50,636 nt of DNA from contig JAQUJY010000001.1 in the NCBI GenBank assembly GCA_028680705.1, positions 44,728-95,363 on the forward strand. Reading direction: 5' to 3'. Positions within the stretch are counted from its first letter, which is position 1, and each line of letters begins with the position of its first letter. This stretch comes from Bacteroidales bacterium. GTDB lineage: Bacteria > Bacteroidota > Bacteroidia > Bacteroidales > Tenuifilaceae. Position numbers and translations under genes: made by a program. A model generated the notes under the pieces. The model saw only the letters and a program-made list of their open reading frames with translations, did no database searches and was not told where the DNA came from. Below, in pieces: positions 1 through 50,636 of this stretch.

Positions 1-120
1 GCTTCTGCTTTGGGCTCAGCTTTCGCTTCTGCCTTAGGCTCAGCTTTCGCTTCTGCTTTAGGCTCAGCTTTTACTTCTGCTTTAGGCTCAGCTTTTACTT
101 CTGCTTTAGGCTCAGCTTTC
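1..120 (-). repeat. 24-bp tandem repeat in rpsP tail (5 units visible)
   Basis: Five 24-base units lie head to tail at 1-24, 25-48, 49-72, 73-96 and 97-120 and differ at only a few positions. On the coding strand each gives an octapeptide of the KAEPKAEA or KAEPKAEV type. The array touches the left edge, so the copy number is a minimum. In-frame 24-base units can change in number without breaking rpsP. Confidence 0.9.
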
Positions 121-668
121 GCTTCTGTCTCAACAACTGCTTCGGGTGCTTCGTCAACCTCTTTGGCTGCTTCTGCTTTCTTAGCTTCTCCAGCCTCTTT
201 CGCAGCTTGGTCTGCCAATCTCTTAGCAATCTCTTGAGCACGTGCTTCGCGAACCTTAGTCTCGGCTTCTGCTCGTAAAGCCAATTCGTCTTTCTCGCCT
301 TTTACAAGACGATCTTTCTTGGATTGAATTTTAGACTCTTTTTCCTGTAGCCAAGCATTGAATTTCTCCTCAGCTTGCTCCTCGGTTAAAGCACCTTTTT
401 TCACTCCTTCTAATAGATGTTTCTTAATTAGAACACCCTTGTACGATAGGATAGCCCTAGCGGTTTCGGTAGGTTGAGCGCCATTTTGCAGCCAATCCAA
501 TGCCCTATCGAAATTTAATTCAATAGTAGCAGGATCTGTTGAAGGATTATACGAACCAATCCTTTCAATATTTCTGCCATCCCGTGGCGCCCTGCTATCT
601 GCCACCACAATGTGATAGAAAGGTAATCTCTTTCTACCGTGGCGACTAAGTCTGATTTTTACAGGCAT
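1..668 (-). CDS. rpsP: 30S ribosomal protein S16, 3' end cut by window edge
   Basis: Small-subunit ribosomal protein bS16. The reverse strand opens with [20 protein letters not shown], followed by [12 protein letters not shown] and [10 protein letters not shown], the bS16 core, over about the first 80 residues. The family is usually 80-90 residues, but here the frame continues without a stop to the window edge (222 codons). The extra part is a charged helical stretch (about residues 100-160) and then an Ala/Lys/Glu/Pro-rich tail built of KAEPKAEA/V octapeptides. Bacteroidota bS16 often carries a longer C-terminus; the tandem octapeptides are the odd part. The start follows a good -7 element by about 48 bases. 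The gene diverges from dnaE. The core identity is certain; the full length is unknown because the repeat runs off the window. Confidence 0.95.
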
Positions 669-715
669 ACTTAAACGCTTTTTTTAGTTAAACCTACTTT
701 GGTTTTAATGAGGCG

Positions 716-723
716 CAAAGATA
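716..723 (-). promoter_or_regulatory. -7 element of rpsP promoter
   Basis: On the minus strand TATCTTTG matches the Bacteroidota -7 consensus TAnnTTTG, 48 bases before the rpsP start. No clear TTTG is seen at the expected -33 position. Confidence 0.55.
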
Positions 724-877
724 GTAGTTTTTTATTAAGTACCTGAACTTTTATAGCCTTTATTGTTTTTTATCGGAAAACCTGAGTAATATATCTTTAG
801 GAATAAGTCTCTCGCTAAATTACTAAAAAATCATACCATAAATCACATGCACTTTTTATTCAATAGTTTTCAACATC

Positions 878-919
878 CCCAAATTTGGGAAACAGATTAA
901 CTATGTTTGTGAAACATAG
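878..919 (+). promoter_or_regulatory. Two palindromes overlapping a possible dnaE promoter
   Basis: CCCAAATTTGGG (878-889) is a perfect 12-base palindrome. CTATGTTT-GTG-AAACATAG (901-919) is a perfect dyad with 8-base arms. The second contains TATGTTTG (902-909), which fits the -7 consensus and would give a 5' leader of roughly 28 bases before dnaE at 943. A protein bound to the dyad would cover the promoter. No -33 match at normal spacing is seen. Confidence 0.45.
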
Positions 920-942
920 GAATAGCAAAGAAATTATCAATT

Positions 943-3900
943 ATGAGCAAGTTTGTACACCTTCACGTCCATTCACAATTCTCAATACTCGATGGTGCCT
1001 CCGACATTAAAAGCCTTATTAAAAAGGCGAAAACAATGGGCATGAAATCAATTGCGCTTACTGATCATGGAAACATGTTTGGCGTTAAAGAGTTTGTGAA
1101 TACTGTTGCCGAAACCAATGAACCGATAAACAGAGAAATTAAAAAAATAAAAAAAGAAATTGCTAAATTAGATACCCAAAAAGAATCTGAAGACGAACTC
1201 AATGAGCTAAAGTCAGCATTAAAAAATGAAGAACAAAAACTATTTAAACCAATAATAGGCTGCGAAGCATACGTTGCAGCAGACAGGCACAGCCGCCATA
1301 AAGATGACAGGGGTGGCGCCCACCTTGTGGTACTGGCAAAAAATTTAATCGGATACCACAACCTCACTAAAATGGTATCCTATTCGTGGACAGAAGGTTT
1401 TTACCAAAGACCTAGGATAGATAGGGAGCTCCTCGAAAAGTACCGTGAGGGGATTATTGTTTCATCCGCTTGTCTTGGAGGTGAAATTCCTCAGGCAATT
1501 ATAAAGGGTAATATCAAACTTGCCGAAGAGATTATTTACGAGTATAAAGAAATATTTGGAGACGACTTTTACCTTGAGGTAATGCTTCATCCTGTTCAAC
1601 CCAATGGCTTTGCAGAGGATACATTTATCGAGCAAGGTCGTGTTAACAAGATAATCCTTGAATTAGCAAAGAAGACAGGAGTTAAGTGCATTGCCACAAA
1701 TGATGTGCATTTTGTAAATGCTGAGGATGCACTTGCTCACGACAGATTAATTTGCTTAAATACCGGAAAGGACATTGATGACCCCAATCGCCTGCACTAC
1801 ACCAAGCAGGAATACCTCAAAAACGAAGAGGAGATGCTCAAACTCTTCCCCAATAACCCTGAAGTTGTACATAATACCATTGAGGTTGCTGAAAAGGTTG
1901 AGTTTTACTCTCTCGACCATGAGCCAATTATGCCACATTTCACCCTACCCGAGGGCTTTACCAACGATAACGATTACCTTAAACACCTCACCTTTGAGGG
2001 AGCAAAAAAACGTTGGGGAGAAGACCTTGCCAGCGAAACAGTAGATAGGCTCAACTTTGAACTTGAGGTAATTGCCCGAATGGGATATCCCAGTTACTTC
2101 CTAATTGTTTGGGATTTTCTTAAGGCAGCCCGAGCGATGGATGTTTCAGTTGGACCGGGAAGAGGTTCAGCCGCTGGATCGGCAGTTGCATATAGCCTGA
2201 AAATTACGGATATCGACCCGATTAAATACAATTTGCTGTTCGAGCGTTTCCTCAATCCCGAAAGAGTATCGATGCCCGACATCGATATTGATTTTGATGA
2301 GGATGGTCGCGAAAAGGTTTTACAATGGGTTGTAAATAAGTATGGTAAAGAACGAGTAGCACAAATTATCACCTTTGGTACAATGGCCGCTAAAATGGCC
2401 ATTCGGGATGTGGCGCGTGTACAAAAGTTGCCGCTTGCCGAAGCGATGCGCATGGCAAAACTAGTTCCAGAAAGACCAGGCATCACCCTAGCCAAAGCCT
2501 ACAAGGAGGTTCCAGAACTATTGGCATTAAGAAAATCGCCCGATGAGCTTGTACGTTCAACTCTGCAATACGCTGAGGTTCTGGAGGGCTCGGTTCGGCA
2601 AACAGGGATACATGCATGCGGAATAATTATTGGCCGAGATAACCTTGAGGAACACATTCCCATATGCATTAATAAGGATTCCGATCTTTACATAACCCAA
2701 TTTGATGGTAAACACGTTGAATCAGTTGGCCTACTTAAAATGGACTTTCTGGGGCTTAAAACACTCTCCATCATTAAGGATGCTATAGCTATTATTAAAG
2801 AATCAAAGGGTATTGACATCGACATCGACCATATTCCCCTCGATGATAAGAAAACCTTTGAACTATACGCCAATGGTGATACCACAGGTCTGTTCCAGTT
2901 CGAGTCACCTGGAATGAAGAAGCACCTCCGAGCGCTTAAACCCAACCGATTTGAAGACCTTATCGCCATGAACGCCCTGTATCGCCCAGGTCCAATTGAA
3001 TATATTCCAAGCTTTATCAACAGAAAGCATGGACGCGAAAAGATTGAGTACGATATACCAGTAATGGAGGAGTACCTACGCGACACCTATGGCATTACCG
3101 TTTATCAGGAGCAGGTCATGCTCCTTTCCCAGAAACTTGCTGGATTTACAGGAGGACAGGCCGATACCCTCAGGAAAGCCATGGGTAAAAAGCAAAAGGA
3201 TGAAATGGACAAGCTAAAGGCTCAGTTTATTGAGGGTTGCCAAAAGAATGGACACGACCCCAAAAAGGTAGAGAAGGTATGGACCGACTGGGAGGCTTTT
3301 GCACAATACGCATTTAATAAATCGCACTCCACTTGCTACGCCTATGTATCGTACCAAACCGCATACCTAAAAGCACACTATCCAAGCGAATTTATGGCAG
3401 CGGTTCTTAGCCGCAACCTGTCCGATATAAAAAAGATTACCCTTTTTATGGATGAATGCCGCAGAATGAATATGCAAGTACTTGGTCCCGATGTAAACGA
3501 GAGTAACTACAAATTTACGGTTATGCCCAATGGCGACGTGCGCTTCGGCTTGGGAGCTATTAAAGGGGTTGGCGAAGGAGCGGTAGCCAATATTATTGAA
3601 ACCAGAAAAGCAGGAAAGTATGTTGATGTTTACGACTTTGTTGAAAAGGTTAACCTACAAGCCGTTAACAAAAAGAATTTAGAATCGTTAGTACTTGCTG
3701 GTGCGTTCGATAATCTTGGTATTACTGAAAGGGCACAATTTTTTTCGCAGGATACTAAGGGTTCAACTTTTGCAGAGCAACTCCTACGCTACGGTACAAA
3801 AGTACAGCAAGAGAAAAACAATACGCAGCAAACCCTTTTTGGAGATATGGATTCGGGTTTTGAATTACAGAAACCCGAAATGCTTGCAGTTGAAGGATGG

Positions 3901-4545
3901 TCGAAACTTGAAACCCTGGGCAAGGAAAAGGAACTTATTGGGATTTACCTCTCGGCTCATCCACTAGATGATTATAAACTTGAGGTAGACAGGTTTTGCA
4001 ACGTTACCCTAAGCGAGATACACGATCCAACGCAGCTAATTGGTCGCGACTTAACATTCGCAGGTATTGTATCGGAAGCCAAAGTACTTACCACAAAGAA
4101 GGGTAAATTTTATGGTCGAATAACCATTGAAGACTTTACCGATTCCTATGAGTTTACGCTGTTTGGAAAAGACTTTGAGAATAACAGGAAATTTTTCTTT
4201 GTTGGATACCCGTTGCTCATTAAGGGGAAATTCGATCCTAGTAAATACCGCCTAGGCGAGATTGAATTCTTTATCAGAAACATGCAAATGCTCTCCGACG
4301 TAAGAGACGAACTTGTGAAAAAGATTACCATATCGCTTACGGTTGATGAAATAAACAATGAGATTATAGATAAAATACAAACCCTTACAGCCGCCAATAC
4401 GGGTAAGGTTATGCTTAGGTTCCGATTGATGGATCCACAAAGCAGGGTTAGCTTGGAGATGTTCTCACGTGCATATAGGGTTAATCCATCCAACAAGTTT
4501 GTTGAACATTTAAAGCAAATGAATCTTAATTTTAAGATAAATTGA
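943..4545 (+). CDS. dnaE: DNA polymerase III subunit alpha
   Basis: Replicative polymerase catalytic subunit (C-family, DnaE type) of 1200 residues. Seen in order: the N-terminal PHP domain with HLHVHS (6-11) and LTDHG (39-43); a Lys/Glu-rich insertion at about 62-100; the catalytic palm with PDIDIDF, where D446 and D448 match the first two catalytic aspartates and D601 in MDFLG matches the third; a fingers region with YQEQVM; a helix-hairpin-helix region; and a C-terminal OB fold at about 1035-1110 (DLTFAGIVSEAK). There is no embedded exonuclease domain, so this is DnaE and not PolC. It is probably transcribed alone, since trxA downstream has its own -7 element. Confidence 0.97.
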   Translation: MSKFVHLHVHSQFSILDGASDIKSLIKKAKTMGMKSIALTDHGNMFGVKEFVNTVAETNEPINREIKKIKKEIAKLDTQKESEDELNELKSALKNEEQKLFKPIIGCEAYVAADRHSRHKDDRGGAHLVVLAKNLIGYHNLTKMVSYSWTEGFYQRPRIDRELLEKYREGIIVSSACLGGEIPQAIIKGNIKLAEEIIYEYKEIFGDDFYLEVMLHPVQPNGFAEDTFIEQGRVNKIILELAKKTGVKCIATNDVHFVNAEDALAHDRLICLNTGKDIDDPNRLHYTKQEYLKNEEEMLKLFPNNPEVVHNTIEVAEKVEFYSLDHEPIMPHFTLPEGFTNDNDYLKHLTFEGAKKRWGEDLASETVDRLNFELEVIARMGYPSYFLIVWDFLKAARAMDVSVGPGRGSAAGSAVAYSLKITDIDPIKYNLLFERFLNPERVSMPDIDIDFDEDGREKVLQWVVNKYGKERVAQIITFGTMAAKMAIRDVARVQKLPLAEAMRMAKLVPERPGITLAKAYKEVPELLALRKSPDELVRSTLQYAEVLEGSVRQTGIHACGIIIGRDNLEEHIPICINKDSDLYITQFDGKHVESVGLLKMDFLGLKTLSIIKDAIAIIKESKGIDIDIDHIPLDDKKTFELYANGDTTGLFQFESPGMKKHLRALKPNRFEDLIAMNALYRPGPIEYIPSFINRKHGREKIEYDIPVMEEYLRDTYGITVYQEQVMLLSQKLAGFTGGQADTLRKAMGKKQKDEMDKLKAQFIEGCQKNGHDPKKVEKVWTDWEAFAQYAFNKSHSTCYAYVSYQTAYLKAHYPSEFMAAVLSRNLSDIKKITLFMDECRRMNMQVLGPDVNESNYKFTVMPNGDVRFGLGAIKGVGEGAVANIIETRKAGKYVDVYDFVEKVNLQAVNKKNLESLVLAGAFDNLGITERAQFFSQDTKGSTFAEQLLRYGTKVQQEKNNTQQTLFGDMDSGFELQKPEMLAVEGWSKLETLGKEKELIGIYLSAHPLDDYKLEVDRFCNVTLSEIHDPTQLIGRDLTFAGIVSEAKVLTTKKGKFYGRITIEDFTDSYEFTLFGKDFENNRKFFFVGYPLLIKGKFDPSKYRLGEIEFFIRNMQMLSDVRDELVKKITISLTVDEINNEIIDKIQTLTAANTGKVMLRFRLMDPQSRVSLEMFSRAYRVNPSNKFVEHLKQMNLNFKIN

Positions 4546-4578
4546 CTTTATAAGCCAAATATTTTTAAAGGAAACTGT

Positions 4579-4586
4579 TATCTTTG
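4579..4586 (+). promoter_or_regulatory. -7 element of trxA promoter
   Basis: TATCTTTG fits TAnnTTTG and ends 31 bases before the trxA start. The upstream half lies at the dnaE stop and has no clear TTTG. Confidence 0.55.
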
Positions 4587-4617
4587 TATAATAATTTTAA
4601 CACTAAACATTCTAACT

Positions 4618-4935
4618 ATGGCATTAGCAATAACTGACGCTAACTTTGAGGAACTTGTACTAAAATCAGATAAACCTGTACTTCTTGATTTTTGGGCAGA
4701 GTGGTGTGGACCTTGCCGAATGGTAGGCCCCCTTGTTGAAGAGATGGCTCAAGAATTTGAGGGAAGAGCATTGATTGGAAAGGTTGACGTTGACAGCAAC
4801 CCTGGTGTGGCAAGCAAATTTGGTATTCGTAATATACCAACGATTCTATTCTTTAAAAACGGCGAGATAGCTGATAAGCAGGTAGGTGCTGTTCCAAAAA
4901 ACACCCTTATAGCAAAACTTGAGGCATTGCTATAG
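4618..4935 (+). CDS. trxA: Thioredoxin
   Basis: Small cytosolic dithiol-disulfide oxidoreductase of 105 residues, the normal thioredoxin length. The active site WCGPC is at 29-33 after the usual DFWAEW strand, and the cis-proline loop follows in GIRNIPTILFF (P at about 74). No signal peptide. It recycles disulfide-forming reductases through thioredoxin reductase, which is not in this window. It has its own -7 element upstream and a strong hairpin terminator downstream, so it is probably monocistronic. Confidence 0.96.
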   Translation: MALAITDANFEELVLKSDKPVLLDFWAEWCGPCRMVGPLVEEMAQEFEGRALIGKVDVDSNPGVASKFGIRNIPTILFFKNGEIADKQVGAVPKNTLIAKLEALL

Positions 4936-4959
4936 CCAACAGTATTATAGCAGAAAGCT

Positions 4960-5003
4960 AGCATCTGTCCTTATATTGATATTGGGCAGATGCTTGTTTT
5001 GTT
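4960..5003 (+). terminator. Rho-independent terminator after trxA
   Basis: AGCATCTGTCC (4960-4970) pairs with GGGCAGATGCT (4984-4994): 11 base pairs including one G-U, with a 13-base loop, followed by TTGTTTTGTT. It lies 25 bases past the trxA stop. Confidence 0.85.
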
Positions 5004-5033
5004 GGCAACCAGCAGTAATCTAAACAAATTACT

Positions 5034-5609
5034 ATGAAAGTTTGCGTGTTCTGCGCCTCCAGCGCAAAAATCTCCGAAAAGTATTTTCATCAAACCGAGC
5101 TTGTTGCACAGGAACTGGTGGATGCCAAATTCACTATAGTTTACGGCGGAGGTTCCGTTGGCCTAATGGGATGCCTTGCCAACAAAGCACTATCGCTTGG
5201 TGGAGAAGTGATAGGAATTCTCCCCCGTTTCATGGATAAGGTTGAATGGGGACATAAAGGCCTCTCCAAAATGGTGCTTGTGGAGGATATGCGCGAGCGC
5301 AAAAAACAGCTTATCAGCAATGTTGATGCAGTTATTGCACTCCCTGGCGGTTGTGGAACCCTTGAGGAGTTGATGGAGGTTTACACGCTAAAACGTCTGG
5401 GAAAATTCACTAAACCCATTATTGTTCTCAATACCGATGGGTTTTATAACCACCTTGAGCAGCTAATTGATAAAATGATTGATGAAAAATTTATGCGCCC
5501 TGAGCATAGACAGATATGGCAGTTCGTAAATAGTCCAAACGATATTATCCCAGCCATTGAATCGGCTCCGCCATGGGACGAATCTGCAATTCGGTTCGCA
5601 GCGGTTTAA
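5034..5609 (+). CDS. LOG family protein (nucleoside 5'-monophosphate phosphoribohydrolase)
   Basis: Rossmann-fold protein of 191 residues of the TIGR00730/LOG group, which removes the base from nucleoside monophosphates; plant LOG proteins activate cytokinins this way, while the bacterial role is often unclear. Diagnostic motifs are VYGGGSVGLMG near residue 40 and PGGCGTLEEL near 103 (family pattern PGGxGTxxE). The N-terminus KVCVFCASS is also typical. The stop TAA (5607-5609) overlaps the stop of the convergent ribD (5606-5608) through a shared TTAA. The true substrate cannot be read from the sequence. Confidence 0.9.
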   Translation: MKVCVFCASSAKISEKYFHQTELVAQELVDAKFTIVYGGGSVGLMGCLANKALSLGGEVIGILPRFMDKVEWGHKGLSKMVLVEDMRERKKQLISNVDAVIALPGGCGTLEELMEVYTLKRLGKFTKPIIVLNTDGFYNHLEQLIDKMIDEKFMRPEHRQIWQFVNSPNDIIPAIESAPPWDESAIRFAAV

Positions 5610-6697
5610 CCTGATATACGTGAATTCCTATAGGTAAAAAGTTTGCTGTTACCAATCTCATCGTAGCTACGGATTTTGCCAGAAAATTCAGGTGCCCTAA
5701 CTCCATCATAAAAAAACTGGTTGCCCACAAAAACCCGAGCCTCATCCCAAAGCTTACGCTTTAAAAAACTATTTATTAGCATTGCCCCACCCTCTATAAA
5801 GAGCGAGGAGATATTACGCTCGTAGAGTTCCTTTAGCAATCGACCCTCTAGTCCCTTGGCAAAATCAACAGTTATTAGCTCCATATTAGGGATGGACAAA
5901 AATTCAGCCTTCTGGGACGATGCGCTTGAATTATTCCCGACAAACACAAGCGTGGGAACCGTGCCATCGTAAACGTTACTCTGCTTAGGAAGGCGTAATT
6001 TTCTATCCAGTACCACACGCAAAGGATTTTTACCGCTCCAATGACGGACATCGAGTCTGGGATTATCCTTTTCAACCGTATTGGTTCCAATAAGTATGGA
6101 CTGCTCCTCGCTTCGCCATCTGTGAACAAGGGTGCGAGCAAGCTCATTGGTTATCCAAACAGGCGCAATTGGGTCGTCGGGTTTCCTCACAGCATCGATA
6201 AAACCATCGAGAGTTTGTGCCCATTTTAAAATGATGTAAGGCCGTTTTTTCTCATGGTACACAAAAAACCTTCTATTTAATTCCTTTGCCTCCGACTCTA
6301 GCACACCAACCGTAACATCAATCCCAGCATCCTTTAACTTTAGAATGCCTGCCCCTTTAATCTGTGGATTAGGGTCTTGAACTGCTATTACCACGCGTTT
6401 AATCCCCGATTCGACAATTAAATCGACGCAAGGAGGTGTTTTACCATGATACGAGCAGGGTTCTAAGGAAACATAAAGTGTTGACCCAGACAGAGCGGAA
6501 GTATCCGATACAGCATTAATGGCCATTCGCTCAGCGTGGTCGCCACCAAACTCTCTGTGATATCCCTCTGCAATAATTCTATTATTGCAAACCACAACCG
6601 AACCTACCATGGGATTTGGCGCAACTCTTCCCTTACCATTTGCAGCCAATTCAAGGCAACGGCCCATGTAAATCTCATCCTGTTTGTGCTGTTCCAT
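5606..6697 (-). CDS. ribD: Bifunctional riboflavin biosynthesis deaminase/reductase
   Basis: Catalyses deamination of the diaminopyrimidine intermediate and then NADPH-dependent reduction of the ribosyl group in riboflavin synthesis. The first half is a CDA-fold deaminase with Zn ligands H54 (HAER), C81 and C90 (EPCSYHGKTPPC) and the catalytic E56. The second half is a DHFR-like reductase (ILKWAQTLDG, SILIGTNTV, LFIEGGA). The chosen start gives 363 residues, the family length. An in-frame ATG 69 bases further upstream would add a hydrophobic leader without counterpart and would run into prmC. It diverges from prmC. Confidence 0.95.
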   Translation of the reverse strand: MEQHKQDEIYMGRCLELAANGKGRVAPNPMVGSVVVCNNRIIAEGYHREFGGDHAERMAINAVSDTSALSGSTLYVSLEPCSYHGKTPPCVDLIVESGIKRVVIAVQDPNPQIKGAGILKLKDAGIDVTVGVLESEAKELNRRFFVYHEKKRPYIILKWAQTLDGFIDAVRKPDDPIAPVWITNELARTLVHRWRSEEQSILIGTNTVEKDNPRLDVRHWSGKNPLRVVLDRKLRLPKQSNVYDGTVPTLVFVGNNSSASSQKAEFLSIPNMELITVDFAKGLEGRLLKELYERNISSLFIEGGAMLINSFLKRKLWDEARVFVGNQFFYDGVRAPEFSGKIRSYDEIGNSKLFTYRNSRISG

Positions 6698-6715
6698 AAT
6701 TTTTCGATACTTTTG
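6683..6715 (+). promoter_or_regulatory. prmC promoter inside the 5' end of ribD
   Basis: TTTG (6683-6686), a 21-base spacer and TACTTTTG (6708-6715) match the Bacteroidota -33/-7 pattern. The predicted transcript starts near 6721, after the ATG at 6717. This favours the next in-frame ATG at 6735 as the prmC start. Confidence 0.5.
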
Positions 6716-6734
6716 AATGAGTAAAAACAAATTT

Positions 6735-7595
6735 ATGCAAGCCCAAAGTATTCTATTTAAATACAAGCAAGGCGTAAACAGCCTAAAAGAAACTTACCCC
6801 TTAGCAGAAGCGCAAGCAATGGCTCGACTTCTAATTGAGAAGGTTACGGGCATTAAGGTTCACGATGTACTTGCTAGCCCCAACCTCCTTTTAAGTATTT
6901 CGCAGGAAACACTTATTGATGCTTACATTAAGGAGCTAAAGTTACAAAAGCCTATCCAATATGTCCTTGGCGAAACCGAGTTTTTTGGCATCACCCTTAA
7001 GGTAACACCCCATGTGCTTATCCCCCGTCCTGAAACCGAGGAACTTGTGGAATGGCTGCTTGCTGATAGAGCTAACGATTTCCCCTCGGTTCTCGATATT
7101 GGAACAGGGTCTGGTTGCATTGCCATTGCCATCGCAAAAAAACTTCCCGCGGCAAAAGTTTTTGCACTCGATATCTCCGCTGAAGCCATAACCCTTGCAA
7201 AGGAAAACTCAATGAATGCTAGCGCAAGCATTACATTTTTTCAGCAGGATATACTGAGCCTACCAAACGAACTAAAAGGGGCTCCCTACGATATTGTGGT
7301 TAGCAATCCGCCCTACGTACGCAACAGCGAGAAAGAGTTTATGCAACCCAACGTACTTGAGAATGAACCCCAAACTGCACTTTTTGTTAGCGATAACAAC
7401 CCCTTGGTTTTCTACGATGCAATTGCCCAAACGGCACAAGCCACCCTTAAGCCAAACGGTATGGTTTACTGTGAGATTAACGAAGCACTTGGACCAGAAA
7501 CCGCCACAATTTTTAAGGATAAAGGATTTACTGATGTTGAAATTAGGAAAGACATTAATGGAAAGGATAGGATGCTGAGGGCTAAGAAGGGATAG
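6735..7595 (+). CDS. prmC: Peptide chain release factor N5-glutamine methyltransferase
   Basis: Methylates the Gln of the GGQ motif in RF1 and RF2 (RF2 is encoded 3 kb downstream). An N-terminal helical domain is followed by an SAM-binding Rossmann domain with DIGTGSGC (121-128) and the substrate-Gln-binding NPPY (191-194); IPRPETEELVEW is a PrmC signature. The ATG at 6735 gives 286 residues and a normal-length N-terminal helix. The ATG at 6717 would add six residues but lies at or before the predicted transcription start. Divergent from ribD. Confidence 0.94.
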   Translation: MQAQSILFKYKQGVNSLKETYPLAEAQAMARLLIEKVTGIKVHDVLASPNLLLSISQETLIDAYIKELKLQKPIQYVLGETEFFGITLKVTPHVLIPRPETEELVEWLLADRANDFPSVLDIGTGSGCIAIAIAKKLPAAKVFALDISAEAITLAKENSMNASASITFFQQDILSLPNELKGAPYDIVVSNPPYVRNSEKEFMQPNVLENEPQTALFVSDNNPLVFYDAIAQTAQATLKPNGMVYCEINEALGPETATIFKDKGFTDVEIRKDINGKDRMLRAKKG

Positions 7596-7687
7596 AGGGC
7601 TCGCTTTTGCATATTTAGTAAGTTATATGCCATAGAAGAAGTTATCACGGTATTTGAATATTCAGAAGTATTTTTAATCGGAAAACA

Positions 7688-9535
7688 ATGGGGATTTATA
7701 GGGAAAATATAAAAATGTACGATGCCAAATTACTTAAGCTAAGTAAGTTATTAAATCGCATTTCATTTATTAGGATATTTATTTTTGTCATTTCAAGTAT
7801 CATACTTATATACTTGTTTAGTTTCAATTTAATAACTCCCATTCTGATTGTTTTCCCGCTATCGATATTATGTTTTGGTGTTGCAATCACACATCATAAC
7901 AAAACAGCATTTCTGAAAAAGCATACAGCATTACTGAAAGGTATAAATGAATCCGAAATTCTAAGAGAAAAATGTAATCTGGAAGAATTTGATACTGGAC
8001 ATAAGTTTATTAATCAAAATCATCCTTATACTTCCGATTTAGATATTTTCGGACAACATTCCATTTTCCAATTAGTTAATAGAACAACTACAGAGTCAGG
8101 TATGATACTCTTATCAGAATGGCTATCTGAACCCGCACCTAATTATGAAATACATGACAGACAAAAGGCCATAAAAGAATTATCTCAAAATCTGGATTGG
8201 CGGCAAGATTTTCAAGCGTCGGGCATGCACTTTCAAAATAAAAAAAGCGATTATTATAAATTGTTAGATTGGGTAGAAGCACCTGTCGTTTTATTAAAAT
8301 ATCAGCGAATATATATCGCCGTTGCAATAATCCTTTCTGTTCTATCATTGCTTGGCTTATATTTTTCTATACTTTATTTGAGGTATATTTATTTGCTTCC
8401 CTTTATTACTGCTTTATTTGTTAATCTCATAATTTTAAGAAAAGTAAAATCCATCGCTGATGATATCGTTAAAACCTCACAAGAGAATATTAACACTTTA
8501 AGAGGTTATCGAACACTTATCAATAAAATTGAAAGAGAAAGTTTCAGGTCAAAAAAATTACACCAATTACAATCAATACTAATAAAAAGTAAATATTCAG
8601 CATTTAATGAAATTAATAGGTTGTGCAGACTATTAGATTTCTCTCAGCAAAGAGGTATAAATAGCATAAAAATACCAATAAAAGGAAATTATTTATATTC
8701 TTTATTAAACAGTTTCCTGCTATTGGATATTTACTTAATTATTGGAACAGAAAAATGGAAATCTAAAAATAAAGCGTTATTAAAGTCTTGGGCTGAAGTA
8801 GTTAGTGAGTTTGAAGTAATAAATAGTTTTGCAGGATTTTGCTATTCAAACCCGTCATATACATTTCCAGAGATAACTGAAAAGAATAACTCCGTACATT
8901 TTGAGTTGTTAGGGCATCCCTTACTAAATTCAAATAAACGGGTATGTAATAATTTTCACTCAGAAGGACAAGGTGATATTGTCTTGATAACTGGTTCTAA
9001 TATGGGAGGGAAAAGCACTTTCCTACGAACCGTAGGCGTAAACCTTGTATTGGCATTAGCTGGTGCACCTTGTTGTGCAAAATACGGGCAGGTTTCGAAC
9101 CTAAAATTATATACAAGTATGAGAACCCAAGATAATTTGAAGGAAGGAGTTTCTTCTTTTTATGCAGAATTAAACAGAATTGAAAAGATGCTGAAGCTAA
9201 TTGAAAGCAGCCAAAATACTTTTTTTCTTATGGATGAGATGTTTAAGGGAACAAACTCAGAAGATAGACATAGAGGAGGGTTTTCATTGATTAATCAAAT
9301 AAGTAAGCTCAAAACGTCAGGAATTATTGCAACACACGATATTGAACTTGCAAAACTATTGGGGAATAAAATGTTAGTTACAAATTATAGTTTTAATAGT
9401 GAGATTAAAGGTAATTCAATGATTTTCAGCTATGAACTTCATCCAGGTATATGTAATGATTTTAACGCGAGTGAACTTATGGAAAGAAGTGGGATTAGAA
9501 TTATAGCTGATATATCAAAAAGTGAAATCGAATAA
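7688..9535 (+). CDS. Membrane-anchored MutS-like ATPase
   Basis: MutS-superfamily ATPase of 615 residues without the mismatch-recognition domain. Two hydrophobic segments at about 26-66 and two more at about 206-245 suggest membrane anchoring. Residues of about 130-420 look like the MutS core/lever region. The C-terminal ATPase has Walker A GSNMGGKST (436-444) and Walker B LMDEMFKGT (D516, E517), followed by STRAND-like helices and ATHDIEL. The function of this family is not established; it is not MutS or MutS2, because there is no domain I and no SMR nuclease. The codons are visibly more A/T-rich than those of prmC and recX on either side, and a fold-back sequence follows the stop, suggesting acquisition by transfer. 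The start at 7688 keeps the IYRENIKMYDAKL helix. Confidence 0.85.
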   Translation: MGIYRENIKMYDAKLLKLSKLLNRISFIRIFIFVISSIILIYLFSFNLITPILIVFPLSILCFGVAITHHNKTAFLKKHTALLKGINESEILREKCNLEEFDTGHKFINQNHPYTSDLDIFGQHSIFQLVNRTTTESGMILLSEWLSEPAPNYEIHDRQKAIKELSQNLDWRQDFQASGMHFQNKKSDYYKLLDWVEAPVVLLKYQRIYIAVAIILSVLSLLGLYFSILYLRYIYLLPFITALFVNLIILRKVKSIADDIVKTSQENINTLRGYRTLINKIERESFRSKKLHQLQSILIKSKYSAFNEINRLCRLLDFSQQRGINSIKIPIKGNYLYSLLNSFLLLDIYLIIGTEKWKSKNKALLKSWAEVVSEFEVINSFAGFCYSNPSYTFPEITEKNNSVHFELLGHPLLNSNKRVCNNFHSEGQGDIVLITGSNMGGKSTFLRTVGVNLVLALAGAPCCAKYGQVSNLKLYTSMRTQDNLKEGVSSFYAELNRIEKMLKLIESSQNTFFLMDEMFKGTNSEDRHRGGFSLINQISKLKTSGIIATHDIELAKLLGNKMLVTNYSFNSEIKGNSMIFSYELHPGICNDFNASELMERSGIRIIADISKSEIE

Positions 9536-9566
9536 AAACACGGTATATAACACACGATAAAGTCAA

Positions 9567-9669
9567 TAAGGGTTTGGCTTCGCCGATTTTCAATTCAGAG
9601 GTTTTCGAGTTGTATTTCTCACATCAATTTCGGTGCATATTGATAGGCTGATAAGTCCGAAATCCCTTA
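9567..9669. repeat. Imperfect fold-back sequence after the MutS-like gene
   Basis: TAAGGGTTTGG (9567-9577) and CCGAAATCCCTTA (9657-9669) are imperfect inverted arms enclosing about 80 bases, with an inner exact pair ATCAAT (9623-9628) and ATTGAT (9639-9644). The block starts shortly after the stop at 9535, preceded by CGGTATATAAC at 9541. No gene fits in 9536-9727. It may be a dispersed repeat or a recombination site; neither is shown here. Confidence 0.45.
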
Positions 9670-9727
9670 CTGTCAAACGTAAATAGAAGTAATACCAAAC
9701 CAGCTAAACAATACAATCCAACTAAAT

Positions 9728-10207
9728 ATGGCCAAACAGCTAACCCCAAAAACCGCCCTTAACCGTGCCCAATGGCTATGCGGTCAGCGGGAGAAGTGCG
9801 TTTCTGAGATTAAGCTTAAGCTCTCGCAGTGGGGCATCAATAACGAAGATGGGCTGGCCATTATTAAATCGTTGGAAAACGATGGCTTTATTGACGAAAC
9901 CCGCTACGCCCTCACCTTTGCCCGTGATAAGGCACGGTTTAATAAATGGGGACCGCGAAAAATTGAGATGGCTCTTCGCGCCAAACGCATTGCCGATGAT
10001 AATATTCAGAATGCACTTTTGGAGATAGAGCAGTTTACCAACATCGAAAATTTAACCGAGCTGCTCACCAAAAAAGCTCGAACCATAAAGTATAAGGATA
10101 AATACGATTTTAAAAATAAGCTTCTTCGCTTTGCCATATCCCGAGGGTTTGATTACGCTAAGGTTATGGAGGTGATTGATGGGGTGATTGATGAGTATAA
10201 AACGTAA
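9728..10207 (+). CDS. recX: Regulatory protein RecX
   Basis: Cytosolic modulator that binds RecA filaments and limits recombinase activity. The 159 residues show the three-helix repeats of the family: ALNRAQWLCGQREKCVSEI, then LENDGFIDETRYALTFARD (matching the family LxxxGyidDerfA pattern), then WGPRKIEMALRAKRI and the C-terminal repeat with KLLRFAISRGFDYAKVMEVI. The length is normal. recA is not in the window. The gene is bracketed by repeat-like intergenic sequences on both sides. Confidence 0.9.
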   Translation: MAKQLTPKTALNRAQWLCGQREKCVSEIKLKLSQWGINNEDGLAIIKSLENDGFIDETRYALTFARDKARFNKWGPRKIEMALRAKRIADDNIQNALLEIEQFTNIENLTELLTKKARTIKYKDKYDFKNKLLRFAISRGFDYAKVMEVIDGVIDEYKT

Positions 10208-10749
10208 AAGAGTTAGACATCTTGAACTACCTTAGGTATAACAGATTGTTTTATTCATTTAGTTTAACTTTACATCATCTTATTAAAATACATTCGTGTC
10301 CGTTAAAAATAATACATTTTGGGAAAACGATTTGTGTTGCGATTGACATCGGCCGGTGAACCGAAAAACAAGCACAGCGGGCGTTAAAAAAAATCTGCTA
10401 TTTGCAGCACCGAACGTAGGGAGGTGCAAGTTCAGATTTTTTAGAACGCATCGCGTAGTTTTTCGAGTGAGGCGGGCGCAGCCTTGAACTTCTTTACTTA
10501 CTTTCTGCTTTCAAGAGAAGATAGTAAGCGGGGAGTGGGGCAAAGCCCCGGATATAAAATATGGGTTATTTAACCAGTAAAACCAAGGTTTCTGCATTGA
10601 TGAAATTTTATTAATCGAACAACTATGATTAAAATAGTATACTGGCTTTAATAATTTTATCTATAGTCAAACCCACAGGGAATGACTACCCCATAGAAAC
10701 CAGCACAAAAAATTATACCTTTGCAATAAATCAGCAATACAATTAACCC
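10208..10749. other. Gene-free region with hairpin-rich repeat-like block
   Basis: No convincing gene. About 10321-10560 is more G/C-rich than its surroundings and carries three fold-backs: AAAATCTG/CAGATTTT arms within 10386-10442 with an inner GCACC/GGTGC pair; CTTACTTTCTGCT (10497-10509) with AGAAGATAGTAAG (10516-10528), 11 of 13 pairs; and GGGGC-AAA-GCCCC (10537-10549). I judge it a candidate dispersed intergenic repeat. The prfB promoter follows at 10716. Confidence 0.5.
10716..10723 (+). promoter_or_regulatory. -7 element of prfB promoter
   Basis: TACCTTTG fits TAnnTTTG and ends 26 bases before the prfB ATG. No clear -33 partner. Confidence 0.5.
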
Positions 10750-11842
10750 ATGATTACCACCGAACAAATTAAAGAGATAGTTAAGCGCACCCTTGCGCTG
10801 AGGGGGCATCTTTGACATCGATAACCGAACCATACGACTTGAGGAGGAGGAACAAAAGTCGCAAGACCCCACCTTTTGGGATAACTCTACTGAAGCCGAG
10901 AAGCAACTCAAAGTAATAGCCGAATTAAAGCATTGGATAACCTCGTTTAACGAGGTTAAAACACTGGTAGACGACCTAGAGATAATTTTTGATTTTGCCA
11001 AAGAGGGCGAAGCCACTGAAGGTGAAGTTTTGGAGCAATATAATCGTGCAATCTCGCGCATTGAGGATGTTGAAATGATGAATATGCTCCGTAACGAGGA
11101 GGATAAGCTGGGGGCAATTCTCAAAATTAATTCGGGTGCTGGCGGAACCGATAGCATGGATTGGGCCGAAATGCTCATGCGCATGTACATCCGATGGGGC
11201 GAACGGAACGGGTACACAACTAAAATTCTTGATATTCAGGAAGGCGAAGAGGCCGGCATAAAATCGGCCACCATTGAGTACGAGGGCAATTTAGCTTACG
11301 GCTTTCTAAAGGGCGAAAATGGGGTTCATAGGCTAGTAAGGCTTTCTCCTTTTAACGCAAATGCCAAGCGACACACTTCGTTTGCATCAGTATTTGTTTC
11401 CCCTTCAATTGATGACACCATAGAGATTACCATTAACCCAGCGGATATTAAATGGGATACTTACCGCTCGGGAGGTGCAGGTGGTCAGAATGTGAATAAG
11501 GTTGAAACTGGGGTGCGCCTGTACCACATTCCTACAGGTATTACGGTTGAAAACACCGAAACTCGCTCGCAGCATGGCAACCGCGATAACGCCATGCGAT
11601 TACTAAAAGGCCACCTATATGAGTTAGAGCTGCGTAAGCGGAAAGAGAAACAGGCCCAGATTGAAGGAAAAAAACTAAAGATTGAGTGGGGTTCCCAAAT
11701 TCGCAACTATGTTCTCCATCCTTATAAACTAGTAAAAGACGTGCGAACAAACTACGAAACATCTAATGTACAGGATGTTCTGGATGGTGAACTCAACGAC
11801 TTTATTAAAAACTATCTTATGGAATTTGGTGCCGAATACTAA
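10750..11842 (+). CDS. prfB: Peptide chain release factor 2 (programmed +1 frameshift)
   Basis: RF2 recognises UGA and UAA and triggers peptide release. The gene is split by an in-frame TGA at codon 22 (10813-10815). Reading 10750-10812 and then shifting +1 to GAC at 10814 gives a continuous 363-residue RF2 ending at TAA 11840-11842. The codon-recognition tripeptide SPF is at 199-201 and the catalytic GGQ at 244-246, within [12 protein letters not shown] simple open-frame search finds only the part after 11030. The Gln of GGQ is the substrate of PrmC encoded upstream. Level is expected to be autoregulated: scarce RF2 favours the shift. Confidence 0.96.
10801..10816 (+). other. prfB programmed +1 ribosomal frameshift site
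   Basis: AGGGGG-CAT-CTT-TGA-C: an SD-like AGGGGG, the slippery CTT, then the TGA stop with C following, in the same spacing as the classical RF2 site. Decoding slips from CTT-TGA to TTT-GAC. Confidence 0.95.
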
Positions 11843-11942
11843 AAAAATTAAACAACTTTATAAACCTTTTGTTAACTTGCATAGAACTATAGTAAAACCT
11901 GTAAGATGCAATGTTTTCAACATAGTATATTATTGTAAATCT

Positions 11943-11972
11943 ATTGTTTACAAAAGGCAAAGTGTATTTTTG
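11943..11972 (+). promoter_or_regulatory. hppA promoter
   Basis: TTG (11944-11946), an 18-base spacer and TATTTTTG (11965-11972). The spacing equals that of the rplU promoter in this window. The leader to the ATG at 12069 is about 90 bases. Confidence 0.55.
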
Positions 11973-12068
11973 TAAAATAAACAGTATCAAAAATTTGTGA
12001 TTGTACCGTAACACACGTAATTTCGACCTTTAAATAATTTAATGTTAACCTAAACTAAACCTATTGGA

Positions 12069-14255
12069 ATGATTGGAAACCCGTTGTTTTGGCTAGTCCC
12101 AGCGGCATCAGTATTAGCACTTACGTTTGCCTGGATATTCTTCTCGAAGATGATGAAGGCAGATGAAGGAACTGATAAAATGAAAAAAATTGCTAATTAT
12201 GTTCGCGAAGGCGCAAGTGCCTATCTCAGGCAGCAATACAAGATTGTAATTATCGTTTTTGTGGTTATAACCATAATCTTTTCGATTTTGGCCTATGGCT
12301 TAGGAATTCAGAACCCTTGGGTTCCGTTTGCATTTATAACGGGAGGTGCATTTTCTGGACTTGCCGGTTTCATAGGCATGAGAGCAGCAACCTTTGCATC
12401 ATCGCGAGTTGCAAATGCTTGTCGACACTCGCTTGATAGTGGTCTACGCTTAGCTTTCCGCAGCGGTGCCGTTATGGGCTTGGTAGTAGTTGGCTTAGTC
12501 CTTCTCGATATCTCAATTTGGTTCATAGTGCTTAACTACTTTATTCCCGAGATGGAAGGCGGTTATCAGCTTATGACCATTACAGCCGTTATGCTTACCT
12601 TCGGTATGGGTGCATCAACCCAAGCACTATTTGCCCGTGTTGGTGGAGGCATTTACACAAAGGCAGCCGATGTGGGCGCCGACCTTGTGGGTAAGGTAGA
12701 GGCCAATATCCCTGAGGATGACCCCCGTAACCCTGCTACCATTGCCGATAATGTAGGCGATAACGTGGGTGACGTTGCTGGTATGGGCGCCGACCTTTTC
12801 GAGTCGTTTGCTGCATCCATTCTCGCTTCGGCATTGCTAGGTGCTGCTGCGTTCATAAAAAGCCCATTACAGAACAATGCAGTTATAGCCCCAATGCTAA
12901 TTGCTGCCGCAGGCACAATTCTATCGATATTAGGTATTTTCCTTGTTCGTACAAAAGAGGGTGCCACCCAAAAGCAACTACTAAAATCGCTTGGCTTTGG
13001 TGTAAATATTAGTGCTGTGCTTATCGTTGTTGCATCATACTTTATACTTAAATATTTAGGACTTCCTCTAGGTATATGGGGTTCTATTATTGTAGGGCTT
13101 GCTGCGGGTATTGGCATTGGCCAATCAACTGAGTACTTCACTGCATCAGCATATAGGCCAACCCAGATAATTGCCGAATCAAGTGCAACAGGACCTGCTA
13201 CTGTAATCATTAGTGGATTAGGGGTTGGGTTAGTCTCAGCTGCTGCTCCTCTTGCCATAATTGTGGTTGCCATTACCCTTGCATTTGGTTTTGCCACCAA
13301 TTTCGATTTTAGCATGTCGGAACTTAACTATGGTTTATACGGAATTGGAATTGCTGCTGTTGGAATGCTATCAACCCTTGGTATTACCCTTGCAACCGAC
13401 GCATACGGCCCAATTGCTGATAATGCTGGCGGGAATGCCCAGATGAGTGAACTTGGCCCAGAAGTACGCAAGCGCACCGATGCTCTTGACGCACTAGGCA
13501 ACACCACCGCAGCAACTGGTAAAGGATTTGCCATTGGTAGTGCTGCACTAACCGCATTGGCGCTACTGGCATCCTACTTTGAGGAGATTAGAATGATGTT
13601 TGTACAAATTCTTGAGCAGCCCGATAAACTAATTAACGGGGTTAAGGCTATTGACGCTCAATTTATTGACTTTGTTGAACACTACCAAATTCACCTTATG
13701 AACCCGCTGGTAATTGTGGGTGTATTTATTGGTGTAATGGCGGTGTTCCTATTTAGCGGTATGACCATGAATGCTGTAGGCCGTGCTGCACAAAAAATGG
13801 TTGATGAGGTTCGCCGTCAGTTCCGTACCATTCCAGGAATTATGGAAGGTACTGGTGAACCCGATTACGCACGCTGCGTTGAAATCTCAACTAAAGGTGC
13901 GCAAAGAGAGATGTTAGCACCTTCACTAATTGCACTGCTTCTTCCTGTTATTGTTGGCCTTATTTTTGGAGTTCCTGGCATTGCAGGGTTACTACTTGGC
14001 ACCATATCAAGCGGATTTGCCTTAGCAATATTCATGGCCAATTCTGGTGGTGCTTGGGATAACGCCAAAAAATACGTTGAGGAAGGTCATTTGGGAGGCA
14101 CTGGTTCTGATAGTCATAAAGCAACCATTATTGGCGATACTGTTGGTGACCCATTAAAGGATACATCTGGCCCGAGCTTGAACATCCTTATTAAGCTAAT
14201 GGTTATGGCATCAGTGGTTACAGTAGGTGTTGCTGTAAGTTACCATATCTTCTAA
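12069..14255 (+). CDS. hppA: Membrane-bound ion-translocating pyrophosphatase
   Basis: Integral membrane enzyme of 728 residues that couples PPi hydrolysis to H+ and/or Na+ export. About 16 hydrophobic segments are spread over the whole length. Signature pieces: [11 protein letters not shown] near 47, the PPi-binding loop [20 protein letters not shown] near 200 followed by DNVGDNVGD, and the C-terminal [19 protein letters not shown]. The key subtype position reads [10 protein letters not shown] with Ala at 481, the K+-dependent type (K+-independent enzymes have Lys there). Whether Na+, H+ or both are pumped cannot be decided by eye; Bacteroidota members are often Na+-dependent. Own promoter and terminator. 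Confidence 0.96.
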
Positions 14256-14280
14256 CCTAATTCCATACAATATATTTAAA

Positions 14281-14306
14281 AGCCGAGTGTATCTCGGCTT
14301 TTTTTA
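14281..14306 (+). terminator. Rho-independent terminator after hppA
   Basis: AGCCGAG (14281-14287), a 5-base loop and CTCGGCT (14293-14299) followed by a T run; the preceding A residues extend the stem. Confidence 0.92.
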
Positions 14307-14424
14307 TACAATATACCCCACAAGGTTGACTTTAAATGAATTAATGGATAACTTTGGTTTGAATAGTAATAGGTTTTTTCTCAATATTATGCGTTTTATG
14401 TAAATGTACTAAAACTCAAACACG

Positions 14425-14976
14425 ATGAAAAAGGTCAGTCCAATACTAGTTGCCATCATGGTAATTGCTTTATCATCCTGCATAACCCATTATTTTGCCG
14501 ATCCAGTTCCCATCGATGTAAAAGATTCCTCGAGTATTCCAGAACCAATGCTCGGTACATGGACTGCAAAGGACAAGACGCACACTATAGATTTAAACAA
14601 ATGGATTAGCGAAAAGGTTGATTCGTTGGGTAACAAAAATATAGAAGTCGAGTTTACACTTTCTGATAGCTTAATAATTAAGAGATCAGATGACTACTTC
14701 TTCTTCAACAATTTAGAGAACAATGGCTACTGGACAGTTTACCTTGGATACAAGCGAAATAGCTCTTTCATTATAAAAGGATTAGGTTCTGCTGACACCC
14801 TTACACTGGCTAATTCAATTGGATTTGTTCCAGATTCAGTCAATGATGCCAAGGAGCGTTACTTCAACACTCCTTTTACCAATGAGCTAATGAAAAAGTT
14901 TATTAAGGATGGCGGTTTTGCCGATACACTAATTGTTTTTGATATTGTTAACCGAACATTAAAAGATCTAGATTAA
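14425..14976 (+). CDS. Uncharacterised lipoprotein
   Basis: 183 residues. N-terminus MKKVSPILVAIMVIALSSC is a lipoprotein signal peptide with the modified Cys at about 19. The mature part contains LGTWTAKDKTHTIDLNKWI, then beta-rich segments (VEFTLSDSLIIKRSDDYFFF, NGYWTVYLGYK) resembling small envelope lipocalin-like folds, but I do not recognise a family. It ends four bases before the stop of the convergent TonB-dependent receptor gene. No cysteines other than the lipid anchor. Confidence 0.75.
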   Translation: MKKVSPILVAIMVIALSSCITHYFADPVPIDVKDSSSIPEPMLGTWTAKDKTHTIDLNKWISEKVDSLGNKNIEVEFTLSDSLIIKRSDDYFFFNNLENNGYWTVYLGYKRNSSFIIKGLGSADTLTLANSIGFVPDSVNDAKERYFNTPFTNELMKKFIKDGGFADTLIVFDIVNRTLKDLD

Positions 14977-14980
14977 CTAC

Positions 14981-17398
14981 CTAAAATCTATACTGATAAC
15001 CAATGCGTATCACCTGAGTTTCGTAGTAATCATCGGAAACTAGATTAAAGGTGGTACCCTCAATTTCATACCGCATTACAAGGGTGTTTAAAATATCACT
15101 AGCGTTTATAAATAGTTCTCCCTTGCCATTCTGTATCTTTTTTGTTAAACCTGCATCAATGGAGTAACGAGCAAGTATTTTACCCTGCGGGATAATATCA
15201 GGAGCCAAGTAAATACCTGTTACCTGTAACTCTGTTTCTTTAAAGATTTTGGCAATTAAGTTAACCTTAGCATTTCCCGCAATAATAGTTTGCTCCTTCC
15301 CAATAAACAGAACATTATTTGGGTAAGCATTTACAATGGTAAAAGCCCCGATACTATTCCTGTATATATTACCATTGGCGTTAAGCCTTATTTTACTAGT
15401 CAACTGCTGGTTTAGCACAAGTTCTATCCCTGTGTTTTGCCCCTTATCGGCATTCTGGTTTACCTGAGCCAGCAGGTTTAATGCCACCTCCGTCACAATT
15501 TTGGTTAGGATATTAGTCGACATTCTATGGTAAGCCGCGGTATATAGATAACCACTCTCCCACGACTGCCTATAGCCCAATTCAACCGACTGGGTGAACT
15601 GAGGCTGTAGATTTGGATTACCCATTACAAGGATTTCGGGGCTAGCATAGGTTGGAAAAGTCCTTAAATCCTTTTCGCTCGGCCTATCAACCCTCCTATT
15701 ATAGAACAACGATAACCTACTATTATCATTAATTAACCAGGTTGCTCTAACATTTGGGAATGGGTCAATATAATCAAACCCAGTACTGCTGTATACACTA
15801 TGATTAGGATCAACCAGGTAGTCAACATTTGCATACTCTAACCTAATGCCTGCTTCAAGTTCAAACTCTTTTCGCTCGTATATATATGTTCCATAAACCG
15901 CCGAGAGCCACTCTCTATACTCTGCACTCCCAGCAAGGCTTAGGTCGAGTATTGAATTGTCGCCAGGCTTAAAGTAGATATTATTTGGAAAAATTCTTGC
16001 ACGTTGCTTTGTACCTACCTCTAGCCTACCCGATTTTAATGGTTTTGAGTAATCAACCGTCAGGTCAAAAATATTCTCATCGGCTATTAAGCCTGTAGTG
16101 TCTGTTCCTATAGAATTTGGGTTGTACTGCCGATTTGTAAAATAAAACACCTCATCCTTACGTCGAAATGAATAGTTAAACGATGAAACTAAACTATGCC
16201 CAGGCTGATTGAAGGAGTGCTTGTGCGTAACGGTAGCAAATAGGGTTTGGTTTACCTCGTTTTCGAAGTATTGCCACAGGCGTAGTCTATCTCCATTGGC
16301 ATCATCGTAGGGTATATCGCCCAAATCGGTGTACTCTCTGTAGTTGAATAGTGTAGAGAAAGTAAAGGCATTTCTACTGTTTGGGTTATAGTCTACCCCT
16401 GCCTTAATATTGTATATGGGTTGCGTTCTGTTCTCAAGAAATTGCTGATAAACTTTTTCTTCTTCTTCTTTGTTGTAACTACGAAGCGTGAACTCATTCT
16501 TCATCATTTGCTTGTGATACAGCAAATCGGCTTGAACAAAAAGGTTTGTTTTCTCTCGCTTATAGTTAGCTGAGAACGAAGGGTTTATTTTTGGGGTAAA
16601 ACGATACTGGTCGCGAATACCAACTACATTGGGTTCTTTTTCTGCTAACGCCCCAAGCCCTAGGGTAAGGCCAGCCTTTCCATTCCAGCCAAACTCCTGG
16701 TCTTTTTTAAACACAATATTAACTATCCCTGCCATTCCACTGGCATCGTACTTTGCTGAGGGATTATTAATAATTTCAATCGATGCTATTGCCGAAGCTG
16801 GAATATTATCGAGACCAGACTGGGAACCCATTCCAGTTATGGCAGTTTGCTTTCCGTCAATTAGAACGGTTACCTTATCGCTACCGCGAAGAAATATTTT
16901 TCCATCCCTATCGATGGTAACCCCCGGTAAATTTTGCATAACCTGTAATACCGACCCCCCTTGCTGGCTTAGGTTATCGTCAATTGCAAATGTTTTTTTA
17001 TCCATTTTTGATGAAACCTCTACCCTTGCAGCGGTTACGGTAACCCCTTCGAGTTCCGTTGCAGATTCTGCCAGAACAATGGTTCCTAAATCAAGGAAAC
17101 TATTCAACCTACCAACATGAAAGGTTAAAACTTGCTCAGAATAGCCTATATACGACACCTTAACCGAATAATCTCCAGTACTTAAACCTTCAATGGTAAA
17201 GACTCCTTTTTCGTTGGTAATTGTTCCAGTTAAAAACGAACCCCCACCATCGGTAACAATTACATTAACATAGGGCAATGGCTCTTTTGATTGTACATGG
17301 CGAACTAAGCCCGAAACCACAGCATTATCAATCTGTGCAAACGCAGAAACAAAGGTTGATATGAGAATAGCTAGGCTGAAAAGTTTTTTTAGTTGCAT
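14981..17398 (-). CDS. TonB-dependent outer-membrane receptor
   Basis: Outer-membrane beta-barrel protein with a signal peptide ending in SAFAQ. The mature protein starts with a carboxypeptidase-regulatory-like beta-sandwich (VVSGLVRH to GYSEQVLTFHVG), as in SusC-like and other Bacteroidota receptors. The plug follows (LQVMQNLPGVTIDRDGKIFLRG, VTVLIDGK), then a long barrel ending in IGYQYRF, with the aromatic C-terminal residue expected for barrel insertion. It resembles the outer-membrane beta-barrel group rather than SusC; there is no SusD partner. An in-frame ATG 27 bases upstream (17425) is possible, but the 17398 start gives a standard signal peptide. Probably transcribed after the SpoIIE gene. 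Substrate unknown. Confidence 0.88.
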   Translation of the reverse strand: MQLKKLFSLAILISTFVSAFAQIDNAVVSGLVRHVQSKEPLPYVNVIVTDGGGSFLTGTITNEKGVFTIEGLSTGDYSVKVSYIGYSEQVLTFHVGRLNSFLDLGTIVLAESATELEGVTVTAARVEVSSKMDKKTFAIDDNLSQQGGSVLQVMQNLPGVTIDRDGKIFLRGSDKVTVLIDGKQTAITGMGSQSGLDNIPASAIASIEIINNPSAKYDASGMAGIVNIVFKKDQEFGWNGKAGLTLGLGALAEKEPNVVGIRDQYRFTPKINPSFSANYKREKTNLFVQADLLYHKQMMKNEFTLRSYNKEEEEKVYQQFLENRTQPIYNIKAGVDYNPNSRNAFTFSTLFNYREYTDLGDIPYDDANGDRLRLWQYFENEVNQTLFATVTHKHSFNQPGHSLVSSFNYSFRRKDEVFYFTNRQYNPNSIGTDTTGLIADENIFDLTVDYSKPLKSGRLEVGTKQRARIFPNNIYFKPGDNSILDLSLAGSAEYREWLSAVYGTYIYERKEFELEAGIRLEYANVDYLVDPNHSVYSSTGFDYIDPFPNVRATWLINDNSRLSLFYNRRVDRPSEKDLRTFPTYASPEILVMGNPNLQPQFTQSVELGYRQSWESGYLYTAAYHRMSTNILTKIVTEVALNLLAQVNQNADKGQNTGIELVLNQQLTSKIRLNANGNIYRNSIGAFTIVNAYPNNVLFIGKEQTIIAGNAKVNLIAKIFKETELQVTGIYLAPDIIPQGKILARYSIDAGLTKKIQNGKGELFINASDILNTLVMRYEIEGTTFNLVSDDYYETQVIRIGYQYRF

Positions 17399-17475
17399 GT
17401 TTTTGTTGTTAGTTACTTTGTGCATAATTAAACAAGACTCTGAAAGAAAAGCTTATCTACTTTACTTAAAATGGG

Positions 17476-20400
17476 TTATGTAACCTGAATACCTATTACC
17501 AGAATATCATCAACCTGGTCGTACGAAGATTGCCACATATCCATGCTATCCTCTAGTTGGGCTTTCTGCTCGGCCATAGTTAGAGTTGAAGTTTTAAGCA
17601 GCAACCGTTTAAATGCTTTTGCCATAAACTTTCTTCCATCGGGGCCACCAAACTGATCGGGAAATCCATCGGAAAACATGTAAAGCCTATCATTAGGCTT
17701 TAGTTCAACCCTATGCATCGTAAATTGCTCGTTATCCTTTGGATGAGCACCTACAGGCATTCTGTCGCCCTTATACTCAATCAATGCCCCTTCCCTTATA
17801 ATGTAAAGCGGATTGTACGCACCGGCATACCATAACTCATGGTTCTTCTGATCGATTGTACAAATGGCCACATCCATTCCATCCTGCATTTTAGTATCGC
17901 GCCCTGTTGTCTCAAAAATAGTCTTAATCTTCTGCCTCAAATTATTCAGAATTGCATCAGGGTGTACAATCCCATCAACATTAACAATATCATTTAGGAA
18001 TGAAATCCCCATCATGCTCATAAATGCGCCGGGAACACCATGACCGGTACAATCGGCAGCAACAACAATTGCCAAATCGCGCTTTTGACTAATCCAGGAA
18101 AAATCGCCGCTTACAATATCGCGAGGTCTGAGCATTATAAAGTAATCGCCAATGAGATCTGCAATAATATCCTCAGAGGGCATAATCCCCCATTGAATCC
18201 TACGGGCATATGCAATGCTTTGGGTAATCTCATCATTCTGCTTGAAAATTTGATCACGCTGCTGCTCAATTGCCTGCTTCTGCTTCTCAATAGTTCGGGT
18301 ACGCTGCTTTACCTTAAGTTCGAGCATGAGTTTATCTTTTATAAGGCTCTGTTCCCTGAGTTTAATCACCATTAGAAACAAGAAAACGATTAGCACACCA
18401 CAAGCAATATAAAACCATATGGTTTTCCAGAATGGGGGTCTTACAACAAAGGCCAGTTCTACAACACTGCTAAAATTTCCAATAACATCTTTTGCTCTAA
18501 TCAAAATGGTATAATGCCCCGAGGGGATAAAGGGAAGTTGGATAAACGGGTCGTTACTCCACTCTGTCCAGTTGGAAGTTAATCCTTGAACTAAATACTG
18601 ATACATAACGGCTCCTTTGCGAACGAACGATGGCGCACTTATCTGTATTTTTAGGCCATTGTTAGCATAATCTAAGTTGATATTACTTGGATTAATTATA
18701 TTACCATTCCTATCGATTATCTTCTTAACAAACAAACTCAATGATTCTGAAATGCTGTCGTTTGGGTAAGAAACTATTTTATAAATATCAGTATAAGCAT
18801 TGATAACGTAAAGGGTACTGGCATTTGAAACGTAAATAAATGTGGGGTTATCGAAAAGATTTAACAGTTGCCTATCAACATTTAGGCTGAAATCATCATC
18901 AATCCAACTTTGCCAACTAAGGTTTGCTTGCTGCCATAAAACCCCTTGCTGATAGTGATAATACTGTGGTTGACCAGTGAAGTGGAAACGTTCAGTCTTT
19001 GAAAGAATACCATTGTCCAATTCATATGAACCGTTCTTATAAAAAACCATGGGTTTTCCCTGTACTATTTTAACATAAGGCGAACCCAACTCGTCCTCGG
19101 GCATCACAATCTTTTCAACTTTAACACCTTTCTCTAAACTAACCGTATATACATCAAACTCGTTTGACAGGGCATAGTTACTGGTATTTAGTTGAGCGAT
19201 ACTTACAACAGAGCCTATTTCCTCAGTTAAGGTTTTTAATGAGCCATTAGGGGAGTTGGCAGAATAAACAAACGCTCCCGTTGTTGTACCTAAAAGGATA
19301 TTCCCTTTTTGCCCCTCAGACTCTTGAGCAAAAAGGATGTTTAAATCTGAAATTACCATACTTGCACTATTGTTGCTAATGCTGTATAGGCCAAAATTTG
19401 TTGCTGCATATAGTTGCTCGTTCACCTCAATCAGAAATCGTACTTTGCCAGTTAACCCGCTTACTTTTTTATAGATATGGCTAACAGATTCAAGCTTGTA
19501 GATACGCTTCCGCCGCAGTTCAACCTGGGAAGATTGTTCCTCCTCTGTTAAATCATTCCGCTTTAAGTGAGCTGTTTTTTCACTGGGAGGTTCTGTTTCA
19601 TTCCGTGAGAAAAGCCTCGCAATAAATCCCTTCCGTTTTTGGTTAATATCCTCCTTATTTTCAGCTGGAATACTAGGCTTATTAGACACCTCAGACTTTG
19701 GCACTTTAACAAACACATCAACAGGCTTATAACTCAAATACTTATCCAAATAAAAAAGGCCATCACCTGTTCCCACGTATAGTTTACCGTTATGCTCAAA
19801 ACAAGAAAGCACGTTACCCGTAAGCCCACGATAGTAATTCATCGACTTGACTGGTAACGAAAAATCAACTCGGGTAACGCCCATAGGATGAGAAATCCAT
19901 AAACCATTGGCGATATCAGTTCCAATGGAAAAAATTTCGTCGTCGGGTAACCCATTTTGATAATTCAGTGTAGATAAGGTTTCTCCTTTTGCAGCATCAA
20001 CAATAAGACAACCGCCGTTGAGAGTTGACAGTACAATTAAATCTTTACCAACAGAAGCCCCTCCATTTAGGATACTTGCATTAACATACTCCTGGTCGGC
20101 AAACATAAACTGGCTTAAAGTTTGTCCGTTGAAACGATAAATCTTATTCTGGGTTGAACCAAAATAAGCAATATCATTATGAATAAAAGAAAAGGTAAAA
20201 TCCTCTCCAAGGGCCAGCCCCGCCAACATCTCATAACCACCATCGGGCATATTCTGATAAATCAGTGCACTATTCTTTACATGGTAGGTTTTGCCTCGCA
20301 GCTGAAAAAAATCTGATATAAAAACTTCTGACTGAATAGCGTGATAAACTGTATCGACAAGGATTGAATCAGATACGCTTATCCTACAGATAGTTGTGGG

Positions 20401-20817
20401 TGAAACTGCTAGCAATCCCCCTTCGAACTTTGAGAACTTATAGTAAAAGTTATCGTTGGTAACCTCAATTAGGCTTTTTTGTACGGGTTGCCTATCAATC
20501 TTAGTGTCGAAATAGCCCACGCCATGCTCTGTGCAGAAAAAAAGATACTCGCTAAATGCAAATGCTATAGGCCTTCCTTTAACGCCAAGACCTTCCCAAT
20601 GCTGGCCATCAAATGTGTATATATCCCTCTGGTTTAAAACAAAAATCTCCCCATTATTACCCTGCTCAAAACCCCAGTTCTGGTTGTCCACATCGCTGGG
20701 CAAACTATAGTTCACCAAATATGGATTACCTTCCTGTGCATTGAGGCTATTGCTCCCAAATAGTACAAGAGCACAAAGGATAAATGCCCATTTGTTCTTC
20801 ACTAAGATGTTAAGCAT
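17476..20817 (-). CDS. Sensor protein: periplasmic propeller, Y_Y_Y domain, TM and SpoIIE/PP2C phosphatase
   Basis: 1113 residues. A signal peptide (to about 28) precedes a large beta-propeller-like region with repeats such as NGGCLIVDAAKGETLSTLNYQNGLP. A Y_Y_Y-type Ig domain at about 720-793 (YQYLVQGLTSNWTEWS, GHYTILIRAKD) leads to a single TM at about 800-820, a coiled coil at 825-865 (EKQKQAIEQQRDQIF) and a cytosolic PP2C/SpoIIE serine phosphatase. Metal-binding acidic motifs are SGDF near 903-906, DCTGHG near 922-927, SDG near 1049-1051 and DDILV near 1103. It resembles hybrid sensors in which the kinase is replaced by a phosphatase, presumably acting on an anti-sigma antagonist. Starts 15 bases after yifB, so likely cotranscribed. 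The ligand is unknown. Confidence 0.88.
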   Translation of the reverse strand: MLNILVKNKWAFILCALVLFGSNSLNAQEGNPYLVNYSLPSDVDNQNWGFEQGNNGEIFVLNQRDIYTFDGQHWEGLGVKGRPIAFAFSEYLFFCTEHGVGYFDTKIDRQPVQKSLIEVTNDNFYYKFSKFEGGLLAVSPTTICRISVSDSILVDTVYHAIQSEVFISDFFQLRGKTYHVKNSALIYQNMPDGGYEMLAGLALGEDFTFSFIHNDIAYFGSTQNKIYRFNGQTLSQFMFADQEYVNASILNGGASVGKDLIVLSTLNGGCLIVDAAKGETLSTLNYQNGLPDDEIFSIGTDIANGLWISHPMGVTRVDFSLPVKSMNYYRGLTGNVLSCFEHNGKLYVGTGDGLFYLDKYLSYKPVDVFVKVPKSEVSNKPSIPAENKEDINQKRKGFIARLFSRNETEPPSEKTAHLKRNDLTEEEQSSQVELRRKRIYKLESVSHIYKKVSGLTGKVRFLIEVNEQLYAATNFGLYSISNNSASMVISDLNILFAQESEGQKGNILLGTTTGAFVYSANSPNGSLKTLTEEIGSVVSIAQLNTSNYALSNEFDVYTVSLEKGVKVEKIVMPEDELGSPYVKIVQGKPMVFYKNGSYELDNGILSKTERFHFTGQPQYYHYQQGVLWQQANLSWQSWIDDDFSLNVDRQLLNLFDNPTFIYVSNASTLYVINAYTDIYKIVSYPNDSISESLSLFVKKIIDRNGNIINPSNINLDYANNGLKIQISAPSFVRKGAVMYQYLVQGLTSNWTEWSNDPFIQLPFIPSGHYTILIRAKDVIGNFSSVVELAFVVRPPFWKTIWFYIACGVLIVFLFLMVIKLREQSLIKDKLMLELKVKQRTRTIEKQKQAIEQQRDQIFKQNDEITQSIAYARRIQWGIMPSEDIIADLIGDYFIMLRPRDIVSGDFSWISQKRDLAIVVAADCTGHGVPGAFMSMMGISFLNDIVNVDGIVHPDAILNNLRQKIKTIFETTGRDTKMQDGMDVAICTIDQKNHELWYAGAYNPLYIIREGALIEYKGDRMPVGAHPKDNEQFTMHRVELKPNDRLYMFSDGFPDQFGGPDGRKFMAKAFKRLLLKTSTLTMAEQKAQLEDSMDMWQSSYDQVDDILVIGIQVT

Positions 20818-20832
20818 ATCTTAAATTAATAA

Positions 20833-22371
20833 TTATCCTGCCCAAGTGTCCCGATCAAGACTTCGATACTGAATTGCCTCAGCAACATGCTCAGACTTGA
20901 TACTTTCGCTCCCTTCCAAATCGGCAATAGTTCTGGAAACCTTAAGTATTCTGTCGTATGCACGAGCCGATAGGCCTAAACGCTCCATTGCATTTTTAAG
21001 CAGTGCAATTCCAGCATCGTTCAACACACAGAATTTCCTGATTAGCTTGCTTGTCATTTGCGCATTGCAGTATATGTCTTTCCACTCGATAAAGCGCTCG
21101 GCTTGAATCTCCCGTGCTTTCACAACTCGCTCTCTCACGCTCGCGGATGTTTCGGAAGTTGGTGCATCGGATAGCTTTTCGAACGGAACAGGGACAACCT
21201 CAACGTGAATATCTATTCTATCGAGCAATGGACCCGAAATTTTATTAAGATATTTTTGCACAACCCCATGCGAGCATACACAATCCTTATCGGGATGGTT
21301 ATAGTAGCCACAAGGGCAAGGGTTCATAGATGCAACAAGCATAAACGATGCAGGGTATTCTACTGAGAGTTTTGCTCTGGATATGGTAATCACTCTATCC
21401 TCAAGTGGTTGACGCATTACCTCAAGCACAGTTCGCTTAAACTCGGGCAGTTCATCTAAGAAAAGCACACCATTATGGGATAGTGAAATTTCACCAGGCT
21501 GAGGATATGTACCCCCGCCAACAAGAGCCACATCAGAAATGGTATGGTGAGGACTACGAAAAGGACGTCGAGTCATAAGTGAGGTGCCCCTATCAATTTT
21601 ACCAGCAACAGAATGTATTTTAGTAGTCTCCAATGCCTCGCGAAGGGTTAAAGGCGGAATAATTGTTGGTAAACGTTTAGCCAACATGGTTTTACCAGCC
21701 CCAGGAGGACCTATCATAATCAGATTATGACCACCTGCAGCGGCAACCTCAAATGCGCGCTTCACATTCTCCTGCCCTTTTACGTCGGAAAAATCAACAT
21801 CGTACTCGTTGGCATGCTGAACAAACTCTTCTCTAGTATCAACAGTAGTAGGTTCGAGCGTGCTTGTCCCGTTAAAAAAGTCCATAACCTGAGCGATGTT
21901 TTCAACCCCGTAAACATCAATATTATTAACAACAGCAGCCTCGCGAGCGTTACCCTTCGGAACAATCAAACCCTTAAACCCTTCCTCTCGAGCCTGAATA
22001 GCGATGGGAAGTATTCCTTTAATAGGCTGTACCGTTCCGTCAAGCGATAATTCGCCCATGATTACATATTCTGCAAGATTATCAGATTTAATCTGCTCCG
22101 ATGCAGCAAGTATACCAATAGCTAGTGGCAAATCGTACGAAGCACCCTCCTTGCGGATATCGGCAGGTGCCATATTGATAACCACTCTCCTTTTGGGCAT
22201 TTTACTTTTTACAGATTCGAGGGCAGTAGCAATTCGCTGCTGGCTCTCCCTTACAGCACTATCGGGTAATCCAACAAGGAAAAAATTAATGCCCTGTGCA
22301 ACGCTAACCTCAATGGTTATGGTAGTTGCCTTAATACCGTGAACTGCGCTTCCGTATGTTTTAACAAGCAT
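20833..22371 (-). CDS. YifB/ComM family Mg-chelatase-like AAA+ ATPase
   Basis: 512 residues, the normal length. An N-terminal Lon-protease-like ChlI domain ([46 protein letters not shown]) is followed by the AAA+ core with Walker [10 protein letters not shown], Walker [10 protein letters not shown] and a Cys-rich loop ([18 protein letters not shown]). A C-terminal helical domain contains RSLDRDTW. ComM is a branch-migration helicase in natural transformation; the role in this phylum is not established. First gene of the probable yifB - SpoIIE - receptor unit. Confidence 0.93.
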
Positions 22372-22466
22372 TATAAAACCAGTTTAAGCCGATGAATTAA
22401 AAAACACTTGAAAGTTATGCAGAATTTACGAATAATAACTAACAATTATAACATTGCAGTTACCCT

Positions 22467-22498
22467 AAAAACAAAAAATGCAGCCTTTGGGGGCTGCA
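22467..22498 (-). terminator. Rho-independent terminator of the greA-HIT operon
   Basis: On the minus strand TGCAGCC, loop CCCAAA, GGCTGCA, then TTTTTTGTTTTT. It lies about 20 bases past the HIT gene stop. Confidence 0.9.
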
Positions 22499-22519
22499 CA
22501 GGAGATATGCTCTTTTTTC

Positions 22520-22915
22520 TTAAACTATTGCTTCGGATATTTGCTTAGCCAACTCGCTAAACTCGTCGGGGCTTAACTTTGCCCTTGGCTTTTGAAAACT
22601 TATATCGGCTTCGCTATTAAGTGGTACAAGATGAATATGTGCATGGGGAACTTCTAACCCAAGGACAGCCACGCCAATCCTTTTACAGGGCACAACACGC
22701 TCAATGGCTTTAGCAATGCGTTTTGCAAACACCATCATATCGGCTAGGGTTTTATCATCAACATCAAAAATATAGTCAACCTCCTGCTTAGGGATAACCA
22801 AAACATGCCCCTTTACCAAAGGGTTTATATCGAGAAAGGCAAAATAGCGATTGTCCTCAGCAACCTTGTACGAAGGAATTTCGCCAGCTGCAATTTTTGA
22901 GAAGATAGTTGCCAT
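22520..22915 (-). CDS. HIT family hydrolase
   Basis: 131-residue histidine-triad protein. The catalytic HAHIH has H91, H93 and H95, preceded by GHVLVIPK, as in HinT/AP4A-hydrolase-like enzymes acting on nucleoside phosphoramidates or dinucleoside polyphosphates. Starts 18 bases after the greA stop and precedes a terminator, so greA and HIT form a two-gene operon. The exact substrate is unknown. Confidence 0.92.
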   Translation of the reverse strand: MATIFSKIAAGEIPSYKVAEDNRYFAFLDINPLVKGHVLVIPKQEVDYIFDVDDKTLADMMVFAKRIAKAIERVVPCKRIGVAVLGLEVPHAHIHLVPLNSEADISFQKPRAKLSPDEFSELAKQISEAIV

Positions 22916-22933
22916 AGCTCTAACCCTTTTGGT

Positions 22934-23407
22934 TTATCGTGATATTTTAATAATCTCGAACGCAACGGTTCCAGAGGGGATTTGAACCTCAACAGACTCG
23001 CCCTTTTTTTTCCCAAGTAAAGCTTTGGCTATGGGAGTGCCAATGGAAAGTTTCCCCTCCTTAATGTTCGCTTCGCTCTCTGCTACAATGACATACTCCA
23101 CCATAGCATTATTGGTTTTATTCTTAAGCTTAACTTTATTGAGTATTTGCACCTTATCGATGCCAATCTTGCTTTCATCAATAATTCTTGACTTAGCAAT
23201 AACATCCTCAAGTTTAGCAATTTTCATCTCAAGCATACCTTGTGCCTCTTTTGCAGCATCATACTCTGCATTTTCAGACAAATCACCTTTATCGCGCGCC
23301 TCGGCAATCATTTGCGTAATTGCAGGTCTTTCAACGGTACGATACTGCTCCAATTCTTTATGGAGTCTATCCAAACCTTCCTTTGTTAAATAGGTAACTT
23401 TAGACAT
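22934..23407 (-). CDS. greA: Transcription elongation factor GreA
   Basis: 157 residues. The N-terminal coiled coil contains LTKEGLDRLHKELEQYRTVERPAI and the tip sequence GDLSENAEYDAAKEAQ with the acidic residues that act in the RNA polymerase secondary channel. The C-terminal FKBP-like domain has KLSIGTPIAKALLGKKKGESVEVQIP. Stimulates transcript cleavage by backtracked RNA polymerase. Cotranscribed with the HIT gene; a terminator lies upstream at 23450-23478. Confidence 0.96.
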   Translation of the reverse strand: MSKVTYLTKEGLDRLHKELEQYRTVERPAITQMIAEARDKGDLSENAEYDAAKEAQGMLEMKIAKLEDVIAKSRIIDESKIGIDKVQILNKVKLKNKTNNAMVEYVIVAESEANIKEGKLSIGTPIAKALLGKKKGESVEVQIPSGTVAFEIIKISR

Positions 23408-23449
23408 ATGTCAATCTCATTAATTATACTACATTAAGGGGTAAATAAT

Positions 23450-23478
23450 AAAAAAGAATCCCGAATATCTCGGAACTC
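23450..23478 (-). terminator. Rho-independent terminator upstream of greA
   Basis: On the minus strand GAGTTCCGA (from 23478), loop GATAT, TCGGGATTC, nine pairs with two G-U, then TTTTTTATTATTT. It ends the transcript of the two envelope genes at 23535-24480. Confidence 0.75.
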
Positions 23479-23534
23479 TTTTCCGCTGTAAAGATACAAA
23501 TTTTATTGTAAATAAAACAAAATTAGATGCTTAC

Positions 23535-24077
23535 TCAAATTGAGAAATATTTTGGCCTAATTATTTCTGAATAAACTATTGCTTTTTTTGCATCAAATTC
23601 TTTTACAAAATAGTTGCGAGATTCGCCAAAGGCCAGTTCCTCCTCCTCTTGAGTTTTCGCATTACCTATCTCCGTAGAGGCAATACTATCATCATCAAAC
23701 TCATTAACCTTATGCCTCTCACCAGCACCGCCTTGCATAGATGCCTGAGCACGCTCTTGCATTTTTAGCTGAAAAGCCGTTAGCTTAACCTCTTCTTGCA
23801 GCTCATCTTCATCGTTCTCAAATTCGTCTGCTTTAAATGATGTTGGTACTCCCTCGTGGCGGTGTGTTAAACCGAAGGGATCGTAATTGTGCTCATTGCC
23901 CTCATTTTCCAAATGGGCAACAGTTAAACCCTCTTCATCTGGCACATAATGCTCAGGGTTCCGAACAACTTTATGCGCAGTTTGCTTTTGTTGATCCTTC
24001 TTTTTCTTCTGAGCAACCGCATTCACAATCGCCAAAACTATTGCAATAACTATGAAAATTATACTGTCTAATTCCAT
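23535..24077 (-). CDS. Uncharacterised acidic membrane-anchored protein
   Basis: 180 residues, no recognised family. A single N-terminal TM (about 4-22, IIFIVIAIVLAIVNAVAQ) is followed by a short Lys-rich stretch and a long Asp/Glu-rich, probably disordered region (EFENDEDELQEEVK, EEEELAF). The conserved-looking end FDAKKAIVYSEIIRPKYF suggests a docking peptide at the C-terminus. The single base between it and the upstream lipoprotein gene implies cotranscription. Resembles hypothetical proteins common in Bacteroidales; function unknown. Confidence 0.75.
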   Translation of the reverse strand: MELDSIIFIVIAIVLAIVNAVAQKKKKDQQKQTAHKVVRNPEHYVPDEEGLTVAHLENEGNEHNYDPFGLTHRHEGVPTSFKADEFENDEDELQEEVKLTAFQLKMQERAQASMQGGAGERHKVNEFDDDSIASTEIGNAKTQEEEELAFGESRNYFVKEFDAKKAIVYSEIIRPKYFSI

Positions 24078-24078
24078 T

Positions 24079-24480
24079 TTATTTATACTTATTGCGTTTC
24101 CAAAACATTAGTTTTTGTTTAAGCGATTTTTGTGATGCATAATTACGTCGTGTCTCTCGCTCATTCTGTTTCATGCGTGCCTGTACATCGGGATGCTGAT
24201 TCTCTTTATGACGCCGAATCATCTTTTTTTGCACCTTTTTAGCCTCTGCTTTCCGCCTAAGTTGAGGTCTGTTTGCCTTTCGCTCAAGCCTTAGGGTTTT
24301 CCTTCTTGCCTTGCGGGCAACCCTCTCTCGCTTTTTCCGCTCTCTTTTAAAACCAGCCTGATTCCCCATTAAATTACCCTCAAGTCCCGATGGGTATATT
24401 TTTTTCGCACACGAAACAGTTCCAAAGTTAATTAATATCAACGATAAAAAGAAGAGGGGAAGTCGAAACTTTCGAATCAT
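24079..24480 (-). CDS. Highly basic putative lipoprotein
   Basis: 133 residues from the start used here; an in-frame ATG 15 bases upstream would add MVLRL. Signal sequence MIRKFRLPLFFLSLILINFG is followed by a Cys at about residue 24 (TVSC, an imperfect lipobox). The mature part is dominated by Arg and Lys (RERKKRERVARKARRKTLR, RRKAEAKK) and looks helical. It could bind nucleic acid, lipid A phosphates or the acidic tail of the protein encoded next. No known family recognised. Confidence 0.7.
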   Translation of the reverse strand: MIRKFRLPLFFLSLILINFGTVSCAKKIYPSGLEGNLMGNQAGFKRERKKRERVARKARRKTLRLERKANRPQLRRKAEAKKVQKKMIRRHKENQHPDVQARMKQNERETRRNYASQKSLKQKLMFWKRNKYK

Positions 24481-24548
24481 TAACCTAAGAACCATTTACT
24501 ATAAACTATTTATACCATAAATACGTTTAGCCTTTAAAGACATTTATT

Positions 24549-24556
24549 TATATTTG
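24549..24556 (+). promoter_or_regulatory. -7 element before the Rieske-like lipoprotein gene
   Basis: TATATTTG fits TAnnTTTG. The start codon at 24571 would lie about 10 bases after the transcription start, giving a very short leader. The -33 region has TTTAG near 24526. Confidence 0.5.
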
Positions 24557-24570
24557 CCGAAAATCAGACA

Positions 24571-25005
24571 ATGAAAACTACAAAGATAACGATAATCCTT
24601 GCACTGCTTATTATTCCACAAGTATTTTGGTCGTGCATTAAGGAGGAACCCATCATAGTACCGCATGTTTATGTTAATTTTTCAATAAACCTATCGCTTC
24701 CGCAGTATTATGACCTCAACGCCATTAACAATGCAATAATTTACCCCAACGAGGGATATGACGATAATGGGATTATTATTTACAGGAAAAATCTTGAGGA
24801 GTTCTTTGCCTTCGATGCTACATGTCCTCAACATATCGAATTAAGCACTGCTGTAACCCTTGATAGCGATGATTCTAGTAATGCAACTTGTCCTCACTGC
24901 GAGGCCACATACTCCTTACTAAATTTCGGGCAAGCCAACAATGGGCATCCGCTTAAAAGATACAGAATATCTTTGCATGGTTCCTTTCTGAGAGTTTATA
25001 ATTAG
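24571..25005 (+). CDS. Rieske-like (iron-sulfur or zinc) lipoprotein
   Basis: 144 residues. Signal peptide with Cys22 (VFWSC) suggests a lipoprotein. The core resembles the Rieske fold: IIIYRKNLEEFFAFDATCPQH, then NATCPHCEATYSLLNFG and HPLKRYRISLHGSFLRV. The ligand motifs differ from the Rieske rule C-x-H ... C-x2-H: here C85-x2-H88, 18 residues, then C107-P-H109-C110. It could hold a [2Fe-2S] cluster with altered ligands or a zinc ion. Convergent with the LTA-synthase-like gene, 8 bases apart. Confidence 0.72.
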   Translation: MKTTKITIILALLIIPQVFWSCIKEEPIIVPHVYVNFSINLSLPQYYDLNAINNAIIYPNEGYDDNGIIIYRKNLEEFFAFDATCPQHIELSTAVTLDSDDSSNATCPHCEATYSLLNFGQANNGHPLKRYRISLHGSFLRVYN

Positions 25006-25013
25006 GGTTATTG

Positions 25014-26978
25014 CTACTTTTCGGGCATAAGCTTATCATCAATCATCCTGTTATGATATTGCTGAATAATGGCCTTTAGCAACTCCTCATTATCACTGCC
25101 CGTAAAGTCATTCTGCTCTACCAAATTGTTTTTTAACAGGCTATCAGTTTTGTAGCTGTAAGCACCAACTATCTCCTTTCCGTTAAAATACAGCAAGGTA
25201 TCATCTTTTATAAACTGATAGGTTGAACCCGTGTAGTTAATTACATAATCATCGGACTTATCGCTTAAAAGATCCTTACCAAAAGCAAAATATGGCTTGT
25301 TGTAGTTTAGATACGATAAAACCGTAGGCATTATATCGATATGCTGAGCCACCTTTTGACTAACCCCAATTATACCTTCCGAAGGATGATAAAAAATGAT
25401 TGGAACCGCATAACCCCCAAGGTTTGTCTTGTATTCTTCAAAAAAGGACTGATTAGCATGGTCGGCGGTAATAACAAAAAGCGTACTATCGAACCAAGGT
25501 TTAGTTCGGGCAGCCTCAAAGAAACGCTTTAACGCATAATCGGTATAACCAACACATTGGTGCATTGGTAACTCCCCCTTCGGAAAAACTCCTTCATACC
25601 TTTCGGGCACTCGAAATGGATGATGCGATGAAACGGTAAAAATTGAGGTAAAGAATGGCTGGGGCAAGTTATCAATCTCCCTAGCAAAAAACTGAAGGAA
25701 CTCCTCGTCCCAAATACCCCACATACCATCAAAATCGGCGGAGTTACCATACTCGGTCATTCCATAATACTTATCAAAACCTGTCATACGGGTAAAAGCC
25801 TGCAAACCCATTGAGCCATTGGGTGCTCCATGAAAAAAAGAGGTATGGTATCCCATCGGTTTTAGCAATGATGCAAAGGTATTAACCCTGTTCGTAGAGT
25901 ATGGAGTAAGCACAAAGGGCTCAACAATCATGGGAATAGACGCCAATACCGATGGAAGAACATCAATTGATTTGCGCCCATTGGAAAATGCATAGCGAAA
26001 CATAAGGCTATGCTCTATTAACGAATCGATAAATGGCGTATATCCTTCGTATCCTATGCTTTGTAAATGCTGATTATATTTACCAATATACTCGCGACCA
26101 ACACTCTCAAGAATTATTACAACAACATTTTGCGAGTTAAAAGCATTGTCGGATTCAGGGTAATGCACAGGATTAAAGATGCTGTTTAGGGTCTCTTCAT
26201 CTTTATAATAGCTAATCTGGCTCAGCGGCTTTACCCCAAGTGTACGATAAATGGCAAAGGGTGTATTTAGTACAATGGCTGTTTCCAGAGGATCGGTTAC
26301 AAAAGACCCAGCATTGCTTAAAGTTATGGGGCGTGTACTATGCCTAAAACCACCCCGTAACCCGCCAATGGTAAGACCTATAAATAGAGCCATTAGTAGG
26401 GTTCCCATAAAAGTGTAAACTACATGCTGTATTGCGCCTTTTGGTCTGTTAATTAACTTTGCTTTTTGATAAAGCAATATCAAAACAGCAGTAAAAATTA
26501 TCCATATTAGGAATATGTACCAATAGTCAACTAAAAATTTCACCAATAACGAAAATATATTCTGCTCATTCTCAAACTCACCAAAAACCGATGCAGTTGT
26601 CCGCCTAAGAGTAAATTTAAAGTAAATAAAATCGGCACAATTGGCCAGAATGGCAATACTATTAGTAATTACATATATATATTTAATCACAGTTTGGTAG
26701 TAACTATTGTACCTAAAAGTGAATGGCAGAAGAATTAAAACCAAATAAAACAGGTTGGTATAGAGTATGCCCGAGGTATCAAACTTAAGCCCTCCCAGCA
26801 TCATCCACATAAAACCACCAAAAGTTACGTTTGGAAAGTAGTTGGCGTTAAATAGGTAGAAAAGAACTCTAGAAATCGAAAAAATTGCGTAAACCAATAG
26901 AATATTGGTTATGGCAGTGGTATAGATACTCTTCTTAAACCGAATATCGGCAAAGTAACCCCTTAACGAGTTAAGCAT
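25014..26978 (-). CDS. LTA synthase family sulfatase-fold membrane enzyme
   Basis: 654 residues. Five to six TM helices fill about the first 230 residues. The alkaline-phosphatase/sulfatase domain starts near 285 with NVVVIILESVGREYIG (first metal-binding Glu). The nucleophile region reads SNGRKSIDVLPS with S337 where Thr is common. Later come FFHGAPNGSMG, FTVSSHHPF and ITADHANQ (metal Asp-His). In Gram-positives this fold polymerises glycerol phosphate; Gram-negative relatives transfer phosphoglycerol or phosphoethanolamine to envelope glycans or lipids. The precise product cannot be inferred. Confidence 0.9.
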   Translation of the reverse strand: MLNSLRGYFADIRFKKSIYTTAITNILLVYAIFSISRVLFYLFNANYFPNVTFGGFMWMMLGGLKFDTSGILYTNLFYLVLILLPFTFRYNSYYQTVIKYIYVITNSIAILANCADFIYFKFTLRRTTASVFGEFENEQNIFSLLVKFLVDYWYIFLIWIIFTAVLILLYQKAKLINRPKGAIQHVVYTFMGTLLMALFIGLTIGGLRGGFRHSTRPITLSNAGSFVTDPLETAIVLNTPFAIYRTLGVKPLSQISYYKDEETLNSIFNPVHYPESDNAFNSQNVVVIILESVGREYIGKYNQHLQSIGYEGYTPFIDSLIEHSLMFRYAFSNGRKSIDVLPSVLASIPMIVEPFVLTPYSTNRVNTFASLLKPMGYHTSFFHGAPNGSMGLQAFTRMTGFDKYYGMTEYGNSADFDGMWGIWDEEFLQFFAREIDNLPQPFFTSIFTVSSHHPFRVPERYEGVFPKGELPMHQCVGYTDYALKRFFEAARTKPWFDSTLFVITADHANQSFFEEYKTNLGGYAVPIIFYHPSEGIIGVSQKVAQHIDIMPTVLSYLNYNKPYFAFGKDLLSDKSDDYVINYTGSTYQFIKDDTLLYFNGKEIVGAYSYKTDSLLKNNLVEQNDFTGSDNEELLKAIIQQYHNRMIDDKLMPEK

Positions 26979-27288
26979 AATTTTTTACTTAAATTTTAGC
27001 AAAGGTATAAAATATCCAAGTTGACTACTGATTAGGACAATATTTATACATTTTAAATTATAATTGTAATATCCAAAAGCGGGCAACAAAAGCAAAAACA
27101 CCTTGTATTATTTAACAAATTAAAGTAGGTTTGTAGTTCGGGTTATGTAATTATCCTGTATTCAATTTAAGACAAAAACCCCTGATTACATGACACTTAC
27201 ATTGCAATTTTGCAGCTAAGGCATTGATATGATTGAGTTTTTTAGTGTAATTGGAATTTTTAAAAATATTGCGAAACAAGTATAGTTC
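26979..27288 (+). promoter_or_regulatory. Intergenic region with promoter of the bifunctional nuclease gene
   Basis: Gene-free. TTG (27103-27105), a 20-base spacer and TAGGTTTG (27126-27133) fit the Bacteroidota promoter and would give a leader of about 150 bases. No riboswitch-like fold was recognised in the leader. Confidence 0.4.
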
Positions 27289-27888
27289 ATGAAAAAAATT
27301 AAGCTTAATGTACTGGGAATATCGTATAGCCAAACACAGTCTGGTGCATATGCCTTGGTACTAAGCGAAGAGGATGGGAAAAGGCGTATACCAATTATCA
27401 TTGGAGGTTTTGAGGCGCAGGCAATAGCTATTCAACTAGAGGGCTTAACCCCTCCCCGGCCCTTAACTCACGATTTATTTTTAAACTTCTCAAAATCATT
27501 TGGCATCGAGCTGTTGGCGGTTCAGATATACAAACTTGAGGAAGGTGTTTTCTTTTCAAAATTACATTGCGATAACGGAAAAAAGGAAATATTTATTGAT
27601 GCACGTACCTCTGATTCAATTGCTCTTGCCCTTAGATTTAACTGCCCGATATACACAACTAACGAAATTATTGAAAAAGCAGGCATTGTGCTAGATGTTG
27701 AAGAGGAAGAAGAGGAGGATAAGGGGGTAAAGGCTGAAAGCAAAGTCACCCATGTGAGTGATAGCGAAATAGAAGCCCTAAAGCATCTTAACCTTGATGA
27801 ACTGAATATGATTTTAGAGGAGGCTGTTTCGAAAGAAGACTACGAAAAGGCTTCAAGAATTCGTGATGAAATTAAAAAACGAACCTAA
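27289..27888 (+). CDS. Bifunctional nuclease family protein with UVR motif
   Basis: 199 residues. An N-terminal DUF151/bifunctional-nuclease domain of about 135 residues (VLSEEDGKRRIPIIIGGFEAQAIA, PRPLTHDLF, IDARTSDSIALALRF) is followed by an acidic linker (EEEEEED) and a C-terminal UvrB/UvrC helical hairpin (EEAVSKEDYEKASRIRDEI). Plant members were reported to have RNase and DNase activity; the bacterial role is not settled. It starts an operon: the nucleoside transporter begins 16 bases downstream. Confidence 0.9.
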   Translation: MKKIKLNVLGISYSQTQSGAYALVLSEEDGKRRIPIIIGGFEAQAIAIQLEGLTPPRPLTHDLFLNFSKSFGIELLAVQIYKLEEGVFFSKLHCDNGKKEIFIDARTSDSIALALRFNCPIYTTNEIIEKAGIVLDVEEEEEEDKGVKAESKVTHVSDSEIEALKHLNLDELNMILEEAVSKEDYEKASRIRDEIKKRT

Positions 27889-27904
27889 CTAACTTTACAA
27901 TAAT

Positions 27905-29398
27905 ATGCTAAAAAAAGTGCTTTACGGTCTTGCCATTGCCCTTGTTGTAACAGGAATGGCTGTAACGGCAGCCGATAGTACCAAAGCTGTTTCACCAACA
28001 GATTCAACCTATACCGAAGTTAACGCCGAAACGGTTGTACAGGAAGCAGCAGAAACAGAATCGAGTGACATTAACCAGCTGCTAACAGCCAAGAAGAGTT
28101 TCTCCTTCGACCTTGTATCACTTTTACGGGGTATATTGGGTATGGTAGTCCTCATAGGAATTGGATACGTATTCAGCAGTAACCGTAAAGCAATTTCGTG
28201 GAAAATAGTAATTATTGGCTTGGGCATACAACTGCTTTTAGCAATTGCCATCCTGCAATTTCCTCCCGTACAATTGTTCTTCGATTTTATAGGTAAGGTC
28301 TTTGTTAAAGTGCTCGATTTCTCAAAAGCAGGTACAGAATTTCTATTCCCTGGATTCCTAAATGTTGAAACATTTGGATTTGTTTTTGCATTCCAGGTTC
28401 TACCCACAATTATTTTCTTTTCTGCACTAACCAGCCTGCTTTTTTACCTTGGGGTAATACAAAAAGTTGTATGGGCTTTGGCTTGGGTTATGACAAAAGC
28501 CATGAAACTTACTGGTGCAGAAAGCTTATCTGTTGCAGGAAACATCTTTTTAGGCCAAACAGAATCGCCCCTAATGATTAAGGCCTATCTGGACAAAATG
28601 ACAAATTCGGAGATTCTCCTTGTGATGGTCGGTGGCATGGCAACCCTTGCAGGTGGCGTACTAGCTGCATATATAAGTTTTCTGGGTGGCGACGACCCTG
28701 TTCAACGGCTTGTTTTTGCAAAACACCTTTTAGCTGCATCCATCATGGCCGCACCTGGCGCAGTAGTTATATCGAAAATACTTGTCCCTCAGGACCAGAA
28801 AATCAGTACCGACATTGAAGTTCCCAAAGAAAAAATTGGAAGCAATGTTCTCGACGCAATTTCGAACGGGACCAGCGAAGGCCTAAAACTTGCTGTTAAC
28901 GTAGCTGGTATGCTACTGGTATTCATAGCGTTTATTGCCATGTTTAATTTTACGGTACAAAAAATTGGCGATTGGACTAACCTGAACCCAATTATCGCCA
29001 ATTTCACCAATGGACAGTACAATTCACTGTCGCTCGAATTTATACTCGGATACACCTTTGCCCCATTAATGTGGCTAATTGGCGTAGCCAAAGAGGATAT
29101 AACACTACTTGGTAGACTTTTGGGGGAAAAGCTAATAATGACTGAGTTTATTGGTTATGTAAGCCTTGCAGAACTTAAGGCTGCTGGTGCCTTTGCATCT
29201 GAAAAGTCGATAATTATGGCAACCTATATGCTTTGTGGTTTTGCCAACTTTGCCTCAATTGGTATTCAAATTGGCGGAATAGGCTCTCTTGCCCCTGGTA
29301 AACGGGTGCTGCTTTCGCGATACGGAATGAAGGCACTGCTTGGCGGGACATTGGCCTCACTTATATCTGCTACCTTTGTTGGTGTAATTCTTGGATAA
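27905..29398 (+). CDS. Concentrative nucleoside transporter (NupC/CNT family)
   Basis: Inner-membrane cation/nucleoside symporter, 497 residues. The N-terminal 75 residues look like a cleavable signal or an extra TM plus a Thr/Glu-rich spacer, then the usual CNT body begins (LLRGILGMVVLIGIGYVFSSNRKAISW). Family motifs: GNIFLGQTESPLMIKAYL, AAPGAVVISKILVPQ, LGYTFAPLMWLIGVA and the C-terminal CGFANFASIGIQIGGIG. The pairing with a nuclease-domain protein suggests nucleoside salvage, by inference only. Confidence 0.92.
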   Translation: MLKKVLYGLAIALVVTGMAVTAADSTKAVSPTDSTYTEVNAETVVQEAAETESSDINQLLTAKKSFSFDLVSLLRGILGMVVLIGIGYVFSSNRKAISWKIVIIGLGIQLLLAIAILQFPPVQLFFDFIGKVFVKVLDFSKAGTEFLFPGFLNVETFGFVFAFQVLPTIIFFSALTSLLFYLGVIQKVVWALAWVMTKAMKLTGAESLSVAGNIFLGQTESPLMIKAYLDKMTNSEILLVMVGGMATLAGGVLAAYISFLGGDDPVQRLVFAKHLLAASIMAAPGAVVISKILVPQDQKISTDIEVPKEKIGSNVLDAISNGTSEGLKLAVNVAGMLLVFIAFIAMFNFTVQKIGDWTNLNPIIANFTNGQYNSLSLEFILGYTFAPLMWLIGVAKEDITLLGRLLGEKLIMTEFIGYVSLAELKAAGAFASEKSIIMATYMLCGFANFASIGIQIGGIGSLAPGKRVLLSRYGMKALLGGTLASLISATFVGVILG

Positions 29399-30199
29399 GC
29401 TAAGAATACTTAAAAATCACTTCGTCTTTTGTGAAATCTTAGTCAGTCCCACTCTGTGGGAGAAAACTTTTACTTGCCTAATAGGTATTGTTTTTTTAAG
29501 CTGACTACATGAAGATAAAAGTTTCCAGTAAAGGCTGCATGCTGGGCACACTTAAGGATTAGGCTCTACAAGTTAGTTGATCCGTGCTCTCTCCTAAAGG
29601 CATACTTTCAGGATTAAGAATAGACGCCGGAAAAGAAAAACTATTTCCAGTTGGTCTACAATCTAGTTTGCTTTTTTGTAAACACCTGCCGAAAATCAGT
29701 TTATGATAATCCCGCCTGCAATATAAACAGGAATAGCAAACTTGCCAATGGCCTAAATTATTCGGGTTTTATAATCAATACACTCCGTTATACGTTAGAA
29801 GTAACTAAATTTTCTTTCGTGTAAAAATTTAATATATATAACAGAACATAAGCGCATAAGACTAACATGTAGTGGCTATATAGTGTTAAATGACACCTCT
29901 GATATGCTTATGTTGTGGTCAGCAACTCATATTAAACTTGATTTTGGATGTATATTGCGCTAGTTAAAATTAACTGCATCGTGAGTATTTTTTTTACACT
30001 CTTAATTTTTATCCTTTTTAACATGCAATCCCAAAATACAGGCAATTTTTATGTGAACTTGTTCTCCCTCTAATAAACAGATACAACAATAATTATACTG
30101 TCCTTAACTACTTTTGGAGTAATGAGGTTTCTCCTATATTTTATAGCGTTTTTGAAAAAAAATACTCGTTGTACTAAATTAAACTTTAAAACAAAAATT
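29399..30199. other. 800-base gene-free region
   Basis: No open frame with recognisable protein features on either strand. Only weak features are visible: a short CCCAC-TCT-GTGGG hairpin near 29451-29463, and the -7 element at 30109 near the end. It is A/T-rich and may hold long untranslated or decayed sequence. Confidence 0.5.
30109..30116 (+). promoter_or_regulatory. -7 element of the T9SS cargo gene
   Basis: TACTTTTG fits TAnnTTTG. The predicted transcript starts near 30121, so the ATG at 30122 would be leaderless, whereas the signal-peptide ATG at 30200 would have an 80-base leader. Confidence 0.5.
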
Positions 30200-32998
30200 A
30201 TGATTAAAAAATTTACAAATTTCAAATGGCTACTCAGCCTAATGCTGGTAGTTTTTGTGGGCTCAAGTTTTGCTCAAAGCCCAACGACGCCACTTAACGA
30301 AAGCTTCGAAGGCGAAACATTCCCTCCCGAAGGATGGGCAATTATTAACGATGGTGGGTCAAACACATGGGAGCGGGTTCAGCAATCAGAAGCACACACA
30401 GGTGATTTTGTGGCTGAGATTATGAACAATACAGAGGCTCACGATGATTGGTTAATAACTCCGGGACTCCTTCCCGAAGCAGAAAACTCAACCCTAAGCT
30501 TCTGGGCATCTTCCTCGGTATATTACCCTGAAGAATTCAATGTTAAGTTATCCACAACAGGTATCAGTAAAGAAGATTTTACGGTTACTTTGGCATCCAA
30601 CGAAACAGCCCCTGAACCTTTTGGAGAATTTTCATACGATTTGTCAGCATATATTGGTCAGGTTGTATATATTGGAGTTCAGGCTATTTCTCAGGATCAA
30701 AACTGGCTTCGCCTTGACGATTTTACTGGCCCAAATATTAATCCAGTAACTGCTGCTCCCGACGCAGCAATTTATAGTACACCCCTAAACGGCGCCAACG
30801 ATATTGAAAATGGCTCATCTCTGACTTGGGAATTTGGTGCTAATACAAATGAATATCAGCTAATGCTAGGCACAACCAATCCACCAACTGAAACGGATGT
30901 AGTGGTAGATTTTACCTCCACCCTAGCAACTTCATATACTCTTGCTGATTTAGAATCCAATACAACTTACTACTGGCAAATAAACGCAAAAAATACAGTA
31001 GACACCACAGTGGGTGAAATTTGGAGCTTTACAACTGCAGAATATGTCCCTACTCCTCCTGGCTGTGCCACTATAACAGAACCAGCTGATGGTGCTGTAG
31101 ATGTTAATTTATTTGACGCCCTTAAATGGACTGCAGGAAGTGGGTCTCCTACTGGATATAGACTATACCTTGGAACCGATGGGGAAGGAACTGAAACTCC
31201 TACTAATAGTATAGATGGAGAGGATTTAGGAGATACAGGTATATTCTATCTCTATGGAAATGTTGATTACTCAAACACCTACTATTGGCAAATTATACCA
31301 TACAACGAGGATGGAGATGCTGAAGATTGTGCTATTTACAGTTTTACTACTGTTGCAATGCCAGCCCCTGGTCAAATAACGAATAGTTCACCTTCAGATG
31401 GCGCCACCGGCATAGGCGTCGGCAGAACGATAAACTGGAACCCGAGCTACCTAGCCACCGAATATCAGCTGAAGCTGGATACAGAAAATCCACCAGTCAA
31501 CGTGGTGATGGATTTTGAACCCAATACCACAGTAACTTCATACACTATAAGCGACCTAGAGCCCAGTACAGAGTACTTTTGGCAAGTAATTGCTAAAAAC
31601 AATACAGGTACCGTAGAAGGGGAGGTTTGGAGCTTTACTAGTTCTGCCGATATAGTACCACCAGTTGCCACTTTCTACCCTGTTAATGGAGCAAGCAATG
31701 TACCCATCAACGTAAACCCAACCATCAAATTTAATGAGCCTATCTACTATAATAAATGGGGTGAGTGGCTTAAGGTTACTAACGGAAACGTTGCAGAAGT
31801 AGTTAAAATAACATATGAAGTTGAAAACCCTGCAGAAGATGAAGAACCTATAGCAAATGTGGAGTTTACTGCTACCATTGAGAACAACATTATTACCGTT
31901 ACTCCCACAGCTGACCTAGCAAACGTTACTGAGTACACGCTTAACGTTGTTGATGTGCGAGACGAGGCTACCAACGTACTTCCTGGAACCAGCATTATAT
32001 TTACAACTGTTTCTAGCGAAGCACCTGAAACCTACACCGTAACCTTTACCGTAAATGATGGAACTAACCCAATTATGGGTGCTGATGTTATGATGGGTCC
32101 AGATATGGAAACGACCAATGCGGATGGCGTTGCTATTTTTACTGATATTCCTAATGGTCTCGGTGGATACGTTATATCCAAAGAAGGCTACAATGATATT
32201 TCCGGCGAATTTACTGTTGATGATGCTGATCTTGAGATTGCAGTCACTATGACTCCAGTGCCTGAAACCTACACCGTAACCTTTAGCGTAGTTAATGGTA
32301 ATGGTGAGCTTACAGCCAAGGTAGGTGGGAATACAATCACCACAGGTGCTGAGGTTGAAGAGGGAAACAAAGTGATATTCACCGCAGCACCAGCCGATGG
32401 TTATCAGGTTAAGGAGTGGAAACTTGACGATAATATCGTTGATGGAACCACGACCTATACTATTACCAACCTTCAGGCAAATGCTACAGTTACCGTAGAG
32501 TTTGAAGCAATTCCGAGCTACACCGTAACCCTAACTGTGGTTAGTGAAACTACTCCAATTGATGGTGCAACAGTTACCTTTGATGGGGCTGAATACACAA
32601 CCGATACAGAAGGGATTGTGGTTATTAGTGAGGTGATTGACGGTACATATGCCTATACTGTAACCATGACAAACTACGTTGATGAAGCCGGTAATATAGT
32701 TGTTGATGGCGCTAATGTTGAGCAAACAATAAATCTGGAAATTATTAATAGCATTGATTCTGGAATCTTGAGCAATCTCAGTGTTTATCCTAACCCATTC
32801 AGCAGCGAAATAAACATTACCAATGCTGATATGGTTAACCGCGTAACCATTACCAATATACTCGGTCAGCACGTAATGGATATTACTCTGAATGGTCAAG
32901 AGACCATTACTACTAACAACCTTACCAACGGAGTTTACCTTATTACATTCGAAGGTATGAATGGTGAGCGTACTATACGTAAGATGATTAAGAAGTAG
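30200..32998 (+). CDS. Secreted multidomain adhesin-like protein with T9SS C-terminal signal
   Basis: 932 residues. Signal peptide MIKKFTNFKWLLSLMLVV...SSFAQ. Then a cleaved-adhesin/choice-of-anchor J domain at about 30-180 (NESFEGETFPPEGWAIIND, DDWLITPGL), three fibronectin-III-like modules with the repeated YYWQINAKN/YYWQIIPYN/YFWQVIAKN strand, a bacterial Ig-like (SbsA-type) domain near 480-590, two CnaB/carboxypeptidase-like beta sandwiches, one bacterial-repeat module (FTAAPADGYQVKEW), and the T9SS type A sorting domain (LSVYPNPFSSEINI, NGVYLITFEG, KMIKK). Exported by the type IX system and probably surface-attached or released. No catalytic domain seen; role in adhesion is inferred. An upstream in-frame ATG at 30122 lacks a signal peptide at its start. 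Confidence 0.9.
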   Translation: MIKKFTNFKWLLSLMLVVFVGSSFAQSPTTPLNESFEGETFPPEGWAIINDGGSNTWERVQQSEAHTGDFVAEIMNNTEAHDDWLITPGLLPEAENSTLSFWASSSVYYPEEFNVKLSTTGISKEDFTVTLASNETAPEPFGEFSYDLSAYIGQVVYIGVQAISQDQNWLRLDDFTGPNINPVTAAPDAAIYSTPLNGANDIENGSSLTWEFGANTNEYQLMLGTTNPPTETDVVVDFTSTLATSYTLADLESNTTYYWQINAKNTVDTTVGEIWSFTTAEYVPTPPGCATITEPADGAVDVNLFDALKWTAGSGSPTGYRLYLGTDGEGTETPTNSIDGEDLGDTGIFYLYGNVDYSNTYYWQIIPYNEDGDAEDCAIYSFTTVAMPAPGQITNSSPSDGATGIGVGRTINWNPSYLATEYQLKLDTENPPVNVVMDFEPNTTVTSYTISDLEPSTEYFWQVIAKNNTGTVEGEVWSFTSSADIVPPVATFYPVNGASNVPINVNPTIKFNEPIYYNKWGEWLKVTNGNVAEVVKITYEVENPAEDEEPIANVEFTATIENNIITVTPTADLANVTEYTLNVVDVRDEATNVLPGTSIIFTTVSSEAPETYTVTFTVNDGTNPIMGADVMMGPDMETTNADGVAIFTDIPNGLGGYVISKEGYNDISGEFTVDDADLEIAVTMTPVPETYTVTFSVVNGNGELTAKVGGNTITTGAEVEEGNKVIFTAAPADGYQVKEWKLDDNIVDGTTTYTITNLQANATVTVEFEAIPSYTVTLTVVSETTPIDGATVTFDGAEYTTDTEGIVVISEVIDGTYAYTVTMTNYVDEAGNIVVDGANVEQTINLEIINSIDSGILSNLSVYPNPFSSEINITNADMVNRVTITNILGQHVMDITLNGQETITTNNLTNGVYLITFEGMNGERTIRKMIKK

Positions 32999-33027
32999 CA
33001 TAAATAGTGCTCACTTTAGTGAAATAG

Positions 33028-33062
33028 AAAAGTCTGGCGGGGTATCCCTGCCAGACTTTTTG
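33028..33062 (+). terminator. Strong terminator after the T9SS cargo gene
   Basis: AAAAGTCTGGC, then GGG-GTAT-CCC, then TGCCAGACTTTTT: a long nearly perfect hairpin with T run, also usable on the other strand. Confidence 0.93.
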
Positions 33063-33133
33063 TTGTTATTACGAATTAAACTAACTTCTTTTAAACTGAT
33101 TACTTCGCATAAAACGCTCGCAATGATGGAATT

Positions 33134-33771
33134 GAAAATAAAAAACCTCTTCTTCCTCTTTTTATTGAGACTTACAATACCTAAAACCGCAAAATTAAAC
33201 AATGTATTTTCAGCATCCCTCCTAGGAGTAAAACCCACACAACTATACTCATCAATGGTAATCTAGTTGTTCTCTTTTAGATGGTTTATCAACATTCCCT
33301 ATTTATCAGAGAACTCAATGCCTACTGGCTTCTTGAATCTTATGGCATTCCAGACCTGAACCTGAACCTGAACCTGAACCTTAACCTTAACCTTAACCTT
33401 AACCTTAACCTTAAGTGGGGAAACAACTAAGTTCTCATCCTTAACCCTAAAAAAATCCTTGTACTTGCTTATCAGGCGCCTTATAAAGATGCTTTGCGTC
33501 TGGCTTAACATAAGCCTCAAGCACAACCTTTCCATTTATTTCCCATCGAGTAACCTGAAATTTAACTTCGGGCTTGAAGTACATTGGGGCTGCTCCTTCG
33601 AGCATATAGTATTCCTTGTCGGAGTTAATACCCGATACATTGCCATTATCCTTAACTCCAATCAGAAGTGTTCCCCCTTTGGTATTGGTAATGACGGCCA
33701 ATGAGCAAGTTATCTTTTTCAAATCGGGAATGGAGTGCTTAAAATCGAGTTTTTGATGTTCCCCCTGACGG
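33134..33771 (-). pseudogene. Decayed AlbA_2 domain gene (paralog of 35756-36385)
   Basis: Translating the minus strand gives a colinear match to the intact AlbA_2 protein at 35756-36385, from RQGEHQKLDFKHS (33771) through TNTKGGTLLIGVKDNGNVSG and WEINGKVVLEAYVKPDAKHLYKAPDK to VLGIVSL...RFFIF near 33134. Lesions: the first nine residues including the start are missing; a frameshift lies near a 7-A run at 33449-33455, since removing one base rejoins the frames; and there are in-frame TAG codons at 33299-33301 and 33263-33265. Spacing between KPV and the VTVDE/ITIDE region is identical in both copies. A hexanucleotide array sits inside. Not expected to make a functional protein. Confidence 0.85.
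33355..33414 (-). repeat. Hexanucleotide tandem repeat, 10 units, inside the AlbA_2 pseudogene
   Basis: Plus strand: four CCTGAA units (33355-33378) followed by six CCTTAA units (33379-33414). On the coding strand they read as six Lys-Val and four Gln-Val dipeptides, inserted where the intact paralog has only PLQVKIW. The telomere-like look is coincidental. Confidence 0.95.
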
Positions 33772-33891
33772 CATAGATGGCTTAGGCTTCAAAATCATTA
33801 TGGTTGAATGCATCTACCGACTTTAATTATAGCTAGGACGTACACAACTATTCGCACCGCATAAAAGAATTAGCACGCACCTCAAAGTGGG

Positions 33892-35508
<1,617 letters not shown>

Positions 35509-35543
35509 TTATGGTTATATTAATATTAATCCGAAAAAGGGTG

Positions 35544-35551
35544 CAAAATTA
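35544..35551 (-). promoter_or_regulatory. -7 element of the ABC-F gene
   Basis: On the minus strand TAATTTTG fits TAnnTTTG, about 39 bases before the start at 35505. No clear -33 element. Confidence 0.45.
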
Positions 35552-35755
35552 CGCATTTACTTCGCTATAAAAAACCTTTCCTAACTCTTTTACAATAATT
35601 TACGAGGTTCCAGTGCGCTAGGTCTTTGGGCGAGCTCGATTCTTCTGTTATTATAAAGGGATTTTAGATACGTACCTACGGATAGCAGTGGCACGTTGAG
35701 GTTATATAGTTATGTATACTTTGTGTAGTATTACGAGAAGGCTTAAATATGGAAG

Positions 35756-36385
35756 TTATGGCGTAATATCAAAAAAATCACCTTCTTGGGTTAATTTAAA
35801 TTCGATTACACCCAAAACCACTAGGTTGATAAGCCTCTTCTCGGTCTCGCGGTACGACATGAATGCGGCGCGGCTACACTCGTCAACAGTTACCCGCTGC
35901 TTAGTCCTAATAAAATCTAACAGGGCATTATCCTGATGGGTTAATGAGAACAGCACTGGTTTACGGTAGCGAATGGCTTTCCATATTTTTACCTGCAGTG
36001 GTGTGGCTAACATATTCTCGTCATCGAGTCTGAAATAGGCTTTCCATTTTCCGCTTTTATCGGGCGCCTTATAAAGATGCTTTGCGTCTGGCTTAACATA
36101 AACCTCAAGCACAACCTTACCATTTATTTCCCATCGAGTAACCTCAAATTTAACCTCGGGCTTGCAGTACATTTGGGCTGCTCCCTCGAGCATATAGTAT
36201 TCCTCGTCGGAGTTTACCCCCGATACATTGCCATTATCTTTAACTCCAATCAGAAGTGTTCCTCCTTGGGTATTGGTAAAGGCTGCCAATGAGCGAGCTA
36301 TCTTTTTCGAATCGGAAATAGAATGCTTAAAATCGAGCTTTTGGTGCTCACCCTGACGAATAAGGTTTGCAATATGCTTACTCAC
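35756..36385 (-). CDS. AlbA_2 (Schlafen-type) domain protein with winged helix
   Basis: 209 residues. N-terminal AlbA_2 domain: EHQKLDFKHSISDSKKIARSLAAFTNTQGGTLLIGVKDNG is the classic pattern of this putative nucleic-acid-binding or ATP-related domain. A middle beta-rich part follows (WEINGKVVLEVYVKPDAKH), and a C-terminal winged-helix-like segment (DFIRTKQRVTVDECSRAAFMSYRETEKRLINLVVLGVI). Probably a transcription regulator. It begins 4 bases after the serpin stop, so the two are likely cotranscribed. A broken paralog lies 2 kb downstream beyond the ABC-F gene. Confidence 0.85.
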   Translation of the reverse strand: MSKHIANLIRQGEHQKLDFKHSISDSKKIARSLAAFTNTQGGTLLIGVKDNGNVSGVNSDEEYYMLEGAAQMYCKPEVKFEVTRWEINGKVVLEVYVKPDAKHLYKAPDKSGKWKAYFRLDDENMLATPLQVKIWKAIRYRKPVLFSLTHQDNALLDFIRTKQRVTVDECSRAAFMSYRETEKRLINLVVLGVIEFKLTQEGDFFDITP

Positions 36386-36389
36386 GAAA

Positions 36390-37574
36390 CTATAAACTGG
36401 GGTTGGAAACCCTACCCATAAACACTATAGTCCCCGATGCATTATCACGAATTAGGAACATAAATGGTCTGTTTGCATTAAACTCAACAGACATCCCAAC
36501 CGATTTGCGTACAATGACAACTGCCGTTGCGGCAGCTGCCTCGGTACCTTCCTCCGAAACCTCAACAAAAGCCTTATGGTAAACCTCGTCAATTTTCAGC
36601 TCAGGGATTCTAGACATTCGCGTAAAATCCGCAGCATTGCTAAATGCAATTGGCATTCCCATTTTTGACAAAATGGGCTTTAGCTCATAATCCGACTCAA
36701 ACTTGAATTTAGGAAACGTTAATTTAACTTGTCTCTCGGTAAGCAAATCGATATATTTGTCAATATCATTATACGATACACTTTGCTCAAACTTTTTTAT
36801 TGATGTATCCTCGTTTGGCAAAACAACCAGCATGGAGTATTGCTTACCAGCATAGGGTAATTCTAACATCTTCAGGTTATCCCCTTCATACACATTAAAC
36901 TTATCACGCATGCTCATCATCTTTACCCTTACGCGTTCACCATCGAGCGTAGTAAAATCGCCCTCCGATGTATTCTCCTCACGAAATTTATTATCCCACT
37001 GACCCTTGAAATAAATTGCATTGGTTAGCACTAATGCAGTTAAGTCTGTTATTGAACCGGAAGGAAGTAAATCAACAATTCGATCCTTTGTCTTATTCTC
37101 AACCCACCTATTAATATCCAGCCTACAGTTTTCAGGTTCAACTCTAAAAGGCATACGTTTAATTGGAGCATCATAGGCTCTGTTCACTTGGCGCAGATAG
37201 AACCACTTAAACTTAAACTGTTTATCAACCCAAAGCTGATTTGCTATGGCTATTTCAACTCCCTTACTTCCTCTGTGGACCAAATCGTTCTGTACTTTCC
37301 CAAGATTTTTGTGAAAGTCTTTTGTATTGGACGAGAAGCCAAACACATCGGCTATCTGTTTTTCGGTATCGCCATTAGCACCCGAGTAGGTCATACCCAT
37401 GGCAATGCTCAAACTGAAAGGCGAAAAAAATATATTCTTGCTATCCTCTGCTGCAAGATTTTTGTACATCTCCAGAGCAAACTTGCTCGATTCTTTTGAT
37501 GTGTATTCTGTATTCTGTGCACTTGTTATCATAACAAACAGCAAAAGCGATAATGTAATTGATAGTTGTTTCAT
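36390..37574 (-). CDS. Serpin family protease inhibitor, secreted
   Basis: 394 residues with signal peptide MKQLSITLSLLLFVMITSAQ. The full serpin fold is recognisable: NIFFSPFSLSIAMGMTYSGANG, LVLTNAIYFKGQWDNKF, and the C-terminal signature FNANRPFMFLIRDNASGTIVFMGRV. The reactive-centre hinge EEGTEAAAATA has the small residues required for loop insertion, so it should be inhibitory. Aligned to antithrombin the scissile bond is K357-S358 (P1 Lys, P2 Arg), predicting trypsin-like protease targets. Acts in the periplasm or outside the cell. Followed at once by the AlbA_2 gene. Confidence 0.94.
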   Translation of the reverse strand: MKQLSITLSLLLFVMITSAQNTEYTSKESSKFALEMYKNLAAEDSKNIFFSPFSLSIAMGMTYSGANGDTEKQIADVFGFSSNTKDFHKNLGKVQNDLVHRGSKGVEIAIANQLWVDKQFKFKWFYLRQVNRAYDAPIKRMPFRVEPENCRLDINRWVENKTKDRIVDLLPSGSITDLTALVLTNAIYFKGQWDNKFREENTSEGDFTTLDGERVRVKMMSMRDKFNVYEGDNLKMLELPYAGKQYSMLVVLPNEDTSIKKFEQSVSYNDIDKYIDLLTERQVKLTFPKFKFESDYELKPILSKMGMPIAFSNAADFTRMSRIPELKIDEVYHKAFVEVSEEGTEAAAATAVVIVRKSVGMSVEFNANRPFMFLIRDNASGTIVFMGRVSNPSL

Positions 37575-37661
37575 AGTATTGGTATTGTATTGATTTCTTA
37601 AGTTTTTGCTAAGGTAAAAATATTAAACAATACGGTATGCAAAATAAATGCCATTAATTGG

Positions 37662-38690
37662 CTAGTCTTTCTGCATCTGCTCCTTAGTAGATAGCATTCC
37701 GCAGGCTGCCTGAATGTCCAGCCCGCGAGATGCACGTATGGTGGTAAACACTCCCTTTGACGTAAGCGCATCGCGAAACTTGAAAATTTGTTCATCGGAC
37801 GAGCCTTTTAGTGGGCTATTGGGAATAGGGTGAAAACGAATAAGGTTTACCCTGCAGTGAAGGTTACTCAAAAGTTTTACCATACCTCTCACGTGCATTG
37901 GCGTATCGTTTAACCCATCAAACATTATGTACTCGAACGAAATACGCCTTTGCCCTGTAAAATCATGTTTCCTAATCTCGTCAACCACATCCTGAATTGG
38001 GTACACATTCTCAATGGGCATAAGCGCTTTGCGCTCCTCGTCGAACGGATTATGTAGGCTTATTGCCAAATGGCACTTGCTCGATTCTAAGAACTTAATC
38101 ATTGCGGGCTTCACCCCAATGGATGAAACCGTAATACGACGTGGACTCATTGCCATACCCCAATCGGCAGTTAAAATATCGAGTGAGCAAAGCACATTAT
38201 CCAAATTATCCAAAGGCTCTCCCATTCCCATGTACACAATATTAGTAACCTTATGCCACTCGGGAATGCTGCGTAGCTGGTTTACTATTTCGCCCGCCGA
38301 TAAATTTCCCTGAAACCCCTGCTTGCCTGTCATACAAAAAAGACATCCCATTTTACATCCCACTTGCGACGAAACGCATAGCGTTGCCCTATCGTTCTCG
38401 GGAATATAAGCCGCCTCAACAAACTTTAATGATTCGGTTGTAAAAAGATACTTTTTGGTACCATCGGTCGACTCAGCAACCTTTGAGGGCTTTACCAATC
38501 CAATTCGATACCTCTCGCTAAGTTTTTTTCGAGCATCAAGCGATAGGTTAGTCATCTGGTCGATGCTTTCAATATCCTTTTTGTAAAGCCAGTCGGCTAT
38601 CTGCTTGGCAGCAAATTTTGGTAAGCCCTCAGCTAGCACAAGGTCTGTTAGCTGGGACAGTGTAAGTCCAAATAGTGGTTTTTTGTTCAT
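37662..38690 (-). CDS. rlmN: 23S rRNA (adenine2503-C2)/tRNA methyltransferase RlmN
   Basis: Radical-SAM methyltransferase, 342 residues. The [4Fe-4S] motif C-x3-C-x2-C is C112, C116, C119 (GCKMGCLFCMTG). Further RlmN signatures are NIVYMGMGEPLDN, LAISLHNPFDEER and the C-terminal ASRGLDIQAACGML carrying the methyl-carrying cysteine. Methylates A2503 of 23S rRNA and A37 of some tRNAs. Stands alone on the minus strand. Confidence 0.97.
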   Translation of the reverse strand: MNKKPLFGLTLSQLTDLVLAEGLPKFAAKQIADWLYKKDIESIDQMTNLSLDARKKLSERYRIGLVKPSKVAESTDGTKKYLFTTESLKFVEAAYIPENDRATLCVSSQVGCKMGCLFCMTGKQGFQGNLSAGEIVNQLRSIPEWHKVTNIVYMGMGEPLDNLDNVLCSLDILTADWGMAMSPRRITVSSIGVKPAMIKFLESSKCHLAISLHNPFDEERKALMPIENVYPIQDVVDEIRKHDFTGQRRISFEYIMFDGLNDTPMHVRGMVKLLSNLHCRVNLIRFHPIPNSPLKGSSDEQIFKFRDALTSKGVFTTIRASRGLDIQAACGMLSTKEQMQKD

Positions 38691-38870
38691 CTGTCAGCGG
38701 TTGAGGATATGAAATAATATCTATTCGTATCTATTGGTTTACAATTCAAGGATTGATTCTTTTATCTTTAATGAAATCAATATTTATAAAAACTCATTTC
38801 GTTCGGAAGCTAGAGCATAATTTGCGAGATGTAGGCGTGTTGTATACCCTGATGCTATCAGAAGTAGGGT

Positions 38871-38939
38871 TTATGTAATTTTCAGAGAGTCAGGATTCTG
38901 CCTACAATCCCAAATGGTATGCACAACAATCATTTCAGG
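38871..38939 (-). pseudogene. Cut-off C-terminal end of the RelE/ParE toxin
   Basis: Directly after the TAA at 38940-38942, the same frame continues as PEMIVVHTIWDCRQNPDSLK and ends at TAA 38871-38873. This is the usual last strand and tail (R-Q-N-P motif) of RelE/ParE toxins. A single nonsense change thus separates it from the rest of the gene. Confidence 0.8.
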
Positions 38940-39170
38940 TTAAATTTCATAAAAAAGGATGTAATCTTCTACAATTAGCCCACGAACTTCTTCGAAGTCA
39001 GTTTTTATTCCAATTTCAGGTTGTTCCCTTAATAAGACTAGTCCCTTGGAAAATTTATCATACAACTTTTTTGAATAAGCCGTACTTTTATTCCGTTCGG
39101 TATAGTATTCAAGAATTTCGAAGAGTTTTATCTTGGCCTTATTCGACCAAATTATCTTGCGTTTAACCAT
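38940..39170 (-). CDS. RelE/ParE-type toxin, truncated by a nonsense codon
   Basis: 76 residues: KIIWSNKAKIKLFEILEYYTERN, then LLREQPEIGIKTDFEEVRGLIVEDYILFYEI and a stop. RelE/ParE toxins are normally about 95-100 residues and end in a strand with DxRQNP; exactly that sequence follows the stop in the same frame (38871-38939). Restoring one codon would give 99 residues. The start overlaps the antitoxin gene by 19 bases, the usual antitoxin-first order. Probably inactive; a partly active short form is possible. It would act on mRNA/ribosomes or gyrase depending on the subtype. Confidence 0.8.
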   Translation of the reverse strand: MVKRKIIWSNKAKIKLFEILEYYTERNKSTAYSKKLYDKFSKGLVLLREQPEIGIKTDFEEVRGLIVEDYILFYEI

Positions 39171-39388
39171 TTATTAAATTCTCTGTCGAGTTCAACTTGT
39201 TCAATAAACAGTTCTTGCTCAATTTCCTTTTTTGATTGCTGAATTTCAGAACGTTGTTCAGGAGTAAGCGTTATTGTTTGCGATTGTGATTTTGAATCAA
39301 GAATAGTTTTAATAGCATTTAAAAACGACACATCATTTATCTCTGCTATTCTGTATATCAACAACTTTTTTAATTCTATTACAGTCAT
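39152..39388 (-). CDS. Antitoxin of the RelE/ParE module
   Basis: 78 residues: TVIELKKLLIYRIAEINDVSFLNAIKTIL, a middle segment TLTPEQRSEIQQSKKEIEQ and a charged C-terminal helix ending in ELDREFNKWLNAR, the arrangement of short antitoxins often paired with ParE/RelE toxins in Bacteroidota. The last 19 bases overlap the toxin start. It would bind the toxin by the C-terminal helix and may repress its own operon; no DNA-binding motif is obvious. Confidence 0.78.
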   Translation of the reverse strand: MTVIELKKLLIYRIAEINDVSFLNAIKTILDSKSQSQTITLTPEQRSEIQQSKKEIEQELFIEQVELDREFNKWLNAR

Positions 39389-39536
39389 ATTTCAAATGTT
39401 TTCTTAAACAGATATACGAAAAAATATAGAATGATGCTTCATCGGAATCTCTTAGTCTACTTGCTAACTAACTATAAAACAAGAGTATCTAGAGTATCAT
39501 TCTAATTAAAAAACACACTAATTAAGCCATTTTTAT

Positions 39537-40202
39537 TTAGAAGTAAATTTCCGCATTAATGTTTGCAAACGGCACACCACGAGCAATAAGCGTATCTCTG
39601 GTATCAACTACCATTTCGGCACTTCCGCAAAGGTAATACTTTTGGTCGGGGTGCATACCCTGCCACTCGTTTAAAAAACGGGTAACCCGACCCTGAAAAA
39701 ACTCATCAGAGGGGCAGCGGGAGCAACACTGAATGTAGTTTCGACCTAATGATTCTTCGAGATAATCCTTAAAATAAAAATATTCGGGATAGCTAACACC
39801 ATGAATTAGTATGGGATTTTTGCCCTTGTGAGACTTTATTTTTGATATAAATGGCGCTATGCCCGTACCTGCAGCAATGTAAACAGCATTATCCGATACA
39901 TTAGTGAAAGTTCCTAGCGGTTCCGAAACCATAATGTTACTCCCCGCTTTTAAGCTCGATAGCATTGGAGTAAGCGTTCCACCCGATTTCTCGGTATAAA
40001 GTATTTCAATTAGCCCATCATTCTCCCCGCTGGCAATACTGTAAAGACGAGGCGGAATATCAGGCGATACTCCAAGACCAACAACCTGTCCCGCTAAAAA
40101 TTTAAACCCTCTTTTAATGGTAAGAATATATGCTCCTTCGGAAATTTCAAGATTTGTTACTATTGGATAAGTGCTGTATTTAAGTTCCTTCCAGTTCTTC
40201 AT
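39537..40202 (-). CDS. Ferredoxin-NADP reductase-like FAD/NAD(P)H oxidoreductase
   Basis: 221 residues, single FNR-like module without an iron-sulfur domain. FAD-binding RLYSIASG near 52-59 and the GTLTPML loop; NAD(P)-binding GTGIAPF near 112-118 and YLCGSAEMV near 192-200. The C-terminus ends with an aromatic residue after INAEIYF, as in other FNR-type enzymes. Divergent from arsR, with the two predicted ArsR operators between the starts, so it may belong to the same regulon and supply reducing power there (inference). Confidence 0.85.
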   Translation of the reverse strand: MKNWKELKYSTYPIVTNLEISEGAYILTIKRGFKFLAGQVVGLGVSPDIPPRLYSIASGENDGLIEILYTEKSGGTLTPMLSSLKAGSNIMVSEPLGTFTNVSDNAVYIAAGTGIAPFISKIKSHKGKNPILIHGVSYPEYFYFKDYLEESLGRNYIQCCSRCPSDEFFQGRVTRFLNEWQGMHPDQKYYLCGSAEMVVDTRDTLIARGVPFANINAEIYF

Positions 40203-40270
40203 TCATTGTTATTTTGATGATAAACCGTAAAAAACGCCAATGGTTCAATATTCTTTTCGTCAAAAAAATC

Positions 40271-40316
40271 ATTTCGTGCTTTTGCGAAATGAAAACATTT
40301 CGTAATATTGCGAAAT
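40271..40316 (+). promoter_or_regulatory. arsR promoter with two overlapping ArsR operators
   Basis: Two 20-base dyads ATTTCG-N8-CGAAAT at 40271-40290 and 40297-40316, 26 bases centre to centre. A promoter fits inside: TTTG (40281-40284), an 18-base spacer and TAATATTG (40303-40310, one mismatch to TAnnTTTG). The -33 lies in the first dyad and the -7 in the second, so a bound repressor would block transcription of arsR and could also affect the divergent reductase gene. Confidence 0.75.
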
Positions 40317-40332
40317 ATTTATTGCAAAAAAG

Positions 40333-40626
40333 ATGACAAAAAAGAAGTACACAGAAACGCAGGTAAAACTGGCGCGGTATGCAAAAGCGCTAAGTCACCC
40401 TGTAAGAATTCAAATCCTTGAAATTCTCTCAAACCAAAGTTGTTGCTACAGCGGCGACATTGCCGATGATTTGCCCATAGCACGCAGCACCCTTTCGCAA
40501 CATCTAAATGAACTAAAGGAGGCAGAGCTAATTCAGGGCGAATTTAATCCTCCTAAAATAAAGTACTGCCTTAAAAAGGAGAACTGGGAAGAGGTCAAGC
40601 AGATGATGGAGGAGTTTTTTGGGTGA
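40333..40626 (+). CDS. ArsR family transcriptional repressor
   Basis: 97-residue winged-helix protein. AKALSHPVRIQILEIL, then the recognition helix SGDIADDLPIARSTLSQHLNELKEAELI and a wing with PPKIKYCL. Cysteines C37, C38 (NQSCCYSGD) and C79 could sense As(III) or another thiophilic ligand, though the common CxC pair of ArsR is absent. The tandem operators lie immediately upstream. The presumed target operon (42947-46254) starts 2.3 kb downstream, beyond the repeat array. Inducer unproven. Confidence 0.88.
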   Translation: MTKKKYTETQVKLARYAKALSHPVRIQILEILSNQSCCYSGDIADDLPIARSTLSQHLNELKEAELIQGEFNPPKIKYCLKKENWEEVKQMMEEFFG

Positions 40627-40639
40627 TGAATGTAGGAAA

Positions 40640-41416
40640 AAAAGAAATGATGAACGCTGAATATCGAAGTAATGGAAAAACGAGAGGACAATGCATAAAA
40701 GGCAACGCCCAATCCAAACCAAACTTCATCATTCGAAATTCAATGTTTAATATTCGATATTTAAAAGAAATGAAGAACACTGAATAATGAACGCCGAATA
40801 TCGAAGTAATGGGAGAACGAGAGGACAATGCAAAAAAGGCAACGCCCAATCCAAACCAAACTTCATCATTCGAAATTCAGGGTTCAATATTCGATATTCT
40901 AAAGAAATGATGAACGCTGAATAATGAACACCAAATATCGAAGTAGGGGGAGAACGAGAGGACAATGCAAAAAAGGCAACGCCCAATCCAAACCAAACTT
41001 CATCATTCGAAATTCAATGTTTAATATTCGATATTTAAAAGAAATGAAGAACACTGAATAATGAACGCCGAATATCGAAGTAATGGGAGAACGAGAGGAC
41101 AATGCAAAAAAGGCAACGCCCAATCCAAACCAAACTTCATCATTCGAAATTCAGGGTTCAATATTCGATATTCTAAAGAAATGATGAACGCTGAATAATG
41201 AACACCAAATATCGAAGTAATGGGAAAACGAGAGGACAATGCAAAAAAGGCAACGCCCAATCCAAACCAAACTTCATCATTCGAAATTCTGTGTTCAGTA
41301 TTCGATATTCTAAAGAAATGATGAACGCTGAATAATGAACGCCGAATATCGAAGTAATGGAAAAACGAGAGGACAATGCAAAAAAGGCAACGCCCAATCC
41401 AAACCAAACTTCATCA
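40640..41416. repeat. 137-bp tandem repeat array, first block (6 units)
   Basis: The conserved core GGCAACGCCC recurs at 40701, 40838, 40975, 41112, 41249 and 41386, exactly 137 bases apart. A full unit is a 52-base A/G-rich spacer with the core, six TTCNNNN heptads (the first TTCATCA), GAAATGAT, and five GAANNNN heptads. Exact inverted pairs are TTCATCATT with AATGATGAA and TTCGATATTC with GAATATCGAA. Unit bodies are nearly identical; differences concentrate in the N4 positions. The sixth unit is interrupted after CTTCATCA by the S23 gene module. No spacers of CRISPR type. Confidence 0.95.
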
Positions 41417-41450
41417 AAAGGAATAATGAATTTAAATAAATTGTTTTATC

Positions 41451-41825
41451 ATGGCTGTACGAAAATTTGATTTAGAAGAAAGGCTGATAAATTTTGCGGT
41501 TAGAATTATAGAACTATCAGAATCTTTGAAGCCTACCAAAGCAAGCAATTACTTATCTGGTCAGATATTACGGAGCGGAATTGCACCTGCATTGCAATAT
41601 GGTGAAGCCCAAAGTAGTGAATCGAGAAAAGATTTTGTTCACAAAATGAAAGTTGCATTAAAGGAACTTCGTGAAACGCTGGTTTGCCTAAAGGTCATTC
41701 ATCGTTCAAATTCATATAACTCTGAACAACAGATTTTAGATGCCATTAACGAAAGCAATGAATTAGTATCAATTTTTGTAAAAAGTATTGATACTGCACA
41801 AAGGAATATGATTACAGAAAAATAG
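41451..41825 (+). CDS. Four helix bundle protein (S23/IVP type)
   Basis: 124 residues, all helical: KFDLEERLINFAVRIIELSESL, SNYLSGQILRSGIAPALQYGEAQ, KDFVHKMKVALKELRETLVCLKVI and a fourth helix LDAINESNELVSIFVKSI. This is the family of proteins encoded in 23S rRNA intervening sequences, related in fold to the Avd protein of diversity-generating retroelements; its function is unknown. The gene is embedded in register inside the 137-bp repeat array: the upstream unit stops after CTTCATCA (41416) and the downstream one resumes at GAAATGATGAAC (41832). No rRNA sequence surrounds it. Confidence 0.88.
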   Translation: MAVRKFDLEERLINFAVRIIELSESLKPTKASNYLSGQILRSGIAPALQYGEAQSSESRKDFVHKMKVALKELRETLVCLKVIHRSNSYNSEQQILDAINESNELVSIFVKSIDTAQRNMITEK

Positions 41826-41831
41826 ATGAAG

Positions 41832-42915
41832 GAAATGATGAACACGGAATAATGAACACCGAATATCGAAGTAATGAGAGAATGGGTGGTCAATGCAAAA
41901 ATGATAACGCCCAATCCAAACCAAACTTCATCATTCGAAATTCAGGGTTCAATATTCGATATTCTAAAGAAATGATGAACGCTGAATAATGAATAATGAA
42001 TATCGAAGTAATGGGAGAACGAAAGGACAATGCATAAAAGGCAACGCCCAATCCAAACCAAACTTCATCATTCGAAATTCAGGGTTCAATATTCGATATT
42101 CTAAAGAAATGATGAACGCTGAATAATGAACGCCGAATATCAAAGTAATGGAAAAACGAGAGGACAATGCAAAAAAGGCAACGCCCAATCCAAACCAAAC
42201 TTCATCATTCGAAATTCTGTGTTCAATATTCAATATTTTAAAGAAATGATGAACGCTGAATAATGAACGCCGAATATCGAAGTAATGGGAGAACAGAGGA
42301 CAATGCAAAATGATAACGCCCAATCCAAACCAAACTTCATCATTCGAAATTCTGTGTTCAATATTCAATATTTTAAAGAAATGATGAACGCTGAATAATG
42401 AACGCCGAATATCGAAGTAATAGAAAAACGAGAGGACAATGCATAAAAGGCAACGCCCAATCCAAACCAAACTTCATCATTCGAAATTCAGGGTTCAATA
42501 TTCGATATTTAAAGAAATGATGAACACTGAATAACGAATATCGAAGTAGGGGGAGAACGAGAGGACAATGCAAAAAAGGCAACGCCCAATCCAAATCAAA
42601 CTTCATCATTCAAAATTCAGGGTTCAATATTCGATATTCTAAAGAAATGATGAACGCTGAATAATGAACGCCGAATATCGAAGTAATAGAAAAACGAGAG
42701 GACAATGCATAAAAGGCAACGCCCAATCCAAACCAAACTTCATCATTCGAAATTCAGGGTTCAGTATTCGATATTCTAAAGAAATGATGAACACTGAATA
42801 ATGAATAACGAATATCGAAGTAGGGGGAGAACGAGAGGACAATGCATAAAAGGCAACGCCCAATCCAAACCAAACTTCATCATTCGAAATTCTGTGTTCA
42901 GTATTCGTTATTCAA
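41832..42915. repeat. 137-bp tandem repeat array, second block (8 units)
   Basis: The AACGCCC core recurs at 41906, 42043, 42180, 42315, 42452, 42581, 42718 and 42854: spacings 137, 137, 135, 137, 129, 137, 136. The small departures are short deletions in the spacer or in the GAA heptads. The last unit ends in the 30 bases before the thioredoxin-like gene at 42947. Several units carry TGTG or AATA variants within the TTC heptads. Confidence 0.93.
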
Positions 42916-42946
42916 ATCAAAACAATCTACTAAACAAATCAAAACT

Positions 42947-43195
42947 ATGGAAATTATCGTTCTTGGGACTGGCTGCCCAAAGTGTAAAACACTTGAAGAG
43001 GCCACACGCAAAGCAGTTGAGGAACTTGGTGTTAGCGCCAATGTTACAAAAGAGGAAGATATTGTAAAAATTATGAACTATGGGGTAATGCGCACGCCAG
43101 CATTGGTGATTGATGGCAAGGTAGTTATCTCCGGTAGAGTGCCAAATGTTGGTGAGCTGAAAGAGGTTATTAGCAAAAATAGCAAGCCAAAATAA
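42947..43195 (+). CDS. Small thioredoxin/glutaredoxin-like protein
   Basis: 82 residues, TM0996/MTH895-type. The active site C10-PK-C13 (GTGCPKC) sits after the first strand EIIVLG. RTPALVIDGKVVISGRVP contains the cis-Pro loop. Cytosolic. The ATG at 42947 is the natural start; a longer frame beginning at 42842 merely reads into the repeat. First gene of the arsenic-type operon; homologues occur next to ArsF/ArsG and permease genes. It may pass electrons to the CcdA-like ArsG protein (inference). Confidence 0.9.
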   Translation: MEIIVLGTGCPKCKTLEEATRKAVEELGVSANVTKEEDIVKIMNYGVMRTPALVIDGKVVISGRVPNVGELKEVISKNSKPK

Positions 43196-43235
43196 TTGTA
43201 ATAATAGAGGATGTTAAAACCGAAAAATTTATAGG

Positions 43236-43667
43236 ATGAAAAATATCGTATTTGTTCTTGCACTCTTCATATTTGCATTTACCCTAATAAGCTGCGGAGG
43301 TTCGCAAGAAAAGCAGAGGGCAAAATCTGAAAACACAGAAATAGCTCAAACGGCAAAGGTTGTGGTTTATTATTTCCACGGAAACCAACGCTGTAAAACT
43401 TGTTTGGCTATTCAGAAAGTAACCGAAGAAACAATCAACGAAAGTTTTCCTAAAAATGCAGATGTTAAGTTCATTGAGTTGGACTACTCAGATAAAGCGA
43501 ATGAAGCTATATCTCAAAAATATGAGGTGGCAAACAGCAGCCTTTTCGTTGTTGCAGGAGAAAGTTTTATTAACCTTACTGATGTTGCCTTTGCAAATGC
43601 CGTAAGAAATCCCGATGATTTGAAAGAGGTAATTGTTGTTGAGGTTGAAAAATATCTAAATAAATAG
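43236..43667 (+). CDS. ArsF-like thiol-redox lipoprotein
   Basis: 143 residues. Lipoprotein signal with LISC, Cys20. The thioredoxin-fold body has YYFHGNQRCKTCLAIQ with C53 and C56 (C-x2-C). It matches the family I recall being labelled as the ArsF-type nitrophenyl-compound nitroreductase subunit; that name rests on association and not on proof here. It sits outside the membrane and could receive electrons from ArsG. 40 bases after the thioredoxin-like gene. Confidence 0.83.
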   Translation: MKNIVFVLALFIFAFTLISCGGSQEKQRAKSENTEIAQTAKVVVYYFHGNQRCKTCLAIQKVTEETINESFPKNADVKFIELDYSDKANEAISQKYEVANSSLFVVAGESFINLTDVAFANAVRNPDDLKEVIVVEVEKYLNK

Positions 43668-43706
43668 TACTCGTTAAAATAGAAAACCCAGTAAATACAA
43701 TTGTTA

Positions 43707-44420
43707 ATGGACTTTTTACAAACCCTTGTGGAGAATTCACAGTTTCCAGTTTTTACTGCCTTTTTGCTAGGATTAATGACAGCAATAAGCCCGTGCCCTT
43801 TGGCCACTAACATTACTGCCATAGGCTATATTAGCAAGGATATTGATAATAGGAATAAAATCTTCATAAACGGCTTGCTATACACTTTAGGTCGGGTTAT
43901 TAGTTATTCAATTCTGGGAATTATTTTAATAGCCATTTTAAAACAGGGGGCAAGCATTTACAAGGTACAAAAACTGGTAAGTGCATATGGCGAGATGTTC
44001 ATTGGCCCCTTTTTAATTATTGTGGGGGTACTAATGCTTGATGTAATAGAGTTAAATTTCTCTATGTCAGGGCGCCTTTCGGCTAGTGCTGAGCAAAAGG
44101 CAAATAAAGGCGGAGTTTGGAGTGTTTTGCTACTGGGTATAGTTTTCGCATTGGCTTTTTGTCCGTACAGCGGTGTTCTTTACTTTGGCGGATTAATCCC
44201 ACTTTCCGTAACAGCTCAAATGGGATATTTTCTTCCCATTGTGTTTGCCTTTGCAACGGGTTTGCCCGTAGTAATTATAGCGTGGATACTAGCTTTTAGC
44301 GTTTCGGGCATTGGCAAGTTCTATAATAGCATTAAAACCTTCGAAAAATGGTTTCGAAGGGTGGTTGCGCTAATCTTTATAATGGTTGGTGTTTACTACA
44401 TTTTTGTGGTGTATTTTTAA
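43707..44420 (+). CDS. ArsG-like membrane protein (CcdA/DsbD family)
   Basis: Six-TM protein of 237 residues. AFLLGLMTAISPCPLATNITAIGY is the CcdA-like first helix, and LGIVFALAFCPYSGVLYFGGLIP the fourth; cysteines in these two helices are the transmembrane redox pair of CcdA/DsbD proteins. Homologues are annotated as ArsG-family aromatic arsenical efflux permeases. Here a thiol-electron relay with the thioredoxin-like and ArsF-like neighbours is equally plausible. The ATG at 43707 is preferred over the TTG at 43701. Ten bases separate it from the permease gene. Confidence 0.85.
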   Translation: MDFLQTLVENSQFPVFTAFLLGLMTAISPCPLATNITAIGYISKDIDNRNKIFINGLLYTLGRVISYSILGIILIAILKQGASIYKVQKLVSAYGEMFIGPFLIIVGVLMLDVIELNFSMSGRLSASAEQKANKGGVWSVLLLGIVFALAFCPYSGVLYFGGLIPLSVTAQMGYFLPIVFAFATGLPVVIIAWILAFSVSGIGKFYNSIKTFEKWFRRVVALIFIMVGVYYIFVVYF

Positions 44421-44430
44421 AATTAAAATA

Positions 44431-45762
44431 ATGGAAGCAAAAAAAGAGTTTAAAATCCTACTCTGGATTATATTTTTCTTTGCACTGGCATTTTTTATGC
44501 CAATAAATAGTGCAAGTTTTCGCACGGCGGTTGATGCCACCCTCGACCTAACCAAGTGGTATGCACAAGAGCATCTAGTGCTGTGCCTACTGCCAGCATT
44601 CTTTATTGCTGGGGTAATAGCAGTATTTGTTAGTCAGGGTGCTGTGCTAAAATATTTTGGAGCAAATGCAAAAAAGTGGTTGGCTTACACGGTGGCCTCG
44701 GTTTCTGGGACTATTTTGGCCGTGTGCAGCTGCACAATCCTTCCCCTCTTCTCAAGCATTCATAAACGTGGTGCGGGGTTAGGCCCAGCCGTAGCTTTTC
44801 TATATTCGGGCCCAGCCATTAATATTTTGGCCATTGTACTAACTGCCCGCATCCTGGGTTTCGAAATGGGTATTGCACGTGTTATTGGTGCTGTAACCTT
44901 TGCCATTGTTATTGGTAGTATTATGTCGCTAATTTACCGTAAGGAAGAGAAAGTGAAGAGAGAAGAGCAGATGAATATTCAGCTCCCACCCGAGAGCAGG
45001 CCTATGTGGCAAACCTCTTTCCACTTTTTTATTCTTGTGCTGATATTGGTTTTTGCCAACTGGGGCAAACCCTCAAGCGATGAGACCAGTGGGCTCTGGT
45101 TCTTTATATGGAGCAACAAGTGGTATATCACCAGTATTTTTGGATTGGGATTGGTTTATTCTCTAATTAAAATCCTTAAAATTAATTGGTGGTGGGTAGT
45201 TACTGCTGCCGTTGCAACAGCGGTTTCTGCTTTTCTCTCATCAACCTATATTGGTGGGTCTTTAAGTCCGCTTGTACCAATGCTCGTGGCCATAACAGGG
45301 CTTAGTATTATTACTCTTCAAAAAGATGATGAGAATAAGGAGTGGACCCTTGCCACGTGGGATTTTGCCAAGCAAATATTGCCATTGCTGGCATTGGGAG
45401 TTATTGTAGCTGGTTTTTTACTCGGTTCAACCCACGACGACACGAATATTGCTGGTATAATTCCAAGCAACTGGATATCTAACTTGGTTGGAGGAAACTC
45501 GGTCTTCTCTAACTTTTTTGCGTCAATAGTGGGCGCATTTATGTATTTTGCAACGCTAACAGAGGTGCCTATTGTACAGGGGCTAATTGCATCGGGAATG
45601 GGTAAAGGACCCGCATTGGCATTGCTGCTGGCTGGTCCATCGTTATCGCTACCCAATATGCTAGTAATTCGGGGAGTGATGGGAACCCAAAAAACCTTGG
45701 TTTACGTTGTACTGGTGGTTATAATGGCGACCATAAGCGGAATGGTATTTGGCGCAATTTAA
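44431..45762 (+). CDS. Permease of the ArsP/DUF318 family
   Basis: 443 residues, about 8-10 TM helices in two halves. The family motif with Cys appears as AVCSCTILPLFSSIHKRG followed by GPAVAFLYSGPAINILAI; the second half has ALLLAGPSLSLPNMLVIRG. ArsP members export trivalent organoarsenicals, and the CSC cysteines fit that. The start at 44431 begins MEAKKEFKILL; an upstream TTG frame inside arsG is not credible. Last transport gene before the HAD protein. Confidence 0.9.
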   Translation: MEAKKEFKILLWIIFFFALAFFMPINSASFRTAVDATLDLTKWYAQEHLVLCLLPAFFIAGVIAVFVSQGAVLKYFGANAKKWLAYTVASVSGTILAVCSCTILPLFSSIHKRGAGLGPAVAFLYSGPAINILAIVLTARILGFEMGIARVIGAVTFAIVIGSIMSLIYRKEEKVKREEQMNIQLPPESRPMWQTSFHFFILVLILVFANWGKPSSDETSGLWFFIWSNKWYITSIFGLGLVYSLIKILKINWWWVVTAAVATAVSAFLSSTYIGGSLSPLVPMLVAITGLSIITLQKDDENKEWTLATWDFAKQILPLLALGVIVAGFLLGSTHDDTNIAGIIPSNWISNLVGGNSVFSNFFASIVGAFMYFATLTEVPIVQGLIASGMGKGPALALLLAGPSLSLPNMLVIRGVMGTQKTLVYVVLVVIMATISGMVFGAI

Positions 45763-45783
45763 TTTAACTAATGAGTTTGATGA

Positions 45784-46254
45784 ATGTTAAGAATTGAAAT
45801 TTCTAACGACTTTACGCTATTATTAGAGCATTTGGTGCTCGACTATAACGGTACGCTTGCCATAGACGGAAAGTTGATTGATGGCGTTAAGGAAATGATT
45901 GAAACCCTTTCGGCTAACTTGAAAGTACACGTAATTACTGCCAATACATTTGGTTCGGCTCACCAGAATTTAGCTGATACAAATACTAGCCTAGTCATTA
46001 TAAACAGCGGTAATGAGGCGCAGCAAAAGGCCGATTTTGTGAACAGTTTAAACCCACAAGCTGTGGTGGCCATTGGTAATGGAGCAAATGATGCCCTAAT
46101 GCTTAAACTCTCGGCGCTGGGTATTGCCGTTATGCAGGCTGAGGGAGTAGCAACCCAAGCGCTTATGAATGCTGATATAGCTTGCAATAGCATAATTGAT
46201 GCCTTGGGGCTATTGTTAAATCCGTTAAGAATTGCGGCAACGCTTAGAGTGTAA
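45784..46254 (+). CDS. HAD-superfamily hydrolase-like protein
   Basis: 156 residues. Motif I is LVLDYNGTLA with nucleophile D20, but position 22 is Asn where phosphatases of the superfamily use Asp. Motif IV is present as AIGNGANDALML. The shape resembles the small soluble domain of P-type ATPases; homologues are often named ATPase P. The lost general acid may mean slow turnover or a binding role. 21 bases after the permease gene, so in the same operon. Confidence 0.82.
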   Translation: MLRIEISNDFTLLLEHLVLDYNGTLAIDGKLIDGVKEMIETLSANLKVHVITANTFGSAHQNLADTNTSLVIINSGNEAQQKADFVNSLNPQAVVAIGNGANDALMLKLSALGIAVMQAEGVATQALMNADIACNSIIDALGLLLNPLRIAATLRV

Positions 46255-46374
46255 TTGTTGAGGAATATCATTTAAAGATTAAAACCAGCGCACTGCACTG
46301 GTAGACTGACGATTGAACTACAGTCCTACGGTAACCTAAGCAGTACACGTTATAGTATTGATTATAGCAAGTTG

Positions 46375-46382
46375 TATCTTTG
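46375..46382 (+). promoter_or_regulatory. -7 element of the rhodanese gene
   Basis: TATCTTTG fits TAnnTTTG, 21 bases before the start at 46404. The nearest upstream TTG (46358-46360) is too close to be a canonical -33. Confidence 0.5.
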
Positions 46383-46403
46383 TATCAAAATAAAAACAGA
46401 TAA

Positions 46404-46841
46404 ATGAAAACATCAGAAACACCAATACAGCAAACTTTTACGCTACAAGGAATTCATCATATTGAGCCTATGTCGGCAGCCGATGCAGTGGCAAATGAAA
46501 ACGCACTACTTGTTGATGTGCGCGAGGATGAGGAGTTAGAAGTTATTCACTTTGATGATACGGTTGAGTTTGTGCATATACCCCTTTTGGCATTGGCCGA
46601 TAGGCTTGATGAGTTGCCCAAGGATAGGCCTTTAATCATAGTGTGTAATGATGGCGTACGCAGCGTTAAGGCTGTAAATTTATTGCGTTATCAGGGCTAT
46701 TCAAATGCTCTTAACCTCGATGGTGGTATAATACAGTGGTTTAGAGATGGGCTTTCGCTGGTACTTCGCGAAGATTATACATTGGATGAGGACGGATGTG
46801 GAAGTGCTTCGGGTTGTGCTGGTTGCGGCGGCGGTTGCTAA
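46404..46841 (+). CDS. Rhodanese-like protein with Cys-rich tail
   Basis: 145 residues, single rhodanese domain at about 18-122: ENALLVDVREDEELEV, then the active-site loop IIVCNDGVRS with C81, and NLDGGIIQWF. The last 14 residues hold C132, C138, C141 and C145 (CGSASGCAGCGGGC), a probable metal- or sulfur-binding tail added to the normal domain. Cytosolic sulfurtransferase; substrate unknown. Its own -7 element separates it from the upstream operon. Tail cysteines could accept persulfide sulfur (inference). Confidence 0.9.
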   Translation: MKTSETPIQQTFTLQGIHHIEPMSAADAVANENALLVDVREDEELEVIHFDDTVEFVHIPLLALADRLDELPKDRPLIIVCNDGVRSVKAVNLLRYQGYSNALNLDGGIIQWFRDGLSLVLREDYTLDEDGCGSASGCAGCGGGC

Positions 46842-46964
46842 TATTAAAAAGTCAGATAACCAATAGGAGATTGCTGATTTAAGCAGATGAATCGGTCTAT
46901 AAACCCCTTGGCTACCTAAAACCAAAAGACAATTGGCAGTGTCTGCTAATACTAATAAATCTGC

Positions 46965-47309
46965 TTAAGCAGGAGTAACAATCTGCAAACCCACCAACGA
47001 AATAATTAACGTAGTTAAAAAGGCCATTCGCCAAAATGTTATGGGTTCAGAAAATAGGATGATACCCAGTATAACGCTAAACACTGCTCCTATACCCGCC
47101 CAAACGGCATAGGCTGTACCCACAGGAATAGGTTTTTCACCTCCCATAGACAGGTAGAGTAACCACATGCTAATACTTACGCATATAGCGAACGATACGA
47201 GCCATACCCATCGTTCAATCCCAGAAGATTGCTGTGCCTTACCTAAGCTCACAGCAAAACCTGATTCAAACAGACCGCCTATAATTAAGAATAACCAATT
47301 AATGTTCAT
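46965..47309 (-). CDS. Small multidrug resistance (SMR) transporter, SugE/Gdx-like
   Basis: 114 residues, four TM helices. E15 in the first helix (GGLFESGFAV) is the essential proton/substrate Glu. The GTAYAVWAGIGAVFSVILGIILFSEP segment is the SMR signature; MGGEKPIPVGTAYA resembles guanidinium exporters (Gdx/SugE) more than EmrE. Functions as an antiparallel homodimer. A -7 element sits only 6 bases before the start. Convergent with the rhodanese gene. Confidence 0.88.
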   Translation of the reverse strand: MNINWLFLIIGGLFESGFAVSLGKAQQSSGIERWVWLVSFAICVSISMWLLYLSMGGEKPIPVGTAYAVWAGIGAVFSVILGIILFSEPITFWRMAFLTTLIISLVGLQIVTPA

Positions 47310-47314
47310 GGGTA

Positions 47315-47322
47315 CAAATATA
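47315..47322 (-). promoter_or_regulatory. -7 element giving a probable leaderless SMR transcript
   Basis: On the minus strand TATATTTG fits TAnnTTTG and ends six bases before the A of the start codon (47309), close to the expected transcription start. No clear -33 element. Confidence 0.45.
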
Positions 47323-47778
47323 AAGTTTTAAAATTTGTTGGGCTATTATAAGTTTAGTTGATTTTGCAAAAACAATTCTAAAACTCACAATAACGAACTC
47401 AATAATGCCACATAAATAACAATACACAATGGTGACTAACCGAACTCTATCAAAGTTTAAAGAAAATTTAAGACCATCGGTTATGTCTGTTTTTATTGAT
47501 ATTTAAAGGGCTTAACTAGTTGCCAGCAAATACTTTGTTAATTCAAGATCTTTTCAATTTCCAAAACTCATACACCAAGAATCTGCCTACAGGGTAATGT
47601 AAAGTTTTATAAAAAACAGATAAAAGCATTCAACTTTCAGGGTTCAGACAACAACTCCAACATCACCATTATAACTGAAATTATGAATAACGCATTATAA
47701 ATACTACTTTTACAAGGTTGAAATAAAGCGAACAGGTAATTGTATGAGAATAAAATCAGGAAATTAGTCCTCAATATT

Positions 47779-47808
47779 TTTGTTATTCAAATTATCTTTC
47801 TACTTTTG
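47779..47808 (+). promoter_or_regulatory. rplU-rpmA promoter
   Basis: TTTG (47779-47782), an 18-base spacer and TACTTTTG (47801-47808). Leader of about 36 bases to the ATG. Good match at both boxes. Confidence 0.7.
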
Positions 47809-47849
47809 CAAACCGAAAAAGTGTATTACACTATTAATATTTTAAGATA

Positions 47850-48161
47850 ATGTACGCTATTGTAGATATTGCAGGACAACAGTTTAAGGTGCAGAAAGAT
47901 CAAAAGATTTTTGTTCATCGCCTTGAGGCTGAGGAAGGCACCGAGATGAGTTTCGACAAGGTACTACTTGTTGACAACGAAGGAAAAATAACACTTGGAG
48001 CCCCAACCATTGAAAACGCTAAGGTTAACGTTAAAGTACTTGATCACGTTAGAGGTGATAAAGTTATCGTTTTCAAAAAGAAGAGACGTAAGGGTTATAA
48101 GGTGAAAAATGGCCACAGGCAACAATTCACCCAAATCCAAATTGAGGAAATTGTAGCATAA
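47850..48161 (+). CDS. rplU: 50S ribosomal protein L21
   Basis: 103 residues, normal bL21. Starts [20 protein letters not shown] and contains [13 protein letters not shown], then the basic RNA-binding [22 protein letters not shown]. Binds 23S rRNA domain VI. Followed by rpmA after 20 bases, the conserved pair. Confidence 0.97.
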
Positions 48162-48181
48162 CCGCATAAAGTTTTTTAAAA

Positions 48182-48442
48182 ATGGCACATAAGAAAGGAG
48201 CTGGTAGTTCCAACAACGGACGCGAATCGGAAAGTAAACGATTAGGTGTTAAACTTTTTGGTGGTCAGGTTTGCAAAGCAGGCAACATAATTGTTCGCCA
48301 AAGGGGAACCAAGCATAACCCAGGCCAAAACGTAGGAATGGGTAAAGATCATACGTTATTTGCACTTATTGACGGAACTATTGCGTTCCGCAAAAAGGCT
48401 GAGGACAAATCATACGTATCAGTTATTCCCGCAGAAAGTTAG
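48182..48442 (+). CDS. rpmA: 50S ribosomal protein L27
   Basis: 86 residues of bL27. [20 protein letters not shown] is the flexible N-terminus that reaches the peptidyl-transferase centre, here without the extra cleaved leader found in Firmicutes. [21 protein letters not shown] is the core. Ends the rplU-rpmA unit at the terminator. Confidence 0.97.
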
Positions 48443-48468
48443 TTTTTTCTTAAACTTATAAAAGTTTT

Positions 48469-48517
48469 AAAATCTCCTGCAGCTTACCTGAATGGCGTAA
48501 GTTCAGGAGATTTTTCT
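48469..48517 (+). terminator. Rho-independent terminator between rpmA and serS
   Basis: AATCTCCTG (48471-48479) pairs with CAGGAGATT (48504-48512), with an inner CTTAC/GTAAG pair, followed by a T run. The position about 20 bases before serS might also allow attenuation, but no leader peptide or T-box is seen. Confidence 0.85.
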
Positions 48518-48535
48518 TTAATAATACCTACTACT

Positions 48536-49807
48536 ATGCTCACGCTTAAACAAATTCACGAGGACAAGGACGAGCTTATAAGTCGACTGAGAGTTAAAAA
48601 CTTCGACGCTAAAGAGCTTATCGAAAAGGTTATTGAACTAGATAACCAAAGAAAATCGATTCAGGGAAAACTCGACGCAATGCTTGCTGAACAGAATGGC
48701 ATATCGAAAGAAATTGGAATACTCTTTAAACAGGGGAAAACCGAAGAAGCAAACGAGGCAAAGCAAAAAGTAACAACCCTTAAAGATGAGTCGAAAGCGC
48801 TGAGCCAAAGCATGGCCGAAACAGAAAGGGAATTAAATGCAACACTAATCAGAATTCCCAATTTGCCGCACCAATTGGTTCCAGTTGGAAAAACTGCTGA
48901 TGATAATGAGGAGGTACGCTCGGGTGGTGTAATTCCAAAACTTACAAAGGATGCAAAACCACACTGGGAATTAGCCAAAGAATTTGACATTATCGATTTT
49001 GAACTTGGCGTAAAAATTACTGGCAGCGGTTTCCCTCTATACAAAGGTAAGGGAGCCAAGTTACAGCGCGCACTCATTAACTTTTTTTTAGACGAAAATA
49101 TCAATGCAGGATATCAGGAGGTTATGCCTCCGCTCATGGTTAATGAAGAATCAGCATACGGAACGGGTCAACTCCCAGATAAGGATGGACAAATGTACCA
49201 CGCCCAAACTGACAACTTCTACCTTATCCCAACCGCGGAGGTTCCGGTTACCAATATTTTCAGGAATGTAATTCTGAATGCGGCCGACTTTCCTCTAAAA
49301 TTAACCGCATACACACCTTGCTTCCGTCGCGAGGCAGGCTCGTACGGAAAAGATGTAAGGGGATTAAATCGCCTACACCAATTCGACAAGGTTGAAATTG
49401 TACAGATTCAACATCCTGAAAAATCGTATGAAAGTCTCGATGAAATGGTGGCTCACGTTGAGGGGATTCTAAAAAAGTTAGAGTTACCCTATCGAATTCT
49501 TCGTCTATGCGGAGGTGATTTAAGTTTTACCTCTGCCCTAACCTACGACTTTGAGGTTTACTCTGCAGCACAAGAAAAATGGCTCGAGGTTAGCTCAGTT
49601 TCCAACTTCGAATCGTTCCAAGCCAACCGCTTGATGCTTCGCTACCGCGAGGAGGGTGAAAAGCGTAATCAACTTGCTCACACACTAAACGGGAGTTCAC
49701 TTGCACTGCCAAGAATACTTGCGGCTTTGCTAGAAAACAACCAGACCGAAAATGGAATTGCAATTCCAAAAGTGTTGCAGCCATTCTGCGGATTCAACTC
49801 AATTTAA
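48536..49807 (+). CDS. serS: Seryl-tRNA synthetase
   Basis: Class II synthetase, 423 residues. The long N-terminal coiled coil at about 28-105 grips the extra arm of tRNA-Ser. Motif 1 region around YQEVMPPLMVNEESAYGTG; motif 2 FRREAGSYGKDVRGLNRLHQF; motif 3 NGSSLALPRILAALLE. Catalyses Ser activation and transfer to tRNA-Ser. Placed after the L21-L27 unit, as in other Bacteroidota as far as I recall. Confidence 0.97.
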   Translation: MLTLKQIHEDKDELISRLRVKNFDAKELIEKVIELDNQRKSIQGKLDAMLAEQNGISKEIGILFKQGKTEEANEAKQKVTTLKDESKALSQSMAETERELNATLIRIPNLPHQLVPVGKTADDNEEVRSGGVIPKLTKDAKPHWELAKEFDIIDFELGVKITGSGFPLYKGKGAKLQRALINFFLDENINAGYQEVMPPLMVNEESAYGTGQLPDKDGQMYHAQTDNFYLIPTAEVPVTNIFRNVILNAADFPLKLTAYTPCFRREAGSYGKDVRGLNRLHQFDKVEIVQIQHPEKSYESLDEMVAHVEGILKKLELPYRILRLCGGDLSFTSALTYDFEVYSAAQEKWLEVSSVSNFESFQANRLMLRYREEGEKRNQLAHTLNGSSLALPRILAALLENNQTENGIAIPKVLQPFCGFNSI

Positions 49808-49830
49808 CTAATAACTTTTATAAGATTGTG

Positions 49831-49874
49831 AACCGATCTGTATGCTAAATATTATAGTGCATAGAGATTGGTTT
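49831..49874 (+). terminator. Hairpin after serS
   Basis: AACCGATCT (49831-49839) with AGATTGGTT (49866-49874), nine pairs with one G-U, plus inner ATGC/GCAT. The T-run is poor, so termination strength is uncertain. Confidence 0.5.
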
Positions 49875-49877
49875 ACT

Positions 49878-49885
49878 ATATTTGC
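49878..49885 (+). promoter_or_regulatory. -7 element of the DMT transporter gene
   Basis: TATATTTG fits TAnnTTTG, 32 bases before the start at 49918, directly after the serS hairpin. No clear -33 element. Confidence 0.45.
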
Positions 49886-49917
49886 TCCTATAAATCATTA
49901 GCTATAATTAGGACAAG

Positions 49918-50636
49918 ATGAATAGCAAAAATCTCTCCTATCTTTTTGCTGGTCTTACAATCCTTTTTTGGGGCACAGCTGCATCCGCATTTAAGTTGAC
50001 ACTAGAGCATTTAACAAATGTTCAACTACTTGCATGGGCTTCACTGTCGTCTACAGCTATACTACTACTTATAATTCTGCTAACAAACAAAGGGAAAGAG
50101 TTACGAAAGTTAACTTGGAAGCAATCTCTTCCCTCCTTATATCTTGGATTAATAAACCCATTTGCATACTACCTAATTCTGTTCAAGGCCTATGAACTAC
50201 TACCCGCTCAGGTTGCTCAACCGCTAAACTTTATTTGGCCTTTAGTTTTGGTTTTACTCTCAGTTCCCCTCCTTGGCGAGAAGATAACAGCAAAGGGTAT
50301 TGTTGCGCTTTTAGTTAGTTTTATAGGCGTAATCCTAATCTCATCAGAAGGAAATATTACCAATATAAATATTGAGAGTCCTTTGGGCGTTTTCCTTGCG
50401 CTGTTTAGCGCTGTGGTATGGGCATTATACTGGATTCTAAACCTACGGAATACTGGGGTAGATCCAACTATTCGCCTTTTTATTAATTTTGCCTTTGCCA
50501 CCGTTTTTGCCTTTGCCCTAGGAGTGCAATTGGATGGTTTCTGGAAGATAAACCTACCAGGACTAGGAGGAGCATTTTATGTAGGATGCTTTGAGATGGG
50601 CATAACGTTCTTCCTTTGGTTAAAAGCTCTTGCCCT
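49918..50636 (+). CDS. DMT-superfamily (EamA) transporter, 3' end cut by window edge
   Basis: 239 codons seen, open to the edge. Begins MNSKNLSYLFAGLTILFWGTAASAFK, the typical EamA first TM. Seven to eight hydrophobic helices follow, with LLPAQVAQPLNFIWPLVLVLLSVPLLGEKI (the end of the first EamA repeat) and the second repeat starting at SPLGVFLALFSAVVWALYWIL. Substrate cannot be told; such proteins export or import metabolites and amino acids. The missing part should be about 50 residues. Confidence 0.88.
   Translation, partial: MNSKNLSYLFAGLTILFWGTAASAFKLTLEHLTNVQLLAWASLSSTAILLLIILLTNKGKELRKLTWKQSLPSLYLGLINPFAYYLILFKAYELLPAQVAQPLNFIWPLVLVLLSVPLLGEKITAKGIVALLVSFIGVILISSEGNITNINIESPLGVFLALFSAVVWALYWILNLRNTGVDPTIRLFINFAFATVFAFALGVQLDGFWKINLPGLGGAFYVGCFEMGITFFLWLKALA

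Follow-up and report, generated by a model that had tools for sequence, protein, structure and literature searches.

Between an arsR gene and a thioredoxin gene of a Bacteroidales bacterium (Tenuifilaceae) lies an array of 137-bp units in which TTC and GAA triplets recur every seven bases, and it raises the question of what such an array descends from and what might read its period. The window, meaning the whole stretch of DNA analysed, is 50,636 nucleotides long, and the features that matter here are these.

40333..40626, + strand: ArsR-family regulator, 5′ neighbour of the array (PF01022, NF033788)
40646..41416, + strand: left array block of 137-bp units (GAA arm, core, TTC arm), from Tandem Repeats Finder and anchors
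41451..41825, + strand: IVP / S23 gene for a four-helix-bundle protein of 124 amino acids (PF05635, E 3.9e-12; TIGR02436, E 7.9e-20)
41832..42913, + strand: right array block of 137-bp units, from Tandem Repeats Finder and anchors
42064..42101, + strand: sample TTC arm of six TTCNNNN heptads
42106..42145, + strand: sample GAA arm, its GAANNNN heptads beginning past one 8-base step
42146..42200, + strand: sample core linking a GAA arm to the next TTC arm (TAATGG...CAATGCAAAAAAGGCAACGCCCAATCCAAACCAAAC)
42948..43195, + strand: ArsE/MTH895-family thioredoxin, first gene 3′ of the array (PF13192, TIGR00412)

At period 137, Tandem Repeats Finder reports 5.6 copies at 40646-41416 and 8.0 copies at 41832-42913, and the 14 array anchors are spaced by 137 bp ten times, by 135 and 129 bp once each and by 517 bp once. 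This bears out a first-pass annotation that had described fourteen units, mostly 137 bp apart, each with six TTCNNNN heptads and, after one 8-base step, five of GAANNNN. That annotation overlooked the IVP gene that divides the array into two blocks; the 517-bp gap is a unit with this gene in place of most of its TTC heptads. Each unit runs from a GAA arm through a core of about 55 bp to a TTC arm, and some units have lost a triplet (TTT for TTC, for example). As tandem 7-bp units within a spacer the array is a heptameric simple sequence repeat, with degenerate N4. The claim that the N4 varies while the triplets stay holds, diversity being lower in the triplets both among the window units only (0.035 versus 0.097 for N4, p=0.03) and with the units of two sister genomes included (0.082 versus 0.187, p=0.005). 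Some of the sister-genome units differ in length by 14 bp, or two heptads.

Exact inverted pairs do occur in the order A, B, A′, B′, as had been seen. The companion statement that the N4 parts do not complement each other fails: TTC-TAAA-GAA forms an imperfect stem whose pairing keeps the heptad register (z -2.3 as DNA, -3.0 as RNA), and with arms that are inverted repeats pairing imperfectly in this register there is no need to dismiss a plain hairpin or to invoke a pseudoknot. The GAA-core-TTC fold is weaker and variable, one unit having a z of -2.1 (DNA) and another of -0.6 (DNA) and -1.9 (RNA).

Rfam families gave zero matches across the whole window, and there is no rRNA in it. No further copy of the 137-bp unit was found elsewhere in the window's genome, nor was the unit found on plasmids; present at a single locus, it differs from MITE or REP/BIME elements with their many dispersed gene-less copies per genome. 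Sigma-70-like promoters occur in the region at chance level only, in a scan that does not cover Bacteroidota promoters. Of the region around the array, eight proteins were scanned: ArsR, IVP, thioredoxin, DsbD, ArsP, an RlmN-like protein, an oxidoreductase and one unmatched. Other repeats in the window are a 26-bp direct repeat, AAAACATTTCGTAATATTGCGAAATG, at 40266-40316 just 5′ of arsR, a possible operator; ten copies of the hexamer ACCTTA at 33354-33414; and a five-copy 24-bp tandem repeat at the window edge (1-127).

We know of no function or ligand for IVP/S23 proteins, which are annotated as "23S rRNA intervening sequence protein" or "four helix bundle protein". The AlphaFold model of the window's IVP is a confident four-helix bundle (pLDDT 93) whose fold matches are, best first, 2rld (the structure of BT_0352), 2gsc and Avd 4dwl, so that by both families (PF05635, TIGR02436) and by fold (2rld/2gsc) the locus encodes the S23p/IVP type of protein found in 23S rRNA intervening sequences (IVS). 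There are five chains each in 2gsc and 2rld, and S23p is a homopentamer (PMC4990558). IVP genes are present in 114 of 148 sampled Bacteroidota genomes, and the window's genome has six. Two of its further IVP genes (L001 and L003) are also flanked by short-period repeats, and the gene-plus-repeat rule was therefore tested more widely.

The survey set comprises 211 IVP loci with both flanks, from Bacteroidota, Nitrospirota, Desulfobacterota, Chloroflexota, cyanobacterial plasmids and ANME-1 archaea; the wider loci come from a GTDB genome scan with four-protein alignment (Nitrospirota, Desulfobacterota, Cloacimonadota, Chloroflexota, ANME-1 and others). An arm was called period 7 when above the 99th percentile of shuffled arms, distant windows having proved contaminated as a null by other heptad arrays. 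On this basis 71% of the 211 loci have period-7 arms within about 100 bp either side of the gene, and 82% have period 7, 8 or 9, while at the same threshold the figures for windows within IVP genes are 0.3% and 0.8%. For 137 Bacteroidota IVP genes the identity excess at lags 7, 14 and 21 is about 0.09, 0.07 and 0.04 within 100 bp up- or downstream, and near zero both within the genes and 100-900 bp off. The signal is equally strong in the GTDB-scan loci of other phyla, where lag 7 reaches 0.116 upstream and 0.167 downstream. By eye, most arms of nine plasmid loci (seven cyanobacterial, one Bacteroidota, one Chloroflexota) also have heptad-type repeats, in one instance AATTCGT repeats 5′ of the IVP gene and ACGAATT repeats 3′. 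At three of the plasmid loci, cyanobacterial and Chloroflexota (L280, L281, L282), the IVP genes adjoin defence or modification genes: cas1, a helicase with an N-6 DNA methylase, DISARM drmD and BREX pglX.

The downstream arm is an inverted repeat of the upstream arm. Compared with the reverse complement of the downstream arm, upstream arms score 16.75 at their own locus and 9.87 when loci are swapped, the maximum in 10,000 permutations being 10.8. On the IVP tree, period 7 changes to or from 8 or 9 only 14 times, where shuffling gives a mean of 25.9 and a minimum of 21, a result equally expected if gene and arms share their descent. Per genome, IVP count and heptad count correlate with a rho of 0.77 (60 genomes), or 0.66 with one genome per family. 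A match of five heptads per arm to the IVP pentamer was suggested by the raw mode of 5 and was rejected because the estimator overshoots by about one on simulated arms, the calibrated mode being about 4.

Polymerase slippage could make heptads in intergenic DNA, with IVP genes merely occupying such spacers. In many bacterial genomes no class of simple repeat is commoner than the heptamers, and slippage has been put forward as their source (PMC4679880, PMC4692102); sister units here do differ by 14 bp, and there are many heptad arrays with no IVP gene. Such a plain microsatellite is nevertheless improbable and already disfavoured, since period 7 is restricted to IVP flanks, other intergenic windows having it in only 6.6% of cases (10.4% for periods 7, 8 or 9), and since the two arms are inverted copies, empty sites lack heptads and the period follows the IVP tree. 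The first-pass annotation had proposed that a protein reads the 7-base period, and had named disappearance of that period among relatives as one of the results that would count against its account; the period persists in sister genomes as well as in unrelated families, so this result did not come about. As for the proposed reader, the idea is partly supported at the level of sequence, in that heptad arms accompany IVP genes across phyla and their period follows the IVP tree, which would make IVP the candidate.

Where both neighbours are close, they run in the IVP direction at 139 of 168 loci and both against it at 6, so the element is placed in operon spacers, sense to transcription. The upstream arm is G-rich and the downstream arm C-rich in 57%, with the opposite pattern in 3%, and the downstream arm often stands directly 5′ of the next ATG. 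The window's IVP gene has a truncated TTC arm on one side and a GAA arm on the other, a polarity opposite to that of most loci.

These regularities are also what would be expected of an RNA switch, in which IVP would bind the upstream heptads of its own transcript while the downstream arm pairs with the upstream one, tuning the operon or marking an RNase III cleavage, and the arms would be conserved as RNA. TRAP, which binds spaced triplets, is the model for this. Sense orientation, arm polarity and the placing of the downstream arm before an ATG all speak for it, as do the removal of the Coxiella 23S IVS by RNase III (PMC4990558) and the structural likeness of IVP to Avd, whose chains in DGR ribonucleoprotein structures are among the matches. 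Against it, arm mismatches are G-U-compatible in 184 cases and of A-C types in 229, no excess, and the sense-strand duplex is no more stable than the antisense one. With no G-U support for selection on an RNA stem, we lean to a DNA-level role for the heptad arms, and the switch is unlikely, if by no means far-fetched.

Orthologous spacers show the element in several states. Between what we take to be serA and a DUF1015 gene, some relatives are empty, with a gap of 9-24 bp and no heptads; others are filled, with a 424-443 bp insert of IVP gene and arms; and others again have decayed IVPs or arms with no gene. Among these orthologous elements no locus-by-locus co-variation of the arms was seen (own 16.7, swapped 16.1). 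Two loci at this spacer (L260, L270) hold a different gene-less palindrome, of the CTTTGCGTCT...AGACGCAAAG type, where relatives hold IVP elements. No recent transposition of IVP genes was caught, most of the eight pairs listed being orthologous with common wider flanks. Dispersed copies near locus L157 in genome G025 turned out to be largely a different palindromic family: about 135 bp long (CGTCATTGCGAGGAG...CTCGCAATGACG; L157 1395-1530 and other contigs), not heptad-built, in more than 20 near-identical dispersed copies, and adjoining an IVP element.

At the arsR-thioredoxin spacer, relatives have nothing or a single heptad hairpin without a gene, of the GTAAAAT or the GAA type, one genome (G002) has about three and a half units and another (G001) a longer array (L287), which is interrupted by a run of N. 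Unit number thus varies at this site, and the window array, with 14 units and an IVP gene where two of them meet, is the extreme of the series; with relatives that have none, one hairpin or several units, it is therefore to be seen as an amplified gene-less element. Its position between arsR and the thioredoxin/ArsP genes could suggest clustered binding sites for an ArsR-type regulator or another host factor of an arsenic-type operon. With several relatives having the same gene pair and no array or one hairpin, and with the same architecture in unrelated operons, this is very improbable.

What the array probably descends from is an operon-dwelling relative of the IVS, with IVP as the probable reader of the heptad arms. 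The ancestor would have been an IVP gene that lacks an obvious promoter itself, transcribed by read-through from the host operon and enclosed by inverted arms of tandem 7-bp units. The arms would be the ends of the element and would be recognised by an IVP ring, relatives of solved structure being pentamers; the element would spread, and slippage would shift the number and sequence of its heptads. At the arsR-thioredoxin spacer the ancestor was probably one element with no gene, made up of a GAA arm, a core and a TTC arm, that would have multiplied in tandem to 14 units in the window's genome, where one junction between units carries an IVP gene. To be counted against this descent are the opposite polarity in the window, the lack of recent transposition and of arm co-variation, and arrays with no IVP gene nearby, which are the majority: an IVP gene lies within about 1.5 kb of 5 of 30 GAA arrays and 2 of 20 TAACTGA arrays.

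Heptameric repeats and the 23S rRNA IVS are both known, and what seems to be new is the association of IVP with heptads, a layout that recurs in Bacteroidota, cyanobacteria, Nitrospirota and archaea. Joint occurrence gives the S23 proteins and the unexplained heptamers each a candidate partner, and two questions, the role of the S23 protein and the origin of IVS and heptamers, reduce to one of binding. IVP has its fold in common with the DGR accessory protein Avd (4DWL, 8UB7), and homology between PF05635 and Avd has been noted (PMC10053308); a DGR requires, besides Avd, a reverse transcriptase and template/variable repeats.

The heptamers reported are TAACTGA (PMC4679880), GGGAATC and GGGGA(C/T)T (PMC4692102) and GGGACCG (PMC2700814), from Beggiatoaceae, Xanthomonas/Nostoc and Geobacter; such repeats have more than once been described as abundant, and these papers leave them unexplained. 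Like the arms here they are 7-mers repeated in tandem within spacers, and those of Xanthomonas often form convergent inverted pairs; two loci have a TAACTGA array near an IVP gene, at distances of 73 and 96 bp. Unlike here, an IVP partner goes unmentioned in the searched passages of those reports, where the ideas are G-quadruplex, slippage or a regulator; no link between heptamer repeats and IVP was found among open-licence PMC papers.

The first-pass annotation knew of no described element of this structure; the type is near the 23S rRNA IVS of Coxiella and Leptospira. In Coxiella the IVS is 428-444 nt long, has an S23p ORF and a 28-bp terminal inverted repeat and is excised by RNase III (PMC4990558). 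Shared with it are the protein family, encoded in the loop that a terminal inverted repeat closes, a total size of 424-443 bp for the serA-DUF1015 insert, and a situation within a transcribed unit; an ORF with complementary ends, about 430 nt in all, is found across loci, with the TTC arm beside the window's gene truncated. Unlike the IVS, the IVP elements lie in operon spacers of protein genes, the window's between arsR and a thioredoxin gene, and not in a 23S rRNA helix, their arms are tandem 7-mers of many families, and they have gene-less copies and tandem amplification. More tentatively, and with the balance slightly against it, IVP/S23 proteins may serve specifically to read, and perhaps to move, inverted heptad repeats, and a large share of the unexplained heptamers of bacterial and some archaeal genomes may be the ends, still active or defunct, of selfish elements that live in operons and form a single ancient family, the 23S rRNA IVS being a special case of it.
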